From: Ignavibacteriales bacterium
GTDB lineage: Bacteria > Bacteroidota > Ignavibacteria > Ignavibacteriales > Ignavibacteriaceae
Length of the DNA: 63,040 nt
Assembly (NCBI GenBank): GCA_020061465.1
Contig: JAGUYG010000012.1
Coordinates: forward strand, 1-63,040
Direction of reading: 5' to 3'
Of this stretch, positions 1 through 63,040 are shown piece after piece. The notes beneath the pieces were generated by a model. The model was not told the origin of the DNA. It saw only the letters and a list, made by a program, of their open reading frames with translations, and made no database searches. A program made the translations under genes and the position numbers. The first letter of the stretch is position 1. Each line of letters begins with the position of its first letter.

Positions 1-234
1 AAAAACGGTAAGAAGAAAGTTCAGGAAATTGTATTCGTGATAGAAAGCGGCAGGGCGAAAGCTATTAAGGTTGAAACAGGTATAAGCGACGATAACTACC
101 TGCACATCAAAACTGGTCTTGAAGGTGGAGAGGAGGTTGTAACGGGAAGTTACAGAGCAATTTCAAGAGAGCTGAAAGATGGAATAAAGGTAAAGGTCGA
201 AGAACAGCGTAAGTCCGGCCCTAAACAATCATAA
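1..234 (+). CDS. C-terminal end of a MacA/HlyD-type periplasmic adaptor (partial)
   Basis: The reading frame is open from base 1, so the gene starts upstream of the window; only about 77 C-terminal residues are visible. The segment (VETGISDDNYLHIKTGLEGG, then VVTGSYRAISREL) looks like the last beta domain of efflux adaptors, where GLxxGxxVV is common. Adaptors of this class link an inner-membrane ABC or RND pump to an outer-membrane channel. The ABC ATPase and permeases that follow make a MacA-like partner the most likely identity. It ends 15 bases before the ATPase gene, so the two are probably cotranscribed. The substrate cannot be inferred. Confidence 0.75.
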   Translation, partial: KNGKKKVQEIVFVIESGRAKAIKVETGISDDNYLHIKTGLEGGEEVVTGSYRAISRELKDGIKVKVEEQRKSGPKQS

Positions 235-249
235 TGAGCGGAAAGCAAA

Positions 250-972
250 ATGAATATTATTAATATCGAACACATTTCAAAAATTTATCAGGTAGGCTCC
301 GAAGAGGTTCATGCATTAGCTGATGTATCACTAAGAATTAATAAGAATGAATATGTTGCCATAATGGGTCCTTCAGGATCCGGTAAATCAACTCTGATGA
401 ACATGTTAGGTTGTCTTGATACGCCTACTTCCGGAAAATATGAATTCACCGGAGTCAATGTAAGCCAAATGTCCGATAATGAGCTTGCAAAAATTAGAAA
501 TAAAGAGATCGGATTTGTATTTCAAACGTTCAATTTATTGCCAAGATCGGATGCATTACATAATGTAGAGCTTCCCTTAATTTATGCCGGAATTCCTTCG
601 ACTGAACGAAAAGAACGCGCTGCGCAGGCATTGATTGACGTTGGTTTAGGAGATAGAATGCATCACAAACCAAATGAATTATCGGGCGGTCAGAGGCAGC
701 GTGTAGCAGTGGCACGAGCTATTGTTACTAATCCTTCCATCATCTTAGCCGATGAACCCACCGGAAATCTTGATTCAAAAACCGGTGAAGAAATAATGCT
801 GCTCTTTAATGAGATCTATGAAAAAGGAAATACGATAATTCTGGTTACTCACGAAGAATATATTGCCGAACATGCGGCAAGAATTATCAGACTAAAAGAC
901 GGATTTATTGAGAACGATGAAATAGTTGCAAGCAGATATATTCCGAATTTTAAATCGACACAGGATAATTAG
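250..972 (+). CDS. ABC transporter ATPase, MacB/LolD type
   Basis: A 240-residue nucleotide-binding subunit with every catalytic motif intact: Walker [10 protein letters not shown] (residues 40-48), Q-loop Gln92, signature LSGGQ (144-148), Walker B ending in D168-E169, and H-loop His201. Length and the [10 protein letters not shown] segment are typical of the LolD/MacB/FtsE group, which powers mechanotransmission-type transporters with FtsX-like permeases. It lies between the adaptor and the first permease with very short spacing, so one operon is likely. The permeases are separate proteins, as is usual in Bacteroidota, rather than fused as in E. coli MacB. Family assignment is firm; the substrate (drug, lipoprotein or peptide) is not. 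Confidence 0.93.
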
Positions 973-1001
973 TTCGGTTGTTTCAACCGGGAAGGTTTCA
1001 A

Positions 1002-2237
1002 ATGAGGCATTTTGTTTTTGAAGTTAGAGAAAGTTTAATGATTGCCCTAAGAGCTATTCGGGCGAATAAAGTACGCTCGGTCTTAACTATGCTCGGCATT
1101 GTTATAGGAATTACTTCTGTCGTACTTATGACTACTGCCATCAAAGGGATTGATAACGCATTTCAATCCGGTATAAGTGCACTTGGCTCCGACGTACTTT
1201 ATATCGATAAGTGGGCATGGTTCGGAAACGTCGATTGGTGGAAACTCCGCAATAGAAGAAATATTAATATGGACCACTATGAAAAATTTAAAGCTCAGGC
1301 AAAACTACCTCTTGCTGTAGCTCCCGTGATTAATTCCAGGCAGACAATCAAATACGGCGACCGGCGCGTTGAGAGTGTTTTCCTCAATGGATCAACTTCG
1401 GATTACCTTGCTACAACAAATTTCACTTTCGATTTAGGCAGATTTTATTCAGAAATAGAAAGCAGCAGCTCACGCTATGTAGCCGTTCTTGGCAGTGAAG
1501 TTGCTAAAAATCTTTTTCCGTTAGGTGATGCTCTTGATAAAGCAATTAAAATTGGCGGAGTGAATTTTAAAGTAGTTGGTGTACTTGCGGAACAAGGAAG
1601 TTTCATCCTTGGAAGCTTCAATCCTGATAACCAGGCATTCGTTCCTATAGGGACAATTTTCAAACATTTCTTAGGGCAATCATTCGGTTCTATAACAATT
1701 AATGTTCGGGCACAAACTCCTGCTCTTGTTGAGGAAACAAAAGCCGAAGCAGAAGGCATCATGAGAAAGATAAGAGGATTATCTTATCATGAAGAGAATG
1801 ATTTTTCCATTAACCAGCAGGAAGGGCTGATGAGTAACTACAACCAGGTTGTTGGAGTAATACAGGTTGCGGGTTTATTCATCACAGGTCTTGCCTTGTT
1901 TGTTGGTGCAATAGGGATAATGAACATAATGTTTGTTTCAGTTAAGGAAAGAACAAAAGAAATCGGAATAAGAAAAGCCATCGGTGCAAAGAAAAGAACA
2001 ATATTAGGTCAATTCATTTTTGAATCGGCTACCATTTGCTTACTCGGTGGACTAATCGGCTTGCTGCTTGCAATTTTATTAAGCATGATGGTCGAACAAT
2101 TTTTGCCAACTTCGGTTCAGTACGATGCGGTTATTCTTGCAATTGTGATATCGTTAATCACTGGAGTTGTTGCCGGTTTTGCTCCTGCATATACCGCTGC
2201 CAAAATGGATCCGGTAGAAGCGTTGAGGTATGAATAA
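1002..2237 (+). CDS. MacB/FtsX-type ABC permease 1
   Basis: The protein has about 411 residues with the MacB permease layout: one N-terminal membrane segment (about 26-47), a large periplasmic domain, then three C-terminal membrane segments. The hallmark ERTKEIGIRKAIGAKK lies just after the second segment and DPVEALRYE is at the C-terminus. The ATG at 1002 is preferred because GGGAAGG sits about 6 bases upstream; an in-frame TTG at 978 would add eight residues without a ribosome site. The stop TAA overlaps the next gene's ATG by one base (TAATG), implying translational coupling. It would pair with the ATPase at 250-972. Confidence 0.9.
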   Translation: MRHFVFEVRESLMIALRAIRANKVRSVLTMLGIVIGITSVVLMTTAIKGIDNAFQSGISALGSDVLYIDKWAWFGNVDWWKLRNRRNINMDHYEKFKAQAKLPLAVAPVINSRQTIKYGDRRVESVFLNGSTSDYLATTNFTFDLGRFYSEIESSSSRYVAVLGSEVAKNLFPLGDALDKAIKIGGVNFKVVGVLAEQGSFILGSFNPDNQAFVPIGTIFKHFLGQSFGSITINVRAQTPALVEETKAEAEGIMRKIRGLSYHEENDFSINQQEGLMSNYNQVVGVIQVAGLFITGLALFVGAIGIMNIMFVSVKERTKEIGIRKAIGAKKRTILGQFIFESATICLLGGLIGLLLAILLSMMVEQFLPTSVQYDAVILAIVISLITGVVAGFAPAYTAAKMDPVEALRYE

Positions 2238-3469
2238 TGAAATTTAATCAGTTATTTTTTGTTTCTTTCCAATCGTTGAAAAGTAATAGATTAAGGACAT
2301 TGCTGACTGTACTTGGTATAGTTGTAGGCATCTTCTCTATTATTGTTATCATGACTATTATCACTATGCTTCAAAAAAGTATTGAAAGCGGATTCTCACT
2401 GTTAAGTAAAAATACATTTCAAATTGAAAAATTCGATCGGATGCGGGGAGGTGGACCTAATGCCGATAGAAGCTGGCGAAATAGAAATGACATTACTCTA
2501 TTTGAGGCAGATAGATTAAAAGAGCTGCTGGTTCAAGCACAATATGTTGGAGCTGAACAATGGCAATTCGGAAAGCTTATTAAATTCGGGAACAAAGAAA
2601 CCAATCCCAACATTGCTATAGCAGGTGCTACAACAGATGCTATGAAAACTAACAATTGGAACGTTGAACACGGAAGAGATTTTAGAGAAGGCGATATTCT
2701 TTACTCCAATAATGTTTGCATTCTCGGACAGGAAATCGTTAATATGCTTTTTGAACATATCGATCCTATAGGTCAGATAATCAGAGTTGACGGAAAACCT
2801 TTGCAGGTAATCGGTGTTCTGGAAAAGCAGCCCCAGCTTTTCGGGCAGAGCAGGGATAACTATGTAGTGTTACCTTTAAGTACGTTTCAATCTATGTACG
2901 GAAGAAGAAGCAGCAGCGTTAATATTACAGTAATGGCTTACAGCAAAGAAGAATATAATGCAACTATTGAAGCCGCGATAGGATATATGAGAACGATAAG
3001 AAAAGTAACTCCTGGTGAAGAGAACGATTTTTCAATTTTCAGCAACGAATCGCTTATCGGAATGGTTGACGAAGTAACAAGCGGAGTTAAAATCGGGGCT
3101 ATAGTTGTTTCCATTATTGCACTACTTGCTGCCGGCGTTGGGATAATGAATATCATGCTTGTATCTGTTACAGAACGAACAAAGGAAATAGGTATACGAA
3201 AGGCAATCGGTGCAAAAAAATCGAGTATACTAATTCAATTCTTAATTGAAGCCGTAACACTGTGTATTATCGGCGGATTAATTGGAATAATAATCGGAGT
3301 AGGCATAGGTAATTTTGCGGGCAGTTTTTTGAATGCCCAAAGTGCCGTTCCTGTTGATTGGGTATTAATAGGTCTTTCATTATGTGTTTTTGTTGGCATA
3401 ATCTTCGGAACTTATCCCGCATATAAAGCGGCAAATTTAGATCCTATCGAAGCGCTTAGATATGAATAA
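2237..3469 (+). CDS. MacB/FtsX-type ABC permease 2
   Basis: A 410-residue permease with the same fold as its upstream neighbour: an N-terminal membrane segment (SNRLRTLLTVLGIVVGIFSI region), a periplasmic MacB core, three C-terminal helices, the motif ERTKEIGIRKAIGAKK, and an end in NLDPIEALRYE. It starts by a one-base overlap with permease 1. It is much closer in sequence to the permease at 4746-5978, which has exactly the same length, than to permease 1, so permeases 2 and 3 are a duplication pair. Permeases 1 and 2 may form the heterodimer served by the ATPase; this is inferred from order. Confidence 0.9.
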   Translation: MKFNQLFFVSFQSLKSNRLRTLLTVLGIVVGIFSIIVIMTIITMLQKSIESGFSLLSKNTFQIEKFDRMRGGGPNADRSWRNRNDITLFEADRLKELLVQAQYVGAEQWQFGKLIKFGNKETNPNIAIAGATTDAMKTNNWNVEHGRDFREGDILYSNNVCILGQEIVNMLFEHIDPIGQIIRVDGKPLQVIGVLEKQPQLFGQSRDNYVVLPLSTFQSMYGRRSSSVNITVMAYSKEEYNATIEAAIGYMRTIRKVTPGEENDFSIFSNESLIGMVDEVTSGVKIGAIVVSIIALLAAGVGIMNIMLVSVTERTKEIGIRKAIGAKKSSILIQFLIEAVTLCIIGGLIGIIIGVGIGNFAGSFLNAQSAVPVDWVLIGLSLCVFVGIIFGTYPAYKAANLDPIEALRYE

Positions 3470-3572
3470 ATTGTTTTTCAATAATCACAGCCGCTTGAAA
3501 GAAAGTAATTAAGGGGAAGTATATTCTTACCCGGGCTTTTACTATCTTTATTACAAATAAATAAAGTTTATT

Positions 3573-3875
3573 ATGAGCAATAAATTATCATCAAAAGAAA
3601 TTTTTGAGATTTTACAGAGGAATCATCATTTACTAAAAAAGTATCGCGTAAAGAAAATCGGTTTGTTTGGTTCTTATGTAAGAGATAAAGCATCAAAAAA
3701 AAGTGATATTGATTTGCTTGTTGATTTTGAAGAAAAAACATTTGACAATTTTATTGAACTTGCCTTTGAATTAGAAAAAATCTTTAATAGAAAAGTTGAT
3801 TTGTTAACCGAAAAAGGAATTAGCCCCTATATTCTTCCCTATATTAAGAATGAAGTCCTATGGTATGAAGCATAA
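3573..3875 (+). CDS. MNT-type nucleotidyltransferase, MntA-like antitoxin
   Basis: A 100-residue minimal nucleotidyltransferase. The GSx10DxD motif is intact: Gly33-Ser34, then Asp45 and Asp47 in SDIDLLVDF, with a third acidic residue near Asp76 (RKVDLL). In the Shewanella HepT-MntA system the MNT protein is the antitoxin and adds AMP to the tyrosine of the HEPN toxin's Rx4HxY motif. Here the 3' end overlaps the HEPN reading frame by 11 bases, the usual gene order. The partner carries a stop codon, so this antitoxin may be an orphan. It lies between two duplicated permease genes, which suggests insertion. Base composition looks more A-rich than its neighbours. Confidence 0.85.
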   Translation: MSNKLSSKEIFEILQRNHHLLKKYRVKKIGLFGSYVRDKASKKSDIDLLVDFEEKTFDNFIELAFELEKIFNRKVDLLTEKGISPYILPYIKNEVLWYEA

Positions 3876-4197
3876 CGAAATATATTTAAAACATATTCTT
3901 GATGAGATTACTTTTTTATTAAAGACCACTCAAAATCTTGATTACGACTCCTTTTTTGAAAATGAAATGTTAACCAGAGCTTTCTCAAGAAGCTTTTAAA
4001 TAATTGGGGAAGCAGTAAAAAACCTATCACCTGATTTCCGCAAAACCCATTTAGATATTGAATGGCAAAAAATCGCCGGAATGAGGGATAAAATAATTCA
4101 TCAATATTTTAATGTTGATTATGAATTACTTTGGGATGTAATTAAAAACAAATTACCGGAAATAAAAGAGAAAATAGAAAAACTATTACATCAATGA
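3865..4197 (+). pseudogene. HepT-like HEPN (DUF86) toxin interrupted by an in-frame TAA
   Basis: From the ATG at 3865 the frame reads a DUF86/HepT protein but hits TAA at 3997-3999 (codon 45), then continues in the same frame for 65 more codons to TGA at 4195. The downstream half keeps family landmarks: IIGEAVKNLS, IEWQKIAGMRDK and RDKIIHQY, which is the Rx4HxY ribonuclease motif (Arg74, His79, Tyr81). At codon 45 relatives usually have Glu (GAA), so one G-to-T change explains the lesion; no frameshift is needed. The likely product is a 44-residue fragment without active site. A readthrough product or a sequencing error are alternatives. Confidence 0.8.
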
Positions 4198-4745
4198 AGA
4201 GCCGTTAAGTGGTCGATAAATAACAAGCCAATAAAACTGAAAGTTGTTTTCGCATTCAGCATTTGTGTAATTATCAGCAATAATGATAGGAGAATATCTC
4301 TAATTAAAACATCCGCAGCAATATTCGGTACTGTGATTTAATTCGATATGTCGCGGTTCACAATAAAAATATCTCAACTACCAGTCTACCTTCACTTACT
4401 AATTCATGTTACGCAGGGAAGTTCGGAACGTAGAGATGACATCTTTTACTTAGAAAACGATTTTGCGCTAAAACAGAATCTTCACTCAAATATTGGTGAT
4501 TTTTACTTAATACAAAAAGATGTCATCTCTTAACCGTGCGTAAGGTGAGTTACTAACCTGTTTAGAATGAATCGGTCAGGGGGAGAAGGGGATTGGGGGG
4601 CGAGTTTTTAATGTAAACGAGAATCTCTATGTAACATAAGTTACTATATTTTTATGCAGTCTTAGTTTCTAAGTTTAAAGCAAATGATATAATTTGTTAT
4701 TGAAAAAATGAATGTTTTAATGCAGAATAAATCTTTGGGGATACT
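4198..4745. other. Intergenic region with MITE and a partial MITE end
   Basis: This gap of about 550 bases lies between the HEPN remnant and permease 3. It holds the MITE-like element at 4396-4556, described separately. A diverged, isolated element end (4628-4647, GTAACATAAGTTAC core) resembles the right ends of the other copies. An open frame over 4348-4533 runs through the element and has no ribosome site, so I do not call it a gene. TATAAT at 4688-4693 could be a -10 box for the permease, but no convincing -35 accompanies it. Confidence 0.6.
4396..4556. repeat. MITE-like element, copy 1 (161 bp)
   Basis: The element has imperfect 20-base terminal inverted repeats: TTACTAATTCATGTTACGCA at 4396-4415 and TGCGTAAGGTGAGTTACTAA at 4537-4556 (16 of 20 paired). 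Inside is a second, perfect 15-base pair of arms, GAGATGACATCTTTT (4433-4447) and its complement (4515-4529). Its first 109 bases recur at 62932-63040 with about five differences. It is too short to code for a transposase, so if mobile it would depend on one elsewhere. The two ends differ consistently in the middle (CATG versus CACC after TCA), which gives the element a direction. Confidence 0.75.
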
Positions 4746-5978
4746 ATGAAACTTTCTCAGATATTTACTGTCTCTTTCCAATCGCTCCAAAGTAATAGGC
4801 TTCGTACGCTGCTAACAATATTAGGTGTTGTTGTTGGAATATTTTCAATCATAGTAATAATGACTATTCTTACAATGCTTCAAAACAGTATTGAAAGCGG
4901 CGTATCTTTTCTTAGCAAGAATACTTTTCAGATTCAAAAATTCCCGCCCATACAAACAGGAGGACATGCAGAAAGAGACAAGTACCGAAATAGAAAAAAT
5001 ATTACTATTGAAGATTTTTATAGACTGGAAAGCTTATTAAAGCAGGCAAAGTACATGGGGGCTGATCAAGGAAGAGGAGGAAGGATAGTTAAATTCAGAA
5101 ACAACGAAACTAATCCGAATATTTATCTGTTAGGAATTACAGCCGGTGTAATGAAAACCAGTAATTTGAATGTTGAGTCCGGAAGGGAGATAAGAGAAAC
5201 CGATATCGATTATTCACGAAATGTTTGTATGCTCGGAATGGATGTGATTGATAAAATATTTCCGGGCATCGATCCGGTAGGGCAGTACGTAAGAATTGAT
5301 AATAGGCAATTTCTGGTAATCGGAGTGCTGGAACGGCAGCCGGAATTTTTCGGTCAAACGATGGACAGATATGCAATAATTCCGATTTCAACATTCCAAG
5401 CGATGTACGGTAAGAGAGCCAGAAGTGTAGATATTACAGTAATGTCCTATGGTAAAGATGATTATGATGACGTAATTGAAGCTGCTATCGGACACATGCG
5501 AAAAATACGTAAGATCGCACCCGGCGATGAAGATGATTTCAATATATTTAGCAATGAATCGCTGATAAGCCAAATAAATGAAATTACGAGCGGAGTTAAA
5601 ATCGGAGCACTCGTAATATCCTTAATTGCTCTTTTAGCAGCAGGAGTAGGTATTATGAATATAATGTTGGTTTCCGTTACAGAAAGAACCAGAGAAATTG
5701 GCATAAGAAAAGCCGTAGGTGCAAAAAAAATGAATATACTTTTTCAGTTTCTAATCGAAGCTGTTGTACTCTGCATAATTGGCGGTTCAATCGGAATTTT
5801 ATTAGGCATTGGTATCGGAAATCTTGCCGGCAGTTTTTTGAATGCAGAAACTGCCGTACCTTACGACTGGGTTGCAATCGGACTTTCACTTTGCATCCTT
5901 GTTGGGGTTATTTTTGGTACATATCCTGCGTATAAAGCGGCAAACCTAGATCCAATCGAAGCTCTCAGGTACGAATAG
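4746..5978 (+). CDS. MacB/FtsX-type ABC permease 3 (paralogue of permease 2)
   Basis: A 410-residue permease of identical length and architecture to the one at 2237-3469, alignable end to end without obvious gaps. Both start with a lysine followed by SQIF/NQLF and FQSLxSNRLRTLLT, both have the SGVKIGAxVxSxIALLAAGVG helix, and both end in AYKAANLDPIEALRYE. The FtsX motif reads ERTREIGIRKAVGAKK. No ATPase or adaptor accompanies it here, so it probably uses the ATPase at 250-972 or is an alternative subunit. It is preceded by more than 500 bases of repeat-rich DNA and may have its own promoter. Confidence 0.9.
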   Translation: MKLSQIFTVSFQSLQSNRLRTLLTILGVVVGIFSIIVIMTILTMLQNSIESGVSFLSKNTFQIQKFPPIQTGGHAERDKYRNRKNITIEDFYRLESLLKQAKYMGADQGRGGRIVKFRNNETNPNIYLLGITAGVMKTSNLNVESGREIRETDIDYSRNVCMLGMDVIDKIFPGIDPVGQYVRIDNRQFLVIGVLERQPEFFGQTMDRYAIIPISTFQAMYGKRARSVDITVMSYGKDDYDDVIEAAIGHMRKIRKIAPGDEDDFNIFSNESLISQINEITSGVKIGALVISLIALLAAGVGIMNIMLVSVTERTREIGIRKAVGAKKMNILFQFLIEAVVLCIIGGSIGILLGIGIGNLAGSFLNAETAVPYDWVAIGLSLCILVGVIFGTYPAYKAANLDPIEALRYE

Positions 5979-6147
5979 AAAGCCTTTCGGAATAATATAA
6001 TATGAACCGAAGAATCCAATAGACAAAATGCCGTAAGCAGTGTCGGTCGGCAGTCCTTAATCGCCCGTAATAAATATGTAGTAAGCAATTAAACAATCAG
6101 GCAATTTGTCTAATAATTTTACGCAAGATGAAAAATTTTTTTATGGA

Positions 6148-6175
6148 ACTTCGTGTCTTCGAGACTTCGTGGCAA
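6148..6175 (-). repeat. CCACGAAG-type dispersed repeat, left arm
   Basis: Read on the minus strand it begins TTGCCACGAAGTCTCGAAGA. A second copy in the opposite orientation begins TTGCCACGAAGACACTAAAA at 6429. The two flank the MITE copy 2, so together they form an inverted repeat about 250 bases apart. Repeats of this wording are common junk in many bacterial phyla. Confidence 0.5.
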
Positions 6176-6178
6176 ATG

Positions 6179-6404
6179 TTATTAACTCACCTTACGCAAA
6201 TTTCCCCAAAAATGTTTGAAATAATTATCAAACTATTTAATTGGTTATGTGTTATACGGTTGTAGAGACGGGGCATGCCCCGTCTTTACGTTCGAAATAA
6301 TGAATTAATTTTTCATTATCAGCTCAATAATTTTTTATAATCCGGTTTCAATTCATCTTATATTTTAGTCTAACACTGAGATTTTGCGTAACATGAGTTA
6401 TTAA
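6179..6404. repeat. MITE-like element, copy 2 (226 bp)
   Basis: The terminal inverted repeats are TTATTAACTCACCTTACGCA (6179-6198) and TGCGTAACATGAGTTATTAA (6385-6404), 17 of 20 paired. They are the same two end types as in copy 1 but in the opposite orientation. The interior is unrelated to copy 1 and instead contains the palindrome at 6262-6289. Same ends with different interiors is the pattern expected for a non-autonomous element family mobilised through its ends. Confidence 0.72.
6262..6289. repeat. GTAGAGACG palindrome, copy a
   Basis: A 28-base near-perfect palindrome with arms GTAGAGACGGGGCA and TGCCCCGTCTTTAC (one G-T mismatch). A perfect version lies at 62614-62641, and related hairpins lie at 49055-49082 and 49177-49204. 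It is REP-like and much richer in GC than the surroundings. Confidence 0.7.
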
Positions 6405-6428
6405 TTTTAGCGATAACCAGATGCTTTA

Positions 6429-6455
6429 TTGCCACGAAGACACTAAAACTCAAAG
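6429..6455 (+). repeat. CCACGAAG-type dispersed repeat, right arm
   Basis: Begins TTGCCACGAAGACACTAAAA and runs into CTCAAAG. It is the inverted partner of 6148-6175 across the MITE copy 2. Confidence 0.5.
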
Positions 6456-6700
6456 AAAAAAAATTACTTTTTGGTCAGACTCAGCGGTTCGAATAGCAAA
6501 TACACAAAATCAAATTGAAGTACCGAATTATATTAGTAATAAAACTTCCATTCCGATATTTAAAGACGAGGTACCTATTCCGGCTTGTTTTTTACTCCGA
6601 ACATACAACATTACAGCAAATCAGAATTTTAGTTTGAATAAACACCCGTTTATGAAGTTGTTTTTTTATATTTGCCCATCAACATTTCATCGGAGATTTC

Positions 6701-7909
6701 ATGATTAGATTTCTTACAGCAGGCGAATCGCACGGAAAAGCATTAACTGCTCTAATTGAAGGAATTCCGTCAAATTTAAAGATTGAAAATTCGTATATAA
6801 ATTTTCACTTGAAGCGAAGACAAGCCGGTTACGGCAGAGGCTTGAGAATGAAGATTGAATCGGATACGGCAGAGATTTTATCGGGAATACGTTTTCAAAA
6901 AACCCTCGGTTCTCCAATCTCTATGCTTATCAAAAATAACGATTGGGAAAATTGGATAGACATAATGACAGCGGATAAAAAACAAAAGCCCATAGAAAAA
7001 ATAACTATTCCTCGACCGGGACACGCCGATTTAGTGGGAGTATCAAAATATAATTTTGATGATATACGAAATTCTATTGAGAGATCAAGCGCACGAGAAA
7101 CAGCGGCAAGAGTTGCTGTGGGTTCTATTGCAAGAAGATTGTTAGAAGAATTCGGAATCTATATAGGCAGTTTCGTTGAAAGCATCGGAGGAATTTATCC
7201 CAACGAAAATTTTAGCATCAGACTGTTTGATAATTCGTTACCCAAAAATTTTAATGCCTGGGATTTATCGCTTAAGGCTGACCGCAGCGATGTTCGGGTG
7301 TTGGATAACGAACATGAAAAGAAAATCATAAATAAAATCAAGCTTGCAAAAAAAAGAGGGGATACACTTGGAGGAAGTTTTTTCGTCGTTGCTACAGGCG
7401 TACCGGTTGGTTTAGGAAGCTTCGTTCATTATGATACTAAATTAGATGCAGAGATAGCTCAATCAATAATGTCCATCAATGCCGTTAAGGCTGTGTCAAT
7501 CGGAACCGGTTTTCAAGCGGCTGATGAATTTGGATCTAAGTCGCATGACGAGATAATTTTGCAGAAGGGCGTCTTACTTAGAAAAACAAACAGAGCCGGC
7601 GGAATTGAGGGAGGAATATCTACAGGGATGCCGATAATAGTACGTGGTGCAATGAAACCTATCGCAACTCTTATGAGCCCCATCCAAAGCGTTGATTTGA
7701 AAACAATGCATGCAGTTGATGCAAGGAGAGAACGAAGCGATTTTGTGGCTGTGCCTGCATGTGCAGTAATAGCTGAGTCAATGCTTGCCTGGTCTATTGC
7801 AAAATATTTTCTTTTGAAGTTTGGAGGAGATTCGATGGAAGAAATTAAGGATAATTATAAGAGTTATACTTCTAAATTAATTACGAGGTTAAAGAAAAAT
7901 TTTAAATGA
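6701..7909 (+). CDS. aroC: Chorismate synthase
   Basis: Converts 5-enolpyruvylshikimate-3-phosphate to chorismate, the last common step of the aromatic pathway, with reduced FMN. The 402-residue length is normal. Recognisable signatures in order are AGESHGKAL near the start, RRQAGYGRGLRMKIESD, RPGHADL, RSSARETAARVAVGS and GGIEGGISTGMPI. The ATG at 6701 follows CGGAGAT by six bases and places the GESHG motif at the usual distance from the N-terminus. The pabB-pabC fusion at 32522, which uses chorismate, is distant. The MBL hydrolase gene follows after eight bases, so the two are probably cotranscribed. Confidence 0.96.
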   Translation: MIRFLTAGESHGKALTALIEGIPSNLKIENSYINFHLKRRQAGYGRGLRMKIESDTAEILSGIRFQKTLGSPISMLIKNNDWENWIDIMTADKKQKPIEKITIPRPGHADLVGVSKYNFDDIRNSIERSSARETAARVAVGSIARRLLEEFGIYIGSFVESIGGIYPNENFSIRLFDNSLPKNFNAWDLSLKADRSDVRVLDNEHEKKIINKIKLAKKRGDTLGGSFFVVATGVPVGLGSFVHYDTKLDAEIAQSIMSINAVKAVSIGTGFQAADEFGSKSHDEIILQKGVLLRKTNRAGGIEGGISTGMPIIVRGAMKPIATLMSPIQSVDLKTMHAVDARRERSDFVAVPACAVIAESMLAWSIAKYFLLKFGGDSMEEIKDNYKSYTSKLITRLKKNFK

Positions 7910-7917
7910 ATCTTTGA

Positions 7918-8568
7918 ATGCTTACTGTATCGAAATTTGTGTTTAATCCTTTTCAAGTAAACACGTATATAGTTTGGGATTCAGTTTCTAAAGAAGCTGT
8001 TATAGTCGATCCCGGCTGTTCCAATCATTCTGAAGAAAACGAATTATCCCACCTGGTAGTCGAACATGATATTAAACCGAAATATATGATTTTAACTCAC
8101 TCGCACATCGATCATTTACTCGGTTGTAAATTCGTTAAAGAAAGTTTTCCAGTTGAGTTTTACGTACCGGAGAAAGATATTCCGCTTTTTAAGAATGCCG
8201 ATAAACAAGCTGCCGCTTTCGGATTAACCTTCAATCGCCCTCCAATGCCGAATAAATATTTAAGCGAAAATTTGGAAATCGATTTTGGGAATCATAAAAT
8301 CCAATTTCTATTTACGCCAGGTCATTCGCCGGGTGAATATTGTTTATACTTTGCGAAGGACAAAATATGCATTACCGGTGACGTATTGTTTAAAGGAAGT
8401 ATCGGCAGAACGGATTTGTGGGGAGGGAATTTTGAAGTTCTCATGAAATCTATCAAAGATAAAATTCTTACTTTACCCAACGATACGCTGCTATATCCGG
8501 GACATGGTGATTCAACCACGGTTCGGGATGAAAGAGAAACAAATCCATTCTTGTCAGAAGGGAATTAG
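7918..8568 (+). CDS. MBL-fold metallohydrolase, glyoxalase II-like
   Basis: A 216-residue cytosolic metallo-beta-lactamase-fold hydrolase. The metal ligands are visible in order: THSHIDH (HxHxDH), GHSPG, TGDVLFKGSIGRTDL, and a final YPGHG followed by TTVRDERETNPF. The GD-F-GSIGRTD and GHG-T--EE-NPF pattern is that of the short YcbL/GloB-related group, which hydrolyses thioesters such as S-lactoylglutathione or has unknown substrates; it lacks the long C-terminal domain of true glyoxalase II. The ATG at 7918 lies eight bases after aroC. The exact substrate is unknown. Confidence 0.88.
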   Translation: MLTVSKFVFNPFQVNTYIVWDSVSKEAVIVDPGCSNHSEENELSHLVVEHDIKPKYMILTHSHIDHLLGCKFVKESFPVEFYVPEKDIPLFKNADKQAAAFGLTFNRPPMPNKYLSENLEIDFGNHKIQFLFTPGHSPGEYCLYFAKDKICITGDVLFKGSIGRTDLWGGNFEVLMKSIKDKILTLPNDTLLYPGHGDSTTVRDERETNPFLSEGN

Positions 8569-8686
8569 TTCTTTATTCTAATTTCGATGTCTTTATCTAT
8601 TAAAACTTGTTGCTATAAAAAATTTCATTAAATATATTCATAAGTGAAAATAAATAGATTATTAAACCTTACCCGATGCAGGTAAA

Positions 8687-9448
8687 ATGGTTATAATGAA
8701 ACCCGAATCAAAAAATGTTCATTATTATGTAACCGCTTATTTTGTGTTATGGATTTTATTATTTGAATTTTTACTTCCGGTAAATTCCGTCCTCCCAAAA
8801 CCGTCCATTGTGCTTGAGTCTTTTTCAGATTTGTGGATTAATTATAAGCTTCCGATCAATTTCATTTCAACTGTAGCGGTAATTTATATTTCGCTTTCAA
8901 TGGCATATCTGTTTGTTTATCTTCTGAGAAGCTTTCTAATTGGAAAAAACAATTTTATTACCGGATTTATTCTCTCGTTGGAATGGTTCTCGAAATATGT
9001 GCCGGGTATAGCAATAGGATTATTATTAATCTTTTGGTTTCCGGACTCTGAATTCATAGAGTTCATATTTGCCTTCCTCACGGCATTTTTGTCAATGGTT
9101 TTGAAAATTCAATTAAAATTAAATGAAGTAAGATTAGATTATATAGATGCCGCTCGCTCATTAGGAATGGAGGAAAGAGTTATTAAACGGGATATCCTAT
9201 GGAAAATGTTACAACCAGAATTGAGTAAGCATTTATTTGTAATTCATCTCTATATCTGGGCGATGTTAATTGCATTCGAGTTTATGAAAGGAGGTTTGGG
9301 CATCGGGGTTATTTTCAAAAAAGCAATTGAGTTTCAGGACCTTTCGGCTTTATTCTCAACGTTTCTTATTACAGGGCTAACAGTTTATCTCGGCACTGCA
9401 TTATTAAAGGCAGTAACGAACAAATTCATTTATTGGAGTATCGATTGA
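8687..9448 (+). CDS. ABC transporter permease, SsuC/TauC-like
   Basis: A 253-residue inner-membrane protein with about six hydrophobic segments. The cytoplasmic EAA loop typical of binding-protein-dependent permeases reads YIDAARSLGMEERVIKRDIL near residue 150. Relatives import sulfonates, nitrate, taurine or pyrimidine precursors, but the loop is less canonical than usual (IDAARSLG instead of EAARTLGAS). No periplasmic binding protein is encoded nearby. The stop TGA overlaps the TTG start of the ATPase gene by four bases. The start may be ATG 8687 or ATG 8696; AGGT upstream favours 8687 slightly. Confidence 0.8.
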   Translation: MVIMKPESKNVHYYVTAYFVLWILLFEFLLPVNSVLPKPSIVLESFSDLWINYKLPINFISTVAVIYISLSMAYLFVYLLRSFLIGKNNFITGFILSLEWFSKYVPGIAIGLLLIFWFPDSEFIEFIFAFLTAFLSMVLKIQLKLNEVRLDYIDAARSLGMEERVIKRDILWKMLQPELSKHLFVIHLYIWAMLIAFEFMKGGLGIGVIFKKAIEFQDLSALFSTFLITGLTVYLGTALLKAVTNKFIYWSID

Positions 9449-10251
9449 ATCTTTCGAAAGCACTTTTAGAGCTTACAAATATTAAGAAACAATATATTCA
9501 TGTGGGAGGTATTGTCCATCCTGTACTTGAAGATATAAGTTTCAATATTCCTAATTCTCAAAACGAAGGTAGTGTTACATCCGTAATAGCTCCTCTAAGC
9601 GCAGGTAAATCCACACTGCTAAAAATCATTTCGAGGATCGAAAGGGAAGATGAAGGTTCGGTTTTCCTTTGCGGCGAAAAATATACCGAACCATGCGGAA
9701 AAATCGTTTATATACCCGAACGACCTTCCTCATATCCGTGGCTGAACACCGCTGATAATGTTAAATTTATTCTCGACTCGTTAGGATTGAAAGAAACTAT
9801 TGACGAAACAGTGAATCATGTAATTACATTGTGCGGATTGAATGGATACGAAGGACACATTCCGCATAATAAAAGTTACGGCTTCAGATTTAGAATTTCT
9901 TTGGCAAGAGCCTTGGCAATAAAACCAAAACTAATATTACTTGATGATTGTTTCAAAATAATGGATTCTGAAACAAAGTTAGAGATTTATTCATTGCTGC
10001 TTCATCTTTCGCATAAAGAAAAATTTAAATTCTTATTGGCTACAACAAATATTCAGGAAGCGTTAAAATTATCAGGCAAAATTTTTTTAATGTCAGCATC
10101 ACCCGCAAAAATTTTTGAACAGTACGAAATCGAAATTGAATCGCTAAAGGGAAGTCTATTGCTCAAAAGTAAATTAGTAGAACTACGAAGAGATATTGAA
10201 AATTCATTTAGAAAAGAAAATGTAATCCAAACTATTACATTCTCAATTTAG
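9445..10251 (+). CDS. Degenerate SsuB-like ABC ATPase lacking catalytic signatures
   Basis: About 268 residues with an ABC nucleotide-binding fold but eroded motifs. Walker A is APLSAGKST (residues 49-57; first Gly is Ala). The signature is replaced by [15 protein letters not shown] with no LSGGQ. Walker B ends LILLDD, with Asp168 in place of the catalytic Glu. The switch His is Asn202 (TTNIQEA), and the Q-loop glutamine appears replaced in YIPERP. The flanking pattern ([26 protein letters not shown]) still identifies the SsuB/TauB lineage. The TTG at 9445 is chosen because GGAG lies six bases upstream and TTGA overlaps the permease stop. It may bind but not efficiently hydrolyse ATP, or be regulatory. 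Confidence 0.8.
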
Positions 10252-10261
10252 AAAGAGCAAA

Positions 10262-11806
10262 ATGGATAAAAAAATAGAAGAACTACTCGAGAAAAAAGCA
10301 AAAGCACAATTAGGCGGCGGCGAATCAAAAATTAAAGCCCAGCATGATAAAGGAAAACTAACTGCGCGAGAGCGAATTGAGCTGCTTGTAGATGAAGGAA
10401 GCTTTGAAGAGATTGATATATTTGTTAAACATCGCGCTGTGGATTTTGGATTGGACAAACAGCATTACCCGGGTGACGGTGTGGTTACCGGTTTCGCAAA
10501 AATAGACGGCAGACCGATTGCTTTGTTCAGTCAGGATTTTACAGTCTTTGGCGGTTCACTCTCCGAAGCACATGCCGAAAAAATTGTGAAAGTAATGAAC
10601 ATGGCAATGAAGGTTGGAATCCCGGTTATCGGTCTAAATGATTCCGGCGGAGCGAGAATCCAGGAAGGTGTTTCAAGCTTAGGTGGGTACGCAGATATCT
10701 TTTTGCTCAATACTTTGGCTTCGGGAGTTATTCCGCAGATCTCTGTTATACTTGGACCTTGTGCCGGAGGTGCAGTATATTCTCCGGCAATCACAGATTT
10801 TGTCTTTATGGCTAAAAATACAAGCTATATGTTCGTTACCGGTCCCAATGTAGTAAAAACAGTTACACATGAGGATGTAAGTTTTGAAGATTTAGGTGGT
10901 GCCGAAACCCATGCTATGAAGAGTGGAGTTGCACATTTCATTTATGATAACGAAATAGAAACCTTGCTAAACGTTAGAAAGCTGTTAAGCTACGTCCCTC
11001 TGAATTTTATGGATAAATCTCCGATAAAAAAATTCGATAAGAGTCTTGTTAAAAATCAAGAAGAATTGAACAGCATCGTTCCTGACAATCCTAACAAACC
11101 TTATAACATGAAAGAAATCATATCGTTATTAGTGGACGATAACGAATTTTTAGAAGTTCACTCGAACTATGCTGAAAATATCATTGTGGGCTTTGCGCGA
11201 GTTGGAGGAATGGCGGTGGGGATAGTTGCAAACCAACCTGAAGTGTTAGCCGGAGTGTTAGATATTAATGCCTCTGTAAAAGGAGCCAGGTTCGTTAGAT
11301 TCTGCGATGCTTTCAATATTCCTCTTTTGGTTTTAGTTGATGTGCCGGGATTTCTGCCCGGTACCGAGCAGGAATGGAATGGAATCATTAGACACGGAGC
11401 GAAATTGTTATTTGCCTTTTGTGAAGCAACAGTACCGAAAGTTACAGTAATTACCCGTAAAGCATACGGCGGCGCTTATGATGTTATGAACTCAAAACAC
11501 ATTCGCGGTGATTTCAATTTTGCATGGCCCTCGGCGGAGATTGCTGTAATGGGTCCAAAAGGCGCTGTTGAGATTATTTTCAAAAAAGAAATTTCATCGG
11601 CAAAAGATCCTGAAAAAGAATTGGAAAAAAAGTTAACAAGCTACGTTGAAAAGTTTGCAAATCCTTACATTGCCGCCGAACGCGGATATATAGACGATGT
11701 AATTGTCCCTGCTGAAACTAAGATTAAGCTGATTAACGCTTTTGAGATGCTTAAGAATAAAGTAGATAAAAATCCAAAGAAAAAGCATGATAACATCCCC
11801 TTATGA
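10262..11806 (+). CDS. Acyl-CoA carboxylase carboxyltransferase subunit (PccB/MmdA type)
   Basis: A 514-residue biotin-dependent carboxyltransferase with the two crotonase-like halves of the family: [20 protein letters not shown] and [12 protein letters not shown] in the first half; [29 protein letters not shown] and [17 protein letters not shown] in the second. Such subunits transfer carboxylate between carboxybiotin and propionyl-CoA or methylmalonyl-CoA, either as propionyl-CoA carboxylase or as the alpha subunit of Na+-pumping methylmalonyl-CoA decarboxylase. Neither a biotin carboxyl carrier nor a membrane subunit is encoded here, so the direction of the reaction is open. AAAGAGC precedes the ATG at 10262, ten bases after the ATPase gene. 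Confidence 0.92.
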
Positions 11807-11869
11807 TATTTTTTTCACTTTGTAACTTAAGGCATTAGCTGTACTTACAAAATTTATTTAACTTTTTGC

Positions 11870-11898
11870 TTGATAAATAAAACTGCATGTTTTATATT
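11870..11898 (+). promoter_or_regulatory. Sigma-70-type promoter for the LysM transglycosylase gene
   Basis: TTGATA at 11870-11875 and TATATT at 11893-11898 are separated by exactly 17 bases. The ATG lies 30 bases beyond the -10 box. One -35 mismatch from TTGACA. Confidence 0.6.
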
Positions 11899-11927
11899 TA
11901 GATTGAAATTACTAAAATGGAGACTAA

Positions 11928-14510
11928 ATGAGACTAAAATCACTGTGTCTTGCTGCTATTTCTTTATTTGCCCTCCTATTTATTTCCTGCGGGACTAATA
12001 AAGAAATAACAAAAGATGAAAAAACTTCATCACAGGTAAAAAACTTATACAGGGGAGGAATCGTTTCGGAAATGTTAGAACAAGCCCGTCAGTTTTATGT
12101 TGCGGCTTTAACCAAACAAGAAATTAATAGCATTTCCGAAACAGTTGCTAGTTATGAATCAGCCCTCCGAATAATAAATAACCTTAGTTATTACCCCGGA
12201 ATTGAAAACAACGAAGCGTACATCGAATTAGAAAAATCAATTATTGAAGATTATAAAAAATTTGTCGACGGATTAACCGAAATTCCTTACGACATTTCAT
12301 TCGCCGCGTTAGAAGAATGGATGGGTAAAACCGTGCCAGAGCTGCAGATGGCTGTGGAAGAAAAAGAAGAGAGCCACCCTCCATTAATAATCCCTGCCGA
12401 TATTCAACTTGAAATAAATTCACATGTAGAAGTATGGATTGAATTTTTTACCGGTAGAGGTAGAAAAAATATGGAGAGATGGCTGGCACGCTCAGGGAAA
12501 TATTTCCCTATGATGACTAAAATTTTTGATGAAGAAAGAGTCCCCCGCCAATTAGTTTATCTTAGCATGATTGAAAGCGGATTGAACCCAACTGCGCGTT
12601 CATGGGCAAGCGCTGTTGGGCTTTGGCAGTTCATTAAATCTACAGGCAAATTATATGGACTTGAAAGTGATTTTTATTTCGATGAAAGGCGCGACCCTGA
12701 AAAATCTACACGAGCGGCGGCAAGGCATTTAAGGGATTTGCATAATTCCTTAGGAGACTGGTATCTTGCATTAGCTGCATATAACTCAGGTGAAGGACGA
12801 GTAAAAAGAGCTACGCGCAGAGCAGGAGCGGATGACTTTTGGGCTTCAAGGCAATACCTTCCGCGAGAAACTAGGAGCTATGTTCCTCAATACATTGCCG
12901 TTTGTTTGATTGCAATGGACATTGAAAAATATGGCTTTAATAATATAGAATATGAGAAGCCGCATGAATTTGACTTCCTTACAGTTAATGAAGCTATTGA
13001 TTTAGGTTACTTAGCACAAGTTGCCGGTGTATCAGTCGAAACTTTGCAGGATATGAATCCCGAATTAACTCAAATGAGCACACCTCCTGCTTATAGTAAT
13101 GGCTATCAATTAAAAATTCCTATGGGTAAAGTTGAAATTTTTGCTGCGAATTTGAAAGACATACCCGAATCAGCAAAGCGCAGCTATCTAGTTCATACAG
13201 TGCAGCGCGGAGAAAGTTTAAGTAGAATTGCTTCACGATACGGGGTTTCAACATTTGATTTAGCAGATGCGAATAATATATCAACTAGAACAAAACTCTC
13301 CCGCGGCGTAAAGCTAAGAGTTCCCATTTCCAATCTTGGCGAAAGAGATTTTGCTTATAACACAAATATAGAAAGTGCTGCCGATGAAGGTGAGTACGTT
13401 TCACCTTATCTAAGCTTGAATAAAGAGTTGGCAGTAAATTCAGATGAAACAATAAAGGACGAGACTGCCGCGATGCTGGAAGTCGATACCCGTTCTGAAG
13501 AAATTGAACCTGCTGTGGCTGCTGTTGTACCCGAAGGTAAGGTGCCTGTTACTTATCGCGTAAAAAAGAACGATAACTTATTAGCAATTGCCGATCTATT
13601 TAATACGCGTGTTAGTGATGTTAGAAATTGGAATGATATTCCTTATACTCAAACTATAACAGTGGGACAGGTGCTAAAAATATTCGTACCGGAAGAGCAA
13701 AAAGATTTTTATGCCAGCATTGATACTCAAACCCCGCTTGAAAAAGCGATCACAAAATCTGCAGTTACAAAATCAACCGGATCCTGGGTATATCATCGGA
13801 TAAACAGAGGTGAAAGTCTTGGTAAAATTGCGCAGCGATACGGTGTTAGTTTAGCTTCACTCAAAGAATGGAATAACTTGAGCAGCAATACAATTTATGC
13901 CGGACAGAGATTGAAGATATTCACGGATCGAGCACCGGTTACAACTGCATCAACCACTACAAGCAGTTCGAAAAATTCTCTCTATCGATATAAAGTAAAA
14001 CGGGGTGATACGATAAGCGAAATTGCAGAAAAATTCGGAGTTACTGCTTCTCAAATCCGTAAATGGAACGGACTTTCAATTAATAGAATAATTGCAGGTA
14101 AAACACTACGTATTTACAGCAGCGATAATACGCTTGCATTAGGCGATAATGTCCCTAAAACTTCAGCAAATGTTAATTACTACAAAATCAAACCTGGCGA
14201 TACTCTTAGTGAGATAGCTGAAATGTATAAAGTTTCTATTGCAAATCTGCGTAAATGGAACGGATTAACAGGTAATCGTATAGACGCCGGGAAAACGTTG
14301 AAAATTTATTCAGATGCCGCAATTCATGATATCCCTGAAAATCCATCAACTAAGCCGGAATCTAAATCCTCAATAACTCACACGGTAAAGAGAGGAGAGG
14401 CATTAGTTATAATCGCACGTCAATACGGAACGACAGTTGCCTCAATCAAAGCGTTGAACAATTTAGTTTCGGATAAAATTAAAGTGGGACAGAAGCTTAA
14501 GATTAAATAA
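11928..14510 (+). CDS. LysM-repeat lytic murein transglycosylase, MltD-like lipoprotein
   Basis: The 860-residue protein begins with a lipoprotein signal peptide ending in FISC, so it is probably lipid-anchored in the envelope. A family 1 SLT domain occupies about residues 200-335: [11 protein letters not shown] holds the catalytic Glu (about residue 215), followed by SAVGLWQFI and [15 protein letters not shown]. Six clear LysM repeats follow (for example [19 protein letters not shown]), preceded by one degenerate copy near residue 350; LysM binds peptidoglycan. The enzyme would cleave glycan strands with formation of 1,6-anhydro ends during wall remodelling. Six or seven LysM copies is more than in E. 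coli MltD. It has its own promoter and terminator. Confidence 0.93.
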
Positions 14511-14536
14511 CTATCTTTTTCGACATTCCTTTTCAT

Positions 14537-14576
14537 AAAACCTCCGCCATTGAGAAAGCTGTGGAGGTTTTCTTTT
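14537..14576. terminator. Bidirectional intrinsic terminator
   Basis: Stem AAAACCTCCGC (14537-14547) pairs with GTGGAGGTTTT (14561-14571) with one G-T pair, followed by CTTTTT. The A-run on the other side lets it work on both strands, and it sits between convergent genes. Confidence 0.8.
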
Positions 14577-14585
14577 TATAATACG

Positions 14586-15440
14586 TCAGTTGCCGTAATA
14601 ATTTTTAGTCAGCTCAGTAAAAGCTTCAATTAAGTTCGTTGAAATCTTTCCCGGTTTACCACCTCCCAAAATTTCCCCTTCAATTTTAATAACCGGTTTT
14701 ATTTCGGTTGTAGTTCCAGTAATAAAAAATTCTTCATATAAATTTGTCTCGGCAACAAGAACAGGCTGCTCTACGAAAGGGATGTTCAAGTTCTTACACA
14801 ATTTTTTAATTATTTCTCTTGTAATACCGGGCAGGACTGAATTATCAAGCGGATGTGTATAAACTCTACTTTCTCTCACACCAAAAAAATTTGTATGACT
14901 TCCTTCAAGAATTGCATTCCCGTTATGCCAAACAGCTTCGTATGCTTGTTGTAATACCGCTTCCTGCTTTGCCATTACAGCAGGTAAGAGATTAATTGTT
15001 TTTATATCGCATCTTTTCCATCGCAAATCTTTTTTGAGGATTATGCTTATTCCCTCATCATTCTGCAATTTCTTTGTATCTATCGGTAGTGCATAAACAA
15101 AAATTGTTGGTGAAACTGAAGGAGCGGGAAATTCATGTTTACGGGGAAATGATTCTCCTCTTGTAATTTGCAGATATACATTAACCTCATTATCCGAAAA
15201 ATTATTCCTTTCGATTAATTCGTAGATTATCCCTTCAAGAGCATCGATCTTTTCGTAATTAATATTAATCTTGATTAAGTTTCTTTTTAGTCTGGCTAAA
15301 TGTTCTTCATACATGAACAAATTGGAATTGTAGGTACGTATAGCTTCATAAATACCGTCACCGAACAGAAAGCCCCTGTCAAAAGGGGAGACTTTTATTT
15401 CATTCTTCTCTAAAAAAGAATTGTTATAATAACAGATCAT
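14586..15440 (-). CDS. Class IV aminotransferase (D-alanine/branched-chain type)
   Basis: A 284-residue fold-type IV PLP enzyme. The N-terminus has FDRGFLFGDGIYEAIRTYN and HLARLKRN; the PLP lysine is in DIKTINLLPAVMAKQ, which resembles Bacillus D-amino-acid aminotransferase (DIKSLNLL) more than BCATs; EGSHTNFFGV, LPGITREII and FITGTTTEIKPV follow. It would transfer amino groups between D- or branched-chain amino acids and 2-oxo acids. The DAAT-like lysine context favours a D-amino-acid role but is not decisive. The ATG at 15440 is three bases after the stop of the acetyltransferase gene, so they are probably cotranscribed. Confidence 0.87.
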   Translation of the reverse strand: MICYYNNSFLEKNEIKVSPFDRGFLFGDGIYEAIRTYNSNLFMYEEHLARLKRNLIKININYEKIDALEGIIYELIERNNFSDNEVNVYLQITRGESFPRKHEFPAPSVSPTIFVYALPIDTKKLQNDEGISIILKKDLRWKRCDIKTINLLPAVMAKQEAVLQQAYEAVWHNGNAILEGSHTNFFGVRESRVYTHPLDNSVLPGITREIIKKLCKNLNIPFVEQPVLVAETNLYEEFFITGTTTEIKPVIKIEGEILGGGKPGKISTNLIEAFTELTKNYYGN

Positions 15441-15443
15441 TTG

Positions 15444-16190
15444 TTAATCCCTTTTTGAATGCTGATTAAGTTTTAACCAGGTTACCCGTCTGTCTTTAAC
15501 AAAACCTAATTTATTAACCAGGTTTAATGCTGGTAAATTTTCTTCCACAATTTGTGCATAAGGAATTTTTCCATTTTCTCTGCATTGGCGGATGAGTGAG
15601 ATAGTTATCTCCGTTGCATAACCTTTTCTACGGCGTTCATCAACAACATGCAGTGAACCGAGAGTACCATCATCGTGTGTTAATCCCCAGGCTATTAGCT
15701 TACCGTCTTCATAGATACCGGCACTAAAAGATTTTTTGATTCTTTCAGTTATATAATCAATCGATAAGAATTGTTTGTAGTTAGAATTTTCGATTATAAA
15801 TTCAGCATCGGAAGGCAAAAGCCTTGAAATCGGAATTTTATTTTGTGGAGTTTCAATATTTATCGGAAGATAATATCGTAAAGCGCTCATTTTCCAATCT
15901 ATTTCCTTGCTTGCTGAAACTATCGGAATCATCCAATCCTCGATAGAAGCGAAATGTACATCATCTTCCACAAGATTTTTCAGGAGGAATTTTAATTCCG
16001 ATTCATCCGAACTGCTGATATAAATCCATACTTGATCGCTCAATCCTTTTACAAGTAAGGAATCTCCTTCGTGATAAACTGCTAGAACAGGATTATCGGA
16101 AATAAATTCGATGATGCTGATATTTTTGATGTAATCTTTTTTTAATTCACGAATTAATGCGTTTATTGAAAACTGCCCTGCGGTTATCAT
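15444..16190 (-). CDS. GNAT-family N-acetyltransferase
   Basis: A 248-residue protein with a C-terminal GNAT domain. The acetyl-CoA binding motif A is recognisable as GSLHVVDERRRKGYATEI, followed by ALNLVNKLGFVKDRRVTWLKL at the end. The N-terminal half has no motif I recognise; its general layout recalls glycine N-acyltransferase/FR47-like proteins. The substrate is unknown. It directly precedes the class IV aminotransferase, so it may act on an amino acid, but this is inference from position. The ATG at 16190 has no strong ribosome site. Confidence 0.8.
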   Translation of the reverse strand: MITAGQFSINALIRELKKDYIKNISIIEFISDNPVLAVYHEGDSLLVKGLSDQVWIYISSSDESELKFLLKNLVEDDVHFASIEDWMIPIVSASKEIDWKMSALRYYLPINIETPQNKIPISRLLPSDAEFIIENSNYKQFLSIDYITERIKKSFSAGIYEDGKLIAWGLTHDDGTLGSLHVVDERRRKGYATEITISLIRQCRENGKIPYAQIVEENLPALNLVNKLGFVKDRRVTWLKLNQHSKRD

Positions 16191-16265
16191 AACTGATTTA
16201 AAGGATTCTTATCCACACAACAAAATTAAAAAAATGTGCTAATATAAATGCACCTGGATTGAGTA

Positions 16266-16775
16266 TTACCATTTATTAAAATGTAATCTTTCCTGTTTAA
16301 ATCTTTCAGGCGGCGAAACTTTTTCATCAGGATAACCAAGAGCAATTAGAGAAATAGGTAAAATATTTTCTGGAAGTTGAAGTAATTTTGATAATCCTTC
16401 CATTCTTTCCCGGCGCGGATAAACGCCTAACCAAACAGCACCCAAACCAAGGTCGTGGGCAGCAAGTAATAAATTTTGTGTAGCGGCAGCGCAATTGATG
16501 GTTAAATATTTCCCTTTTCTTTCCAATTGATTATCGCCGCATACCAAAATGCACAACGGTGCCTGATATACCATTTCGGCATAGGGAGGAACTTTCGGAA
16601 TTTCATCGAGAATTTCTCTTCTGTTAACAATTATAAAATGCCAAGGTTGTGTATCACGGGCTGAAGGTGCATACATTGCCGCCTCAACTATTTTAGTAAT
16701 TAATTCCTGCGGTACCGGTCGTGACGTAAATTTTCGAATGCTTCTTCTTGTGCGAATTGCTTGTAGCGTTTCCAT
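16266..16775 (-). CDS. Nitroreductase-family FMN oxidoreductase
   Basis: A short (169 residues) nitroreductase-fold flavoprotein. FMN contacts are visible: TRRSIRKF near the N-terminus, APSARDTQPWHFIIV, CAAATQNLLLAAHDLGLGAVWLG, and a C-terminal tail with ALGYPDEKVSPPERF. Members reduce nitro groups, quinones or flavins with NAD(P)H and usually work as homodimers. AAGGGG lies seven bases before the ATG at 16775. It follows the divergent edge of the foldback element at 16802. The native substrate cannot be predicted. Confidence 0.9.
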   Translation of the reverse strand: METLQAIRTRRSIRKFTSRPVPQELITKIVEAAMYAPSARDTQPWHFIIVNRREILDEIPKVPPYAEMVYQAPLCILVCGDNQLERKGKYLTINCAAATQNLLLAAHDLGLGAVWLGVYPRRERMEGLSKLLQLPENILPISLIALGYPDEKVSPPERFKQERLHFNKW

Positions 16776-16801
16776 TGTTTACCCCTTTTTGCTTACAAAA
16801 T

Positions 16802-17205
16802 AAAAAAGAATCTAGTGTATCGCAACAGAAATAACTTAACGTTTGAAAAGAATCGGAAAATGCCAATCAAGGGAACTCATCCTAATTCTTCTCTTAGCAA
16901 GAGAAGGACTTATCCCTAGGATCTTTAGATTGGTAGTAATGTCGTCACATTTTATTTTCTGCCTGTCTGCTGCCAGGCAAGTCAGAAAAAATAAATGAAG
17001 AGTTATAAAATGATTATATAAAGATCCTACGGATAAGTCTCTCTCTTTGAAAGTCGAAGATCCCGCTTTTGCGGGGAGAGAGATTATCCCGAAGGTCCAT
17101 AGGACTCATTTGAGGATGCCTTCGGCAGAGAGAGTTCGAGTGGCGTTATAGTACTGCCAATGTAAAGAAACGTTAGTGGCACAACACTAGGATATTTTCA
17201 ATAAA
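16802..17205. repeat. Foldback (long inverted repeat) element, about 400 bp
   Basis: The outer arms, about 40 bases each, are imperfect complements: 16802-16842 (core TCTAGTGT then TAACGTTT) and 17166-17205 (core AACGTTA then ACACTAGGA). The middle arms are GGACTTATCCCTAGGATCTT (from 16907) against AAGATCCTACGGATAAGTC (17021-17039). An innermost hairpin joins TTTATTTTCTG to CAGAAAAAATAAA around a CCTG/CCAGG core (16950-16995). It has no coding capacity that I can support. It looks like a non-autonomous mobile element or the worn shell of one. Confidence 0.6.
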
Positions 17206-17592
17206 TTCTGACTTATTTAATCGTGCTTTACAGATAAGTCTGATAATTTTTCCGGCGAGCGTATCTTGTGAGTGGAATTATTTAATGCATGATTACATCT
17301 GCTGCAGAAATAGATGTATCTTAAAATTTGATGAGATGAAAGTGTGCATAACCAAACGGAATTAAGTAAGAATGAGCAATGAGGGCATCTCGCTTTTATC
17401 TGAACTCTTTCAAGTAGCTTGTGCATTTTGAATAATTGGATTGTTTAATGCTTTAGACTATCATCTTCCTTATTTGGTTGCGTTTGGCGGATTAGATTAA
17501 AAGATATTTTTCCTGTCCTTTATTTAAATATTTATTTTTTTTACTTTTGAAGTGTAATAAAAATGTTCTTAAAACAATTTGTTTAACCGTAA
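17206..17592. other. Intergenic DNA upstream of the riboswitch
   Basis: About 390 bases separate the foldback element from the riboswitch. Apart from the doubtful small frame at 17217-17426 on the minus strand, it appears to be ordinary AT-rich DNA. The thiamine-operon promoter should lie here; TTGAAG near 17547 with TAAAAC 17 bases later is a weak candidate. Confidence 0.4.
17217..17426 (-). CDS. Possible small C4 zinc-ribbon protein (doubtful)
   Basis: A 69-codon frame with two CxxC pairs (CPHC near residue 14 and CSRC near 41), a spacing that could hold one zinc ion. There is no ribosome site before the ATG and no recognisable family. It lies between a foldback repeat and the riboswitch, so it may be a fragment of a mobile-element protein or chance. 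I include it only because the paired CxxC motifs are uncommon in random translations. Confidence 0.2.
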   Translation of the reverse strand: MHKLLERVQIKARCPHCSFLLNSVWLCTLSSHQILRYIYFCSRCNHALNNSTHKIRSPEKLSDLSVKHD

Positions 17593-17681
17593 GCCGTTAG
17601 GGGTGTTGTTCCGTTTGTGCGGGATAGCTGAGATCAAACCCTTTAACCTGATCTGGATAATACCAGCGTAGGAAAACGGGC
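17593..17681 (+). promoter_or_regulatory. TPP riboswitch (THI element)
   Basis: The conserved aptamer words are present in order: AGGGGTGTT (17599-17607), GCTGAGATCAAACCCTTTAA (17627-17646), then CCTGATCTGGATAATACCAG and CGTAGGAA. The outer P1 stem pairs GCCGTT (17593-17598) with AACGGGC (17675-17681). The 3' P1 strand is also the 5' half of an antiterminator (17673-17686 with 17699-17710), so ligand binding should free the terminator at 17703-17727. It lies upstream of a TonB receptor, thiamine pyrophosphokinase and a symporter. Confidence 0.95.
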
Positions 17682-17702
17682 TAAAAGAATAATTGAGATT
17701 TT

Positions 17703-17727
17703 AGCCGTTTCTTCAACGGCTTTTTTT
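17703..17727 (+). terminator. Riboswitch-controlled intrinsic terminator
   Basis: AGCCGTT (17703-17709) pairs with AACGGCT (17715-17721), with a TCTTC loop and seven T. The 5' arm alternatively pairs with 17673-17686. It ends 14 bases before the receptor's start codon. Confidence 0.9.
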
Positions 17728-17741
17728 ATTTGGAGGTTGCT

Positions 17742-20210
17742 ATGAAAAACTTGATTATTCTTTTTTTGCTTTCAAATACTCTCTCATTTGCACAACAAGT
17801 TGAAATTAGCGGTAAAATAATAGATGCCGATTCAAAACAGCCGCTCCCAAAAGCGAATATTTACTTGGAATCTAATCGGGAAATAGGTACCGCTTCAGAT
17901 GAAAGAGGGGAATTTAAGATTGAGTTTCGTTTAATTAAACCTGATAATATTGTTATCAGTTATGTTGGCTACCAAGCCAAAAGGTATCCTGTTACACCGG
18001 CTTTAACCGGGGAGATTCTTGTTGAACTTGAATCGCAAATTATTCCCTCACAATCGGTGCTTGTTACCGGAAGCATCGGTAAAGAAGGAATTACACCCAT
18101 CGCTTTCGATAAAATTAAGAGAAGCCGGATTGAGGAAACATATATCGTTCAAGATATTCCCGAGTTCGTTTCTTCATTGCCTTCAACGATGTTCTATTCC
18201 GAAAACGGAAACGGAATAGGATATAATTATTTAAGTATACGAGGATTCGACCAGCGCCGGATTTCTGTTTCAATCAACGGTGTACCCCAAAATGATCCTG
18301 AAGACCACAATGTTTATTGGTTAGATTTTCCGGACTTGCTGGCAAGCACCGAAATAATTCAGGTACAAAGGGGTGCAGGTTCCGGTGTTTTTGGCTATCC
18401 CGCAATAGGCGGTTCAATTAATATCATTACTTCAGCGTTCTCCAATAAACCGGGTGTCAATCTTTCCGCTTCATTAGGAAGCTTTAACACGAGAAAATAC
18501 AGTGCTTCTTTTTCGAGCGGTTTGTTTGACGATAAATACTCCGTCTATGCTAAATTTTCTCAAATCCTTTCCGGCGGTTATAGAAACCATTCCTGGGTGA
18601 AGTTTAATTCTTATCATCTATCATTTGTTAGGTTCGATGATAATTTAACTACACAGTTAAATTTATACGGAGGACCCATTGAAGACGGTCTTGCTTATAT
18701 GGGAATTCCAAAAAAGGATATTAAGGATAAAACTTTACGTAAAGGAAATTATTCCTATTGGTATACCGACAGTAAAGGTATAACACATTATTATCCCAGA
18801 AGACCAACCGAAATAGAAAATTTTTCGCAGCCGCATTATGAATTGATGAATGAAATTCAATTCAACAACAGGTTAACGCTTAATTCAAATCTATTTTTAG
18901 TAATCGGCAAAGGATTTTTTGATTATGACGGTTCCTGGGCGGACAGTACATATTTACGCCTAACTTCGGAATACGGATTCACACCCGCTGGTAATCCGCA
19001 AAATGTTTTAATAAGAGCGCAGGTAGAAAATTTCCAATATGGTTGGATACCGCGCATCATTTGGAGTCATGAAAATGGTAATCTTATAATCGGCGGTGAA
19101 TTCAGAAAACATACTTCCGAACATTGGGGCAGCATAAACTACGGCGAAAATCTTCCGGCAGGATTAACTAAAGACTATCGCTATTATTTTTACAACGGCG
19201 GTAAAGATATTTTTAATATCTTCATTCATGAATCTTATAATCTAAGCGATAAAATTAATCTCTTAGGCGAATTTCAGTTAGCCTATCATAAATATCGTAT
19301 ATATAATGAAAGGTTTGCCAGAAATGATTTTTCAATAAGTAATTTGTTTTTAAACCCGAGATTAGGAATAAATTATAAATTAAGCAGCAAACAAAATATT
19401 TACTTCTCATTTGCAGGCGTAACACGCGAACCAAGACTAAAAAATTATTACGATGCCGGCGAATCAAGCGGGGGCGCCGTTCCTCAGTTTGAAGTAAAAG
19501 CTAATGGCAATTATGATTTCAATAAACCGTTGGTTGAACCGGAAACTATGAATGACTTTGAATTGGGAACTGCAATTCATTCGGCTGATTATTCTTTATC
19601 TATTAATCTTTTTTACATGTTGTTCAATAACGAAATAGTAAAGAAGGGAAAGATTGATAGATTCGGACAACCGGTTACAGGTAATGTAGATAAAACTACA
19701 CATCAAGGAATTGAACTATCAGGTATTTTGAGACTGCTAAACAACCTCGAGATTTTTGCAAATGCCACATACAGCAAAAACATCATTGATAGAGGAAGAT
19801 ATTACATCGATGCAAATTCGTCCATCGAACTAAACGGCAACAGGATTAGCGGTTTCCCGGATTTTATGGCTAATTTTGGCGTAACATACCGCACGGAAGG
19901 TTTGTTTATTAAACTTAGCGGAAGATATCTTGGTGAATTTTATTCGGATAATTTCGATAACAAACTGAATGATTACTTAACGCTTTTCCCGAAATTAGTC
20001 GGTTACCGGGATAACAAGAATGAATCTTACTTTACTGCCGATGCAATGCTGAGCTATCAATTTAAATTGTTTGAAGCACTAACTCCGACAAAAGTGTTTT
20101 GCCAGGTTAACAATTTATTCAACAATCTCTATTCGGCTTATGTAATTGGGGGCGAGTTCTTTCCCGCTGCCGAAAGGAATTTCATTGCGGGAATAGAAAT
20201 TGGATTGTAA
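17742..20210 (+). CDS. TonB-dependent outer-membrane receptor, probable thiamine receptor
   Basis: An 822-residue receptor with a signal peptide (NLIILFLLSNTLSFAQ), a carboxypeptidase-regulatory-like domain (about 20-105, SGKIIDADSKQPLPKANIYL), a plug domain (about 115-235, with LSIRGFDQRR and GYPAIGGSINIIT) and a 22-strand-type barrel to the C-terminus. The ATG at 17742 is preferred over the in-frame TTG at 17730, because GGAGG lies six bases before it. Direct control by a TPP riboswitch and the downstream thiamine pyrophosphokinase point to uptake of thiamine or a derivative across the outer membrane. Known Bacteroidetes thiamine operons contain a comparable receptor (OMR1). Ligand identity is inferred from regulation. 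Confidence 0.92.
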   Translation: MKNLIILFLLSNTLSFAQQVEISGKIIDADSKQPLPKANIYLESNREIGTASDERGEFKIEFRLIKPDNIVISYVGYQAKRYPVTPALTGEILVELESQIIPSQSVLVTGSIGKEGITPIAFDKIKRSRIEETYIVQDIPEFVSSLPSTMFYSENGNGIGYNYLSIRGFDQRRISVSINGVPQNDPEDHNVYWLDFPDLLASTEIIQVQRGAGSGVFGYPAIGGSINIITSAFSNKPGVNLSASLGSFNTRKYSASFSSGLFDDKYSVYAKFSQILSGGYRNHSWVKFNSYHLSFVRFDDNLTTQLNLYGGPIEDGLAYMGIPKKDIKDKTLRKGNYSYWYTDSKGITHYYPRRPTEIENFSQPHYELMNEIQFNNRLTLNSNLFLVIGKGFFDYDGSWADSTYLRLTSEYGFTPAGNPQNVLIRAQVENFQYGWIPRIIWSHENGNLIIGGEFRKHTSEHWGSINYGENLPAGLTKDYRYYFYNGGKDIFNIFIHESYNLSDKINLLGEFQLAYHKYRIYNERFARNDFSISNLFLNPRLGINYKLSSKQNIYFSFAGVTREPRLKNYYDAGESSGGAVPQFEVKANGNYDFNKPLVEPETMNDFELGTAIHSADYSLSINLFYMLFNNEIVKKGKIDRFGQPVTGNVDKTTHQGIELSGILRLLNNLEIFANATYSKNIIDRGRYYIDANSSIELNGNRISGFPDFMANFGVTYRTEGLFIKLSGRYLGEFYSDNFDNKLNDYLTLFPKLVGYRDNKNESYFTADAMLSYQFKLFEALTPTKVFCQVNNLFNNLYSAYVIGGEFFPAAERNFIAGIEIGL

Positions 20211-20265
20211 CCGGTTTTGATTCTTATGTTTGTAACAAAAATTGCCATCACAAATTTATTCTGCA

Positions 20266-20314
20266 GAGATGACATCTTTTGAATCGCTAAACCACACCGA
20301 AAAGATGTCATCTC
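20266..20314. repeat. GAGATGACATCTTTT hairpin repeat
   Basis: Perfect 15-base arms GAGATGACATCTTTT (20266-20280) and the complement (20300-20314) enclose a 19-base loop. The same arms occur inside MITE copy 1 (4433-4447 and 4515-4529), and the left arm again at the right window edge. There is no T-run after it, so it is not a standard terminator. Confidence 0.75.
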
Positions 20315-20524
20315 CTTTCAAATTTATTGTTCATGTAAGCTTCTACCGTTTCGGCAAGTCTTGAATTTTGAATCCTCTTGTTGGATTGATAAATTTTTTA
20401 CAACTCACTTAATGCCGGATATCTGTTTTTTAAATAATAGGGCTTCACAAAACTGAAGAAGCGGGATAGAAATTCGGTAGTAAGGATTTGATATAATTGT
20501 TGAAATTATGAAGAATTATAAAAT

Positions 20525-20669
20525 AATAAGGTAATAAGGTTCGGTTCTATGGGGTTAGTTAGAGTTACTAAGGTTTAGATGAAAAAGATAAGGTTCTAAA
20601 AACCTTATTTGTGAGTTTAACCTTAGTAACAAATCAAATCCAAACCTCTCTAAACCTTATTACCTTATT
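20525..20669. repeat. Three-tier nested foldback
   Basis: Three concentric perfect inverted repeats share the motif AAGGTT/AACCTT: 17 bases (20525-20541 with 20653-20669), 12 bases (20564-20575 with 20619-20630) and 8 bases (20588-20595 with 20601-20608). Overall length is 145 bases. It could fold into one long RNA hairpin between two operon genes or extrude as a cruciform. Confidence 0.7.
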
Positions 20670-20727
20670 CATAACCTCAAAAATAGTTTTGTGAAGGGCA
20701 CTTAAATAATTTATCGGAGAATAAATA

Positions 20728-21381
20728 TTGAAGAAATGTCTTATCCTCGCTAACGGAAAACCGCCGGGAAAAAGTGTAATAAACTTTTTAAAAAATAATG
20801 GATATAGATATTTAATTTGTGCAGACGGCGGAGCTGACTATGCAAGAAAATTAGGCATCATGCCTGATTTGATTGCGGGCGACCTTGACTCAATTACAAA
20901 GGAGAATAAAAAATTCTTTGGAAGCAAGACTAAAATTTTAAAACTTTCAGGGCAAAACGATACCGACGTAGAAAAGTGTATTAAGTTAGCCGTTAAAAAA
21001 GGATTCAAGGAAGCGATGCTCCTGGGTGTAACCGGAAACAGACTCGATCACACTATCTGCAATTTGGGAATTGTGCTTAAATTTTATTCACAGATAAAAT
21101 TAAAAATAATCGCTGAGCATTCTTTACTAATGCCGTGCTCTGGTAAAGTAACACTTAAGACAATCCCCGGTGAAACCATATCGTTATTCGGATTTAACCG
21201 CAGGACTAAAATAACTTCCTCCGGTTTGAAATATCAGCTGAATAACTCGTCTCTTCCGTTTGGTGAAAAAGAAAGTACCAGTAATCTAGCCCATAGAGAA
21301 ATAGTTAATCTTGATATAAAAGGCGGTGTAATTTTTGTGATTCGTGATTTTGATGTGGTGAGCCGCAATGGTCTCCTTTAG
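20728..21381 (+). CDS. thiN: Thiamine pyrophosphokinase
   Basis: Transfers pyrophosphate from ATP to thiamine, giving TPP directly from salvaged vitamin. The 217-residue protein has the family landmarks: ICADGGADYARKLG and PDLIAGDLDSI (metal and ATP site), ILKLSGQNDTDVEKCI, and GVTGNRLDHTICNL. The start is TTG at 20728 with CGGAGA eight bases upstream. It overlaps the symporter gene by 14 bases, so the two are surely cotranscribed. Together with the TPP riboswitch and TonB receptor upstream it defines a thiamine salvage locus; no thiamine biosynthesis genes are seen in the window. Confidence 0.93.
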   Translation: MKKCLILANGKPPGKSVINFLKNNGYRYLICADGGADYARKLGIMPDLIAGDLDSITKENKKFFGSKTKILKLSGQNDTDVEKCIKLAVKKGFKEAMLLGVTGNRLDHTICNLGIVLKFYSQIKLKIIAEHSLLMPCSGKVTLKTIPGETISLFGFNRRTKITSSGLKYQLNNSSLPFGEKESTSNLAHREIVNLDIKGGVIFVIRDFDVVSRNGLL

Positions 21382-22786
21382 TACGATAGATATACTTATT
21401 GTCCTGCTATTTTTTTCCGCTTTGCTCTTCATCGGATTTCTTGCCGGAAGAAAACAAGGAAAAACGGCAGATGATTATTTGCTTTCCGGAAGGCAAGTTG
21501 GATTATTCGTATTTGTATTAACTAATGTTTCTACATGGTACGGCGGAATTTTGGGAGTAGGGGAGTTTACTTACCGTTACGGTTTGTTGAGCTGGTTCAC
21601 TCAAGGTTTGCCTTATTACTTCTTCGCATTTTTATTCGCTTACTTTTTTGCCGGGAAAATCCGGAAGGCGTCACTATTTACTATTCCCGATAAGATAGAA
21701 GAAAAATTCGGGAGAACCGCTTCTTTACTTTCTGCTGTAATTGTTTTTATTCTTGTTTCACCCGCGCCTTATCTTTTAATGGCAGCAAATCTAATTGCAA
21801 TCTTTTTCGGAATTCCAATAATTCCTTCATTAATTGCCGCACTGATTTTATCCTTTGCTTATTTATTTAAAGGCGGATATCGTGCCGATCTTTACACCGA
21901 TGTGTTTCAATTCTTTGTAATGTTTGCAGGTTTCATTTTGATTTTTATTATTGCTTACATCACCTTTGGCGGAATTGAATTTCTCTCAAATCATCTACCT
22001 GAAGAACATCTAAAAATAACCGGCGGTGCGTCTCCGACTTTTATCATAATATGGTTTTTTATTGCTATGTGGACTTTTGCCGATCCCGGTTTTCATCAAC
22101 GATGTTATGCAGCAAAAAACGAACAGACGGCTAAAAAGGGTATATTAATTTCAATTATTTTCTGGGCATTTTTTGATTTTCTTACAACTTCCACCGGATT
22201 ATATGCCAGAGCTTTGATACCGGACATCTCCCAGCCGGTTAATGCATTTCCTCTTCTTGCTGAAAAAATTTTATCTCCGGGGTTAAAGGGGATTTTTTTT
22301 GCAGCATTGTTTGCAACTATATTATCCACACTCAACAGTTTCTTATTCCTCAGCGCTACTACAATAGCGAGAGATTTTATTTTCAGATTGAGGAAAGAAA
22401 AAGACGAGCGCAGATTAAAGCCATATACTATAGGCGGATTGGCACTTTCCGGTTTACTTTCGATTTTACTTGCATATTATATTCCCTCAGTGATAGAGTT
22501 ATGGTATACTTTAGGTTCTATTTGTATTCCCGCAGTTATTTTACCGGTTATCGGTTCATATTATGAAAAATTTAAGATTGCTAAAAAGCTTGTAATAATC
22601 CAAATGATAACGGCAATTACCGTAAGCACAGGATGGTATGTAGCGAAGAAAATATTTTTGATGACGGGTTTTTGGTTAGAGATTGAACCGATGATTGCGG
22701 GTTTATCGGCAGCGTTTCTTATTCATCTTTTGGGATTGACTCATTGCCGCCGGGAGATTTTTTCTTTTTTATCAATGAAAGAATAA
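21368..22786 (+). CDS. SSS-family sodium:solute symporter, candidate thiamine transporter
   Basis: A 472-residue inner-membrane protein with about 13 hydrophobic segments and sodium-solute-symporter features: ADDYLLSGRQVG near the N-terminus, SLIAALILSFAYLFKGGYRA, FADPGFHQRCYAA, and the sodium-site helix STLNSFLFLSATTIARDF. It starts inside thiN (14-base overlap), so translation is coupled. In Bacteroidetes thiamine operons this position is usually held by PnuT; an SSS carrier has been proposed as a thiamine transporter (ThiV) in other lineages. A role in thiamine or HMP/thiazole uptake is inferred from operon and riboswitch control, not from sequence motifs. Its 3' end overlaps convergent terC by 68 bases. 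Confidence 0.88.
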   Translation: MVSFSTIDILIVLLFFSALLFIGFLAGRKQGKTADDYLLSGRQVGLFVFVLTNVSTWYGGILGVGEFTYRYGLLSWFTQGLPYYFFAFLFAYFFAGKIRKASLFTIPDKIEEKFGRTASLLSAVIVFILVSPAPYLLMAANLIAIFFGIPIIPSLIAALILSFAYLFKGGYRADLYTDVFQFFVMFAGFILIFIIAYITFGGIEFLSNHLPEEHLKITGGASPTFIIIWFFIAMWTFADPGFHQRCYAAKNEQTAKKGILISIIFWAFFDFLTTSTGLYARALIPDISQPVNAFPLLAEKILSPGLKGIFFAALFATILSTLNSFLFLSATTIARDFIFRLRKEKDERRLKPYTIGGLALSGLLSILLAYYIPSVIELWYTLGSICIPAVILPVIGSYYEKFKIAKKLVIIQMITAITVSTGWYVAKKIFLMTGFWLEIEPMIAGLSAAFLIHLLGLTHCRREIFSFLSMKE

Positions 22787-23672
22787 CCGACCCTCCCAGG
22801 AAAAATAAAATCACCGTTAGCGAAACCACAGTAGGAATTTGATACCAATCGGAAATAAGCATCTTTATTCCAACATAGAAAAGAATGATTGCTACACCGT
22901 ATTTCAGATAAACAAAAAGATCAACAATTCCCGCAAGTGCAAAATACAATGCGCGCAAACCGAGAATTGCAAAAACGTTCGAAGAAATAATTATGAACTC
23001 GTCCTTTGTGATAGCAATTATTGCCGGGATTGAATCAACCGCAAAAACAATGTCGGCTGATTCTATCAGTAATAAAGTAACAAAAAGTGTAGTTGCGTAA
23101 ATCTTTCCGTTTTGTTTGATAAAAAATTTATTGCCGTGGTACCCTGGTATAAAATTGATGTACTTTGACATCAACTTTACTAGAAAATTATCTTCTACCT
23201 TAATTTTATGTTCACCGCCGAAAGCCATTTTATAAGCGGCATAAAGAAGAATGAATCCGAAGACATAAATAATAGGATGGAAGAGTTTGAGCAGGCCGAC
23301 GCCTGCAAGTATAAAAATTATTCTTAAGATGATGGCGCTTATTATACCCCATTTAAGCACGTGAGGCTGTGCAATTGCCGGTACGCTCATAACATTGAAT
23401 ATCATCAAGAAAACAAAGAGATTGTCAACAGACAATGATTTTTCAATAATATAGCCGGTTAGAAATTCAATTGCTTTTACATGTCCGTCTTCAAGATAGA
23501 AGTACAGCCCCGCATTAAAAATAAGAGCGGTAATTATCCAAACACCGCTCCACATTAAACTGGCCTTTAACGTTATTTTACCGCGTCTATGGTCTGTTAC
23601 ATATAAATCGATAAAGAATAAAATCGAGACGACGACCCAAAAAATTATCCAGAATATAAATTCGTTGAACAA
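22719..23672 (-). CDS. TerC/Alx-family membrane protein
   Basis: A 317-residue polytopic protein. It shows the TerC signature in two halves: EKSLSVDNLFVFLMIFN and ESADIVFAVDSIPAI, each with an acidic residue in a membrane helix, plus FAILGLRALYFAL. Family members export manganese (Alx/YceF, MeeF) or assist metalation of secreted proteins; tellurite resistance is an older label. The start is TTG at 23672 with AGGA eight bases upstream, and only 12 bases separate it from the arginine decarboxylase gene. The 3' end overlaps the convergent symporter gene by 68 bases. The metal specificity is not visible. Confidence 0.92.
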   Translation of the reverse strand: MFNEFIFWIIFWVVVSILFFIDLYVTDHRRGKITLKASLMWSGVWIITALIFNAGLYFYLEDGHVKAIEFLTGYIIEKSLSVDNLFVFLMIFNVMSVPAIAQPHVLKWGIISAIILRIIFILAGVGLLKLFHPIIYVFGFILLYAAYKMAFGGEHKIKVEDNFLVKLMSKYINFIPGYHGNKFFIKQNGKIYATTLFVTLLLIESADIVFAVDSIPAIIAITKDEFIIISSNVFAILGLRALYFALAGIVDLFVYLKYGVAIILFYVGIKMLISDWYQIPTVVSLTVILFFLGGSVILSLIKKKKSPGGNESIPKDE

Positions 23673-23684
23673 ATTATTATCCTA

Positions 23685-24230
23685 TTAAGGTAGAAAAATT
23701 CCTGCGGCAAGAACGGTAGTCCATAAACCGTTTTTATCACCCTCGGCTGATTGAGTTATGTTAAATGACCGAACTATTTTACCTGACATCTTGTAAATAT
23801 TTTCCCTCTCGCTCCAATCGGTATCGGGATTAAACTCCACACCGAGAGTAGTGGCTAACATTGTAGCTGCAAGGTCTTCTGCATATTCACCGGCAACTTT
23901 CTCCCTCTCCCCGAACGGATGATGCTCGGAAAGATATCCGTACATAGAATTATCGGCAGGTAAAGCGGCGCCTATAGATGCTGCGATTAGTCTGTTGGGT
24001 TCGTTAGTTGAGTTGCGCGCCATTACGGCAAACGTAACTTGACCCGGCTTTAATTCTTTTATGCCTTCATCTTTACTGATTCTCTTGCAGCCTGTTGGAA
24101 AGATGCTGCTTACCGTTACCAGGTTGCACACTTCGATTCCAGCACTTCTTAGTGCCAGCTCGAATGAGGTTAAGTATTCTTTATGCTTACCTACCCCTTT
24201 GGTAAAAAATATTTTAGTAGGAACATACAA
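23685..24230 (-). CDS. pdaD: Pyruvoyl-dependent arginine decarboxylase
   Basis: Decarboxylates arginine to agmatine, the first step of a polyamine route. The proenzyme (181 residues) should cleave itself between Ser41 and Ser42 ([11 protein letters not shown]), turning Ser42 into the pyruvoyl cofactor. Other family segments are [46 protein letters not shown] and [20 protein letters not shown]. The TTG at 24230 is preferred over the in-frame TTG at 24248: AAAGGAG lies inside that longer version at correct spacing for 24230, and [14 protein letters not shown] matches the usual family N-terminus. The acid-stress/polyamine role alongside TerC, a protein often induced by alkaline or metal stress, is only suggestive. 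Confidence 0.93.
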
Positions 24231-24254
24231 ATTATCATCTCCTTTCAAAGTGAT

Positions 24255-25481
24255 TTATGATTTTATCTTTATGAATTTGCGTTTTCCGACTTTTAGGACT
24301 CTCTCGCCGCCTAATCGAATGATTGCTGAAACGTCTTCTATTTTTTCGCCGTCTATTGATACTCCTCCCTGCAGCACCAGGCGTTTTGCTTCGCTGCGGG
24401 AGGATGCAAAGTTTACACGATAAATTAAATCTAATATGTTAATTTCTAATTCACCGTTATTTATTTCCACCACCGGTATATCTTCCGGAATTTCTTTCTT
24501 GATGAAAATTTTATCGAACTCCGCCTCGGCTTCTTCGGCGGCTTTTTTACTATGATACATACTTACCAAGGTTTTACCTAATCTTCGTTTTAAATTCCTT
24601 GGATTAATATCCGGACTCTCTAACTGCTTTTTTATTTCCGCTAAATTTTCTTTAGATACATCCGTTGCCAATTCAAAATAATTATAAATTAATGTATCGG
24701 GTATAGATAATGTTTTTCCGAATATCTCCTTCGGGCTTTCAGTAATGCCGATATAATTATTAAGCGACTTGCTCATCTTTTCAATACCATCGGTACCTGC
24801 AATAAGCGGCATAGTTAATATTACCTGAGGTTCCATAGCAAATTCTCTCTGAATATCTCTGCCGACTAAAAGATTAAACTTTTGGTCAGTTCCGCCAAGT
24901 TCAACATCGCTTTCGATTACCACAGAATCCATAGCCTGTGCTAAAGGATATAACAATTCATGAAGGCTGATCGGCTCACCTGTTTTAAATCGCTTAGTAA
25001 AATCATCTCTCTCTAACATTCGTGCAACGGTATATTTTGAGGATAATTTAATCACATCCTCAAATGACATTTTGCCTAACCATTCTGAGTTATAAACAAT
25101 CTTCGTTTTTTCTTTATCAAGTATTTTGGATGCCTGCTCGAAGTATGATTCACCATTCTTACGAGTTTCTTCAAGGCTTAAGGCAGGGCGTGTTGCATTT
25201 CTTCCCGAAGGATCGCCAATCATGCCAGTAAAGTCGCCCACAATTAATATTGCCTGATGACCTAATAATTGAAACTGCGCCAATTTTCGAAGTACAACCG
25301 AATGCCCGATATGCAAATCGGGTCTGCTTGGATCGCATCCCAATTTAATATTAAGAGGTTTTCCGGTTTTTGTTGCTCTCTCTAATTTTTGGACTAACTC
25401 TTCCTCAGGTATGATTTCGAAGACGCCTCTCTTGATGACGTCCATCTGCTCATTCAAAGGGGGGAATGTTACTTTGTTCAT
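24255..25481 (-). CDS. tyrS: Tyrosyl-tRNA synthetase
   Basis: Charges tRNA-Tyr. The 408-residue class I enzyme has the HIGH motif as PDLHIGHS, KMSKS as EKMSKSLNN, tyrosine-pocket residues in ELLYPLAQAMDSV and ELGGTDQKFNLLVGRD, and a C-terminal S4 RNA-binding domain (RSEAKRLVLQGGVSIDGEKI). The sequence is of the TyrRS type with KMSKS rather than the KFGKT form. It sits between smpB and the arginine decarboxylase, about 75 and 24 bases away, in one probable minus-strand operon. Confidence 0.96.
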   Translation of the reverse strand: MNKVTFPPLNEQMDVIKRGVFEIIPEEELVQKLERATKTGKPLNIKLGCDPSRPDLHIGHSVVLRKLAQFQLLGHQAILIVGDFTGMIGDPSGRNATRPALSLEETRKNGESYFEQASKILDKEKTKIVYNSEWLGKMSFEDVIKLSSKYTVARMLERDDFTKRFKTGEPISLHELLYPLAQAMDSVVIESDVELGGTDQKFNLLVGRDIQREFAMEPQVILTMPLIAGTDGIEKMSKSLNNYIGITESPKEIFGKTLSIPDTLIYNYFELATDVSKENLAEIKKQLESPDINPRNLKRRLGKTLVSMYHSKKAAEEAEAEFDKIFIKKEIPEDIPVVEINNGELEINILDLIYRVNFASSRSEAKRLVLQGGVSIDGEKIEDVSAIIRLGGERVLKVGKRKFIKIKS

Positions 25482-25556
25482 TTACAATTTCTTTTTTCGA
25501 TGCGAAATTTAATTAATTATACTTTAAAATAATTGTGGAATGGCTCATCATTTAAA

Positions 25557-26021
25557 TTAAAATTTTATGCGTCGTTCCTGGTCGCGCTGCAAATCTTTCT
25601 TAGCTATGGATGCTCGTTTATCGTACACTTTCTTTCCTTTCGCCAGCGCTAATTCAACTTTTACTTTACCTTCTTTGAAATATAATCTGAGAGGAATGAG
25701 CGTAAGCCCTTTCTCTTTAACCTTACCGATTAATTTTCTGATTTCACTCTTTTTCAGCAGAAGCTTTCTTGTCCGGGTTGGCTCGTGATTATAAATATTA
25801 CCCTGTTCATAAGGGCTTATGTGCACACTATGCAGCCATACTTCACCATCTTTAAGTGCTGCATAACTATCAACTAAATTCGCTTTACCTTGCCTAAGCG
25901 ACTTAACCTCTGTTCCGGTAAGAATTATTCCCGCCTCGTAAGTTTGAATAATAAAATATTCATGCGATGCTTTCCTGTTTACCGTTATATTCTTCTCTTC
26001 AGCCTGGTCAATCATCTTCAT
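25557..26021 (-). CDS. smpB: SsrA-binding protein
   Basis: Binds tmRNA and delivers it to stalled ribosomes for trans-translation. The 154-residue length and motifs are typical: [56 protein letters not shown]-like [24 protein letters not shown], and a basic C-terminal tail ([18 protein letters not shown]) that enters the decoding centre. No tmRNA gene was recognised in the window. It is the first gene of the minus-strand run that continues into tyrS. Confidence 0.97.
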
Positions 26022-26510
26022 TTGTAAAATTGAAACGCAAAATTATTTTTATTAGCTAATATATGCAATAATCCGAAAAAATTATTGTTGAAGAAATTTT
26101 CAACTTTATGTTGATTCATAATAATATGGGTAGAATGCTTGCACCAATGTTTCGCTACTGACGGAGCTTTGTTTTGTATTGAGAATTGAAATTTGGTCAT
26201 TGGTATTTATTTGGGTTTTGGAATTAATTGTTTGGAATTTAGCTCCATACCGCATCACCATAAATGGTGACGCTAACCGAAGAAAGGCTGATAAATCAGC
26301 CTATAGTGAATGTAGAATACATTGCCTTGAATAAAGGTTAAAATGGAGATGCATGACGGAGGTGTTTAGTGGAGTTGTATAATTGTTCAATTCTTCTGTT
26401 GGCCTGCTTCAAAATTGTATTTGCAACTATCTTTTTCAAATATCAAAATGATTGCATATTTTTGCACGGAATAATTGAAGTCCTATTTATTAACCATTAC
26501 CAAACAATTG
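26022..26510. other. Intergenic region with low-complexity and hairpin repeats
   Basis: About 490 bases hold both promoter regions of divergent smpB and the amylase gene. At 26184-26241 a loose TTTGG/AATTTT alternation occurs, a common filler in this group. Two small palindromes follow: CACCATAAATGGTG (26256-26269) and AGGCTGATAAATCAGCCT (26285-26302). No gene or strong promoter is visible. Confidence 0.5.
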
Positions 26511-28355
26511 ATGAAGCATTTCCACAACCTCTTACTTCCTTTAGTTATTTTCCTCACATTGCCGCTGCAGATTTTAGCACAAGAATTTTCAATCCACAAA
26601 ATTGAACCGCCGAATTGGTGGACAGGGATGAAGCTTAACGAAATTCAATTGATGGTCTATGGAGATAATCTTAATAACATAAAGGTAATATTTGAGGAAG
26701 GTGGACCGGCAGTAAAAAAAATTTATCGATTAAAAAATAATTCCTATTTATTCATAGATATTGAACTTCCGCAAAATCTACCGCCTAAAGATTATTTAAT
26801 AACATTTACCAGGAATGGGAAAAAATTGGAGGTAAAATATCCTATCAGGCAAAGGGAACTATCAAAAAATAAACACCAGGGTTTCGATAAAAAGGATGTT
26901 CTTTATCTCATCACTCCCGATCGATTTGTTAACGGTGACAAGCAAAATGACAACGTAACCGGGTTTCGTGATTCACTTAACCGTGCGCATATAATAGGAA
27001 GGCACGGCGGTGATTTGCAAGGTATTATTAATAAGCTGGATTATTTAAAGGATTTAGGGGTAACAGCTATCTGGTGTACCCCGCTTGTTGAGAATAACAC
27101 ATCGATAAGCTATCACGGATATTCTGCTACCAATCATTACTCCATCGATCCCCGGTTTGGCAGTAATAAATTGTATAAAACTTTGGTTGATGAAGCTCAT
27201 AGTAGAGGTCTGAAAGTAATTTTCGATCATGTCAGCAATCATGTAAGTATTGATCACCCGTGGGTAAAAAATCCTCCGATGGATGATTGGTTTAATGGTT
27301 CGGTTGACAATCATTTAACAATCATGCACGATAAAATGTCTTACGCAGATTTATACAGCGATAGTTCTACTGTTTTATCTTTGAGCAAAGGATGGTTTGC
27401 TTCTTATCTTCCCGATTTGAATCAATCGAATGCTTATGTCGGTAATTATATCATTCAAAACACAATATGGTGGATTGAATTTTCCGGTATCGACGGAATC
27501 CGCGAGGACACTTATCCTTATGCAGATCAAAAATTTCTTTCCGAATGGGCAGCCACAATTTTTAATGAATACCCAAGCCTAAATATTGTCGGTGAAGTTT
27601 GGACCGGCGAACCCGCATTCTTAGCTTACTATCAAAGCGGAAGTTTTTTCCCAAGAGAATTTGATTCGAACTTACCCTCTGTTACTGATTTTGGAGTTAG
27701 GGATGTACTGGCAGATTATGCATCCGGCAAAGCAAATCTTTATAACATTTACGAAACTTTCGCTCAGGATTTCATCTATCCCTATCCGGAGAAGCTTGTA
27801 GTGTTTGTCGATAATCATGACATCGTAAGATTGATGTACCTTGCTAAAGGAAATCTAAACAAGGCGAAAAATGTTTTAACGATGTTACTTACCACTCGCG
27901 GGATTCCTCAGCTCTTATACGGTACCGAAATAGGAATGATAGGGGATGAAGATCACGGTTTAATTCGGTCGGATTTTCCCGGCGGTTTTCCGGGAGATGA
28001 AAGAAATGCATTTGCTCCCGAAGGAAGAACCGAACGGGAGAATGAAATTTTTAGTTTTGTACGCGAACTGCTTCATTTACGAATGAACAACAGACCACTT
28101 TCTGAAGGAAGCATGATTCACTTCCCACCTAAAGAAAATTTTTATATTTATTTCAGAATATTTAATTCCGAAAAAATGATGATAGTCATAAACGACAATG
28201 AAACTGACATGGAGCTAAACCTTTCCAATTATAAGAGTATTCTGAAAGATGCTGCAAAATTGGTTGACGCAAGAAGCGGTGAAGAATATCCTGCAGATAT
28301 TCATTCATCTCTGATTGTAAAAGGAAATGAATCTTTGCTCTTAATTGTTGATTAA
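26511..28355 (+). CDS. Cyclomaltodextrinase/neopullulanase-like alpha-amylase (GH13)
   Basis: About 614 residues, exported: the signal peptide NLLLPLVIFLTLPLQILAQ is at the N-terminus if the ATG at 26511 is used; a TTG at 26475 would add 12 residues. An N-terminal cyclomaltodextrinase domain (IEPPNWWTGMKLNEIQLMVYG) is followed by a TIM barrel with all GH13 motifs: region I DHVSNH, nucleophile Asp in GIDGIREDT, acid Glu in VGEVWTGE, and the third Asp in FVDNHD. A short C-terminal beta domain ends the protein. Relatives such as SusA split cyclodextrins, pullulan and maltodextrins, probably in the periplasm. The following MFS carrier fits maltodextrin use. Confidence 0.92.
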   Translation: MKHFHNLLLPLVIFLTLPLQILAQEFSIHKIEPPNWWTGMKLNEIQLMVYGDNLNNIKVIFEEGGPAVKKIYRLKNNSYLFIDIELPQNLPPKDYLITFTRNGKKLEVKYPIRQRELSKNKHQGFDKKDVLYLITPDRFVNGDKQNDNVTGFRDSLNRAHIIGRHGGDLQGIINKLDYLKDLGVTAIWCTPLVENNTSISYHGYSATNHYSIDPRFGSNKLYKTLVDEAHSRGLKVIFDHVSNHVSIDHPWVKNPPMDDWFNGSVDNHLTIMHDKMSYADLYSDSSTVLSLSKGWFASYLPDLNQSNAYVGNYIIQNTIWWIEFSGIDGIREDTYPYADQKFLSEWAATIFNEYPSLNIVGEVWTGEPAFLAYYQSGSFFPREFDSNLPSVTDFGVRDVLADYASGKANLYNIYETFAQDFIYPYPEKLVVFVDNHDIVRLMYLAKGNLNKAKNVLTMLLTTRGIPQLLYGTEIGMIGDEDHGLIRSDFPGGFPGDERNAFAPEGRTERENEIFSFVRELLHLRMNNRPLSEGSMIHFPPKENFYIYFRIFNSEKMMIVINDNETDMELNLSNYKSILKDAAKLVDARSGEEYPADIHSSLIVKGNESLLLIVD

Positions 28356-28419
28356 CCTTTATAATTTTTAATACCTAAAAAATAATTAAAATCTTTACTT
28401 CATTATCTAAGAGCTTGAT

Positions 28420-29913
28420 ATGCTTGAAATACAAAAAAAATTAACAAATTCCTTTTACATATTATTGAGCTTGCCTGCAACGGCAATGGGTTTTGCATTA
28501 TCAATTCAAATCTCAGCATTAAGCTGGATACTTAGCACAAAGTATAAACTCGATATTCATGACGTTGGACTTGTTTGGGCTGCGGGACCAATTGCCGGAA
28601 TTCTCGGTCAAGTAATAATTGGAATTATAAGCGATAAAGTTTGGATGTGGAACGGGCGGCGAAGACCATTTATTCTTATCGGCGGATTCTTAGCTGCGAT
28701 GATGTTGCTTGCACTTCCAAACATAGATGTAATTTCATCCTCGCTTGGAATTGGCGGAATCCTCGGCGTCGCAATTATTGTAGCACTCACACTTGATCTT
28801 GCAATAAATGTGAGTTTTAATCCGACTCGTTCAATCATTGCAGATGTTACTCCCAAAGGCGTTGAGCGAACAAAAGGATATACCTGGATGCAGACCATTT
28901 CAGGAACCTTTGGAGTAATGGCTTATGTAATTGGAGCAATTTGGGATAATTACGTTTTGATTTACTTCGGAGTATTTCTCGTGCTGTTCTTGTCTCTCAT
29001 TCCTACTTTTTTTATTGAAGAAACAAGATATCTTGCTGATGAATCTGAAGAGAGTTTGAAGAGTAAAGCAAAATCTTCTTTTAGTGAGATAATGAATTAT
29101 ATCCAACCGCTTTGGGGATTTCTTCTTTATGCAATTTATGCAATTACAATGCGCTTGCTCAATATTCATTTTGATAATTACTATGCAGAAGTAATCTGCT
29201 TCATTATAACTTTATTTTTCATATTAAAAGTCTTAACGCAAAAGAGTAAAGGAAAATCAGCATCAGAAAAAGGATTGATTGGATTTAAGAAAGTTCTCGC
29301 TGCTCATTCCTTTACATGGATTGGTATTCAGACAATGTTTGTTTACATGTTTGCTTATGTGCAATATAAAGTCTTTGATTACGGAGAGGGAAGTACAATT
29401 CCAGAAGATGTTGCAATCCAAATGGGAAAAGTTGTAACAATAAGCTTCTTAATTTTTAATGCTGTTGCGGCTATTCTGCCAGTTACGGTTTTAGAACCAC
29501 TTGCCAGAAAAATCGGAAAAGTAAAGACTCATCTCATTTGCATTGCATCAATGGCGGTGGGGTATGGAGCAATACTGCTTTTTGGCTTTTCTCCGATGAT
29601 AATCTACATCATCATGGCAATACTCGGAATTGGTTGGGCATCAACGATAAGCTTACCGTTCGCAATTATATCTCAGCAGGTAGATCAAACAAAGATGGGA
29701 TTGTTCATGGGATTGTTTAACCTGTCAGTAGTACTTCCTCAACTTATTGCAAGCTTTGGCATTGGACTTGCGATTAGTCAGGCAGGAAATAAAAGCTTAA
29801 TTTTCATAATCAGTACAGTAACACTTGCTATCTCAGCATTTTTATGGATGCTTGTAAAGGAAGAAAAGATACATAATATTGAAGTTACGACAACAAATAA
29901 GGCAGGGCATTAA
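28420..29913 (+). CDS. MFS transporter, SLC45-like sugar carrier 1
   Basis: A 497-residue protein with about 12 membrane segments. The MFS loop signature appears as GIISDKVWMWNGRRRPFILIGG between helices 2 and 3, where the GRRRP form is typical of the SLC45/GPH-like sugar carriers. Helix 11 region has MGLFMGLFNLSVVLPQ. Related proteins move sucrose, maltose or other alpha-glucosides with protons. It follows the GH13 gene by 65 bases on the same strand, so import of its products into the cytoplasm is the likely role. The carrier at 30722-32218 is a diverged paralogue of similar length. Confidence 0.88.
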   Translation: MLEIQKKLTNSFYILLSLPATAMGFALSIQISALSWILSTKYKLDIHDVGLVWAAGPIAGILGQVIIGIISDKVWMWNGRRRPFILIGGFLAAMMLLALPNIDVISSSLGIGGILGVAIIVALTLDLAINVSFNPTRSIIADVTPKGVERTKGYTWMQTISGTFGVMAYVIGAIWDNYVLIYFGVFLVLFLSLIPTFFIEETRYLADESEESLKSKAKSSFSEIMNYIQPLWGFLLYAIYAITMRLLNIHFDNYYAEVICFIITLFFILKVLTQKSKGKSASEKGLIGFKKVLAAHSFTWIGIQTMFVYMFAYVQYKVFDYGEGSTIPEDVAIQMGKVVTISFLIFNAVAAILPVTVLEPLARKIGKVKTHLICIASMAVGYGAILLFGFSPMIIYIIMAILGIGWASTISLPFAIISQQVDQTKMGLFMGLFNLSVVLPQLIASFGIGLAISQAGNKSLIFIISTVTLAISAFLWMLVKEEKIHNIEVTTTNKAGH

Positions 29914-29925
29914 TCTCCTATTATT

Positions 29926-29976
29926 AACAAACCCGGTTCTCTCAGCTTAGCTAAAGCGTGAGAAACTAGGTTTGTT
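29926..29976. repeat. Imperfect inverted repeat after the MFS gene
   Basis: AACAAACCCGGTTCTCTCAG (from 29926) pairs imperfectly with CGTGAGAAACTAGGTTTGTT (29957-29976). There is no T-run, so a terminator role is uncertain; similar wording is a common dispersed repeat. Confidence 0.45.
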
Positions 29977-30011
29977 GGGGTCAAACTCCTGTTTGTTTAT
30001 TATTTTAAAAC

Positions 30012-30033
30012 GGAGCGATCAGGAGATCGCTCC
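30012..30033. repeat. GGAGCGATC palindrome
   Basis: Perfect 9-base arms GGAGCGATC (30012-30020) and GATCGCTCC (30025-30033) with loop AGGA, followed by CTAC. It resembles the other GC-rich REP-like hairpins in this window in size and in the trailing CTAC. Confidence 0.6.
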
Positions 30034-30050
30034 CTACAATTTTGTCAAAT

Positions 30051-30293
30051 TCACGCCGAATGAAAATGCGGGAACAATTCTTTCTCGTTGATATATTTAT
30101 TCGCTTGACGGTAAATTGCCTTTAGTGTTCCAATATCTACTTCATCGTGATTAGGAATAACTAGAACCTGTCTCTGATTCAAAGTTATTCGAGAAAGTTT
30201 TATATGACTGCCTTTTTGAGATTCGATAAAAAACCCAAAGTGACTAAATATTTTTATCAAGTCTTTACCAGATAGAACATTAAGCTTAGGCAT
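30051..30293 (-). CDS. HicA-like mRNA interferase toxin
   Basis: An 80-residue HicA/YcfA protein. The double-stranded-RNA-binding-like fold is recognisable from KDLIKIFSHFGFFIESQKGS followed by HIKL, with the catalytic His in the GSH motif, and VLVIPNHDEVDIGTLKAIYRQ near the end. HicA toxins cleave mRNA when released from HicB. The gene overlaps the HicB-like gene by eight bases and is read after it. Both genes look intact, unlike the HEPN pair at 3573-4197. The order antitoxin first, toxin second is one of the two usual hic arrangements. Confidence 0.85.
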   Translation of the reverse strand: MPKLNVLSGKDLIKIFSHFGFFIESQKGSHIKLSRITLNQRQVLVIPNHDEVDIGTLKAIYRQANKYINEKELFPHFHSA

Positions 30294-30513
30294 AAAGGAT
30301 GTTGTTCAATTCAAAGTTTGCAATTATGGCTGGATTTGCCTGAATATCATATCGTGATAGATCCTCATCCTCAAGAAATAGAGTGATTGCTTCCTTCAAG
30401 TTGCGAAAAAGTGCGTCGTATGTTTTACCTTGAGTTACAATGGGTACATTCACTCCTTCAGCCACAAAATAATTTTCACCTTTATAGATTGATATTTGAA
30501 TTACCTGTCTCAT
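30286..30513 (-). CDS. HicB-like antitoxin
   Basis: A 75-residue protein with the partial RNase H fold of HicB: short strands QVIQISIYKGENYFVAEGV, then GKTYDALFRNLKEAITLFLE (the conserved helix), and an acidic tail. It lacks an obvious C-terminal DNA-binding helix, so it is of the short type. The ATG at 30513 is preferred: AAAAGGAG lies six bases upstream, whereas the in-frame GTG at 30519 overlaps that ribosome site. It would neutralise the HicA-like protein encoded next. Confidence 0.82.
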   Translation of the reverse strand: MRQVIQISIYKGENYFVAEGVNVPIVTQGKTYDALFRNLKEAITLFLEDEDLSRYDIQANPAIIANFELNNILYA

Positions 30514-30630
30514 TTTCACTCCTTTTACTTAAACCTAAAATAGTAATTATAATGAAGAAGAAAAAATTCACGGAGATGAGGTTACAACCCCAAGTAAAGC
30601 CGGGCATTGAAATTTAATTCGGGAATTTAA

Positions 30631-30684
30631 ATATGCCAGATTCTACTCCAATTTTTGCATAACCAAATCTGGCATATCTTTATT
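30631..30684. terminator. Hairpin with T-run between convergent-side genes
   Basis: Perfect 12-base arms ATATGCCAGATT (30631-30642) and AATCTGGCATAT (30666-30677), loop 23 bases, followed by CTTTATTTTTTTA. It is oriented to stop plus-strand transcription entering the minus-strand MFS gene. Confidence 0.5.
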
Positions 30685-30689
30685 TTTTT

Positions 30690-30724
30690 AAAGTCCCCCT
30701 TTCGGGGATTTAGGGGGTTTTTTA
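30690..30724. repeat. CCCCCTTTCGGGGATTTAGGGGG repeat
   Basis: A CCCCC/GGGGG hairpin (30695-30699 with 30713-30717) with the AAGTCCCCCTTTCGGGGATT wording, a widespread bacterial intergenic repeat. It abuts the stop codon of the minus-strand MFS gene and could act as its 3' hairpin. Confidence 0.5.
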
Positions 30725-32218
30725 ATCTTTATCCTCCACAAAATAAACCATCAATCCGGCGATAATCATTGATGCACCACCAAGAAGCAGCGCATAAATT
30801 GCCTCGTTACCTGCAATATTTTTTACAAGAAAACCGAGTATGCTTGCTGCTGTTATTTGAGGAATAACTATGAAAAAATTAAAGATTCCCATATAAACTC
30901 CCATCTTTTCGGCAGGCAGCGAACCGGCAAGTATTGCATAAGGCATTGCAAGTATTGATGCCCATGCTAAACCGATTCCCAATTCCGATATTAATAGTAG
31001 TTGCGGATTTTTTATTATATAAAATGATGCTAATCCTAAACCCCCGCAAATCAAGCTAATCATGTGAACGGTTTTTCTGCTGGTTTTCTTCGCCAACCAA
31101 ACAAGAATAAAAGCCATAACAGCAGCAAATCCATTATAAACAGCCATCAATACGCCTACCCAATCGGCACCTTCATTATACAGTGCCGAAGTAGTATCGG
31201 ATGCGCCGTAAATATGATGAGTGACGGCGGGAGTTGTATAAATCCACATAGCAAACAAAGCAAACCATGAAAAAAATTGAACTACCGCAAGCTGTTTCAT
31301 TGTAACCGGCATATTGTAAAGATCGTTTATTACAACTACTACACCTTCTTCTGTTTTTCCATATTTAGTTAAAATACCCACAATGATTTGAAGCAGACCG
31401 AACAAAGCAAAACCTACAAATAAAACATAAAGTCCAAAATCTTCCTGGTTCATTACTAAAAACAAAACAGCACTAACAGCTATTCCTAATATTAACCATA
31501 TTAAACCATTTCTAATTAGTATTGAATCTGCTACCGGTTCGGTTATCCGGCGAATTGAGTCTTGTTCTGCCGATTCAGAATATTTTTTCAGTTCTTCGGG
31601 TGCATATTCTTTAGATCTAATCACCGTCCAAAGCACAGCACCTAAAAAAACAATTCCTCCTATATAAAAGGAAAATTTAACTGAATCTGGTATCTCACCT
31701 TCGGGTGCGGTATTTGCAATGTTAAACCAATTTGTCATCATGTATGGCAAAGCAGATGCTACTACAGCGCCGGCACCTATAAAAAAACTTTGCATTGCAA
31801 ATCCTTGCGTACGCTGTTCGGATGGCAGCATATCTCCTACAAAAGCTCTGAAAGGTTCCATTGAGATATTTATCGAAGCATCCATAATCCACAGCATTCC
31901 GGCTGCTACCCAAAGAACAGGAGAATTCGGCATTATGATTATGGCAGTGGATGCAAGCAGTGCCCCCACCAGAAAGTAAGGTCGTCTTCTGCCTAATCGA
32001 TTCCATGTCCTATCGCTCATGTGCCCGACTATTGGCTGTACGATAAGCCCTGTTACCGGAGCTGCAATCCACAGTATCGGAATTTGATCTATATTAGCTC
32101 CGAGTGTTTCAAATATTCTGCTTACATTTGCATTTTGAAGGGCGAATCCGAATTGGATTCCTAAAAATCCGAAACTCATGTTCCAGATTTGCCAAAAGCT
32201 GAGGCGGGGTTTCTGCAT
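30722..32218 (-). CDS. MFS transporter, SLC45-like sugar carrier 2
   Basis: A 498-residue, roughly 12-helix carrier. The loop signature GHMSDRTWNRLGRRRPYFLVG and helix 11 segment MGVYMGIFNFFIVIPQ match those of the carrier at 28420. The start region LSFWQIWNMSFGFLGIQFGF is characteristic of SLC45-type bacterial carriers often annotated as maltose or sucrose permeases. AAAAGGAAA lies six bases before the ATG at 32218. It converges on the amylase-carrier pair from the other side, with the HicBA pair between. Two paralogous carriers could split substrates, for example maltose versus longer dextrins; this is inference. Confidence 0.88.
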   Translation of the reverse strand: MQKPRLSFWQIWNMSFGFLGIQFGFALQNANVSRIFETLGANIDQIPILWIAAPVTGLIVQPIVGHMSDRTWNRLGRRRPYFLVGALLASTAIIIMPNSPVLWVAAGMLWIMDASINISMEPFRAFVGDMLPSEQRTQGFAMQSFFIGAGAVVASALPYMMTNWFNIANTAPEGEIPDSVKFSFYIGGIVFLGAVLWTVIRSKEYAPEELKKYSESAEQDSIRRITEPVADSILIRNGLIWLILGIAVSAVLFLVMNQEDFGLYVLFVGFALFGLLQIIVGILTKYGKTEEGVVVVINDLYNMPVTMKQLAVVQFFSWFALFAMWIYTTPAVTHHIYGASDTTSALYNEGADWVGVLMAVYNGFAAVMAFILVWLAKKTSRKTVHMISLICGGLGLASFYIIKNPQLLLISELGIGLAWASILAMPYAILAGSLPAEKMGVYMGIFNFFIVIPQITAASILGFLVKNIAGNEAIYALLLGGASMIIAGLMVYFVEDKD

Positions 32219-32521
32219 TACGGTTTCCTTTTGTGTTTAATATTGCCGGTAAAAATAATTTAATTAAACTTAAAAGTCTTATACTTTTTTTACTTCAGAT
32301 TTTGCGGACAAAAACAAATATTCGCCTGGCTGCTCAGCTAAACACTAATTTTTTAAGTTAAACCTCCCGAGGTTTTCCATCTGCAAAAGTTGCTCAAACC
32401 TCGGAGGTTTTTTAAAGTAAAGTGAGTTAGATTCTTTTCGCAGGGTAACAAAATATAATTACAGTTGAATTTGCATATACACCTATTTCTAAATTTAAAT
32501 CCAATAATTTAATTTACTTGT
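32219..32521. other. Divergent promoter region with hairpin
   Basis: Some 300 bases lie between the divergent MFS and pabBC genes. The only structure is AAACCTCCCGAGGTTT (32360-32375) facing AAACCTCGGAGGTTTTTT (32396-32413), which on the plus strand resembles an intrinsic terminator and could attenuate pabBC. Each half is itself partly palindromic. No promoter is obvious. Confidence 0.5.
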
Positions 32522-34360
32522 ATGAGATTGAAAGAAATTCTTAGCAAAGTTGTTTCCATCCCGGGTGCGGCATTTTTTTATACGCCGTCAATCTATTATA
32601 GAAGTAAATCATATCTGTTTACAAAGCCCGAACTAATCATTAGTGCTGATGAGATCGGTACTGTAGAATCTTCGTTTCTTCAAATTAATAACGCTGTAAA
32701 AAACGGACTGACCGGTTATGGCTTTATTTCGTACGAAGCGGGGTACGCTTTCGAAAAAAAACTAAAAAAATTTTCTGCTGATAAACCGCTGCTGAGATTT
32801 TACTTTTTTAATCCGGAAGATTTTTTTGAAATCGATTCCGAAAAAATCGATATAACTTTGAGAAACGCAAAAGATTTTAGACTTTCTTCATTTAATCCTA
32901 ATACCGGTAAAGAAAAATTTAGCAGCGATGTTGAACGAGTTAAAAAATATATAGAGGAGGGAGACACTTATCAGATAAATTATACGATTAAAGCCGGATT
33001 CAATTTTGAGGGTAACATTCAATCATTCTTCGAAAAATTAATTTTCAATCAATCTGCAAAGTATACCGCTTTCATCAACGATGAAGACAAATATATTATC
33101 TCATTATCGCCTGAATTGTTCTTTGAAGTAAAAAAAAATAAAATTACTGCTGCACCCATGAAAGGCACATCCCCGCGGGGTATCGATCAAATTCACGATT
33201 CCTGGCAAAAGCAGAACCTGTTTGAAAGTGAAAAGAATAGAGCAGAAAATTTGATGATTGTTGACTTGCTTCGGAACGATCTTGGTAAAATTAGCAAGTA
33301 CGGTTCGGTAAAGGTAAAGGATTTATTCAAAATTGAAAAGTATGAATCATTGTTCCAAATGATTTCGAGAATCGAATCTACACTTAAAAAAGGAATAAAA
33401 TTCTCAGATGTAATTAAAAATATTTTTCCAAGCGGATCTATAACCGGAGCACCAAAAATTCGCGCAATGGAAATAATTAATGAGCTGGAAGCGGGTAAAA
33501 GGGGAATATATACAGGTTCAATCGGGATAATTAGTAAAAAGAAAACCGCTTTTAATGTTGCGATAAGAACCTTGAACATCGATAAAAAAACATCTATAGG
33601 TGAGTTGGGAATTGGGAGTGGTATAGTGTGGGATAGTAATTCGGAATCTGAATATGACGAAACTCTGCTCAAAAGCAGATTCATTACAGATCCTCACCCG
33701 TACTTTGAATTGCTTGAAACTATGAGGATGGAAAATTCAAAAATTTTATTCATTGAAGAACATATTGAAAGGTTAAAATCTGCTGCGGATTATTTCTTAT
33801 TCAAATTCAACGAAAAAAAGGTTCGAAATTACTTAAGAAAAATTATCGCAAGTCAAAGGTCGCGTAAACCGACGAGAATTCGTCTTACTCTAAGCAAATG
33901 GGGAGAATTAAATCATTCGTTGAAGCAAATTGATACAAGAGCAGCGGATGTTAAGGTAATGTTAGCGCAAGTTCCGGTTAATTCGAACAGTCCATTTCAA
34001 TATTTTAAAACTACAAACAGAACTTTGTACGACGAACAATCTAAAAAATTTTCTGCGCTTGGATTTTTCGATGTTATATTCTTAAATGAGAATAAGCAAG
34101 TAACTGAAGGAGCCATTTCAAACATTTTTGTGTTTAAGGATGGACAATGGCTCACTCCGCCGCTCAACACAGGAATTCTAAATGGTATTTATCGTAATTA
34201 CTTCTTAAAAATGAATCCTTCGGTAAAAGAACAACTACTCAGCTTAAACGACTTGCTGACTGCCGAAAAAATTCTGCTTACTAACTCGGTTAGGGGTGAG
34301 ACTATTGTTAAGCGGCTGTACTTAAATGAATACGAGTATACTGAATTTGACGGTCAATAA
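32522..34360 (+). CDS. pabBC: Aminodeoxychorismate synthase-lyase fusion (PabB-PabC)
   Basis: Makes p-aminobenzoate for folate from chorismate. Residues about 1-390 form the chorismate-binding synthase: YIEEGDTYQINYTI, SPELFFEV, PMKGTSPRG, MIVDLLRNDLGKI, PSGSITGAPKIRAMEII and GIGSGIVWDSNSESEYDE. About residue 395 onward is a class IV aminotransferase-fold lyase (LLETMRM, FIEEHIERLKSAADYF, FKTTNRTLYD, EGAISNIFVF). Fusions of this type are known in several phyla. No glutaminase PabA is seen, so it either uses ammonia or borrows PabA/TrpG from elsewhere. The ATG at 32522 has only a weak ribosome site. Confidence 0.93.
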   Translation: MRLKEILSKVVSIPGAAFFYTPSIYYRSKSYLFTKPELIISADEIGTVESSFLQINNAVKNGLTGYGFISYEAGYAFEKKLKKFSADKPLLRFYFFNPEDFFEIDSEKIDITLRNAKDFRLSSFNPNTGKEKFSSDVERVKKYIEEGDTYQINYTIKAGFNFEGNIQSFFEKLIFNQSAKYTAFINDEDKYIISLSPELFFEVKKNKITAAPMKGTSPRGIDQIHDSWQKQNLFESEKNRAENLMIVDLLRNDLGKISKYGSVKVKDLFKIEKYESLFQMISRIESTLKKGIKFSDVIKNIFPSGSITGAPKIRAMEIINELEAGKRGIYTGSIGIISKKKTAFNVAIRTLNIDKKTSIGELGIGSGIVWDSNSESEYDETLLKSRFITDPHPYFELLETMRMENSKILFIEEHIERLKSAADYFLFKFNEKKVRNYLRKIIASQRSRKPTRIRLTLSKWGELNHSLKQIDTRAADVKVMLAQVPVNSNSPFQYFKTTNRTLYDEQSKKFSALGFFDVIFLNENKQVTEGAISNIFVFKDGQWLTPPLNTGILNGIYRNYFLKMNPSVKEQLLSLNDLLTAEKILLTNSVRGETIVKRLYLNEYEYTEFDGQ

Positions 34361-34527
34361 AATTGCGTGCACAAGAATGTTAAGCATTAACAACGAATAA
34401 GAAGGTTTTTACTGCACTTCAAAAATATCTCTACGCTAAAGTTTAAATAGTTAGTTATTCAACCAACCGCAGAATTTTTGAGTAATTTTTAATATCTTAA
34501 TAAAAAGAATTTGAAACAGAAAAACGC

Positions 34528-35574
34528 ATGTCAGATAACTCCGAAGAAATATCCGAGCGAAAGAGGGAACACCTGGAGCTTTGTCTTACCGATGAGGTTG
34601 CATTTAAACAGAAAAAAAACGGCTTTGATTACTACGATTTTATTCATAATGCCGCTACTGAAGTAGAACTTAATAAAATTAGCTTTCAAACAAAGTTTTT
34701 TGGTAAGAAGATAAGCTATCCCTTTTTAATTTCATGCATGACGGGCGGGGCTGATGAAGCTGAAAATATTAATGCCAAACTTGCAGTTGCAGCGGCAAAA
34801 TTAAATGTTCCTATAGGGGTCGGCAGTCAAAGGCAGATTTTCGAAAACAAAACGTTCAAGAATAGCTATAAAGTGATTCGGAAAAATGCGGCGGGTGTTC
34901 CGGTACTGGGAAACATCGGCGCGGCACAAGTGGCGGCAGTTAAATCCGTCAAAAGATTCCAGCAGTTGGTCAATGTAATTGAAGCCGATGCGCTTGTGAT
35001 TCATCTGAATGCCGCTCAAGAGCTGCTTCAAAAAAACGGCGAACCTAATTTTAAGGGACTGCTGGACAACATAACAAGATTAACCAAAACTCTAACTGTG
35101 CCGGTAATAGTTAAAGAAGTCGGAACGGGGGTATCATCTGCTGCCGCTAAAAAATTGTTGGATGCCGGCGTAGCGGGAATTGATGTTGCAGGTGCCGGCG
35201 GAACAAGCTGGACCGGTGTGGAAATTCTTCGAAATAAAAACACCGACGGTATTGAATTTTGGGATTGGGGTTTGCCCGCTTCGTACTGCATTAAGGAAAT
35301 TTTTAAGCTGAAACGTAATTATAAATTTACCCTTATCGGATCGGGTGGTATTAATTCTGCAATGGATGCTGCAAAAGCTTTGGCGTTAGGTTCCGATCTA
35401 GTTGCTTCGGCAAGAATCATTCTTACGGAATTGCATAAAAACGATATTGAAGGGGTTATAAATCTAATTAGCGGCTGGTTCGATACGATAAAAAAAATTA
35501 TGTTCCTTACAGGTTCAAAAAATTTAAAGCAGTTAAGAAAAAATAAATTAATCAAAAAGGATTTGCTTTTTTGA
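34528..35574 (+). CDS. fni: Type 2 isopentenyl-diphosphate delta-isomerase
   Basis: FMN-dependent enzyme interconverting IPP and DMAPP. The 348-residue TIM barrel shows ERKREHLELCL at the start, FLISCMTGGADEAENINAKLA, GVGSQRQI, NIGAAQV, VKEVGTGVSS, and GIDVAGAGGTSW, which are the flavin and substrate segments of the family. It heads a run of five tightly spaced genes. The stop overlaps the next TTG start by four bases (TTGA). It supplies the prenyl synthase encoded next. Presence of the type 2 enzyme is usual for this assemblage. Confidence 0.95.
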   Translation: MSDNSEEISERKREHLELCLTDEVAFKQKKNGFDYYDFIHNAATEVELNKISFQTKFFGKKISYPFLISCMTGGADEAENINAKLAVAAAKLNVPIGVGSQRQIFENKTFKNSYKVIRKNAAGVPVLGNIGAAQVAAVKSVKRFQQLVNVIEADALVIHLNAAQELLQKNGEPNFKGLLDNITRLTKTLTVPVIVKEVGTGVSSAAAKKLLDAGVAGIDVAGAGGTSWTGVEILRNKNTDGIEFWDWGLPASYCIKEIFKLKRNYKFTLIGSGGINSAMDAAKALALGSDLVASARIILTELHKNDIEGVINLISGWFDTIKKIMFLTGSKNLKQLRKNKLIKKDLLF

Positions 35575-36566
35575 ATTCTGAACACAACAAACACTTTTCC
35601 GAATTGCTTAACCGCGAAAGAAAGAAGATTGATAAAATTCTTTTTGACTCTTTTGACAATCGAAATCCCGATACATTGTATTTACCTGCCGCTTATATTC
35701 TTAAAAGCGGCGGAAAAAGATTAAGACCTCTGCTGGTAATATTCTCTGCAAGAGCTGTTAACAACCAATTTAAAAAAGGATACTATGCTGCCGCAGCGGT
35801 AGAACTGCTGCATAATTTTACCCTGGTTCATGATGATATTATGGACAATGCGGAGAAAAGACGAGGGCTGTTAACTCTGCATAAAAAATACGATATTAAT
35901 ACTGCAATTCTGGTCGGTGATAGCCTCCTTGCCGTTGCTTATGAAACACTTTTGATGGACTGCAGCGGTGATTCAAAAAAGATCGTTTCATCATTCACAA
36001 AAAGTTTAGTTGAGGTATGCGAAGGGCAGAGTCTCGATAAAGAATTTGAAATGCGCGATAACGTTTCGGTTGACGAGTATCTTATGATGATCCGGAAAAA
36101 AACCTCAGCTTTATTTGAGATGTGTTGTAAATTAGGTGCAATTTTAGGCGGCGGTAATGCGAATCAAGTTAAAGCGCTTTCAACTTTTGGGCGAAATCTC
36201 GGAATGGCATTTCAAATACAGGATGATTTATTGGACATTTTAGGACCGGAGGAAGAATTCGGAAAAATTTCTGGTGGAGATTTGATAGAGGGCAAAAAAA
36301 CTTTTTTATTTTTATCTGCCTTATCGTTAGCAAAAGGTGAAGATGAACAGGCTCTTTTATACGTCATTAAACATAAAGGGATAAGGAAGAACCAGGTTTA
36401 CAAATACAGGAATCTTTATGCAAGATTAGGAATTTTTGATTTAGCCGCGGTCGAGACACAAGGATATTTCACTAAGGCTCAACATTCATTAAGAAGACTT
36501 CCTGACGAAAGAAATAAATTCGTTCTTGAATGGATAGCTCATTCTCTCATCAAACGAAAGAAGTAA
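35571..36566 (+). CDS. Polyprenyl (trans-isoprenyl) diphosphate synthase
   Basis: Head-to-tail condensing enzyme of 331 residues. Both aspartate-rich motifs are present: LVHDDIMD followed by RRG, and IQDDLLD; the KSGGKRLRP segment binds IPP. The residues before the first motif (YYAAAAVELLHNFTLVHDD) suggest a chain longer than farnesyl, perhaps for the quinone side chain, but this is uncertain. The start is TTG at 35571, overlapping the isomerase stop. Its own stop overlaps the HPr ATG (TAATG). Confidence 0.92.
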   Translation: MNSEHNKHFSELLNRERKKIDKILFDSFDNRNPDTLYLPAAYILKSGGKRLRPLLVIFSARAVNNQFKKGYYAAAAVELLHNFTLVHDDIMDNAEKRRGLLTLHKKYDINTAILVGDSLLAVAYETLLMDCSGDSKKIVSSFTKSLVEVCEGQSLDKEFEMRDNVSVDEYLMMIRKKTSALFEMCCKLGAILGGGNANQVKALSTFGRNLGMAFQIQDDLLDILGPEEEFGKISGGDLIEGKKTFLFLSALSLAKGEDEQALLYVIKHKGIRKNQVYKYRNLYARLGIFDLAAVETQGYFTKAQHSLRRLPDERNKFVLEWIAHSLIKRKK

Positions 36567-36832
36567 TGATCGAAAAGGTAGTGAAAATAGTTAACAAAGC
36601 GGGGCTTCATACAAGACCGGCGGCTACTATTGTTAAGCTTGCATCAAAATATAAATGCGAATTTTATATCTCCAAAAACGGTTTGAATATTAACGGCAAA
36701 AGCATCATCGGAGTAATGACTCTTGCAGCCGAAATGGGTTCGCAACTTATCTTAACATTTGACGGAGAAGATGAAGAAGCCGCAGCTAAAGAAATTATTG
36801 AATACTTTGATAGGGGCTTTGACGAGATTTGA
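36566..36832 (+). CDS. ptsH: Phosphocarrier protein HPr
   Basis: An 88-residue HPr. His15 lies in KAGLHTRPAA, exactly at the canonical number, and Ser46 in NGKSIIGVM is also in place, so the protein has both the PEP-dependent and the kinase-regulated sites. The ATG at 36566 gives the normal length; an earlier in-frame codon at 36530 would add an atypical N-terminus. It is sandwiched between a prenyl synthase and enzyme I, with one- and three/four-base overlaps. No sugar-specific EII component and no HPr kinase are seen in the window. Confidence 0.95.
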   Translation: MIEKVVKIVNKAGLHTRPAATIVKLASKYKCEFYISKNGLNINGKSIIGVMTLAAEMGSQLILTFDGEDEEAAAKEIIEYFDRGFDEI

Positions 36833-38595
36833 AATCATTTAAACAAATATTTAAAGAATCTGAAAACAAAATTGCCGGTATTGCGGCGGCACCGGGAATA
36901 GTAATAGGCAAATCCTTCCTTTTTACTAAGGAAAAAATCCAAATAAATCACGGTGATATTTCCGATATCGATGAAGCTGTAAAGAACCTTCATGAAGCCC
37001 TAACAAAATCGAAAAAAGAGTTGAATAAGGTGTTCGCCATCGCTAGGGAAAAAATGGGAGACGAGCGTTCAGCCATTTTTGAAGCTCAGATGATGATTCT
37101 TGACGATCCGATATTAATTCAAAACATCATCGATAGAATTAGAACAGAAAAAAAACAACCCGAATATATTGTAGACGACGAAATATCAAAGTACCAGAAC
37201 TTAATGCGCACTTCGGATGAAAGTTATATGAAGGAAAGAGCGCAGGATATTGAGGACATTAAAAACCGGATTATCAGAAATCTTCAAAAGAAAAGATGGC
37301 AATCAAAAATTTCAAGCGATGTAATTGTTGTAAGCGATTCACTAAGCCCTGCCGATACTATATTACTTTCGCGCTGTGATGTTAAAGGATTTGTAACCGA
37401 TCATGGCGGTCTTACTTCCCATGCAGCTATTATTTCCCGTTCATTAAATCTTCCTGCAGTAGTAGGAACACATAACGCTACGCATCAGATTAAAGATGGA
37501 GAATTAATTATTGTTGACGGTTTCCATGGCTATGTATTGAGTAATCCTTCGAAAGAACAAATACACTTCTTCAGTGAAAAGATTGAGCACCTTAAAAAAC
37601 TTCAAAAAGGTTTGGAAGAATTCAAAGATCAGCCTGCAGTAACTTTAGACGGGAAAGAAATAACACTGCTTGCCAACGTTGATGTATCCGGCGAGATAGA
37701 TCTTGTTATTACAAGCGGTGCAAAAGGAATCGGGCTTTACCGTACCGAACAAATTTTAGATGAATTGAATGAATTTCCTACTGAAGAAGAACAAACGCGA
37801 ATTTACTCGAACTTAGCATCAAGAATGTATCCCGATTTCGTTACCATAAGAGCTTTTGACATCGGAGGAGACAAATTCAGATTTCTCGAATATGATGAAC
37901 CAAATCCTTTCCTCGGACTTCGAGGCATAAGACTTTTGCTTGAAAACATGAGCTTGTTTAAGACACAGATTCGGGCAGTATTGAGAGCAAGCATAAATAA
38001 AAATATTCAATTTATGATTCCTATGGTTACTACAATTAAGGAGGTGCGGGAAACCAAAAAAATAATTGACGAATGCAAAAATGAACTTAAATGGGAAAAA
38101 ATTGCATTTGATAAAGACATGCGTACGGGCATAATGGTTGAAGTGCCGTCTGCTGCAGTTATGGTTGGCGAATTTGCAAATGAAGTTGATTTCTTAAGTA
38201 TCGGCACGAACGATTTAATTCAATATTTAATGGCAGTTGATAGAGGAAACGATCTCGTCTCAGATTTATTTCAGGAATTCAACCCGGCTTTACTCCGAAC
38301 TTTGAAGTTTATTGTGACTGAATCTAATAAATATAAAAAGGAATTGAGCATTTGCGGTGAAATGGCAGCCGATACACTTGCAATTCCGCTGCTTGTCGGA
38401 CTTGGTATTAAAGAACTAAGCATGTCTCCTGCAACAATTCTTTATGCAAAAAGAATTATCCGAAGCATTTCATTTAAAAAGGCAAATCAAATGGCGGAAG
38501 AATGTCTCACTTATGCCACCGAGGATGAAGTGGTAGCACATATTAAGAAATTCTTCAAAGAAAATAATATCATCAGAACACGACACATAATATAG
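36829..38595 (+). CDS. ptsI: Phosphoenolpyruvate-protein phosphotransferase (PTS enzyme I)
   Basis: Passes phosphate from PEP to HPr. The 588-residue protein has the HPr-binding N-terminal domain, the phospho-histidine at about His198 (GGLTSHAAIISRSLN), and a PEP-binding TIM barrel with GIGLYRTE, RAFDIGGDKF, GLRGIRLLLE, MVEVPSAAVM, FLSIGTNDLIQY and the catalytic Cys in SICGEMAAD. Start is TTG at 36829, overlapping the ptsH stop by TTGA. Next gene follows after seven bases. Without EII proteins nearby, a regulatory PTS or a mannose/other EII encoded elsewhere is possible. Confidence 0.95.
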   Translation: MKSFKQIFKESENKIAGIAAAPGIVIGKSFLFTKEKIQINHGDISDIDEAVKNLHEALTKSKKELNKVFAIAREKMGDERSAIFEAQMMILDDPILIQNIIDRIRTEKKQPEYIVDDEISKYQNLMRTSDESYMKERAQDIEDIKNRIIRNLQKKRWQSKISSDVIVVSDSLSPADTILLSRCDVKGFVTDHGGLTSHAAIISRSLNLPAVVGTHNATHQIKDGELIIVDGFHGYVLSNPSKEQIHFFSEKIEHLKKLQKGLEEFKDQPAVTLDGKEITLLANVDVSGEIDLVITSGAKGIGLYRTEQILDELNEFPTEEEQTRIYSNLASRMYPDFVTIRAFDIGGDKFRFLEYDEPNPFLGLRGIRLLLENMSLFKTQIRAVLRASINKNIQFMIPMVTTIKEVRETKKIIDECKNELKWEKIAFDKDMRTGIMVEVPSAAVMVGEFANEVDFLSIGTNDLIQYLMAVDRGNDLVSDLFQEFNPALLRTLKFIVTESNKYKKELSICGEMAADTLAIPLLVGLGIKELSMSPATILYAKRIIRSISFKKANQMAEECLTYATEDEVVAHIKKFFKENNIIRTRHII

Positions 38596-38602
38596 GCTGA
38601 TA

Positions 38603-39637
38603 ATGTCAATCCAGGCACTTGTAAAAAAGCACGATCCTCAAATTCAGTTTGAAGTTTTAAAAAATTATCATCGTCAAATTGAATTTGCATGGACAAACAA
38701 TATTGATCTAAAAGGCATCGACAGTACAAAATTCAATAAAATTATTTTAACCGGTTTAGGCGGTTCGGCAATAAGCGGCGATTTACTTCAAAATTTTTTA
38801 GGTGAAGAATTATCCCTTCCGTTTACTGTGAATAGAAATTATTTTCTTCCATCTTATGCAGATGAATCCACTCTAATCGTTGTATCTTCATACTCCGGTG
38901 GTACAGAAGAAACCATAGAAGTATTTGAACAGGCGCTCAAGCGCAGATGCAAAATTATTTGTATTAGCACCGGCGGTAAAGTGGGAAAGATAGCTGAAAG
39001 GAATAAAATTCCGCTTGTGAAAATACAACCAGGATATCAGCCGAGGTTTGCGTTGGGATTAAGTTTTTTCTCGCTGTTAAAAGTAATGCAAAACTTAAAC
39101 ATAATTAAAGAACAAGATGAAATTGTGAATAAAATTATTGAGTTATGGATTAAATATTCCTCCATATATTCAAAAGAAGATAACCCCGCATTAAACTACG
39201 CCGAAAAACTAATCGGCTTTATTCCCGTAATATATTCCTGTGCCGATGTTACTTCCGCAGTGGGATATCGATTGAAATGCCAGATGAATGAAAATTCAAA
39301 ACTGCATGCATTTCATAATGTTATTCCGGAAATGAATCATAACGAAATTATCGGTTGGGAAACTTTTAATGAAAACAGACTTAACGCTATTCTGATAAAC
39401 ATTTTAGATGAGAAATATCATCCTCAAATTAAACGGAGGTTTCATATCACAAATGAATTAGTCTCAAAAGCAGGTGTAGATGTGATTAATTTGCAGAGCA
39501 GCGAAGAAAATTTTAAGGTAAGAATTATGGATTTGACATATTTAGCAGATTGGATAACTTACTATCTGGCACTTTTGAGAGGATATGATCCATCTGAAAT
39601 TCAATATATTAATACCTTAAAGCAAAGATTGACATAA
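38603..39637 (+). CDS. Bifunctional phosphoglucose/phosphomannose isomerase
   Basis: A 344-residue SIS-domain isomerase interconverting fructose-6-P with glucose-6-P and mannose-6-P. Landmarks are GLGGSAISGDLL, VVSSYSGGTEETIE, the variable loop with KVGKIAERNKIPLVKIQPGYQPR, and the catalytic PEMNHNEIIGWE near residue 245. The long insertion-free form matches the archaeal/Chlorobi type. It is the last member of the run that starts at the IPP isomerase, placing PEP-dependent sugar phosphorylation and hexose-phosphate isomerisation in one transcript. ATG at 38603 follows ptsI by seven bases. Confidence 0.93.
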   Translation: MSIQALVKKHDPQIQFEVLKNYHRQIEFAWTNNIDLKGIDSTKFNKIILTGLGGSAISGDLLQNFLGEELSLPFTVNRNYFLPSYADESTLIVVSSYSGGTEETIEVFEQALKRRCKIICISTGGKVGKIAERNKIPLVKIQPGYQPRFALGLSFFSLLKVMQNLNIIKEQDEIVNKIIELWIKYSSIYSKEDNPALNYAEKLIGFIPVIYSCADVTSAVGYRLKCQMNENSKLHAFHNVIPEMNHNEIIGWETFNENRLNAILINILDEKYHPQIKRRFHITNELVSKAGVDVINLQSSEENFKVRIMDLTYLADWITYYLALLRGYDPSEIQYINTLKQRLT

Positions 39638-39695
39638 TACGGCGTACAAATGATTAAGTTTCAATTTTATCGGCAAAAAACCATTCAATGTAATT

Positions 39696-42515
39696 TTGAA
39701 TTTGAATAGAATAATTAAATATGTCCTTTTCATTTTACTTTTCATCAGCAGCACCGCACCGGCTCAATTTTATTTCTTTGGCAGAAATAAAGTTCAATAT
39801 CAAAAATTTGATTGGAAAGTAATTAGAACAGATAACTTCGATATTTATTATTATGATGATCTTGAGGAGATTGCCGAAATAGGAGCTTTTTATGCTGAGG
39901 AAATTTACGAGGAGCTGAAGATCAAACTAAATCATATCGTTTCAAAAAGAATTCCTCTCATTTTTTATAATACACATCTTCATTTTCAGCAGACAAATAC
40001 CACTCCCGGCTTCATTCCGGAAGGTGTCGGCGGATTTTTTGAATTCATTAAAGGACGTGTAGTAATTCCTTACACCGGATCGCTGGCGGATTTCAAGCAT
40101 GTAATAAGGCATGAAATTGTTCACGTGTTTATGACCACAAAAGTTTACAGGGTGCTTGCGGACCGCAGGCTGCCTGCCGATGTTCTGCCTCCATTATGGT
40201 TTGTGGAAGGTTTAGCGGAGTATTTATCAACCGACATAGATGCCCAGGCTGAAATGGTGATGCGCGATGCGGTAATAAATAATTATTTTGTAGGGCTTGA
40301 AAACATCAACCAGATTTACGGCTCATTCTTGATGTACAAGGAGGGGCAAAGCTTTTTAGAATTTGCCGCTGAAAAATATGGCGCTGAAAAAATTCCTCTT
40401 CTTCTTGAGAATTTTTGGATGTATCCTGATTTCAATAAAGTGATTGCTTATACTTTCGGCAAAACAATAAGGGAGATTGATTCGGAATGGTTGTTTTACT
40501 TGAAGAAAAAATTTTATCCCTTATTTGCCGAAAAAGTACCAATTGAGCATTCCTCAAAACGATTGACCAATTTCGGATTTAATTTTTCACCGGCTTATTA
40601 TAAATCAAACGAAAAGGAGTTTATTTATTTTACGGCGAATCGTGACGGATATTCTTCTATTTACCGGCTGCCTCTTTTAAATGAAAATTATGAAGATGTA
40701 ACTCCCGAGTTGATTTTAAGAGGAGAGAAATCGGAACAGCTTGAAGCCTTCCATTTATTTCAATCCACTATTGATATTTCTGCAGACGGAATTCTATCAT
40801 TTGTAACCAAATCGGGAGAAACGGATGTAATTCACTTTTATTCAATTGAAAAAAAGAAAATTGTAAAATCGTACCGTAACGATAATCTGATAAATATATC
40901 TTCTCCGAAATTTTCTTCGAATGGTGGGAAAGTAGTATTCCACGCGATAGATCAAAAAGGATTTAGCGACATATTTTTGTTTATATTAGATTCAGATTCG
41001 CTTCTACGATTAACAAACGATTACTATGACGACCGCTCTCCTGCTTTCGGTAAATCCGGTGATGAAATTTATTTTTCGTCCGACCGAACTTCAGGTGCAT
41101 TTAAAGCAAAATATAATTTGTTCAAGCTCGATTTATCATCAAGAAAAATAAGTTACATTACTTATTTAAGGTCGAATAATTATTCACCGCTGCTTTCACC
41201 AAATAGGAAAAAATTATTATTCACGTCAGATTATGACGGTGTTCGTAATATTTGGTCATTAGACCTAACAAAAGATGAATCCGTTGATTCCATAACCAAA
41301 GTAACTTCCTTCATTACAAGTGCATTTGATCATTCTTTTATTGATGATTCAACTATTGTCCTTTGCGGATTCGAAAATTTCAGTTTTAATATTTACAAAT
41401 TGAGTTTGTTCAATCCATACACCTCTAACGATGTAATCAAAATGGATTTTTCTCTTGCCGAGCAAAAATGGTCTGCCGAAAAAATTGAAATTGAACCTGA
41501 GAGGCAAAAAGCCGTTTATGAAAAAGAATATACGCTTGATTACGCTCAAAGCCAGGTTACAACAGATCCGGTTTACGGTACACGGGGTGGAGCGCTGCTT
41601 TCGCTAAGCGATTTATTTGGAGACGATAACTACTTCTTTCTTATTTATAACACTGCCGATGTGCAGAGTGAATTTCTAAGGAGTTTCAATGTGGTTATTC
41701 AACGGATTAATTTAGAAGAGCGCGCCAACTATGGCTATGGAGTTTTTCATTTCAGCGGGCGGCGATATGATATTCGCGACTCTGACGAATATTTTTTTGA
41801 GCGGAGCTTTGGTGGATTTTTTCTGCTTAATTTTCCGCTCTCAAAATTTCACCGAATCGAAGCCTCTATGACGGTTGCAAACTCCGATAAACAAGTAATT
41901 GAAGGTTTTGTTGAAAGAAAAGCTCTTCTAATGAGCAACTCGATTTCATACGTGCACGACAATTCAATTTGGGCTGCGTCCGGACCTATCGATGGAATTA
42001 GAGCGCGTTTTCTATTAGGTTACACAAGCGATATCAAATTTAGTAACGTAAATTACTTTACCGTTATGGCTGATTACCGACACTATCTTCGTTTAGGTTT
42101 AAGGTCGGCTATTGCTTTCCGTTCCGCCTTGTTTTATAATGAAGGTAAAGAAGCTAGAAGATACTTTATGGGCGGAAGCTGGGATTTGCGTGGCTGGCCC
42201 CGTTGGTCTATCCGCGGTGAAAAATTATGGCTGTCTTCTTTAGAGCTTAGGCTGCCTCTCATCGATCAATTGTATATTAAGTTTCCGATGTTCGGCTTAA
42301 GCTTTTTCGGTTTACGAGCAGCAGCGTTTTTCGATGCAGGCGGTGCGTGGGATACCGAATACCGTTCAACACTCGGAAGCTTTGGAGCGGGTATCCGTTT
42401 TAATCTTTTCGGTGTACTTGTGCTGCGTTATGATATCGGAAAGAAAATTGAAAATAATTTTAAGCAGATTCAGGACGGATTATTTTATCAATTCTTTTTT
42501 GGCTGGGATTTTTGA
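39696..42515 (+). CDS. Peptidase MA-like / beta-propeller / Omp85-barrel fusion protein
   Basis: A 939-residue envelope protein with a signal peptide (YVLFILLFISSTAPAQF). Residues about 40-280 form a peptidase-MA-like domain with RHEIVHVFM (HExxH, about 138-142) and the downstream glutamate in WFVEGLAEYLS. A TolB/PD40 beta-propeller follows to about 640 (FIYFTANRDGYSS, DEIYFSSDRTSG, KLLFTSDYDG). The last 300 residues are an Omp85-type 16-strand barrel with GGSWDLRGW and LSSLELRLPL, ending in a terminal Phe (FFFGWDF). No POTRA domains are visible. Zinc peptidase activity and insertion or secretion are inferences. The start is TTG 39696 or 39702. The next gene overlaps by TTGA. Confidence 0.85.
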   Translation: MNLNRIIKYVLFILLFISSTAPAQFYFFGRNKVQYQKFDWKVIRTDNFDIYYYDDLEEIAEIGAFYAEEIYEELKIKLNHIVSKRIPLIFYNTHLHFQQTNTTPGFIPEGVGGFFEFIKGRVVIPYTGSLADFKHVIRHEIVHVFMTTKVYRVLADRRLPADVLPPLWFVEGLAEYLSTDIDAQAEMVMRDAVINNYFVGLENINQIYGSFLMYKEGQSFLEFAAEKYGAEKIPLLLENFWMYPDFNKVIAYTFGKTIREIDSEWLFYLKKKFYPLFAEKVPIEHSSKRLTNFGFNFSPAYYKSNEKEFIYFTANRDGYSSIYRLPLLNENYEDVTPELILRGEKSEQLEAFHLFQSTIDISADGILSFVTKSGETDVIHFYSIEKKKIVKSYRNDNLINISSPKFSSNGGKVVFHAIDQKGFSDIFLFILDSDSLLRLTNDYYDDRSPAFGKSGDEIYFSSDRTSGAFKAKYNLFKLDLSSRKISYITYLRSNNYSPLLSPNRKKLLFTSDYDGVRNIWSLDLTKDESVDSITKVTSFITSAFDHSFIDDSTIVLCGFENFSFNIYKLSLFNPYTSNDVIKMDFSLAEQKWSAEKIEIEPERQKAVYEKEYTLDYAQSQVTTDPVYGTRGGALLSLSDLFGDDNYFFLIYNTADVQSEFLRSFNVVIQRINLEERANYGYGVFHFSGRRYDIRDSDEYFFERSFGGFFLLNFPLSKFHRIEASMTVANSDKQVIEGFVERKALLMSNSISYVHDNSIWAASGPIDGIRARFLLGYTSDIKFSNVNYFTVMADYRHYLRLGLRSAIAFRSALFYNEGKEARRYFMGGSWDLRGWPRWSIRGEKLWLSSLELRLPLIDQLYIKFPMFGLSFFGLRAAAFFDAGGAWDTEYRSTLGSFGAGIRFNLFGVLVLRYDIGKKIENNFKQIQDGLFYQFFFGWDF

Positions 42516-43654
42516 AAAAGAAGTTACTAATATTTTTTGCAGCAGTACTGATGGCTTCAGGCTGCCGCCAATCTCTCATTCAAATTGAAGCGCGGAGAGA
42601 TGACGGTCAGTTTCCGATGTTTGGCTTTTCTACAAGCCGGCAATTTTATTTTCCGGTTGAGGTTTCAGACTCAATAATTCTTAGATGGCAAAACACAATA
42701 AACGGCACTTTCCCTTTTTCCTCGGTGGTGTTAACCGATAAATTTGTATTTACTTCAGACCTTTCGGGAAGAATTTATTGTTTTAACATAGATACGGGCA
42801 AAGAGGCAGGTTTATTGCGAAACAAAGGTGTAATAAATTCGGCGCCGATTCTGCATAGAATGTGGCTTATTTACGCATTAACAGAAATAAACGATAATAA
42901 TTCTTTCATCCATTTTTACGATTTCGTTAACGGCAGGCTGGTATTTGAACTGCCCGTTAAAGGAAAAGTGCTGAGTGATTTAATTAAATTGAATGACGGC
43001 ATCATCTTTACAACCGAAAATGGAACTGTAATCAAATACAATTTTGCAGGCGGTAAAGAATATGAAATCGAAACAAATGTCTTTACACATACTTCCACTG
43101 CTTTGAAAGACAATAAGTTAATATTCGGTAACGATGCCGGTGAAATTATTGCTTTCGACGCGGCTAAAGCTGCAATAATTTACAGGAAGAAATTCGCGGA
43201 TACATTTTCGGGCGGAATAACTATTTCAGAGAATAGGATTTTTACCGGAAGCGATAATGGATTTGTCTATGTATTAGATTTTAACACAGGTGAACTATTA
43301 TGGGAATTTAACACCGGTTCAAAAATCCTCATGACTCCTGCCGTATCAACTGATAAGATTTTCTTCGGAAATTTAAAAGGAGAGTTTTTCTCTTTAAATA
43401 AATTTAATGGTGAAATGAATTGGAAAACGGAAACGAAAGGGCTGCTAAATGTTTCTCCGCTTATAACAAAAAATTTCATAATACTACCCGATCACAACCT
43501 TAAGCTTCATTTTATCGATGCAAAAAATGGTAATATCGCTAAAACTATGTTGCTTGAAGGAAGAGCAAGATTAACTCCTGTTTTTCACAAAGATTTATTA
43601 TTCATCGGATTTGATAGAGGAATCCTACAGGCGTATGAATTTTATTATGATTAG
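42512..43654 (+). CDS. BamB-like PQQ-repeat beta-propeller lipoprotein
   Basis: A 380-residue lipoprotein: the signal peptide ends at MASGC, so Cys18 should be lipidated. The rest is a seven- or eight-blade PQQ-type propeller with recurring blades such as DLSGRIYCFNIDTGKEAG, NGFVYVLDFNTGELLWEFNT and KGEFFSLNKFNGEMNWKTE. BamB of the outer-membrane assembly machine has this build. Its start overlaps the preceding Omp85-barrel gene by TTGA, so the two proteins probably work together at the outer membrane. Whether it is a true BamB or a dedicated partner cannot be told. Confidence 0.85.
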   Translation: MKKKLLIFFAAVLMASGCRQSLIQIEARRDDGQFPMFGFSTSRQFYFPVEVSDSIILRWQNTINGTFPFSSVVLTDKFVFTSDLSGRIYCFNIDTGKEAGLLRNKGVINSAPILHRMWLIYALTEINDNNSFIHFYDFVNGRLVFELPVKGKVLSDLIKLNDGIIFTTENGTVIKYNFAGGKEYEIETNVFTHTSTALKDNKLIFGNDAGEIIAFDAAKAAIIYRKKFADTFSGGITISENRIFTGSDNGFVYVLDFNTGELLWEFNTGSKILMTPAVSTDKIFFGNLKGEFFSLNKFNGEMNWKTETKGLLNVSPLITKNFIILPDHNLKLHFIDAKNGNIAKTMLLEGRARLTPVFHKDLLFIGFDRGILQAYEFYYD

Positions 43655-44381
43655 GATGATTTGTCTCCTGTTTATTTTTTATAGCCTTGCAGTTTTTTCT
43701 CAAGACTGTATGGTAAAAGTAAACATTACAGTAAAGTCGAATGATTACATCGAGAAGTTAAAAGCAGATATTTTCATAAATGATAATTTTGTTGGTAAGG
43801 GAAATGCTGCTTTAAGTCTTCCTAAAGGCAAATATAAAATCAAAGCGGTTGAGGATGTCTTGCGGTGGGATTCAAGGGTAATTCTCGATTCGCTTATTAT
43901 TGATGACTGCACTAAGGACATCTCTCTCTCATATAATTTTGAAGAAGAAATTTTGCTTACAACTTTGCCGGAGGATGCTTATGTTTACTCAAACGATAAA
44001 TTAATCGGGCATACTCCGTTATTTATATCGCCTCATCTAAATAATATTAAAATTTCAAAACGGGGATTTTTAGATAAAATATTTAATTCAGGTGAGGAAC
44101 TTAATTCAAAAACAATCGAGCTTGATTTTGTGGGAACTGTAAATAACGAAAGTTTCTTTAAGAGTGATATGTTTAAAATTTTATTAGGTACTCTTACTAC
44201 CTTCGGCGGGATAAGCGCTTATTATAAAATAAAAGCAGATAAAAAATTCGATGAATATCAAATCACCGGTCAAACAAAATTATTGGATGAAACTCGAAGG
44301 TATGATCTAATAAGCGGCATTTCATTTGGTCTCCTCCAGTTAAATTTCGGAGTGTTGATCTATTATTTTTTAATGGATTAA
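43647..44381 (+). CDS. PEGA-domain membrane protein
   Basis: About 244 residues. A hydrophobic N-terminus (MICLLFIFYSLAVFSQ) acts as signal peptide. It carries two PEGA-like modules: KADIFINDNFVGKGNAALSL and TLPEDAYVYSNDKLIGHTPL, where the TP after the loop is the module's hallmark. Two membrane segments lie near the C-terminus (KILLGTLTTFGGISAYY and the final FGVLIYYFLMD). PEGA domains are found on surface proteins and bind carbohydrate or act as spacers. The start is uncertain: ATG 43635, 43647 or 43656 overlap the upstream gene; 43647 is chosen for signal-peptide fit. Confidence 0.75.
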   Translation: MIRMICLLFIFYSLAVFSQDCMVKVNITVKSNDYIEKLKADIFINDNFVGKGNAALSLPKGKYKIKAVEDVLRWDSRVILDSLIIDDCTKDISLSYNFEEEILLTTLPEDAYVYSNDKLIGHTPLFISPHLNNIKISKRGFLDKIFNSGEELNSKTIELDFVGTVNNESFFKSDMFKILLGTLTTFGGISAYYKIKADKKFDEYQITGQTKLLDETRRYDLISGISFGLLQLNFGVLIYYFLMD

Positions 44382-44416
44382 TTATTTCAGTTTTTTATTG
44401 TATTGGTAATCTATCT

Positions 44417-45271
44417 ATGCTGACAATCCTTGAAGCAGTTAATTTATCAACTGAATATTTAGTGAAGAAGGGAATAGAATCCCCTCGCATAAATGCCGAG
44501 TTGTTGCTTGCCCATGTTCTCAATTGCAGCCGGCTTGACTTATACTTGCATTTCGACCGTCCTTTAAATGAGCTCGAATTAATTATGTACAGAGAATTAC
44601 TAAAAAGAAGAGGTAGCCGGGAACCGCTTCAGCATATAATTGGCTGGGTTGAGTTTTATGGACTAAAATTTAAGGTAAACCGGGATGTGCTTATCCCGCG
44701 CCCGGAAACCGAACTGTTAGTTGAAGAAATAATTAAGGATAATAAGGAAGTAAAACAGCCGGCTGTATTAGATATAGGTACCGGCAGCGGCAACATTGCG
44801 GTATCATTGGCAAAATATTTAAATTCACCTAAAATGATTGCAATCGATATGAGTTCTAAAGCGTTGGAGGTGGCTAAAGAGAATTCACTTTACAACGGAG
44901 TAGAACAATTTATAGAGTTTATTCAGCATGATATTAATTTATTACCTTTTCCCTTACAGATGAAGTTTGATATAATTGTTTCAAATCCTCCGTACGTTTC
45001 CCAAAATGATTATCAGCTTTTACAGCCGGAGTTAAAAGTCTATGAACCGCGCAAGGCGTTAACCGATGATGCGAATGGACTAAGCTACTACAGAGTTATC
45101 GGCAGTTTATCGGGTACTCTCCTAAATCCTGGAGGTAAATTATATTTTGAACTTGGAAAAAACCAATATAAATCTGTAAAGGAAATACTTGAAGAGAATG
45201 AATTGTCCAATATCAAAATCATAAATGACTATCAAAATATTGAAAGAATTATTTGCGGAGTAAAAAATTGA
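44417..45271 (+). CDS. prmC: Release factor glutamine N5-methyltransferase
   Basis: Methylates the GGQ glutamine of peptide-chain release factors with SAM. The 284-residue protein has an N-terminal helical domain and a Rossmann methyltransferase: PRINAELLLAHVL, FKVNRDVLIPRPETELLVE, VLDIGTGSGNIAVSLAKYL, and the substrate-glutamine loop VSNPPYVS, followed by EPRKALTDDANGLSYY. The ATG at 44417 lies 36 bases after the PEGA gene. The stop overlaps the TTG start of dtd by four bases. No release factor gene is adjacent. Confidence 0.95.
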   Translation: MLTILEAVNLSTEYLVKKGIESPRINAELLLAHVLNCSRLDLYLHFDRPLNELELIMYRELLKRRGSREPLQHIIGWVEFYGLKFKVNRDVLIPRPETELLVEEIIKDNKEVKQPAVLDIGTGSGNIAVSLAKYLNSPKMIAIDMSSKALEVAKENSLYNGVEQFIEFIQHDINLLPFPLQMKFDIIVSNPPYVSQNDYQLLQPELKVYEPRKALTDDANGLSYYRVIGSLSGTLLNPGGKLYFELGKNQYKSVKEILEENELSNIKIINDYQNIERIICGVKN

Positions 45272-45717
45272 GAGCAGTAGTACAACGAGTAAGCGAAGGG
45301 GGTGTAAACATTCCTTCCGAAAATTATTCGGCTTCAATAAGCAAAGGGATGGTAATCCTTTTAGGCATAAAAACCGGCGATAATGCTAACGATGTAATTT
45401 GGACAGCGGATAAATGCAGCAGCTTAAGAATTTTTGAAGATGCTAATGAGAAGATGAATCTCTCAATAAAAGATATAAATGGGGAGGCTCTAATCATCTC
45501 GCAGTTTACCCTGTACGGTGAAACGGCAAAAGGAAATAGACCAAGTTTTACATTAGCTGCTAGACCTGAGGAAGCCATTCCTTTGTATGAAAAATTTTTG
45601 GATAGAATGAAACAAAATTTGGGCGAAGATAAAGTTAAAAGCGGTATCTTCGGTGCGATGATGAGTGTTAAAATCATTAACGACGGACCGGTTACCGTTA
45701 CAGTAGAATCAAAATAA
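45268..45717 (+). CDS. dtd: D-aminoacyl-tRNA deacylase
   Basis: Removes D-amino acids wrongly loaded on tRNA. With the TTG at 45268 the protein is 149 residues and begins MRAVVQRVSEGGV, the standard family start; GCGGAG lies about eight bases upstream. The active-site segments are SLRIFEDANEKMNLSI, ALIISQFTLYGETAKGNRPS (SQFTLY) and FGAMMSVKIINDGPVTV (the GxMxVxIxNDGPVT motif). The start lies inside the prmC stop (TTGA). The in-frame TTG at 45253 would give a longer, atypical N-terminus. Confidence 0.95.
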   Translation: MRAVVQRVSEGGVNIPSENYSASISKGMVILLGIKTGDNANDVIWTADKCSSLRIFEDANEKMNLSIKDINGEALIISQFTLYGETAKGNRPSFTLAARPEEAIPLYEKFLDRMKQNLGEDKVKSGIFGAMMSVKIINDGPVTVTVESK

Positions 45718-45744
45718 AAATCTTCATAAACCTTGAGGTAAGCA

Positions 45745-46650
45745 TTGTCATCAGTATTGATGGTGTTTTTGGATGGGGTTGGCATAGGCAAAAATGATTC
45801 CGCTTCAAATCCTTTCTTCAAGTACGAATTTAAATCCTTTACTAAAATTTTCGGTAAAGTGCCGTCGCTTGATGCTCAATACATTAACCGCGAAGGAGTG
45901 TATTTATTTCCGACAGATGCAAAGCTCGGTGTTTCGGGATTGCCGCAGAGCGGAACCGGTCAAACCTCATTGCTTTGCGGCATTAACGCACCTGCACTGA
46001 TAAACAAACATTTTGGACCGTTCCCTTATTCAACATTAATTCCAATAATAAAAGAGAAAAATATTTTTGCACACCTCAAATCATTAGATAAAAAAGTTTT
46101 TTTTGCAAATGCTTATCCGAAAATATTTTTTGATTACATAACCTCGGGCAAAACAAGATTGAGCACTACTTCGTTAAGCTGTAGATTATCCGGAGTTAGG
46201 CTAAACAATGTAACAGACGTTCGCAAAGCTTATGCCCTTACTGCTGAAATAACCGGCGAGCGCTGGAATAAAAAGCTTGGCTATAAACTGCCTGTTATTA
46301 AACCTGCTGCTGCCGCAAGAAGACTACTAAAAATAGCCTCACAAAACGACTTTACGCTGTACGAATATTTTCTTACAGATCATCTTGGGCACGGAAGAAT
46401 AGCCGATGAGTTCGATAATATAGTAACTACACTCGACGAATTTTTGTTCACGCTCATTTCGAATATCGAACAAAAAGAAATGACTATGATAATTTGTTCG
46501 GACCATGGTAACTTCGAAGATATTTCCGTAAAAACTCACACACTGAATCCCGCATTAACAATTACAGCCGGATATAATGCCGACAAATTAGCCGGCTTTA
46601 TTAAGAATATTTCACAATTTAAATCTGCCATTATCCGATATTGTTTATGA
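45745..46650 (+). CDS. Metalloenzyme of the alkaline-phosphatase/iPGM superfamily
   Basis: A 301-residue protein with the metal ligands of cofactor-independent phosphoglycerate mutase and phosphopentomutase: VFLDGVGIG at the start, SGTGQTSLLCG (the phosphorylated Ser/Thr position), FLTDHLGHG, and CSDHGNFEDISVKTHTLNP at the end. It lacks the inserted cap domain of iPGM, so it is a short member of unknown substrate, annotated generally as a metalloenzyme. The TTG start at 45745 is backed by TGAGGTAAG five bases upstream. It overlaps comEC by four to ten bases. Confidence 0.8.
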   Translation: MSSVLMVFLDGVGIGKNDSASNPFFKYEFKSFTKIFGKVPSLDAQYINREGVYLFPTDAKLGVSGLPQSGTGQTSLLCGINAPALINKHFGPFPYSTLIPIIKEKNIFAHLKSLDKKVFFANAYPKIFFDYITSGKTRLSTTSLSCRLSGVRLNNVTDVRKAYALTAEITGERWNKKLGYKLPVIKPAAAARRLLKIASQNDFTLYEYFLTDHLGHGRIADEFDNIVTTLDEFLFTLISNIEQKEMTMIICSDHGNFEDISVKTHTLNPALTITAGYNADKLAGFIKNISQFKSAIIRYCL

Positions 46651-49049
46651 AGGATTACCCGGTAATAAAGATATCTTTCTTCTTTATTGCGGGGATTCTT
46701 GTATCTCATTTTATTGAACCCCCTCAGCCTTTTTATCTTTACATATTTTTATTAGCACTCGTGCTCGCTTTAATTTTGAAATTAATGAGGCAAAATAAGT
46801 TCATTTCAATTGCTTCATCTCTTGTGATCTACATTGCAATTTTCTCTGCCGCTGTTTTATTAGCGCTTATGCAAAAAGAAAATATACATTACCTTCCGGC
46901 GGATTTATACAAAGAAAAAGATGTAACTGCATATGGAAAGGTAACTTCTGTCGAACTTTTCCGCGAATATGAAATTAGGTTTAAGCTATTATGCGATTCA
47001 GTTCATACTAAAGATGTGAAGTTTATTAAGCAAGTAACGTTATTGTGCAGAATACGGGATACTGATCAAAAAAAACTTCGACGCGCGTATGAAAACACTT
47101 TACCGGGAAATTACATTAGTTTTAACGGAACGTATTCAAAAGGAAGGGAGAAGCGAAATCCCGGGGAATTCGATTACGATAAGTTTTTAAAATCGCAGGG
47201 TATCAGCGGTATTATAACTGCGTATCAAACTTCCGGAATGAAAAAAATTTCGGAATATAATGTTGAACCCCAAACATCTTTATTTATACTACGCCGATAC
47301 GTAGATGATATGATAAGCAATCTGCACAACGATAAAACCGCTTCGCTTCTTAAGGGTTTACTGCTTGGTGATAGAAGCGAAATAAGTTATGATACAAAAA
47401 ACGAATTCATCAACTCTGGTGTAATTCATGTATTAGCAGTTTCGGGTTTGCATGTAGGTTATATCTTATTGATTTTCATTGTGGTATTCGGGCGTTTCAA
47501 TCTTTACATGAAGTCTTTCCTCACAATCGCAGGATTAATTCTATACATGTTCATAACAGGTTTGCCTCCGTCGGTATTTCGTGCTTCGGTAATGGCAATT
47601 ATTTTAATATTAGCTTTCTTAACAAATCGTTCGACAAATCTTTTTAATTCGCTTTTCCTTGCTGCACTGATAATACTTTTATTAGATACGCAAGAACTTT
47701 TCAACCCGGGTTTTCAGCTTTCGTTTTCGGCGGTATTTGCAATCGCTGCAATTTATCCTATCATCCAGAGAAAAATAGATCTTCTTAAGTTAAAGCACGG
47801 ATGGATAAAATATATTTTACTTTTCATGGCGGTTTCTCTAAGTGCTCAATTAGGTACGCTGCCATTTACACTTGTGTATTTCGGGAAATTATCGCTGGTT
47901 GCGCTTGTTGTTAATTTATTTGTAATTCCTTTAATCGGGTTGATAGTAGGAATCGGAATAGTTACGCTTTTATTCAGTTTTTTTACACCATTGGCTGCTG
48001 TTTATGCCTCTTCAAATGAGCTTTTCTCAAGTATCCTTTTTTCAGTCGTAAGCTTTTCTGGCAATCTCGATTTCTCTCATCTCAGAATAATTAACTTCAC
48101 TTTATACGATGCCGTTGTGTACTATCTGCTTTTACTCACCTTCTTTTTCTGCATGATTAAATTTCAGAAAATTATTTCAAGAATTATTGTTTCCGTTTTA
48201 ATTACCGTCAATCTCATGCTGTTTCTTTCCTTAGATAATAAAGAGCTTTTAACTAAAAACGAATTGAACATTTTTATAATCGACGTAGGACAGGGAGATG
48301 CAATACTTATTAAATTTCCTAACGGTAAAACGGCACTAGTTGATGCGGGTGATGCAAATCTTTTCTTTGATAACGGTGAAAGAATAGTTGCACCGCTGCT
48401 GGATTATCTTGGCATTGAAAAAATTAATTATGGTTACGTATCGCATCTCGATGCTGATCATTACGGCGGCTTTCATTCCTTAATAAAAAGTGGAAGAATA
48501 GAGCATGTAGTTAAACCGCTGAAAGATACTTCATTAGCTAAGGATGTAAAATTTGAAAAATTTTTATCTCAGCACGAAGTTCCTTTTTCTTATTACCAAC
48601 GCGGGATTCAAAAAGAGGGCAACACAAATATCTATATATTTAATGATGATAATGATGTTATTTATAAAAAACTCTCCACTAATGATAAGAGCGGGGTGGT
48701 AAAGATTGTATTTGGAAATACCGACTTTCTTTTCACCGGCGATATCGAACGAAAAGCCGAAGTTTATTATGCAGAAAGATATAAGCAGATGCTTAAAAGC
48801 CATGTGCTGAAAGTTGCTCATCACGGAAGTAAAACCAGCTCTGCCGAAAAGTTTATCCAATTTGTCGAACCTAAGATCAGCCTTATTAGTGTGGGTATTC
48901 AAAATAAATTTAAGCATCCTTCGGAACAAGTAATCGAAAGATTAAAATCATCAGGTTCTGAAATTTTGAGGACTGATCTGATGTCGGCTATACTTCTAAG
49001 GTCAGATGGTAAAAAAATAAAAATTATTGATTGGAAAAAAGATTTATAA
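46647..49049 (+). CDS. comEC: ComEC/Rec2-type DNA-uptake channel
   Basis: An 800-residue inner-membrane protein. N-terminal hydrophobic helices and a DUF4131 segment (about 1-190) are followed by the Competence domain with HVLAVSGLHVGYILLI and GFQLSFSAVFAI, and by a C-terminal MBL nuclease-like domain: IIDVGQGDAILIKFPNGKTA, SHLDADHYGGF (HxDxDH) and VAHHGSKTSS. This is the complete three-part form, thought to transport single-stranded DNA and degrade the second strand. ATG 46647 overlaps the upstream stop (ATGA); a TTG at 46641 is possible. No pilus or comEA genes are near. Confidence 0.93.
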   Translation: MKDYPVIKISFFFIAGILVSHFIEPPQPFYLYIFLLALVLALILKLMRQNKFISIASSLVIYIAIFSAAVLLALMQKENIHYLPADLYKEKDVTAYGKVTSVELFREYEIRFKLLCDSVHTKDVKFIKQVTLLCRIRDTDQKKLRRAYENTLPGNYISFNGTYSKGREKRNPGEFDYDKFLKSQGISGIITAYQTSGMKKISEYNVEPQTSLFILRRYVDDMISNLHNDKTASLLKGLLLGDRSEISYDTKNEFINSGVIHVLAVSGLHVGYILLIFIVVFGRFNLYMKSFLTIAGLILYMFITGLPPSVFRASVMAIILILAFLTNRSTNLFNSLFLAALIILLLDTQELFNPGFQLSFSAVFAIAAIYPIIQRKIDLLKLKHGWIKYILLFMAVSLSAQLGTLPFTLVYFGKLSLVALVVNLFVIPLIGLIVGIGIVTLLFSFFTPLAAVYASSNELFSSILFSVVSFSGNLDFSHLRIINFTLYDAVVYYLLLLTFFFCMIKFQKIISRIIVSVLITVNLMLFLSLDNKELLTKNELNIFIIDVGQGDAILIKFPNGKTALVDAGDANLFFDNGERIVAPLLDYLGIEKINYGYVSHLDADHYGGFHSLIKSGRIEHVVKPLKDTSLAKDVKFEKFLSQHEVPFSYYQRGIQKEGNTNIYIFNDDNDVIYKKLSTNDKSGVVKIVFGNTDFLFTGDIERKAEVYYAERYKQMLKSHVLKVAHHGSKTSSAEKFIQFVEPKISLISVGIQNKFKHPSEQVIERLKSSGSEILRTDLMSAILLRSDGKKIKIIDWKKDL

Positions 49050-49054
49050 TTAAA

Positions 49055-49082
49055 GTAGGGACGGCCAGCGGGGCGTCTAAAC
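49055..49082. repeat. GTAGGGACG hairpin, copy b (degenerate)
   Basis: GTAGGGACGGCC faces GGGGCGTCTAAAC with an AGC loop. It is a worn relative of the palindromes at 6262 and 62614, just after the comEC stop. Confidence 0.5.
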
Positions 49083-49176
49083 CGAAAAGATTGATGAACC
49101 TTAATCAGAAAAAACCGGATAAATAACAAACAGCCTGAACAAATATTTATAAATGTCAGTCAATAAAGCATATCGT

Positions 49177-49204
49177 GTAAGACGCTCCAGCGGAGCGTCT
49201 CTAC
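49177..49204. repeat. GTAAGACGCTCC hairpin, copy c
   Basis: AGACGCTCC (49180-49188) pairs perfectly with GGAGCGTCT (49192-49200) around AGC, flanked by GTA and CTAC. It is the same family as the other GTAGAGACG palindromes and lies in the comEC-purK gap, which otherwise shows nothing recognisable. Confidence 0.6.
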
Positions 49205-49343
49205 ATGGTATAATTGTTAAAAACCTTCTTGGTTCCTCTCACATTAACGGTTTGCAAATCACTTAAAGTTAAAATTTTCAATAAGCACTTAATCTTCTTA
49301 ATTTTGAATAGCATTATTTAACGTTCAAATAGGAGAGTCGGCA

Positions 49344-50480
49344 CTGAACAAAAGAATTTGTATAGGAATATTAGGAGGAGGACAGCTCGCACGCATGTCC
49401 GCATTCCAGGCTTATAGAATGGGATTCGAAATTGCTGTAATTGAAAAACAAAAAAATTCACCTGCAGGGCAATTGACTAAAAATGAATTTGTCGGTTGGG
49501 TGGACGATGAAAATCTGATAAAAAAAATTGCTTCGGTATCAGACGTTCTAACGCTTGAAAATGAGTTTATTGAGTACAAAGTATTGGAGTATATTGAAAA
49601 CCTTGGTAAAAAAGTTATGCCATCTTCATACACCATTTCGCTTATTCAGGATAAGCTGATTCAAAAAGAAGTTTTAGCTAAGGTTGGAATACCTGTTCCG
49701 AATTTTGTGCAAATACATCCTATTGAATCATACGGAAAAATTGCAGAAAAGCTCGGTACAAAATTTTTGATTAAATCTCGAAAAATGGGTTACGATGGTT
49801 ATGGAAATTTTTTAGTAAAAAATCAAAAAGATTTTCAAACAGGACAGAGAAAGTTGAGCGAGCGCTACATCGATTTAATGGCGGAAGAATTAATTGATTT
49901 CGAAAAAGAATTAGCAGTAATGGTAGTTCGATCTAAAAAAGAAATAAAGGTTTATCCGGTTGTTGAAACTATTCAAAAGAACCATATCTGCCATACAGTA
50001 ATTGCGCCGGCTCAAATAAGCAAAAAAACATCGGGACTTATAAAGGAGATTGCGGTTGAATCGGTTAAAATCGTAAAGGGCTTCGGAATATTCGGGATCG
50101 AATTTTTTCTATCGAAACAAAAGAAAATTTATGTTAACGAGATGGCACCGCGTCCGCACAATTCGGGTCATTATACAATAGAAGCATGTACGACTTCGCA
50201 GTTTGAAAACCATCTTAGAGCAGTGCTCAACTTACCGCTTGGTTCGGTAGATATGATTAAATCATTTGCGGTAATGATAAATTTATTAGGTAAAAGAAAC
50301 GGCGACGGTACCATAAAACATTATAGCAATGCGCTAAAATATCCGGATGCACACCTACACATTTATGGAAAGGAAGAATCGAGAATAGGAAGAAAAATGG
50401 GACATGTAACCGTGATTGGAGATAAACTTCAAACATGTTTACTAACTGCACGAAAGACGGAAAAAGAAATTTTAATTTAG
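49344..50480 (+). CDS. purK: N5-carboxyaminoimidazole ribonucleotide synthase, CTG start
   Basis: ATP-grasp enzyme of purine synthesis that carboxylates AIR to N5-CAIR; about 378 residues. Extending the frame upstream of the first ATG (49395) restores the essential nucleotide motif GILGGGQLARM, and the only plausible start giving a normal length is CTG at 49344, eight bases after AGGAG (49331-49335); no ATG, GTG or TTG is in frame there. Other landmarks are PVPNFV, KSRKMGYDGYGNF, NEMAPRPHNSGHYTIEACTTSQFE and HIYGK. purE follows after 12 bases. A start-codon sequencing error from TTG is an alternative. Confidence 0.93.
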   Translation: MNKRICIGILGGGQLARMSAFQAYRMGFEIAVIEKQKNSPAGQLTKNEFVGWVDDENLIKKIASVSDVLTLENEFIEYKVLEYIENLGKKVMPSSYTISLIQDKLIQKEVLAKVGIPVPNFVQIHPIESYGKIAEKLGTKFLIKSRKMGYDGYGNFLVKNQKDFQTGQRKLSERYIDLMAEELIDFEKELAVMVVRSKKEIKVYPVVETIQKNHICHTVIAPAQISKKTSGLIKEIAVESVKIVKGFGIFGIEFFLSKQKKIYVNEMAPRPHNSGHYTIEACTTSQFENHLRAVLNLPLGSVDMIKSFAVMINLLGKRNGDGTIKHYSNALKYPDAHLHIYGKEESRIGRKMGHVTVIGDKLQTCLLTARKTEKEILI

Positions 50481-50492
50481 TAAGGAAAGCTC

Positions 50493-50987
50493 ATGCAAAA
50501 AGAAAAACCTTTAGTCGGAATAATAATGGGGAGCGATTCAGATTTACCCGTGATGATTGAAGCCGCCAATATCCTTAAGGAATTTGGAGTGAGCAATGAG
50601 TTAAAAATTGTTTCTGCTCACCGCACTCCAAGATTTATGGCTGAGTACGGAAGCACGGCTCATTCTAAAGGATTGAAAGTAATAATAGCCGGTGCCGGAG
50701 GTGCCGCTCATTTACCCGGCATGATTGCAGCTCATACTCCTTTGCCGGTAATCGGTGTACCTGTAAAATCAAAATCCCTCGATGGATTGGATTCACTCCT
50801 ATCGATAGTTCAAATGCCCGGTGGAGTACCGGTTGCCGCAGTAGCAATAAATCAGGCAAAAAATGCCGGATTATTAGCAGTGCAAATTTTAGCTTCAGCC
50901 GATACACAATTAATGAAAAAAGTGATACGGTATAAGAAAAAGCTTGAGAGAGAATCATTGGCAAAGAATGAAAAAATTTCGCAGTAA
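50493..50987 (+). CDS. purE: N5-CAIR mutase
   Basis: Rearranges N5-CAIR to CAIR, the step after purK. The 164-residue protein has the class I PurE motifs: [66 protein letters not shown] and [16 protein letters not shown]. The pair with purK means the bacterial-type, ATP-dependent route is used. A TAAGGAAAG site lies eight bases upstream of the ATG at 50493. Confidence 0.96.
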
Positions 50988-51073
50988 AACAAGCGGAATG
51001 TTTATTCGATTAACATTGCTACTTCATTTCTATTTTTATAACTTTCGCCCGTCTTAAAAACAGAAGTGAATAC

Positions 51074-51577
51074 ATGAAAAACTTATTAACTATTTTAATC
51101 TTAGGTTTAATAATTGCCGGTTGCGCGGGTAAAACACCGGAAGATAAATTAAAGGAAGCGGCTGATTATGCCGAAAAACAAAATTTCGTAGAGGCTGCAA
51201 AAATTTATGAAGAGCTGTTAGGCGAGGAGATTGACGATACACTCGCAGTCGAAGTTTTATATAGGCTTGCTACTATCTACCAAAATAAGCTCATAGGCAG
51301 CTTAAGCGGCGAAGAATCTTTAGAAAAAGCCGCGCAATTATTTCGAAGTATTTATGAAAAGTACCCTAAAAATGAAAAAGCACCGATGAGTCTGTTCCTT
51401 GCAGGATTTATTCAAGCTAATGACTTAAAACATTTCAAGGAAGCCACCGAAACATATCAATTGTTTCTTGAAAAATTTCCGCATCATGAGCTGGCAATAT
51501 CTGCAAGTGAGGAACTCGATAATATGGGGTTAACTCCCGATGAAATACTAAAGAAAAAAGTCGGTGCCGATTTATAA
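51074..51577 (+). CDS. TPR-containing lipoprotein, BamD/YbgF-like
   Basis: A 167-residue protein starting with a lipobox (LGLIIAGC), so probably anchored to a membrane. The body consists of TPR-like helices: YAEKQNFVEAAKIYEELL, EKAAQLFRSIYEKYPKNEKA and KEATETYQLFLEKFPHHELA, the last resembling the YPxxxxA repeats of BamD. It is shorter than BamD (about 240), so it is not clearly that protein. Its stop overlaps the DUF58 start (TAATG), indicating a paired function. Confidence 0.75.
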   Translation: MKNLLTILILGLIIAGCAGKTPEDKLKEAADYAEKQNFVEAAKIYEELLGEEIDDTLAVEVLYRLATIYQNKLIGSLSGEESLEKAAQLFRSIYEKYPKNEKAPMSLFLAGFIQANDLKHFKEATETYQLFLEKFPHHELAISASEELDNMGLTPDEILKKKVGADL

Positions 51578-52485
51578 TGGCTGTATCAACGTCGGATTAT
51601 AGAACTTATCTCGATCCGTCAATCATCTCAAAGCTTAACTCCCTAGAATTAAAAGCAAGATTGGTTGTTGAAGGTTTTATGGTAGGGCTGCATAAAAGTC
51701 CTTACCACGGTTTTAGCGTGGAATTCTCCGAGCACAGGTCTTACATGCAGGGAGATAATTTAAAAGATGTTGATTGGAAGGTCTACGGCAAAACTGAGAA
51801 ATATTTCATAAAGCAATACGAAGAAGAAACCAACTTAAAAAGTTATGTGCTGCTTGATGTAAGCAGATCAATGGCGTTTGCCTCTGAGGGGAATGTGTCA
51901 AAGCTCGATTACGGAAGAACACTTGTGGCAGCATTGAGTTATTTAATGATCAAACAGCAGGATGCGGTTGGTTTATCTCTGTATTCCGAAAGAATCGTAA
52001 AATATTTTCCTCCAAAAACTACCCGCTCCTACTTACAGGAAATCTTAAAAAGCTTAAATACCGCTGAACCCTCCGATAAAACAAATACGGCTTCTTGCCT
52101 TAATCAAATTGCAGAACGCATTAAGCGCCGCGGGTTGGTAATAATCGTATCCGATCTTTTCGATGATGTCGATGCAATATTAACTGCTTTAAGACATTTC
52201 AGATATAAAAAAAACGATGTGATCGTATTTCAAATTCTTGATCCGATGGAAATATCTTTCAGTTTTGGAAAGGATGCAATTTTCAAAGACATGGAAAGCC
52301 TGGAAGAATTAACCACGCAGCCTTATCAAATTCAAAAGGCTTACATCGAAGCAATGAATGATTTCATCACTAAAATTAAAACAGAATGTTTAAATGCGAA
52401 TATCGAGTATAACCTTATACAAACATCAACTCCGTTCGACAAAGCTTTATTCAGTTATATCCAAAAAAGAAGCAAATTGTATTAG
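51577..52485 (+). CDS. DUF58-domain protein with von Willebrand A-like fold
   Basis: A 302-residue cytoplasmic-looking protein with the DUF58 core: HRSYMQGDNLKDVDWKVYGK, YFIKQYEEET and LDVSRSMAF, which holds the DxSxS metal site of the vWA fold. DUF58 proteins are usually encoded with a MoxR-type AAA ATPase and vWA/BatA membrane proteins; none is seen here, so the gene appears detached from that set. The neighbour is a TPR lipoprotein, translationally coupled. The function is unknown. Confidence 0.85.
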   Translation: MAVSTSDYRTYLDPSIISKLNSLELKARLVVEGFMVGLHKSPYHGFSVEFSEHRSYMQGDNLKDVDWKVYGKTEKYFIKQYEEETNLKSYVLLDVSRSMAFASEGNVSKLDYGRTLVAALSYLMIKQQDAVGLSLYSERIVKYFPPKTTRSYLQEILKSLNTAEPSDKTNTASCLNQIAERIKRRGLVIIVSDLFDDVDAILTALRHFRYKKNDVIVFQILDPMEISFSFGKDAIFKDMESLEELTTQPYQIQKAYIEAMNDFITKIKTECLNANIEYNLIQTSTPFDKALFSYIQKRSKLY

Positions 52486-52507
52486 GCTGCCTGCTAATAA
52501 ATTATCT

Positions 52508-53866
52508 TCAATTCTTATTTAACTCAATTATTTCATTATAATACTTTTGTGAAAGAGCATCTGCATCTTCTTTGGTTTTCGCCTCTGTTATAATTCTTAT
52601 AATCGGCTCTGTGTTAGATTTCCTGAAATGTACCCAATGATCTTCAAAATCTACCTTCAATCCATCCTCTGTGTTAGGACTAAAATGTGAATATCTTTCT
52701 GCAAGTGATTGAATTATTTGATCAGGATCATCATTCTCAACTTCCACTTTCTTTTTAGAAATAAAATAATCGGGAAGTGTTTTCTTCAACTCAGACAATT
52801 TTCCTCCGAATTCAAGTAAATGCTGTAAGGTGATGGCAATACCCACAAGCGCATCTCTGCCATAGTGAAGTTCCGGGAAGATAACACCTCCGCTTCCTTC
52901 GCCTCCGATTATAGCGTTAACTTCTTTCATCTTCTGAACGACATTTGCTTCACCTACAGCCGAGCGATAAACTTTGCACCCGTGGCTTGCGGCAACATCA
53001 TCAATTGCCCGTGTTGTTGAAAGATTAACTACTACATTCCCTTTAATTTTTGATAGGACAAATTTAACTGCTTGAGTAATCGTGTTCTCCTCACTAAACG
53101 GTTCGCCTTCATCAGTTATAAGAACAAGTCTATCGACATCTGGATCTACTACAATACCAAGATCGGCATTTGATTCCTTAACTGCCGCCATTGTTTCAGT
53201 TAAGTTTTCGGGTAAAGGCTCTGGCAAACGGGGGAAGATACCGGAAGTATCACAATTTACTTCAATTACCTCGCAGCCAAATTCTCTTAAAAGAGTTGGA
53301 ATTACATAAACACCTGCCCCATTCACACAATCGGCAACAACTTTAAATTTTCTTTTTTGTATTAATTCTCTATTGATATATTTTAAATTCAGCACGTCAT
53401 CAACATGCCTTTTTAAACCTTCTTTATACTCTTGATATTTTCCTAAGGAATTCCAATCGCAAAAATTTTTTTCTGCTTGATACAATAATGACAGCATTTG
53501 CTTGTTCTCTTCAAGCGTCATAAACTGACCGGTACGATTTAATAATTTTAAGGCATTCCATTCATTTGGATTGTGACTTGCCGAGATAGCAATACCGCCG
53601 TCGGCATTCAAATTTTTTACTGTGTATTGAACTGTTGGGGTAGGGCATATTCCTATATCTACAACATCCAAACCTTTGGCAGTTAATGTGCCCGTTACTA
53701 TCGATTTAACCATCTCGCCTGAAATTCGTGCATCTCTGCCGATAACTATCTTTCCCTTTCCGATGAAATCGGCATACGCAGAAGTATATTTAACAATTGA
53801 CAGAGGGTCTAATCCGTCGCCGACTATTCCTCTGATTCCGGAAACACTTACCATAAGCGTGGGCAT
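52508..53866 (-). CDS. Phosphohexomutase (phosphoglucosamine/phosphomannomutase type)
   Basis: A 452-residue alpha-D-phosphohexomutase. The catalytic serine loop is ISASHNPNEWNALKL, the metal loop is DPDVDRL, the sugar loop is GEGSGG, and the phosphate-binding C-terminal loop is RKSNTEPIIRI. The sugar loop reads GEGSGGVIFPE; the family includes GlmM, which makes glucosamine-1-phosphate for peptidoglycan, and ManB. GlmM-type function is likely because no other glmM is in view, but ManB cannot be excluded. GGAGG precedes the ATG at 53866 by six bases. It is convergent with the DUF58 gene. Confidence 0.88.
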   Translation of the reverse strand: MPTLMVSVSGIRGIVGDGLDPLSIVKYTSAYADFIGKGKIVIGRDARISGEMVKSIVTGTLTAKGLDVVDIGICPTPTVQYTVKNLNADGGIAISASHNPNEWNALKLLNRTGQFMTLEENKQMLSLLYQAEKNFCDWNSLGKYQEYKEGLKRHVDDVLNLKYINRELIQKRKFKVVADCVNGAGVYVIPTLLREFGCEVIEVNCDTSGIFPRLPEPLPENLTETMAAVKESNADLGIVVDPDVDRLVLITDEGEPFSEENTITQAVKFVLSKIKGNVVVNLSTTRAIDDVAASHGCKVYRSAVGEANVVQKMKEVNAIIGGEGSGGVIFPELHYGRDALVGIAITLQHLLEFGGKLSELKKTLPDYFISKKKVEVENDDPDQIIQSLAERYSHFSPNTEDGLKVDFEDHWVHFRKSNTEPIIRIITEAKTKEDADALSQKYYNEIIELNKN

Positions 53867-54193
53867 TTTACCTCCATTTTGTAACTGCTTTATTCAAACA
53901 AAGCAAAAATATGTAATTTTTTATTGAATTTATGAGAGAACTAATTAGAATTATTGCACAAAAATAGATGTAGATTATTTTTTTCTCGTCAAAATGATTC
54001 AATAAAAATGATTGTTTTTATTGCCTGAAATTATTTCATGTTTGAAAATAATTGTGTTCATGGAAAGAATAATGTGCTGCTTATTTGGTTGACATATATT
54101 TCGGGGAGTATTATATTCGGCATCAAATTTCTTAAGTAAATTCGCTAAAGAAGATAGGCGTCTCTTTTTTCACTACAAAAAATGAGGTTGTTG
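53867..54193. other. Divergent promoter region
   Basis: About 330 bases separate the minus-strand mutase from the plus-strand receptor. The receptor promoter is at 54089-54117. The mutase promoter is not identified. No repeat or small gene is visible. Confidence 0.5.
54089..54117 (+). promoter_or_regulatory. Strong sigma-70 promoter of the receptor operon
   Basis: TTGACA (54089-54094) and TATATT (54112-54117) with an exact 17-base spacer. The leader to the start codon is about 75 bases. It is the best promoter match in the window and implies a classical vegetative sigma factor. Confidence 0.75.
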
Positions 54194-57085
54194 ATGAGTA
54201 AGTTTAGCTTACTATTTATTACGGTTCTAACTATAATCCTACCTTTTACAATCCTTCATTCACAAACAAGCGGTAAAATTTCAGGAAAAATTGTCGACAA
54301 AGCAACCGGTGAACCGCTTCCGTTTGCGAATGTTTTTGTTGAAGGTACTACAATAGGAACTGCCTCCGACTCAGACGGAAACTATACAATACTCAATCTT
54401 AAGCCCGGTTTGTACAGTATTACGGCTTCGGTGGTCGGTTACCAAAAAATGACCGTCGAAAACGTGAGGATTAACGTTGATTTCACTACATGGCTCAATT
54501 TCGAACTATCGATCGGAGCAGTGGATCTTCCGGCGGTTGTAGTCCAGGGTGAAAGGAATCCATTAATAAGACAAGATTTAACAAACCCTACTGTTGCAAT
54601 TACGGAGGAAAGTATTCAGGAGCTTCCGATTAATCAAATCTCGGATGTTATTCGTCTTCAAGCAGGTGTAATACAGGGAGATGATGGACGACTGCATATA
54701 AGAGGAGGGGAAGGTAATGAAATTGCCTTTACACTCAATGGTGTTGCGCTGAACGATCCTTACCGTAATACTAGTTCCATCGGTTTAGCTACTAATGCCG
54801 TAAAGGAAGTTTCTGTCTCAACAGGAACCTTTAGTGCACAGTACGGCAATGCTTTAAGCGGTGTAGTAAATTACATCACAAAAGAAGGCGGCGATAGATA
54901 CAATTTCAGTATTCGAAGCTATGCGGGAGATTATGCATCGAACAGAACTGAATTATTTGATCACATAAATGAGGTAGACGTTCTTAATAGAAGCAGGATT
55001 GAGGGAACACTCGGCGGTCCTTTTCCATTTTTAAAGGATGCCCGGTTTTACGTTTCCGGCATTTACGAAAATTTCAAAGGACTTTTGTACGGCGTACGTT
55101 TATATAATCCTTCAGATTCTCACCTTTCACCCGACAATTTTAGATCTACCGACAGCGTCCGAACATTCGGCGGAGATAAAACCCGCTCGACCGATCCTTA
55201 CTTCTTCAATCCTTATCATACCGACGGATCGGGTTTACCAACCGGTGATGGTTCGGTAGTACCGATAAATGGAAGCCGCAGCATTAATTTTCAGGGCAAC
55301 ATAAGTTACAGGTTTAGTTCATTATTAAAAGCTAAGTACGAATTCGTATATGATAATGGAAAGGTGGATGGAAGAAGCGGATTAAATTTTAGTGATAACA
55401 GATTCAACTATTTGTACAATCCCGATGGAAGAGGTAAAACTTATGACGAAGGTCTTATCCAAACATTCGACATAACTCATACTGTTAGTGATAATGCTTT
55501 CTACACCCTTAAGGCTTCATACGGAGAAAATAAAAGAGAATATTATCTTTATGAAAACCCTTTAGACAATCGATATTTACCAAGTATCTACCGGCGTACA
55601 ATCAGCACTACCGGGTTTTATTCTGGCGGTACCGATAACTACCGCGAATATCGAAAAACAAAAACTTTCGGGCTAAAAGGAGATATTGTTGCTCAATTAT
55701 TTAAGGTACACGAAATCAAAGCAGGTTTTGAGTTCAGAGCGCATGACCTATTTCTTGAGGGCTACTCTGTAGAATTTGCAAAGCTGAATCCGGACGGAAC
55801 TCTTGAAGAAACATTCTTTAATGACGATTTACTTTATGACAGCAGCATAGTATTAGTTCCATTTATTCCGACCGAGCCTTCCCGTTATACATCGTATAGT
55901 AAAAATCCATTTCAATTATCGGCATATATACAGGATAAAATGGAGCTTGCGTCAACCTTTATTTTTAATGCCGGTTTAAGGTACGAGCTTTTTGATCCTA
56001 AAGCGCCTTATAATCCTCAATTGTCGCAAAATCTTACCGAAGATCTTGCCGGCAATATCGATAAGTATAACCAAAATGCCGATCCTCAGCATACACTTTC
56101 ACCAAGAGTTAGCCTTTCTTATCCAATTACGGATAGAGGTATTATTAGGTTGTCTTACGGACATTTTTATCAAATAGGCTCTCTTGCAAGCTTATATGTT
56201 AATCCAAATTTTTATGTAGCAAATGTGGGTGAATCACCTGTATTTGGCAGTCCAAACGTTAAGCCTCAGAAATCTATTCAATATGAAATTGGATTACAGC
56301 AGCAATTAACGGATGATTTCAAATTTGACTTAACCGGCTTTTATAAGGATGTAAGCAATTACATTTACAACCAAAGAATTATCACTTCGCGCGGCAGAGA
56401 ATACACCGTTTTAACAAACTTATCTTATGCTAATGTTCGTGGTATGACCCTTTCTTTCTTCAAGAGAAAATCACCTACTGATTTATTTTCAGCCACTCTC
56501 GATTATACTTTTTCAATTGCTGAAGGAAACAGAACCGAACCAAGCGATGAACTTTTCTTTAGTGAACAGTCCGGCAAGCAGGCTGAAACGTATTTAGTTC
56601 CGCTTAGCTTTGACCGTTCACATGTAATTAATGCAACCGTTGCACTTTCAGAACCGGATGATTGGACTGTGGGTGCGATTTTAAATTTCCAAACCGGCAC
56701 ACCATATTCTCCCAGCTTACCGTCGAACCTTGTCGATATTCGTTACGAACAGAGGTCTGCTAATCAGCCTATTCAATGGCGAGTTGATCTTAAAGTGGAA
56801 AAATTCTTTAAAATAGGAGCGCTAAACTATTCTGTGTTCCTGCAAGTTGAAAACTTGTTCGATACAGAAAATGAATTATCGGTGTATGCAAGTTCGGGAA
56901 GAGCATTGTCTAATGTTGAGCAGATTCAAAGTGCATATGAATTTAACGACATAAGACGAAGAATTGAGCGGGGAGATACAGGCTTGTTCGGAATCGACAG
57001 AATTGATAATTATTATTCACAAAGACCGGAAAGAGTAAACCGCCCCCGCGAAGTACGGATGGGCTTTTCTATCTTATTCAATTAA
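54194..57085 (+). CDS. TonB-dependent receptor with carboxypeptidase-like N-domain
   Basis: A 963-residue outer-membrane receptor. Signal peptide FITVLTIILPFTILHSQ, a carboxypeptidase-regulatory-like domain (about 25-110; GKIVDKATGEPLPFANVFVE), a plug (about 125-240; RLHIRGGEGNEIAF, YGNALSGVVNYITKEGG) and a large barrel ending in RMGFSILFN. ATG 54194 is preferred over 54182 because GAGG at 54184-54187 fits it. The substrate is unknown; no riboswitch or metabolic gene is next to it. Coexpression with a secreted giant and a PorV homologue suggests binding of a surface-processed ligand. Confidence 0.92.
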   Translation: MSKFSLLFITVLTIILPFTILHSQTSGKISGKIVDKATGEPLPFANVFVEGTTIGTASDSDGNYTILNLKPGLYSITASVVGYQKMTVENVRINVDFTTWLNFELSIGAVDLPAVVVQGERNPLIRQDLTNPTVAITEESIQELPINQISDVIRLQAGVIQGDDGRLHIRGGEGNEIAFTLNGVALNDPYRNTSSIGLATNAVKEVSVSTGTFSAQYGNALSGVVNYITKEGGDRYNFSIRSYAGDYASNRTELFDHINEVDVLNRSRIEGTLGGPFPFLKDARFYVSGIYENFKGLLYGVRLYNPSDSHLSPDNFRSTDSVRTFGGDKTRSTDPYFFNPYHTDGSGLPTGDGSVVPINGSRSINFQGNISYRFSSLLKAKYEFVYDNGKVDGRSGLNFSDNRFNYLYNPDGRGKTYDEGLIQTFDITHTVSDNAFYTLKASYGENKREYYLYENPLDNRYLPSIYRRTISTTGFYSGGTDNYREYRKTKTFGLKGDIVAQLFKVHEIKAGFEFRAHDLFLEGYSVEFAKLNPDGTLEETFFNDDLLYDSSIVLVPFIPTEPSRYTSYSKNPFQLSAYIQDKMELASTFIFNAGLRYELFDPKAPYNPQLSQNLTEDLAGNIDKYNQNADPQHTLSPRVSLSYPITDRGIIRLSYGHFYQIGSLASLYVNPNFYVANVGESPVFGSPNVKPQKSIQYEIGLQQQLTDDFKFDLTGFYKDVSNYIYNQRIITSRGREYTVLTNLSYANVRGMTLSFFKRKSPTDLFSATLDYTFSIAEGNRTEPSDELFFSEQSGKQAETYLVPLSFDRSHVINATVALSEPDDWTVGAILNFQTGTPYSPSLPSNLVDIRYEQRSANQPIQWRVDLKVEKFFKIGALNYSVFLQVENLFDTENELSVYASSGRALSNVEQIQSAYEFNDIRRRIERGDTGLFGIDRIDNYYSQRPERVNRPREVRMGFSILFN

Positions 57086-57107
57086 CGAAACGAGTTGAGG
57101 AATTTTA

Positions 57108-60100
57108 GTGATGATTAAAAAAATCTTATTCATAATTGCACTCTCTTTGTTAGCTTTAAATTTTACCTATAGCCAAACGAAAGACAAGTACGGCAACATT
57201 AATATTAAAGGTCTTTCCGAAGCTGACATGGAAAGAATCTTTGGCGATATATTCAGACCCGGAAGATTGGGTAAAGCGTTGGGGGATAGGAGCTGGATTA
57301 GAGAAGTAATAATAAGCGGAAATAAAATTACAACAATCCTTTATAATTACGGTTCAATCTGTAAGCCAAATACTTTGGGTAATATAGCCGATCTCGTTTG
57401 GGAAGGTTTGGGGTACGGTTTTGAATTTGGTCCGCTTGCAGCAGGTCAAGTTGCTGTGCCCAATCCTGGCGGAGGAGTTGATTCGGTAATTATTGTTGAC
57501 GATTCATTCGTTCTCACTACTCAGGGTTCATATTCGCCTGATGGAACTGAAAAATGGGGATGGCTGCCTAAAGCCGGGTATCTTGATCCATCGCAGAATG
57601 ACATTGCTACATTAAATTCACCAGATAGAACGGGTGACGGAAAACCTGATTCATGGCCTGATAGATGGTACAATGCCGAAGTCGGCAGGTACCTTTGGCC
57701 CGCATTCCTTGGCGATCAAGCCACTGCACCCGATGAAGAAGTGTACTTTGTTATGGATGATTTTACAAATAAAGACTACGTGGGTCCTCGTCCTTATTAT
57801 CCTTTCCCTTCCGATACAACCAAAAGAGGATTAGGATTAGACGCTGAAGTTAGAATTATTCAGTTTAATAACCCTTTGGCTGAAGACATCATGTTCCTTG
57901 TTTATAGAATTACCAACGTAAGTGAAAAGAATTTACCACGATTGTATTTTGGCATGCACGGCGATCCGCACGTCGGAGGTCCTGCTAATTACTCGGATGA
58001 TCGGGCTTACTTTATTCCTCCCCTTGGACCACTTGCCGATCCTTATCCCCAAAGAGCAAGAAGCATGGTTTATGCTTTCGATGAGGATGGTGTTGGCGAC
58101 GGCGGCAGACCTTGTGGATATTTTGGATGGAAATTTCTTGAATCTCCGAGCCAGCATACAGATGGAAAAGACAATGACGATGATGGAATAATTGATGAAT
58201 CCCCCTTTAACAGTGCCGGTAATTTCATAGACGGCGTTAATATTCCTCTAACCTACGGAATATCCGATGTAGCTAAATATACTGCAGTATATGGTGAACC
58301 AAAGCAACGTTTTGAGGGAGATGAAGATGGTGACTGGAATCCTGCAAGAGACGATATTGGAATAGACGGAATAGGACCCGATTCACCAAATTATCCCGGT
58401 CCCGATTATGGAGAAGGTGATGGTGTACCTTCACAAGGTTGGTACCTCGATATGAATGATAATGATAAATACGATGCGGGTGAACCGATTTCCGATGAAA
58501 GACTCCCCGGTTATAAATGGGCAGGCTCCGAACCTAATTTCGGCTTAAGAGATATTTCTGAATCAGATCAGCTTGGATTAACAAGCTTCCATGCAGTTGA
58601 GTATACGAATGCCCTTCCTAACGTTCCGAAAAATACCAGCTTAATGTGGGAGTTCCTTTCTTCAGAAACTATAAATCCTAATCAAGAATTGCTGCAAAAT
58701 CCGGGCGATAATGTGTTCAACTTCGGAACGGGTCCTCTTTCTCTTGAAGAAGGTGAGACTCAACGATTCTCAATGGCTATTTTATTCGGTTGGGACTTAA
58801 ACGATCTTGTATTAAATGCTGAAACCTCTACTCGTGTTTTAGAAGCCGATTATAGATTTGCCCAACCTCCCTTGAAACCTGTTGTTAAGGCTGTTTCGGG
58901 AGACGGTAGAGTTACACTTTATTGGGATACACGAGCAGAAAGGTCAGTTGATCCCTTGAGCGGTGAAGAAGATTTTCAAGGGTACAAAATCTACAGAAGC
59001 CAGGATTTTCGTTTTAGCGATGTTTATACTATCACAGACGGTAACGGAATTCCTTTCTTGGGTCAAGCATTATTTGATCCTAATACAGGTAAAAGAGCTC
59101 AGTTTGATCTTGTTGACTCTTTATTTGGATACCACCCTGTAGAGTACGAAGGAAGGGCTGTTAAATATTGGCTGGGTAATAATACCGGTTTAGTTCATGA
59201 GTACGTTGATTCCACCGTTAAGAATGGAATTACCTACTATTATGCTGTTGTTTCTTATGACGGCGGAAACCTTGAGCCCGGAAAAGAATTACCTCCTACC
59301 GAATCGCAAGCTGTTATTTTGCAGGACCCCATTACAAGCGAATTAAAATTTGATGACAACACTGTGATGGTAATACCGGGTGGTTTACCAGCCGGAATTG
59401 CTAACGCCCAAGCAGGAATCGGCGGCTATGCAGAACGGTTAGAAGGAGTAACATCTACCGGTAAAATCAGAATCGACGTTAAAAATCATTTCGAGGTAGA
59501 GAATAAAGAATTTAATATTGAGTTTACCAACGATGTAACTTACGATGTTTTGGACGATACAGGTGTTAAGGAAACTTTTACCTCTAAGGATACTGTATTT
59601 GTAGCCTTGTCGAAGGAGAATATTTTGCCGGGTTCATTCAAGCTTTATGATATGAATGGAAATCTAATCGACGAATCGAAGTATTTTGTTAATCTTGAAA
59701 GCGGACGTATAAGAGGCTTAAGCAACGGTAATTTACCATTCGGTCAAACTTTCCGTGCTGAGTATAAATACTATCCGGTTTATCAAAGCAGTCATGTTGC
59801 AGGCCAAGATGCCAACCCTGATTTTAACGGCGTTAAAATTTATGTTCTTAATGACAGCTTAACGATTAATTATGAAGAATCGGGTTTCACAAAAAATTCC
59901 AGTATTAATTTAGTCGATACTATTAAATTCCCGCCAACTGCTGGAAATCCAAGAGTGAAGTATAGAGCAGATTGGGAATTTATCTGGAACGGAATGGACA
60001 CAACAGAGACCGGTCAATGGGCTGAACCCGGTGATACCGCTATTACTAATCTCGGCGGTGTTCGTGTTGTACTGCCGTTTAGAGTAATAAATGTTACTGA

Positions 60101-60692
60101 AAATGTGCCCGGAAGTTACCTTGTTTTCGTTCCCACCGGTACGAGAGATTTAACGCGGTGGCGTTTAGGGCAGGCAATAATCCTTAGACCAACGGCAGCA
60201 ACTGGTGCAACAACAACTTATCAAGTTGAATTTAACAGACCCGCTGATACTACCGTTGCTCTGGTATATCCAAAAAAGGGAGACATTTATTTTGTTAAAA
60301 CTTATAAACCGTTTGAGAAGGGAGACAAATATAAGTTTACAACAAAAGAAGCTGTTCTTGACCAAAAAACTGCTAAAGATCAGCTTGCTGATATTTATGT
60401 CGTTCCGAACCCTTATATAGCTTACAGCGCATCGGAACTACCGGGTAGGAGCCCCACTCAAAGGGGTGAGAGAGATTTACAGTTTCGTAACCTTCCACCT
60501 AAATGCACGATTAGAATTTATACACTCGTAGGTGAATTAGTTCAAACCATCGAAAAAGATGATTTAAGCAGCATGGCTCATTGGGACTTATTGAGCAATG
60601 AAGCACAGAAAGTTGCTTACGGCATTTATATTTTTCATGTAGATGCACCGGGTATCGGTGAAAAGATAGGACGATTTGCAGTTATAAAATAA
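57108..60692 (+). CDS. Large secreted protein with FlgD-like/type IX C-terminal domain
   Basis: A 1194-residue protein with a signal peptide (ILFIIALSLLALNFTYSQ). The middle has acidic, calcium-loop-like stretches (DGKDNDDDGIIDES and EGDEDGDWNPARDDIG), then a fibronectin-III-like module (RVTLYWDTRAERSVDP, FQGYKIYRS). The last 90 residues are a C-terminal sorting-type domain: VVPNPYIAYS, TIRIYTLVGELVQTIE and GIYIFHVDAPG, with KIGRFAVIK at the end. Such domains direct secretion through the type IX system with PorV as shuttle, and a PorV-like gene follows. The GTG at 57108 and ATG at 57111 are both possible; TTGAGG fits either. Enzymatic function is not recognised. Confidence 0.88.
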   Translation: MMIKKILFIIALSLLALNFTYSQTKDKYGNINIKGLSEADMERIFGDIFRPGRLGKALGDRSWIREVIISGNKITTILYNYGSICKPNTLGNIADLVWEGLGYGFEFGPLAAGQVAVPNPGGGVDSVIIVDDSFVLTTQGSYSPDGTEKWGWLPKAGYLDPSQNDIATLNSPDRTGDGKPDSWPDRWYNAEVGRYLWPAFLGDQATAPDEEVYFVMDDFTNKDYVGPRPYYPFPSDTTKRGLGLDAEVRIIQFNNPLAEDIMFLVYRITNVSEKNLPRLYFGMHGDPHVGGPANYSDDRAYFIPPLGPLADPYPQRARSMVYAFDEDGVGDGGRPCGYFGWKFLESPSQHTDGKDNDDDGIIDESPFNSAGNFIDGVNIPLTYGISDVAKYTAVYGEPKQRFEGDEDGDWNPARDDIGIDGIGPDSPNYPGPDYGEGDGVPSQGWYLDMNDNDKYDAGEPISDERLPGYKWAGSEPNFGLRDISESDQLGLTSFHAVEYTNALPNVPKNTSLMWEFLSSETINPNQELLQNPGDNVFNFGTGPLSLEEGETQRFSMAILFGWDLNDLVLNAETSTRVLEADYRFAQPPLKPVVKAVSGDGRVTLYWDTRAERSVDPLSGEEDFQGYKIYRSQDFRFSDVYTITDGNGIPFLGQALFDPNTGKRAQFDLVDSLFGYHPVEYEGRAVKYWLGNNTGLVHEYVDSTVKNGITYYYAVVSYDGGNLEPGKELPPTESQAVILQDPITSELKFDDNTVMVIPGGLPAGIANAQAGIGGYAERLEGVTSTGKIRIDVKNHFEVENKEFNIEFTNDVTYDVLDDTGVKETFTSKDTVFVALSKENILPGSFKLYDMNGNLIDESKYFVNLESGRIRGLSNGNLPFGQTFRAEYKYYPVYQSSHVAGQDANPDFNGVKIYVLNDSLTINYEESGFTKNSSINLVDTIKFPPTAGNPRVKYRADWEFIWNGMDTTETGQWAEPGDTAITNLGGVRVVLPFRVINVTENVPGSYLVFVPTGTRDLTRWRLGQAIILRPTAATGATTTYQVEFNRPADTTVALVYPKKGDIYFVKTYKPFEKGDKYKFTTKEAVLDQKTAKDQLADIYVVPNPYIAYSASELPGRSPTQRGERDLQFRNLPPKCTIRIYTLVGELVQTIEKDDLSSMAHWDLLSNEAQKVAYGIYIFHVDAPGIGEKIGRFAVIK

Positions 60693-60700
60693 ACATAAAT

Positions 60701-60720
60701 CCCCGCTGCTAACAGCGGGG
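60701..60720. repeat. CCCCGCTG hairpin between giant and PorV genes
   Basis: Perfect 8-base stem CCCCGCTG/CAGCGGGG with CTAA loop, eight bases after the stop of the giant gene. There is no T-run, so it may stabilise or process the transcript rather than end it. Confidence 0.65.
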
Positions 60721-60756
60721 ACTTTCATCATGTTAAATAATAGGATTGAAAGTGAT

Positions 60757-61788
60757 ATGAAGAAAATTTTATTAAACACTATTTTAATAATCAGTATATG
60801 TTTCTCAACGGCTTTTTCTCAATTAGATAGAAGCACTTCTAAAGTAGGAACCACTGCGGCACAATTCTTAAAAATAGGTGCGGGTGCAAGAGCTATTGCT
60901 ATGGGTGGTGCTTATACTGCAGTTAGTAATGATATATATTCAATTTACTACAACCCTGCCGGCATTGCTACGGTAACCGATTTGGGACAGGTATCATTCA
61001 ATCATGCCGATTGGCTTGCAAGCATTAGTTATGATTTTGCTGCTGCAGCTCTTAATGTTTCCGGACTCGGAACTCTCTTCTTTAGCATTACATCTTTAAG
61101 CGTACCTGAGGAAAAGGTTAGAACATTCGATTTTCCGGAAGGAGATGGACGGGTGTGGGACGCAAGCTCTTTAGCAGTCGGAATAGGATATGCTAAAATG
61201 CTTACCGATAAATTTGCTATCGGTTTTCAAGCTAAGTACATCCGTGAATCCATTTGGAATTCCAGTGCAAGCGGCGTTGCCTTGGATGTAGGCACTTACT
61301 ATGTAACTCCGTTTAATGATTTAGTAATCGGTGCAAGCATTTCAAACTTTGGTTCTAAAATGCAGCTCGAAGGAAGAGATATTTTATTTAATTATGATCC
61401 GAACAATAATCTTAACAGCGGACCCAATAATGTTTTGTCAAGATACGAAACCGATAAATTTGATATGCCATTGATATTCCGGCTCGGGCTGGCAATGGAT
61501 TTTATTAAAAACCGCTACATCCGGTTAACCGGTGCAGTTGATGCAACACATCCTAATGATAACACCGAGTATATCAACAGTGGACTCGAACTTGCTTACG
61601 ATGATATGTTCTTCTTAAGAGTTGGTTATAAGTCATTATTTCTAAGAGACAGCGAGCAGGGTTTAACATTCGGCGGCGGTTTAAATTATAGATTCGGAAA
61701 TCAGTTTGCAGTATTTGTAAACTACGGCTGGGCAGATTACGGCAGACTGAAGAATGTTCAATTCGTCGATGTAGGAATTTCCTTCTAA
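60757..61788 (+). CDS. PorV/PorQ-family outer-membrane protein
   Basis: A 343-residue barrel protein: signal peptide ILLNTILIISICFSTAFSQ, then the family's opening TAAQFLKIGAGARAIAMGGA and YYNPAGIA, followed by amphipathic strands to FVDVGISF. PorV collects type IX cargo from the secretion pore and passes it to the attachment machinery. Cotranscription with a giant protein bearing a sorting-type end fits a cargo-shuttle pair. ATG 60757 is chosen for its signal peptide; TTG/ATG at 60730 would add nine residues. It is closed by a terminator. Confidence 0.88.
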   Translation: MKKILLNTILIISICFSTAFSQLDRSTSKVGTTAAQFLKIGAGARAIAMGGAYTAVSNDIYSIYYNPAGIATVTDLGQVSFNHADWLASISYDFAAAALNVSGLGTLFFSITSLSVPEEKVRTFDFPEGDGRVWDASSLAVGIGYAKMLTDKFAIGFQAKYIRESIWNSSASGVALDVGTYYVTPFNDLVIGASISNFGSKMQLEGRDILFNYDPNNNLNSGPNNVLSRYETDKFDMPLIFRLGLAMDFIKNRYIRLTGAVDATHPNDNTEYINSGLELAYDDMFFLRVGYKSLFLRDSEQGLTFGGGLNYRFGNQFAVFVNYGWADYGRLKNVQFVDVGISF

Positions 61789-61802
61789 GTTTATCAAGCT
61801 GA

Positions 61803-61828
61803 GAGGAGCATCTGCTCCTCTTTTTTTT
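61803..61828 (+). terminator. Intrinsic terminator of the receptor-PorV operon
   Basis: GAGGAGCA (61803-61810) pairs with TGCTCCTC (61813-61820) and is followed by eight T. It lies 15 bases after the PorV stop codon. Confidence 0.9.
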
Positions 61829-61834
61829 ATCCAG

Positions 61835-62545
61835 ATGAAAAAAGTAATTTCTAAAGTAAATAAGCTGCTAATAAAATATTTCGGACTACCCAAGAGAAAT
61901 AATGTGCTGCCCGACCCTATCGATTTGCTGATTGCAACAATCCTGTCCCAAAATACTAACGATACAAATTCTTTCAGTGCTTATTCTAAGCTAAAAAATT
62001 TGGCTCCTTCATGGGAAATAACAGCAAAACTTCCGCGCAGTTCGATTGAAAAACAAATTAAAACTGCTGGTTTAGGGAAACAAAAATCTTATGCAATAAA
62101 AAATCTGTTAACCACTTTAATAAAGAGCAGGGGAGTAATAAGTCTTTCTTATCTAAAAAAATTAACTGATGAAGAAGTAATCTCCGAACTAAGAAGTTTT
62201 AAGGGCATCGGTTTGAAAACTGCAACATGTGTTCTGCTTTTTTCTTTCGATCGAAATGTTTGTCCCGTTGATACTCATGTTCATAGAGTGCTAAATCGTT
62301 TGGGAATCGTTAATACAAAAATGCCGGAAAAAACATACTACGCAGTAAATCCAAATCTTCCCGAAAACGCCGCACATTCTTTTCACACAAATTTAATACG
62401 GCTTGGGAGAGAAGTATGCAAGCCTTCAAATCCGTTGTGCGGACTTTGTCCACTCGTTAAAATTTGTTCTTACAGCGAAAAAAATTATACAAGAATTTCT
62501 CCTGTTAATGAAAATAAATTTATGCTGCTTGATAATATTTCTTAG
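61835..62545 (+). CDS. nth: Endonuclease III
   Basis: Bifunctional DNA glycosylase/AP lyase that removes oxidised pyrimidines. The 236-residue protein has the helix-hairpin-helix GIGLKTATCVLL with catalytic Lys128 and the Asp146 in PVDTHVHRVLNRLG. The iron-sulfur cluster ligands follow the CX6CX2CX5C spacing in VCKPSNPLCGLCPLVKIC. The ATG is only seven bases after the terminator T-run, so the gene's promoter must lie within the PorV gene or the terminator leaks; no ribosome site is visible. Confidence 0.93.
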   Translation: MKKVISKVNKLLIKYFGLPKRNNVLPDPIDLLIATILSQNTNDTNSFSAYSKLKNLAPSWEITAKLPRSSIEKQIKTAGLGKQKSYAIKNLLTTLIKSRGVISLSYLKKLTDEEVISELRSFKGIGLKTATCVLLFSFDRNVCPVDTHVHRVLNRLGIVNTKMPEKTYYAVNPNLPENAAHSFHTNLIRLGREVCKPSNPLCGLCPLVKICSYSEKNYTRISPVNENKFMLLDNIS

Positions 62546-62613
62546 AGGAAACCGCATAATAAATCGGTGAGTTATCTACTTGAATAAATATATGATGCTA
62601 TGGGTATTCAAAC

Positions 62614-62641
62614 GTAGAGACGGGGCATGCCCCGTCTCTAC
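62614..62641. repeat. GTAGAGACG palindrome, copy d (perfect)
   Basis: A perfect 28-base palindrome with arms GTAGAGACGGGGCA and TGCCCCGTCTCTAC. It equals the palindrome inside MITE copy 2 (6262-6289) except one base, but here it stands outside any MITE. Confidence 0.75.
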
Positions 62642-62931
62642 AATCGCCTAAGATATAAAATATTTCACAAAGCGATAACCAACTCAAAATAAATTTTTCT
62701 GAATTCAGAATGATGTGATTCAGTTATATATTAAATATTTTCTCTCAGTTTTAGTTTTTGCGTTTGAAGATTCACTTTACTCTCTATTTAAAATCCTTTA
62801 ATTTTATAATAAGCGAGGCTCACTGAACGACTCTAATTAGATGGTACAATTTTAAAATTCCACTATGAATATTTTTGTTATAGAGAGAATGTGCTCATTT
62901 ATCCGGCTGCAAAAAATATACATTTTATAAT

Positions 62932-63040
62932 TTACTAACTTATGTTACGCAGGAAAGTTCGGAACGTAGAGATGACATCTTTTACTTAGAAAACGATTTT
63001 GCGCTAAAACAGCATCCTCACTCAAATATTGGTGATTTTT
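62932..63040. repeat. MITE-like element, copy 3 (truncated by window end)
   Basis: The terminal repeat TTACTAACTTATGTTACGCA (62932-62951) and the following bases match the first 109 bases of copy 1 (4396-4504) with about five substitutions and no gaps, including the GAGATGACATCTTTT arm. The right half lies beyond the window. Confidence 0.75.

Follow-up and report, generated by a model that had tools for sequence, protein, structure and literature searches.

A sodium:solute symporter encoded beside thiN as a candidate inner-membrane thiamine importer in Ignavibacteria

We analyzed a window of 63,040 nucleotides from an Ignavibacteriales bacterium, in which a thiamine locus ends with a gene for a sodium:solute symporter (SSS family). 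Judged from sequence, this symporter very probably brings thiamine across the inner membrane of an organism that apparently depends on external thiamine. The initial annotation had put it forward as a candidate thiamine transporter, a view that is now supported by its linkage to thiN and by searches of its genome that returned no PnuC/PnuT-family or ThiT match and no ThiC or ThiE match. Its cargo, coupling ion and direction of transport are predictions.

Results

Organization of the thiamine locus

The locus lies on contig C105 of a 4.2-Mb genome (G000; 100% complete, 0.79% contamination). All of its genes and control elements are on the plus strand, in the order TPP riboswitch, terminator hairpin, TonB-dependent receptor, thiN and SSS symporter. 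Matches to RF00059, PF00593, TIGR01378 and PF00474 confirm the order of riboswitch, receptor, thiN and symporter that the initial annotation had claimed. The parts are as follows.

17589..17691, plus strand: TPP riboswitch aptamer (RF00059, 70.5 bits against a gathering score of 54.3)
17703..17721, plus strand: riboswitch terminator hairpin with T-run (pattern scan and RNA folds)
17742..20210, plus strand: TonB-dependent outer-membrane receptor, candidate for thiamine (PF00593, PF07715, PF13715)
20211..20727, no strand: spacer of 517 bases with several inverted repeats, between the receptor stop and thiN
20728..21381, plus strand: thiN, thiamine diphosphokinase, 217 amino acids, TTG start (TIGR01378, 154.4 bits against 76.4)
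21368..22786, plus strand: SSS-family sodium:solute symporter, 472 amino acids, proposed inner-membrane thiamine importer (PF00474, 127.1 bits)

At E ≤ 0.001, RF00059 matches the genome nowhere else than at this aptamer. The receptor open reading frame, as listed, runs from a TTG at 17730 to 20210; from the sequence and two relatives we placed the start at the ATG at 17742, which is preceded by GGAGG and gives a product of 822 amino acids, the length found in those relatives. The symporter frame (21368 to 22786) has no internal stops. It overlaps thiN by 14 bases (21368 to 21381), as first reported, and the same overlap is repeated in 14 other rows of the locus comparison, two of which come from one contig (overlaps in relatives were computed without stop codons and so read as −11).

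Terminator-type patterns are no more common in the region than in shuffled sequence (4 observed, 4.8 expected). Folded alone, the hairpin behind the aptamer has a free energy of −8.7 kcal/mol (z −3.16), and an RNA fold of 17655 to 17733 gives an antiterminator in which the 3′ strand of aptamer stem P1 pairs with the 5′ arm of the hairpin. Because the P1 strand can pair with the terminator arm in this way, the two folds would have the expected look of a transcription switch that TPP turns off. The receptor, thiN and symporter genes are likely but not certain to be co-transcribed from the riboswitch, since the receptor and thiN are separated here by 517 bases with inverted repeats, compared to 2 and 3 bases in two close relatives. 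Presumably, riboswitch control reaches thiN and the symporter across this spacer.

Thiamine synthesis and other thiamine carriers

Even at an E value of 0.001, the genome gave no match to ThiC (PF01964) or to the TMP synthase ThiE (PF02581); the same searches found matches in 13 of 14 and 11 of 14 control genomes, respectively. The organism is therefore apparently a thiamine auxotroph, as predicted from its gene content. It also gave no match to the PnuC/PnuT family (PF04973), ThiT or ThiB, so the separate PnuT or ThiT that would have weakened the initial annotation did not appear. The genome-wide searches covered ThiC, ThiE, PF04973, ThiT and ThiB. A point against the reading is that the genome also has an SsuA-like ABC system.

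We extended the searches to 197 genomes of the class, counting the symporter at E ≤ 1e-30. It is present in 150 genomes, and a ThiC match is absent from 170. By carrier and synthesis gene, 147 genomes have SSS only, 25 ThiC only, 16 PnuC-family only, 2 SSS and ThiC, 1 SSS and PnuC-family, and 6, all of family f7, none of these. The symporter thus recurs in genomes without a PnuC-family gene, with a single SSS genome among the 197 having both. ThiC was present in 2 and absent from 148 of the SSS genomes, and present in 25 and absent from 22 of the others. SSS and ThiC occur together in G065 and G129; each of these genomes has two TPP riboswitches, and one of the two lies upstream of thiC at a distance of no more than 0.8 kb. 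Within family f12, the two states divide along genus lines: 9 genomes (g36, g58) have ThiC without SSS and 4 (g42, g70, g75) have SSS without ThiC. Since the class genomes share kinship, the exclusion pattern represents far fewer independent events than genomes, and the Fisher p-values calculated for it take no account of this relatedness.

These gene contents bear on which form of the vitamin is imported. With no ThiC or ThiE match in its own genome, intact thiamine is the thiamine-related cargo that fits best. We regard it as very unlikely that the symporter imports HMP or a thiazole precursor instead: lacking any match to TMP synthase (ThiE family, E 0.001) or ThiC, the cell would have no known route for coupling HMP to thiazole, and the gene beside the symporter is usually thiN, whose product acts on unphosphorylated thiamine. 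Elsewhere in the class, a strong match to ThiE is present in 11 of the 150 genomes with the symporter, and ThiC in 2, so vitamers other than thiamine are possible there. (Thirteen genomes in which ThiE matched weakly or in part, with best E values of 3.9e-9 to 9.6e-4, were not counted, though G008, G078 and G165 among them exceed the family cut-off; the symporter is present in 10 of these 13. Among the 39 genomes that were counted for ThiE, G124 has a partial match.) The precedent for precursor import is ThiV of SAR11, an SSS protein under a TPP riboswitch that is proposed as an HMP carrier, in a pathway said in the available text to lack HMP synthesis only (PMC11452348). SAR11 ThiV likely carries HMP; the symporter studied here is instead encoded next to thiN, and its genome gave no ThiE match.

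Linkage to thiamine loci

A TPP riboswitch match was found in 190 of the 197 class genomes (168 above the cut-off) and thiN in 185. The symporter lies inside a thiamine locus in at least 112 of the 150 genomes that carry it; its orthologues are therefore not mostly outside thiamine loci, the outcome that would have counted against the initial annotation. By listed coordinates, at least 106 genomes have thiN upstream of the symporter in the same orientation; the two genes are no more than 263 bases apart in 105 of these and 1204 bases apart in G127. Reading of loci added three more (G020, G107 and G094, the last with its gene broken into two frames), which puts thiN just upstream of the symporter in at least 109 of the 150. 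In G141 and G166, for which no thiN match was found, the symporter is behind the receptor, and in G134 a riboswitch 3.3 kb upstream is what places it in a thiamine locus. At least 74 class genomes have a riboswitch within 6 kb upstream of the symporter. In one operon (G121, family f24), thiM, thiE and thiL are also present, placed after the riboswitch and before the receptor.

In the remaining 37 of the 150 genomes, from families f4, f9, f16, f21, f22, f23, f26 and f27, the relative is located elsewhere or has no established placement in a thiamine locus; G144, whose genome is 71% complete and matches the symporter weakly, was assigned to neither group. We read 20 of these 37 loci, and thiN was beside the symporter in none of the 20. 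Six of them adjoin fumarase, 11 adjoin PgsA and 3 adjoin neither. For 6 of the 17 unread genomes (G064, G077, G084, G138, G179 and G186), the position of thiN is absent from the listing.

A phylum-wide search at E ≤ 1e-45 found symporter matches in 26 genomes outside the class, and we read the loci of 20. The recurrence of orthologues beside thiN holds there without exception: thiN is just upstream in all 20. A TPP riboswitch at gathering score was found in 3 of these loci and a receptor resembling ours in 3. Since thiN is retained in all 20 and the riboswitch and receptor in 3 each, the thiN-symporter pair is a more conserved unit than the whole block.

Exchange with a PnuC-family gene

PnuC-type carriers are thought to rely on trapping by a kinase rather than on an ion gradient. 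In four genomes of family f19 (G043, G115, G177 and G188), a PF04973 gene directly follows thiN and no symporter match was found at E ≤ 1e-30; in four others of the same family (G062, G076, G096 and G162), the order is receptor, thiN and SSS symporter. The receptor precedes thiN in all three of the f19 PF04973 loci that have enough contig. G115 has the riboswitch, thiN and the PF04973 gene together on a single contig, all in the same orientation; for the G043 and G177 loci we found no riboswitch at gathering score, only weak matches within the genomes. The G115 protein is named PnuC by NCBIfam; we read it as PnuT from its position. Of the genomic evidence, this exchange within a family argues most directly that both carriers do one job.

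The initial annotation had the symporter taking the place of PnuT. In the sense of the Bacteroides operon OMthi-pnuT-tnr3, in which PnuT lies between the receptor and a kinase-type enzyme (PMC5613172), this does not hold, because our symporter lies behind the kinase; it does hold for the four class genomes with a PF04973 gene in the very same slot. Like PnuT in Bacteroides (PMC5613172), our symporter would supply the inner-membrane step alongside a TonB receptor and a kinase-type enzyme, under TPP-riboswitch control; the two carriers differ in family (PF04973 for PnuT) and in gene order.

It is tempting to call every PF04973 match in the class PnuT, a reading that we rejected. The family is above cut-off in 17 of the 197 genomes (one sub-threshold match, in G135, was dropped), and 4 of the 17 adjoin a listed thiN. 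The other 13 loci have no TPP riboswitch within flanks of up to 1.5 kb. With neither a nearby riboswitch nor a listed thiN, those 13 proteins may be nicotinamide riboside carriers.

Phylogeny and unlinked relatives

Two named relatives were found, MAGs labeled “Ignavibacteria bacterium” and “Bacteroidetes bacterium”, whose symporters are 64% and 63% identical to ours. In a tree of 117 rows, all linked symporters fall in one clade (SH-aLRT 99), though this is a quick tree with long outgroup branches. This clade is separate from the outgroups, which were PutP and PanF of E. coli, four SSS proteins from plasmids, and two paralogs from the same genome as our symporter; three SSS rows (two duplicates and one fragment) and one of the three own-genome paralogs were omitted.

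Two unlinked subclades are nested inside the clade, one mostly fumarase-adjacent (f4, f22) and the other mostly PgsA-adjacent (f9, f16, f21, f26, f27). In 10 genomes with an unlinked symporter we read the riboswitch locus, and the receptor is there in all 10. Because the receptor is still in place, either the symporter moved, with its function kept or changed, or these genomes have another thiamine carrier that is unrecognized. The fumarase group lost D239 and R245 (7 of 7), and the PgsA group lost G60 and W379 (13 of 13). These losses hint at a change of cargo. We rejected them as proof of one, since seven linked control clades, which lose 0 to 4 conserved positions, diverge comparably.

One candidate ThiN-SSS fusion, a 683-amino-acid open frame with both domains in G170, was also rejected. 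Two N at the junction and the absence of the usual C-terminal residues of ThiN identify it as an assembly gap. A plasmid search for ThiV kin gave SSS proteins at 24 to 29% identity, none of them named ThiV, and no SSS/ThiV relative was found among viral contigs.

Family, ion site and substrate site

The symporter matches the SSS family profile (TC 2.A.21; PF00474, 127.1 bits against a curated cut-off of 22.8), and PF00474 is the only domain found in the protein, which gave no match to PF04973. TIGR00813 scores 144.5 bits, below its model cut-off of 184. By both profile (E 2.6e-27) and single sequence, the best solved match is 9rws, a CHT-type Na+-coupled choline transporter that is probably the bacterial sfCHT. 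The next structures are SGLT1 and human CHT1 in profile searches and the multivitamin transporter SMVT in single-sequence searches. An AlphaFold model from a three-row alignment, which might have shown a LeuT-type fold, had a mean pLDDT of 37.9, too low for use.

Correspondences to human CHT1, for which residue roles are described (PMC11589582, PMC13220886), were read by eye from the profile alignment. At the Na2 site, CHT1 S346 and S347 align with S320 and T321; among 89 linked members, S320 is kept in 87 (T or A in the others), and position 321 is T in 81 and S in 8. The Na3-type position D178 is D in 69 and N in 20. Sodium coupling is likely. The choline cage shows a mixed picture. Its W62, Y91 and W406 align with W57, Y83 and W379, but CHT1 W141 aligns with S131 and W254 with D239, so the full aromatic cage is not present. 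Linked members have S, T or N (mostly S or T) at the former position and D at the latter. In addition, CHT1 Q259 and R260 align with Q244 and R245. W379, D239, Q244, R245, Y84 and W76 are invariant in all 89 members; position 57 is W in 82 and F in 7, and position 83 is Y in 79 and F in 10. The candidate substrate-site residues are accordingly W57, Y83, Y84, D239, R245 and W379. D239 is not unique to the clade, because SGLT1 has an aligned Asp and a C. difficile plasmid SSS protein shares it in a D-P-x-F-x-Q-R string.

It is plausible, from these residues, that Na+ drives the carriage of a quaternary-type cation bearing a hydroxyethyl arm. Somewhat more weakly, the comparison suggests that the cationic thiazolium could bind in an aromatic and acidic site resembling the one that CHT1 has for choline. 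Overall, our symporter is like CHT1 in that the Na2 serines and three cage aromatics align, and differs in the residues at W141 and W254, mostly S/T and D here, and in its operon context.

The same comparison invites the thought that the symporter moves a solute unrelated to thiamine, such as choline or pantothenate, and lies near thiN through operon history. Its best solved match is, after all, a choline transporter; its best equivalog-type NCBIfam match is PanF, albeit at 112.6 against a cut-off of 328, far below it; and 37 of the 150 class members have no established linkage to a thiamine locus. We think this very improbable. Chance operon history sits poorly with thiN just upstream in at least 109 of 150 class genomes and in all 20 outside loci, or with a PnuC/PnuT-family gene occupying the same slot in four genomes, and replacement of two of the CHT1 cage tryptophans (W141 by S/T/N, W254 by D) also counts against it. 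Least probable of all is import of phosphorylated or degraded thiamine (TMP, TPP): phosphate esters could pass a TonB receptor, but the usual neighbor ThiN acts on unphosphorylated thiamine.

Discussion

Import of intact thiamine by the symporter gives the locus a coherent model. At low TPP, the antiterminator would form and the operon would be read; the TonB receptor would bring thiamine into the periplasm; the symporter would carry it with Na+ into the cytoplasm; and ThiN would convert it to TPP, both trapping the thiamine and shutting the operon down.

There is partial prior art for this proposal, in that the same four parts occur in Caldithrix abyssi and an SSS carrier, ThiV, is known elsewhere. 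In C. abyssi, Cabys_3975-3977 (2017) are described as bringing together a TPP riboswitch, a TonB receptor, a sodium-solute symporter and thiamin pyrophosphokinase, in a predicted thiamine auxotroph whose thiamine transport is credited to the receptor (PMC5317091). The likeness to our locus is one of gene content, together with the predicted auxotrophy, and the available sections of that account discuss neither the spread nor the cargo of the symporter (PMC5317091). ThiV is an SSS protein under TPP riboswitches that has been listed as a B1 transporter (PMC6593275), described as PanF-like (PMC2211319) and treated as a pyrimidine/B1 carrier (PMC10881298), with eukaryotic kin, SSSP/SSSQ, that extend to algae (PMC4260697). 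Its clade takes in sequences from Methylobacillus, SAR11 and algae, and Tyr78, Asp139 and Phe254 in SiaT numbering are the residues given for it (PMC11452348). As these sources present them, ThiV and SSSP resemble our symporter in being SSS proteins, PanF-like and associated with TPP riboswitches. In searches of an open-licence library, we found no paper naming this Ignavibacteria symporter as a thiamine carrier.

A broader proposal can be built on this. An SSS branch apart from ThiV may be the standard inner-membrane thiamine importer of the Ignavibacteria-like class and of several other lineages in the phylum, driven by Na+, interchangeable with PnuT in the operon slot, and recognizing the thiazolium through a modified choline-transporter site in which D239 stands in for a cage tryptophan. 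We offer this full version tentatively and lean slightly against it as a whole.

In anammox reactors, most abundant flanking populations are reported to lack critical thiamin synthesis genes (PMC7358590); a further report, as far as its available text goes, concerns other phyla (PMC9530715). If the symporter does import thiamine, the missing inner-membrane step of B1 uptake would be named for a large, mostly uncultured class, and B1 exchange in such communities would become more predictable from genomes. It would also be a bacterial case of the SSS fold carrying the intact vitamin rather than a precursor. Finally, PnuT-type and SSS carriers in one operon slot would provide a paired comparison of two modes of import for one vitamin.

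Relatives of the symporter outside thiamine loci

Two groups of symporter relatives lie outside thiamine loci, and each lacks residues that are constant in the members linked to such loci (numbered as in the window symporter). D239 and R245 are absent from all of the relatives that have a fumarase gene close by (loci L095, L097, L116, L118, L175 and L181). In the thiamine loci read for four f4 family genomes (L094, L096, L115 and L117), no symporter of the window symporter's clade was found behind the receptor and thiN. G60 and W379 are absent from all relatives of the other group (L099, L101, L114, L120, L122, L176, L178 and L184-L187). Here, a CDP-alcohol phosphatidyltransferase (PgsA-like) gene directly follows the symporter relative, and RNase HII or pyrimidine nucleoside phosphorylase is found upstream of some.

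Other genomes and loci

Searches of the six f7 family genomes (G004, G015, G025, G035, G045 and G054), all drafts with completeness of 68-94%, gave no match to the symporter, a PnuC-family protein, ThiC or thiN; strong matches to ThiE occur in four of them. The genome under study (G000) also encodes an SsuA-like system:

L196 (contig C76), 1666-4407: SsuA-like binding protein adjoining a fused ABC permease-ATPase

The sole TPP riboswitch match of this genome lies elsewhere.

Gene boundaries in the thiamine locus

The following features border thiN and the symporter in the window:

20211-20727: spacer of 517 bases separating the receptor from thiN and containing several inverted repeats
22719-23672, - strand: convergent terC-like gene

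The symporter and terC-like genes share 68 bases at their 3' ends (22719-22786), whereas 462 bases separate them in L006, the locus of a relative. An apparent ThiN-symporter fusion in another genome (L085 in G170, 3145-5193) was rejected, as the junction is an assembly gap with two N. The inverted repeats of the spacer include one with perfect 17-base arms (20525-20541/20653-20669) and one with perfect 15-base arms (20266-20280/20300-20314). Because the receptor and thiN are only 2 and 3 bases apart in two close relatives, compared to 517 in the window, this spacer looks like an insertion.
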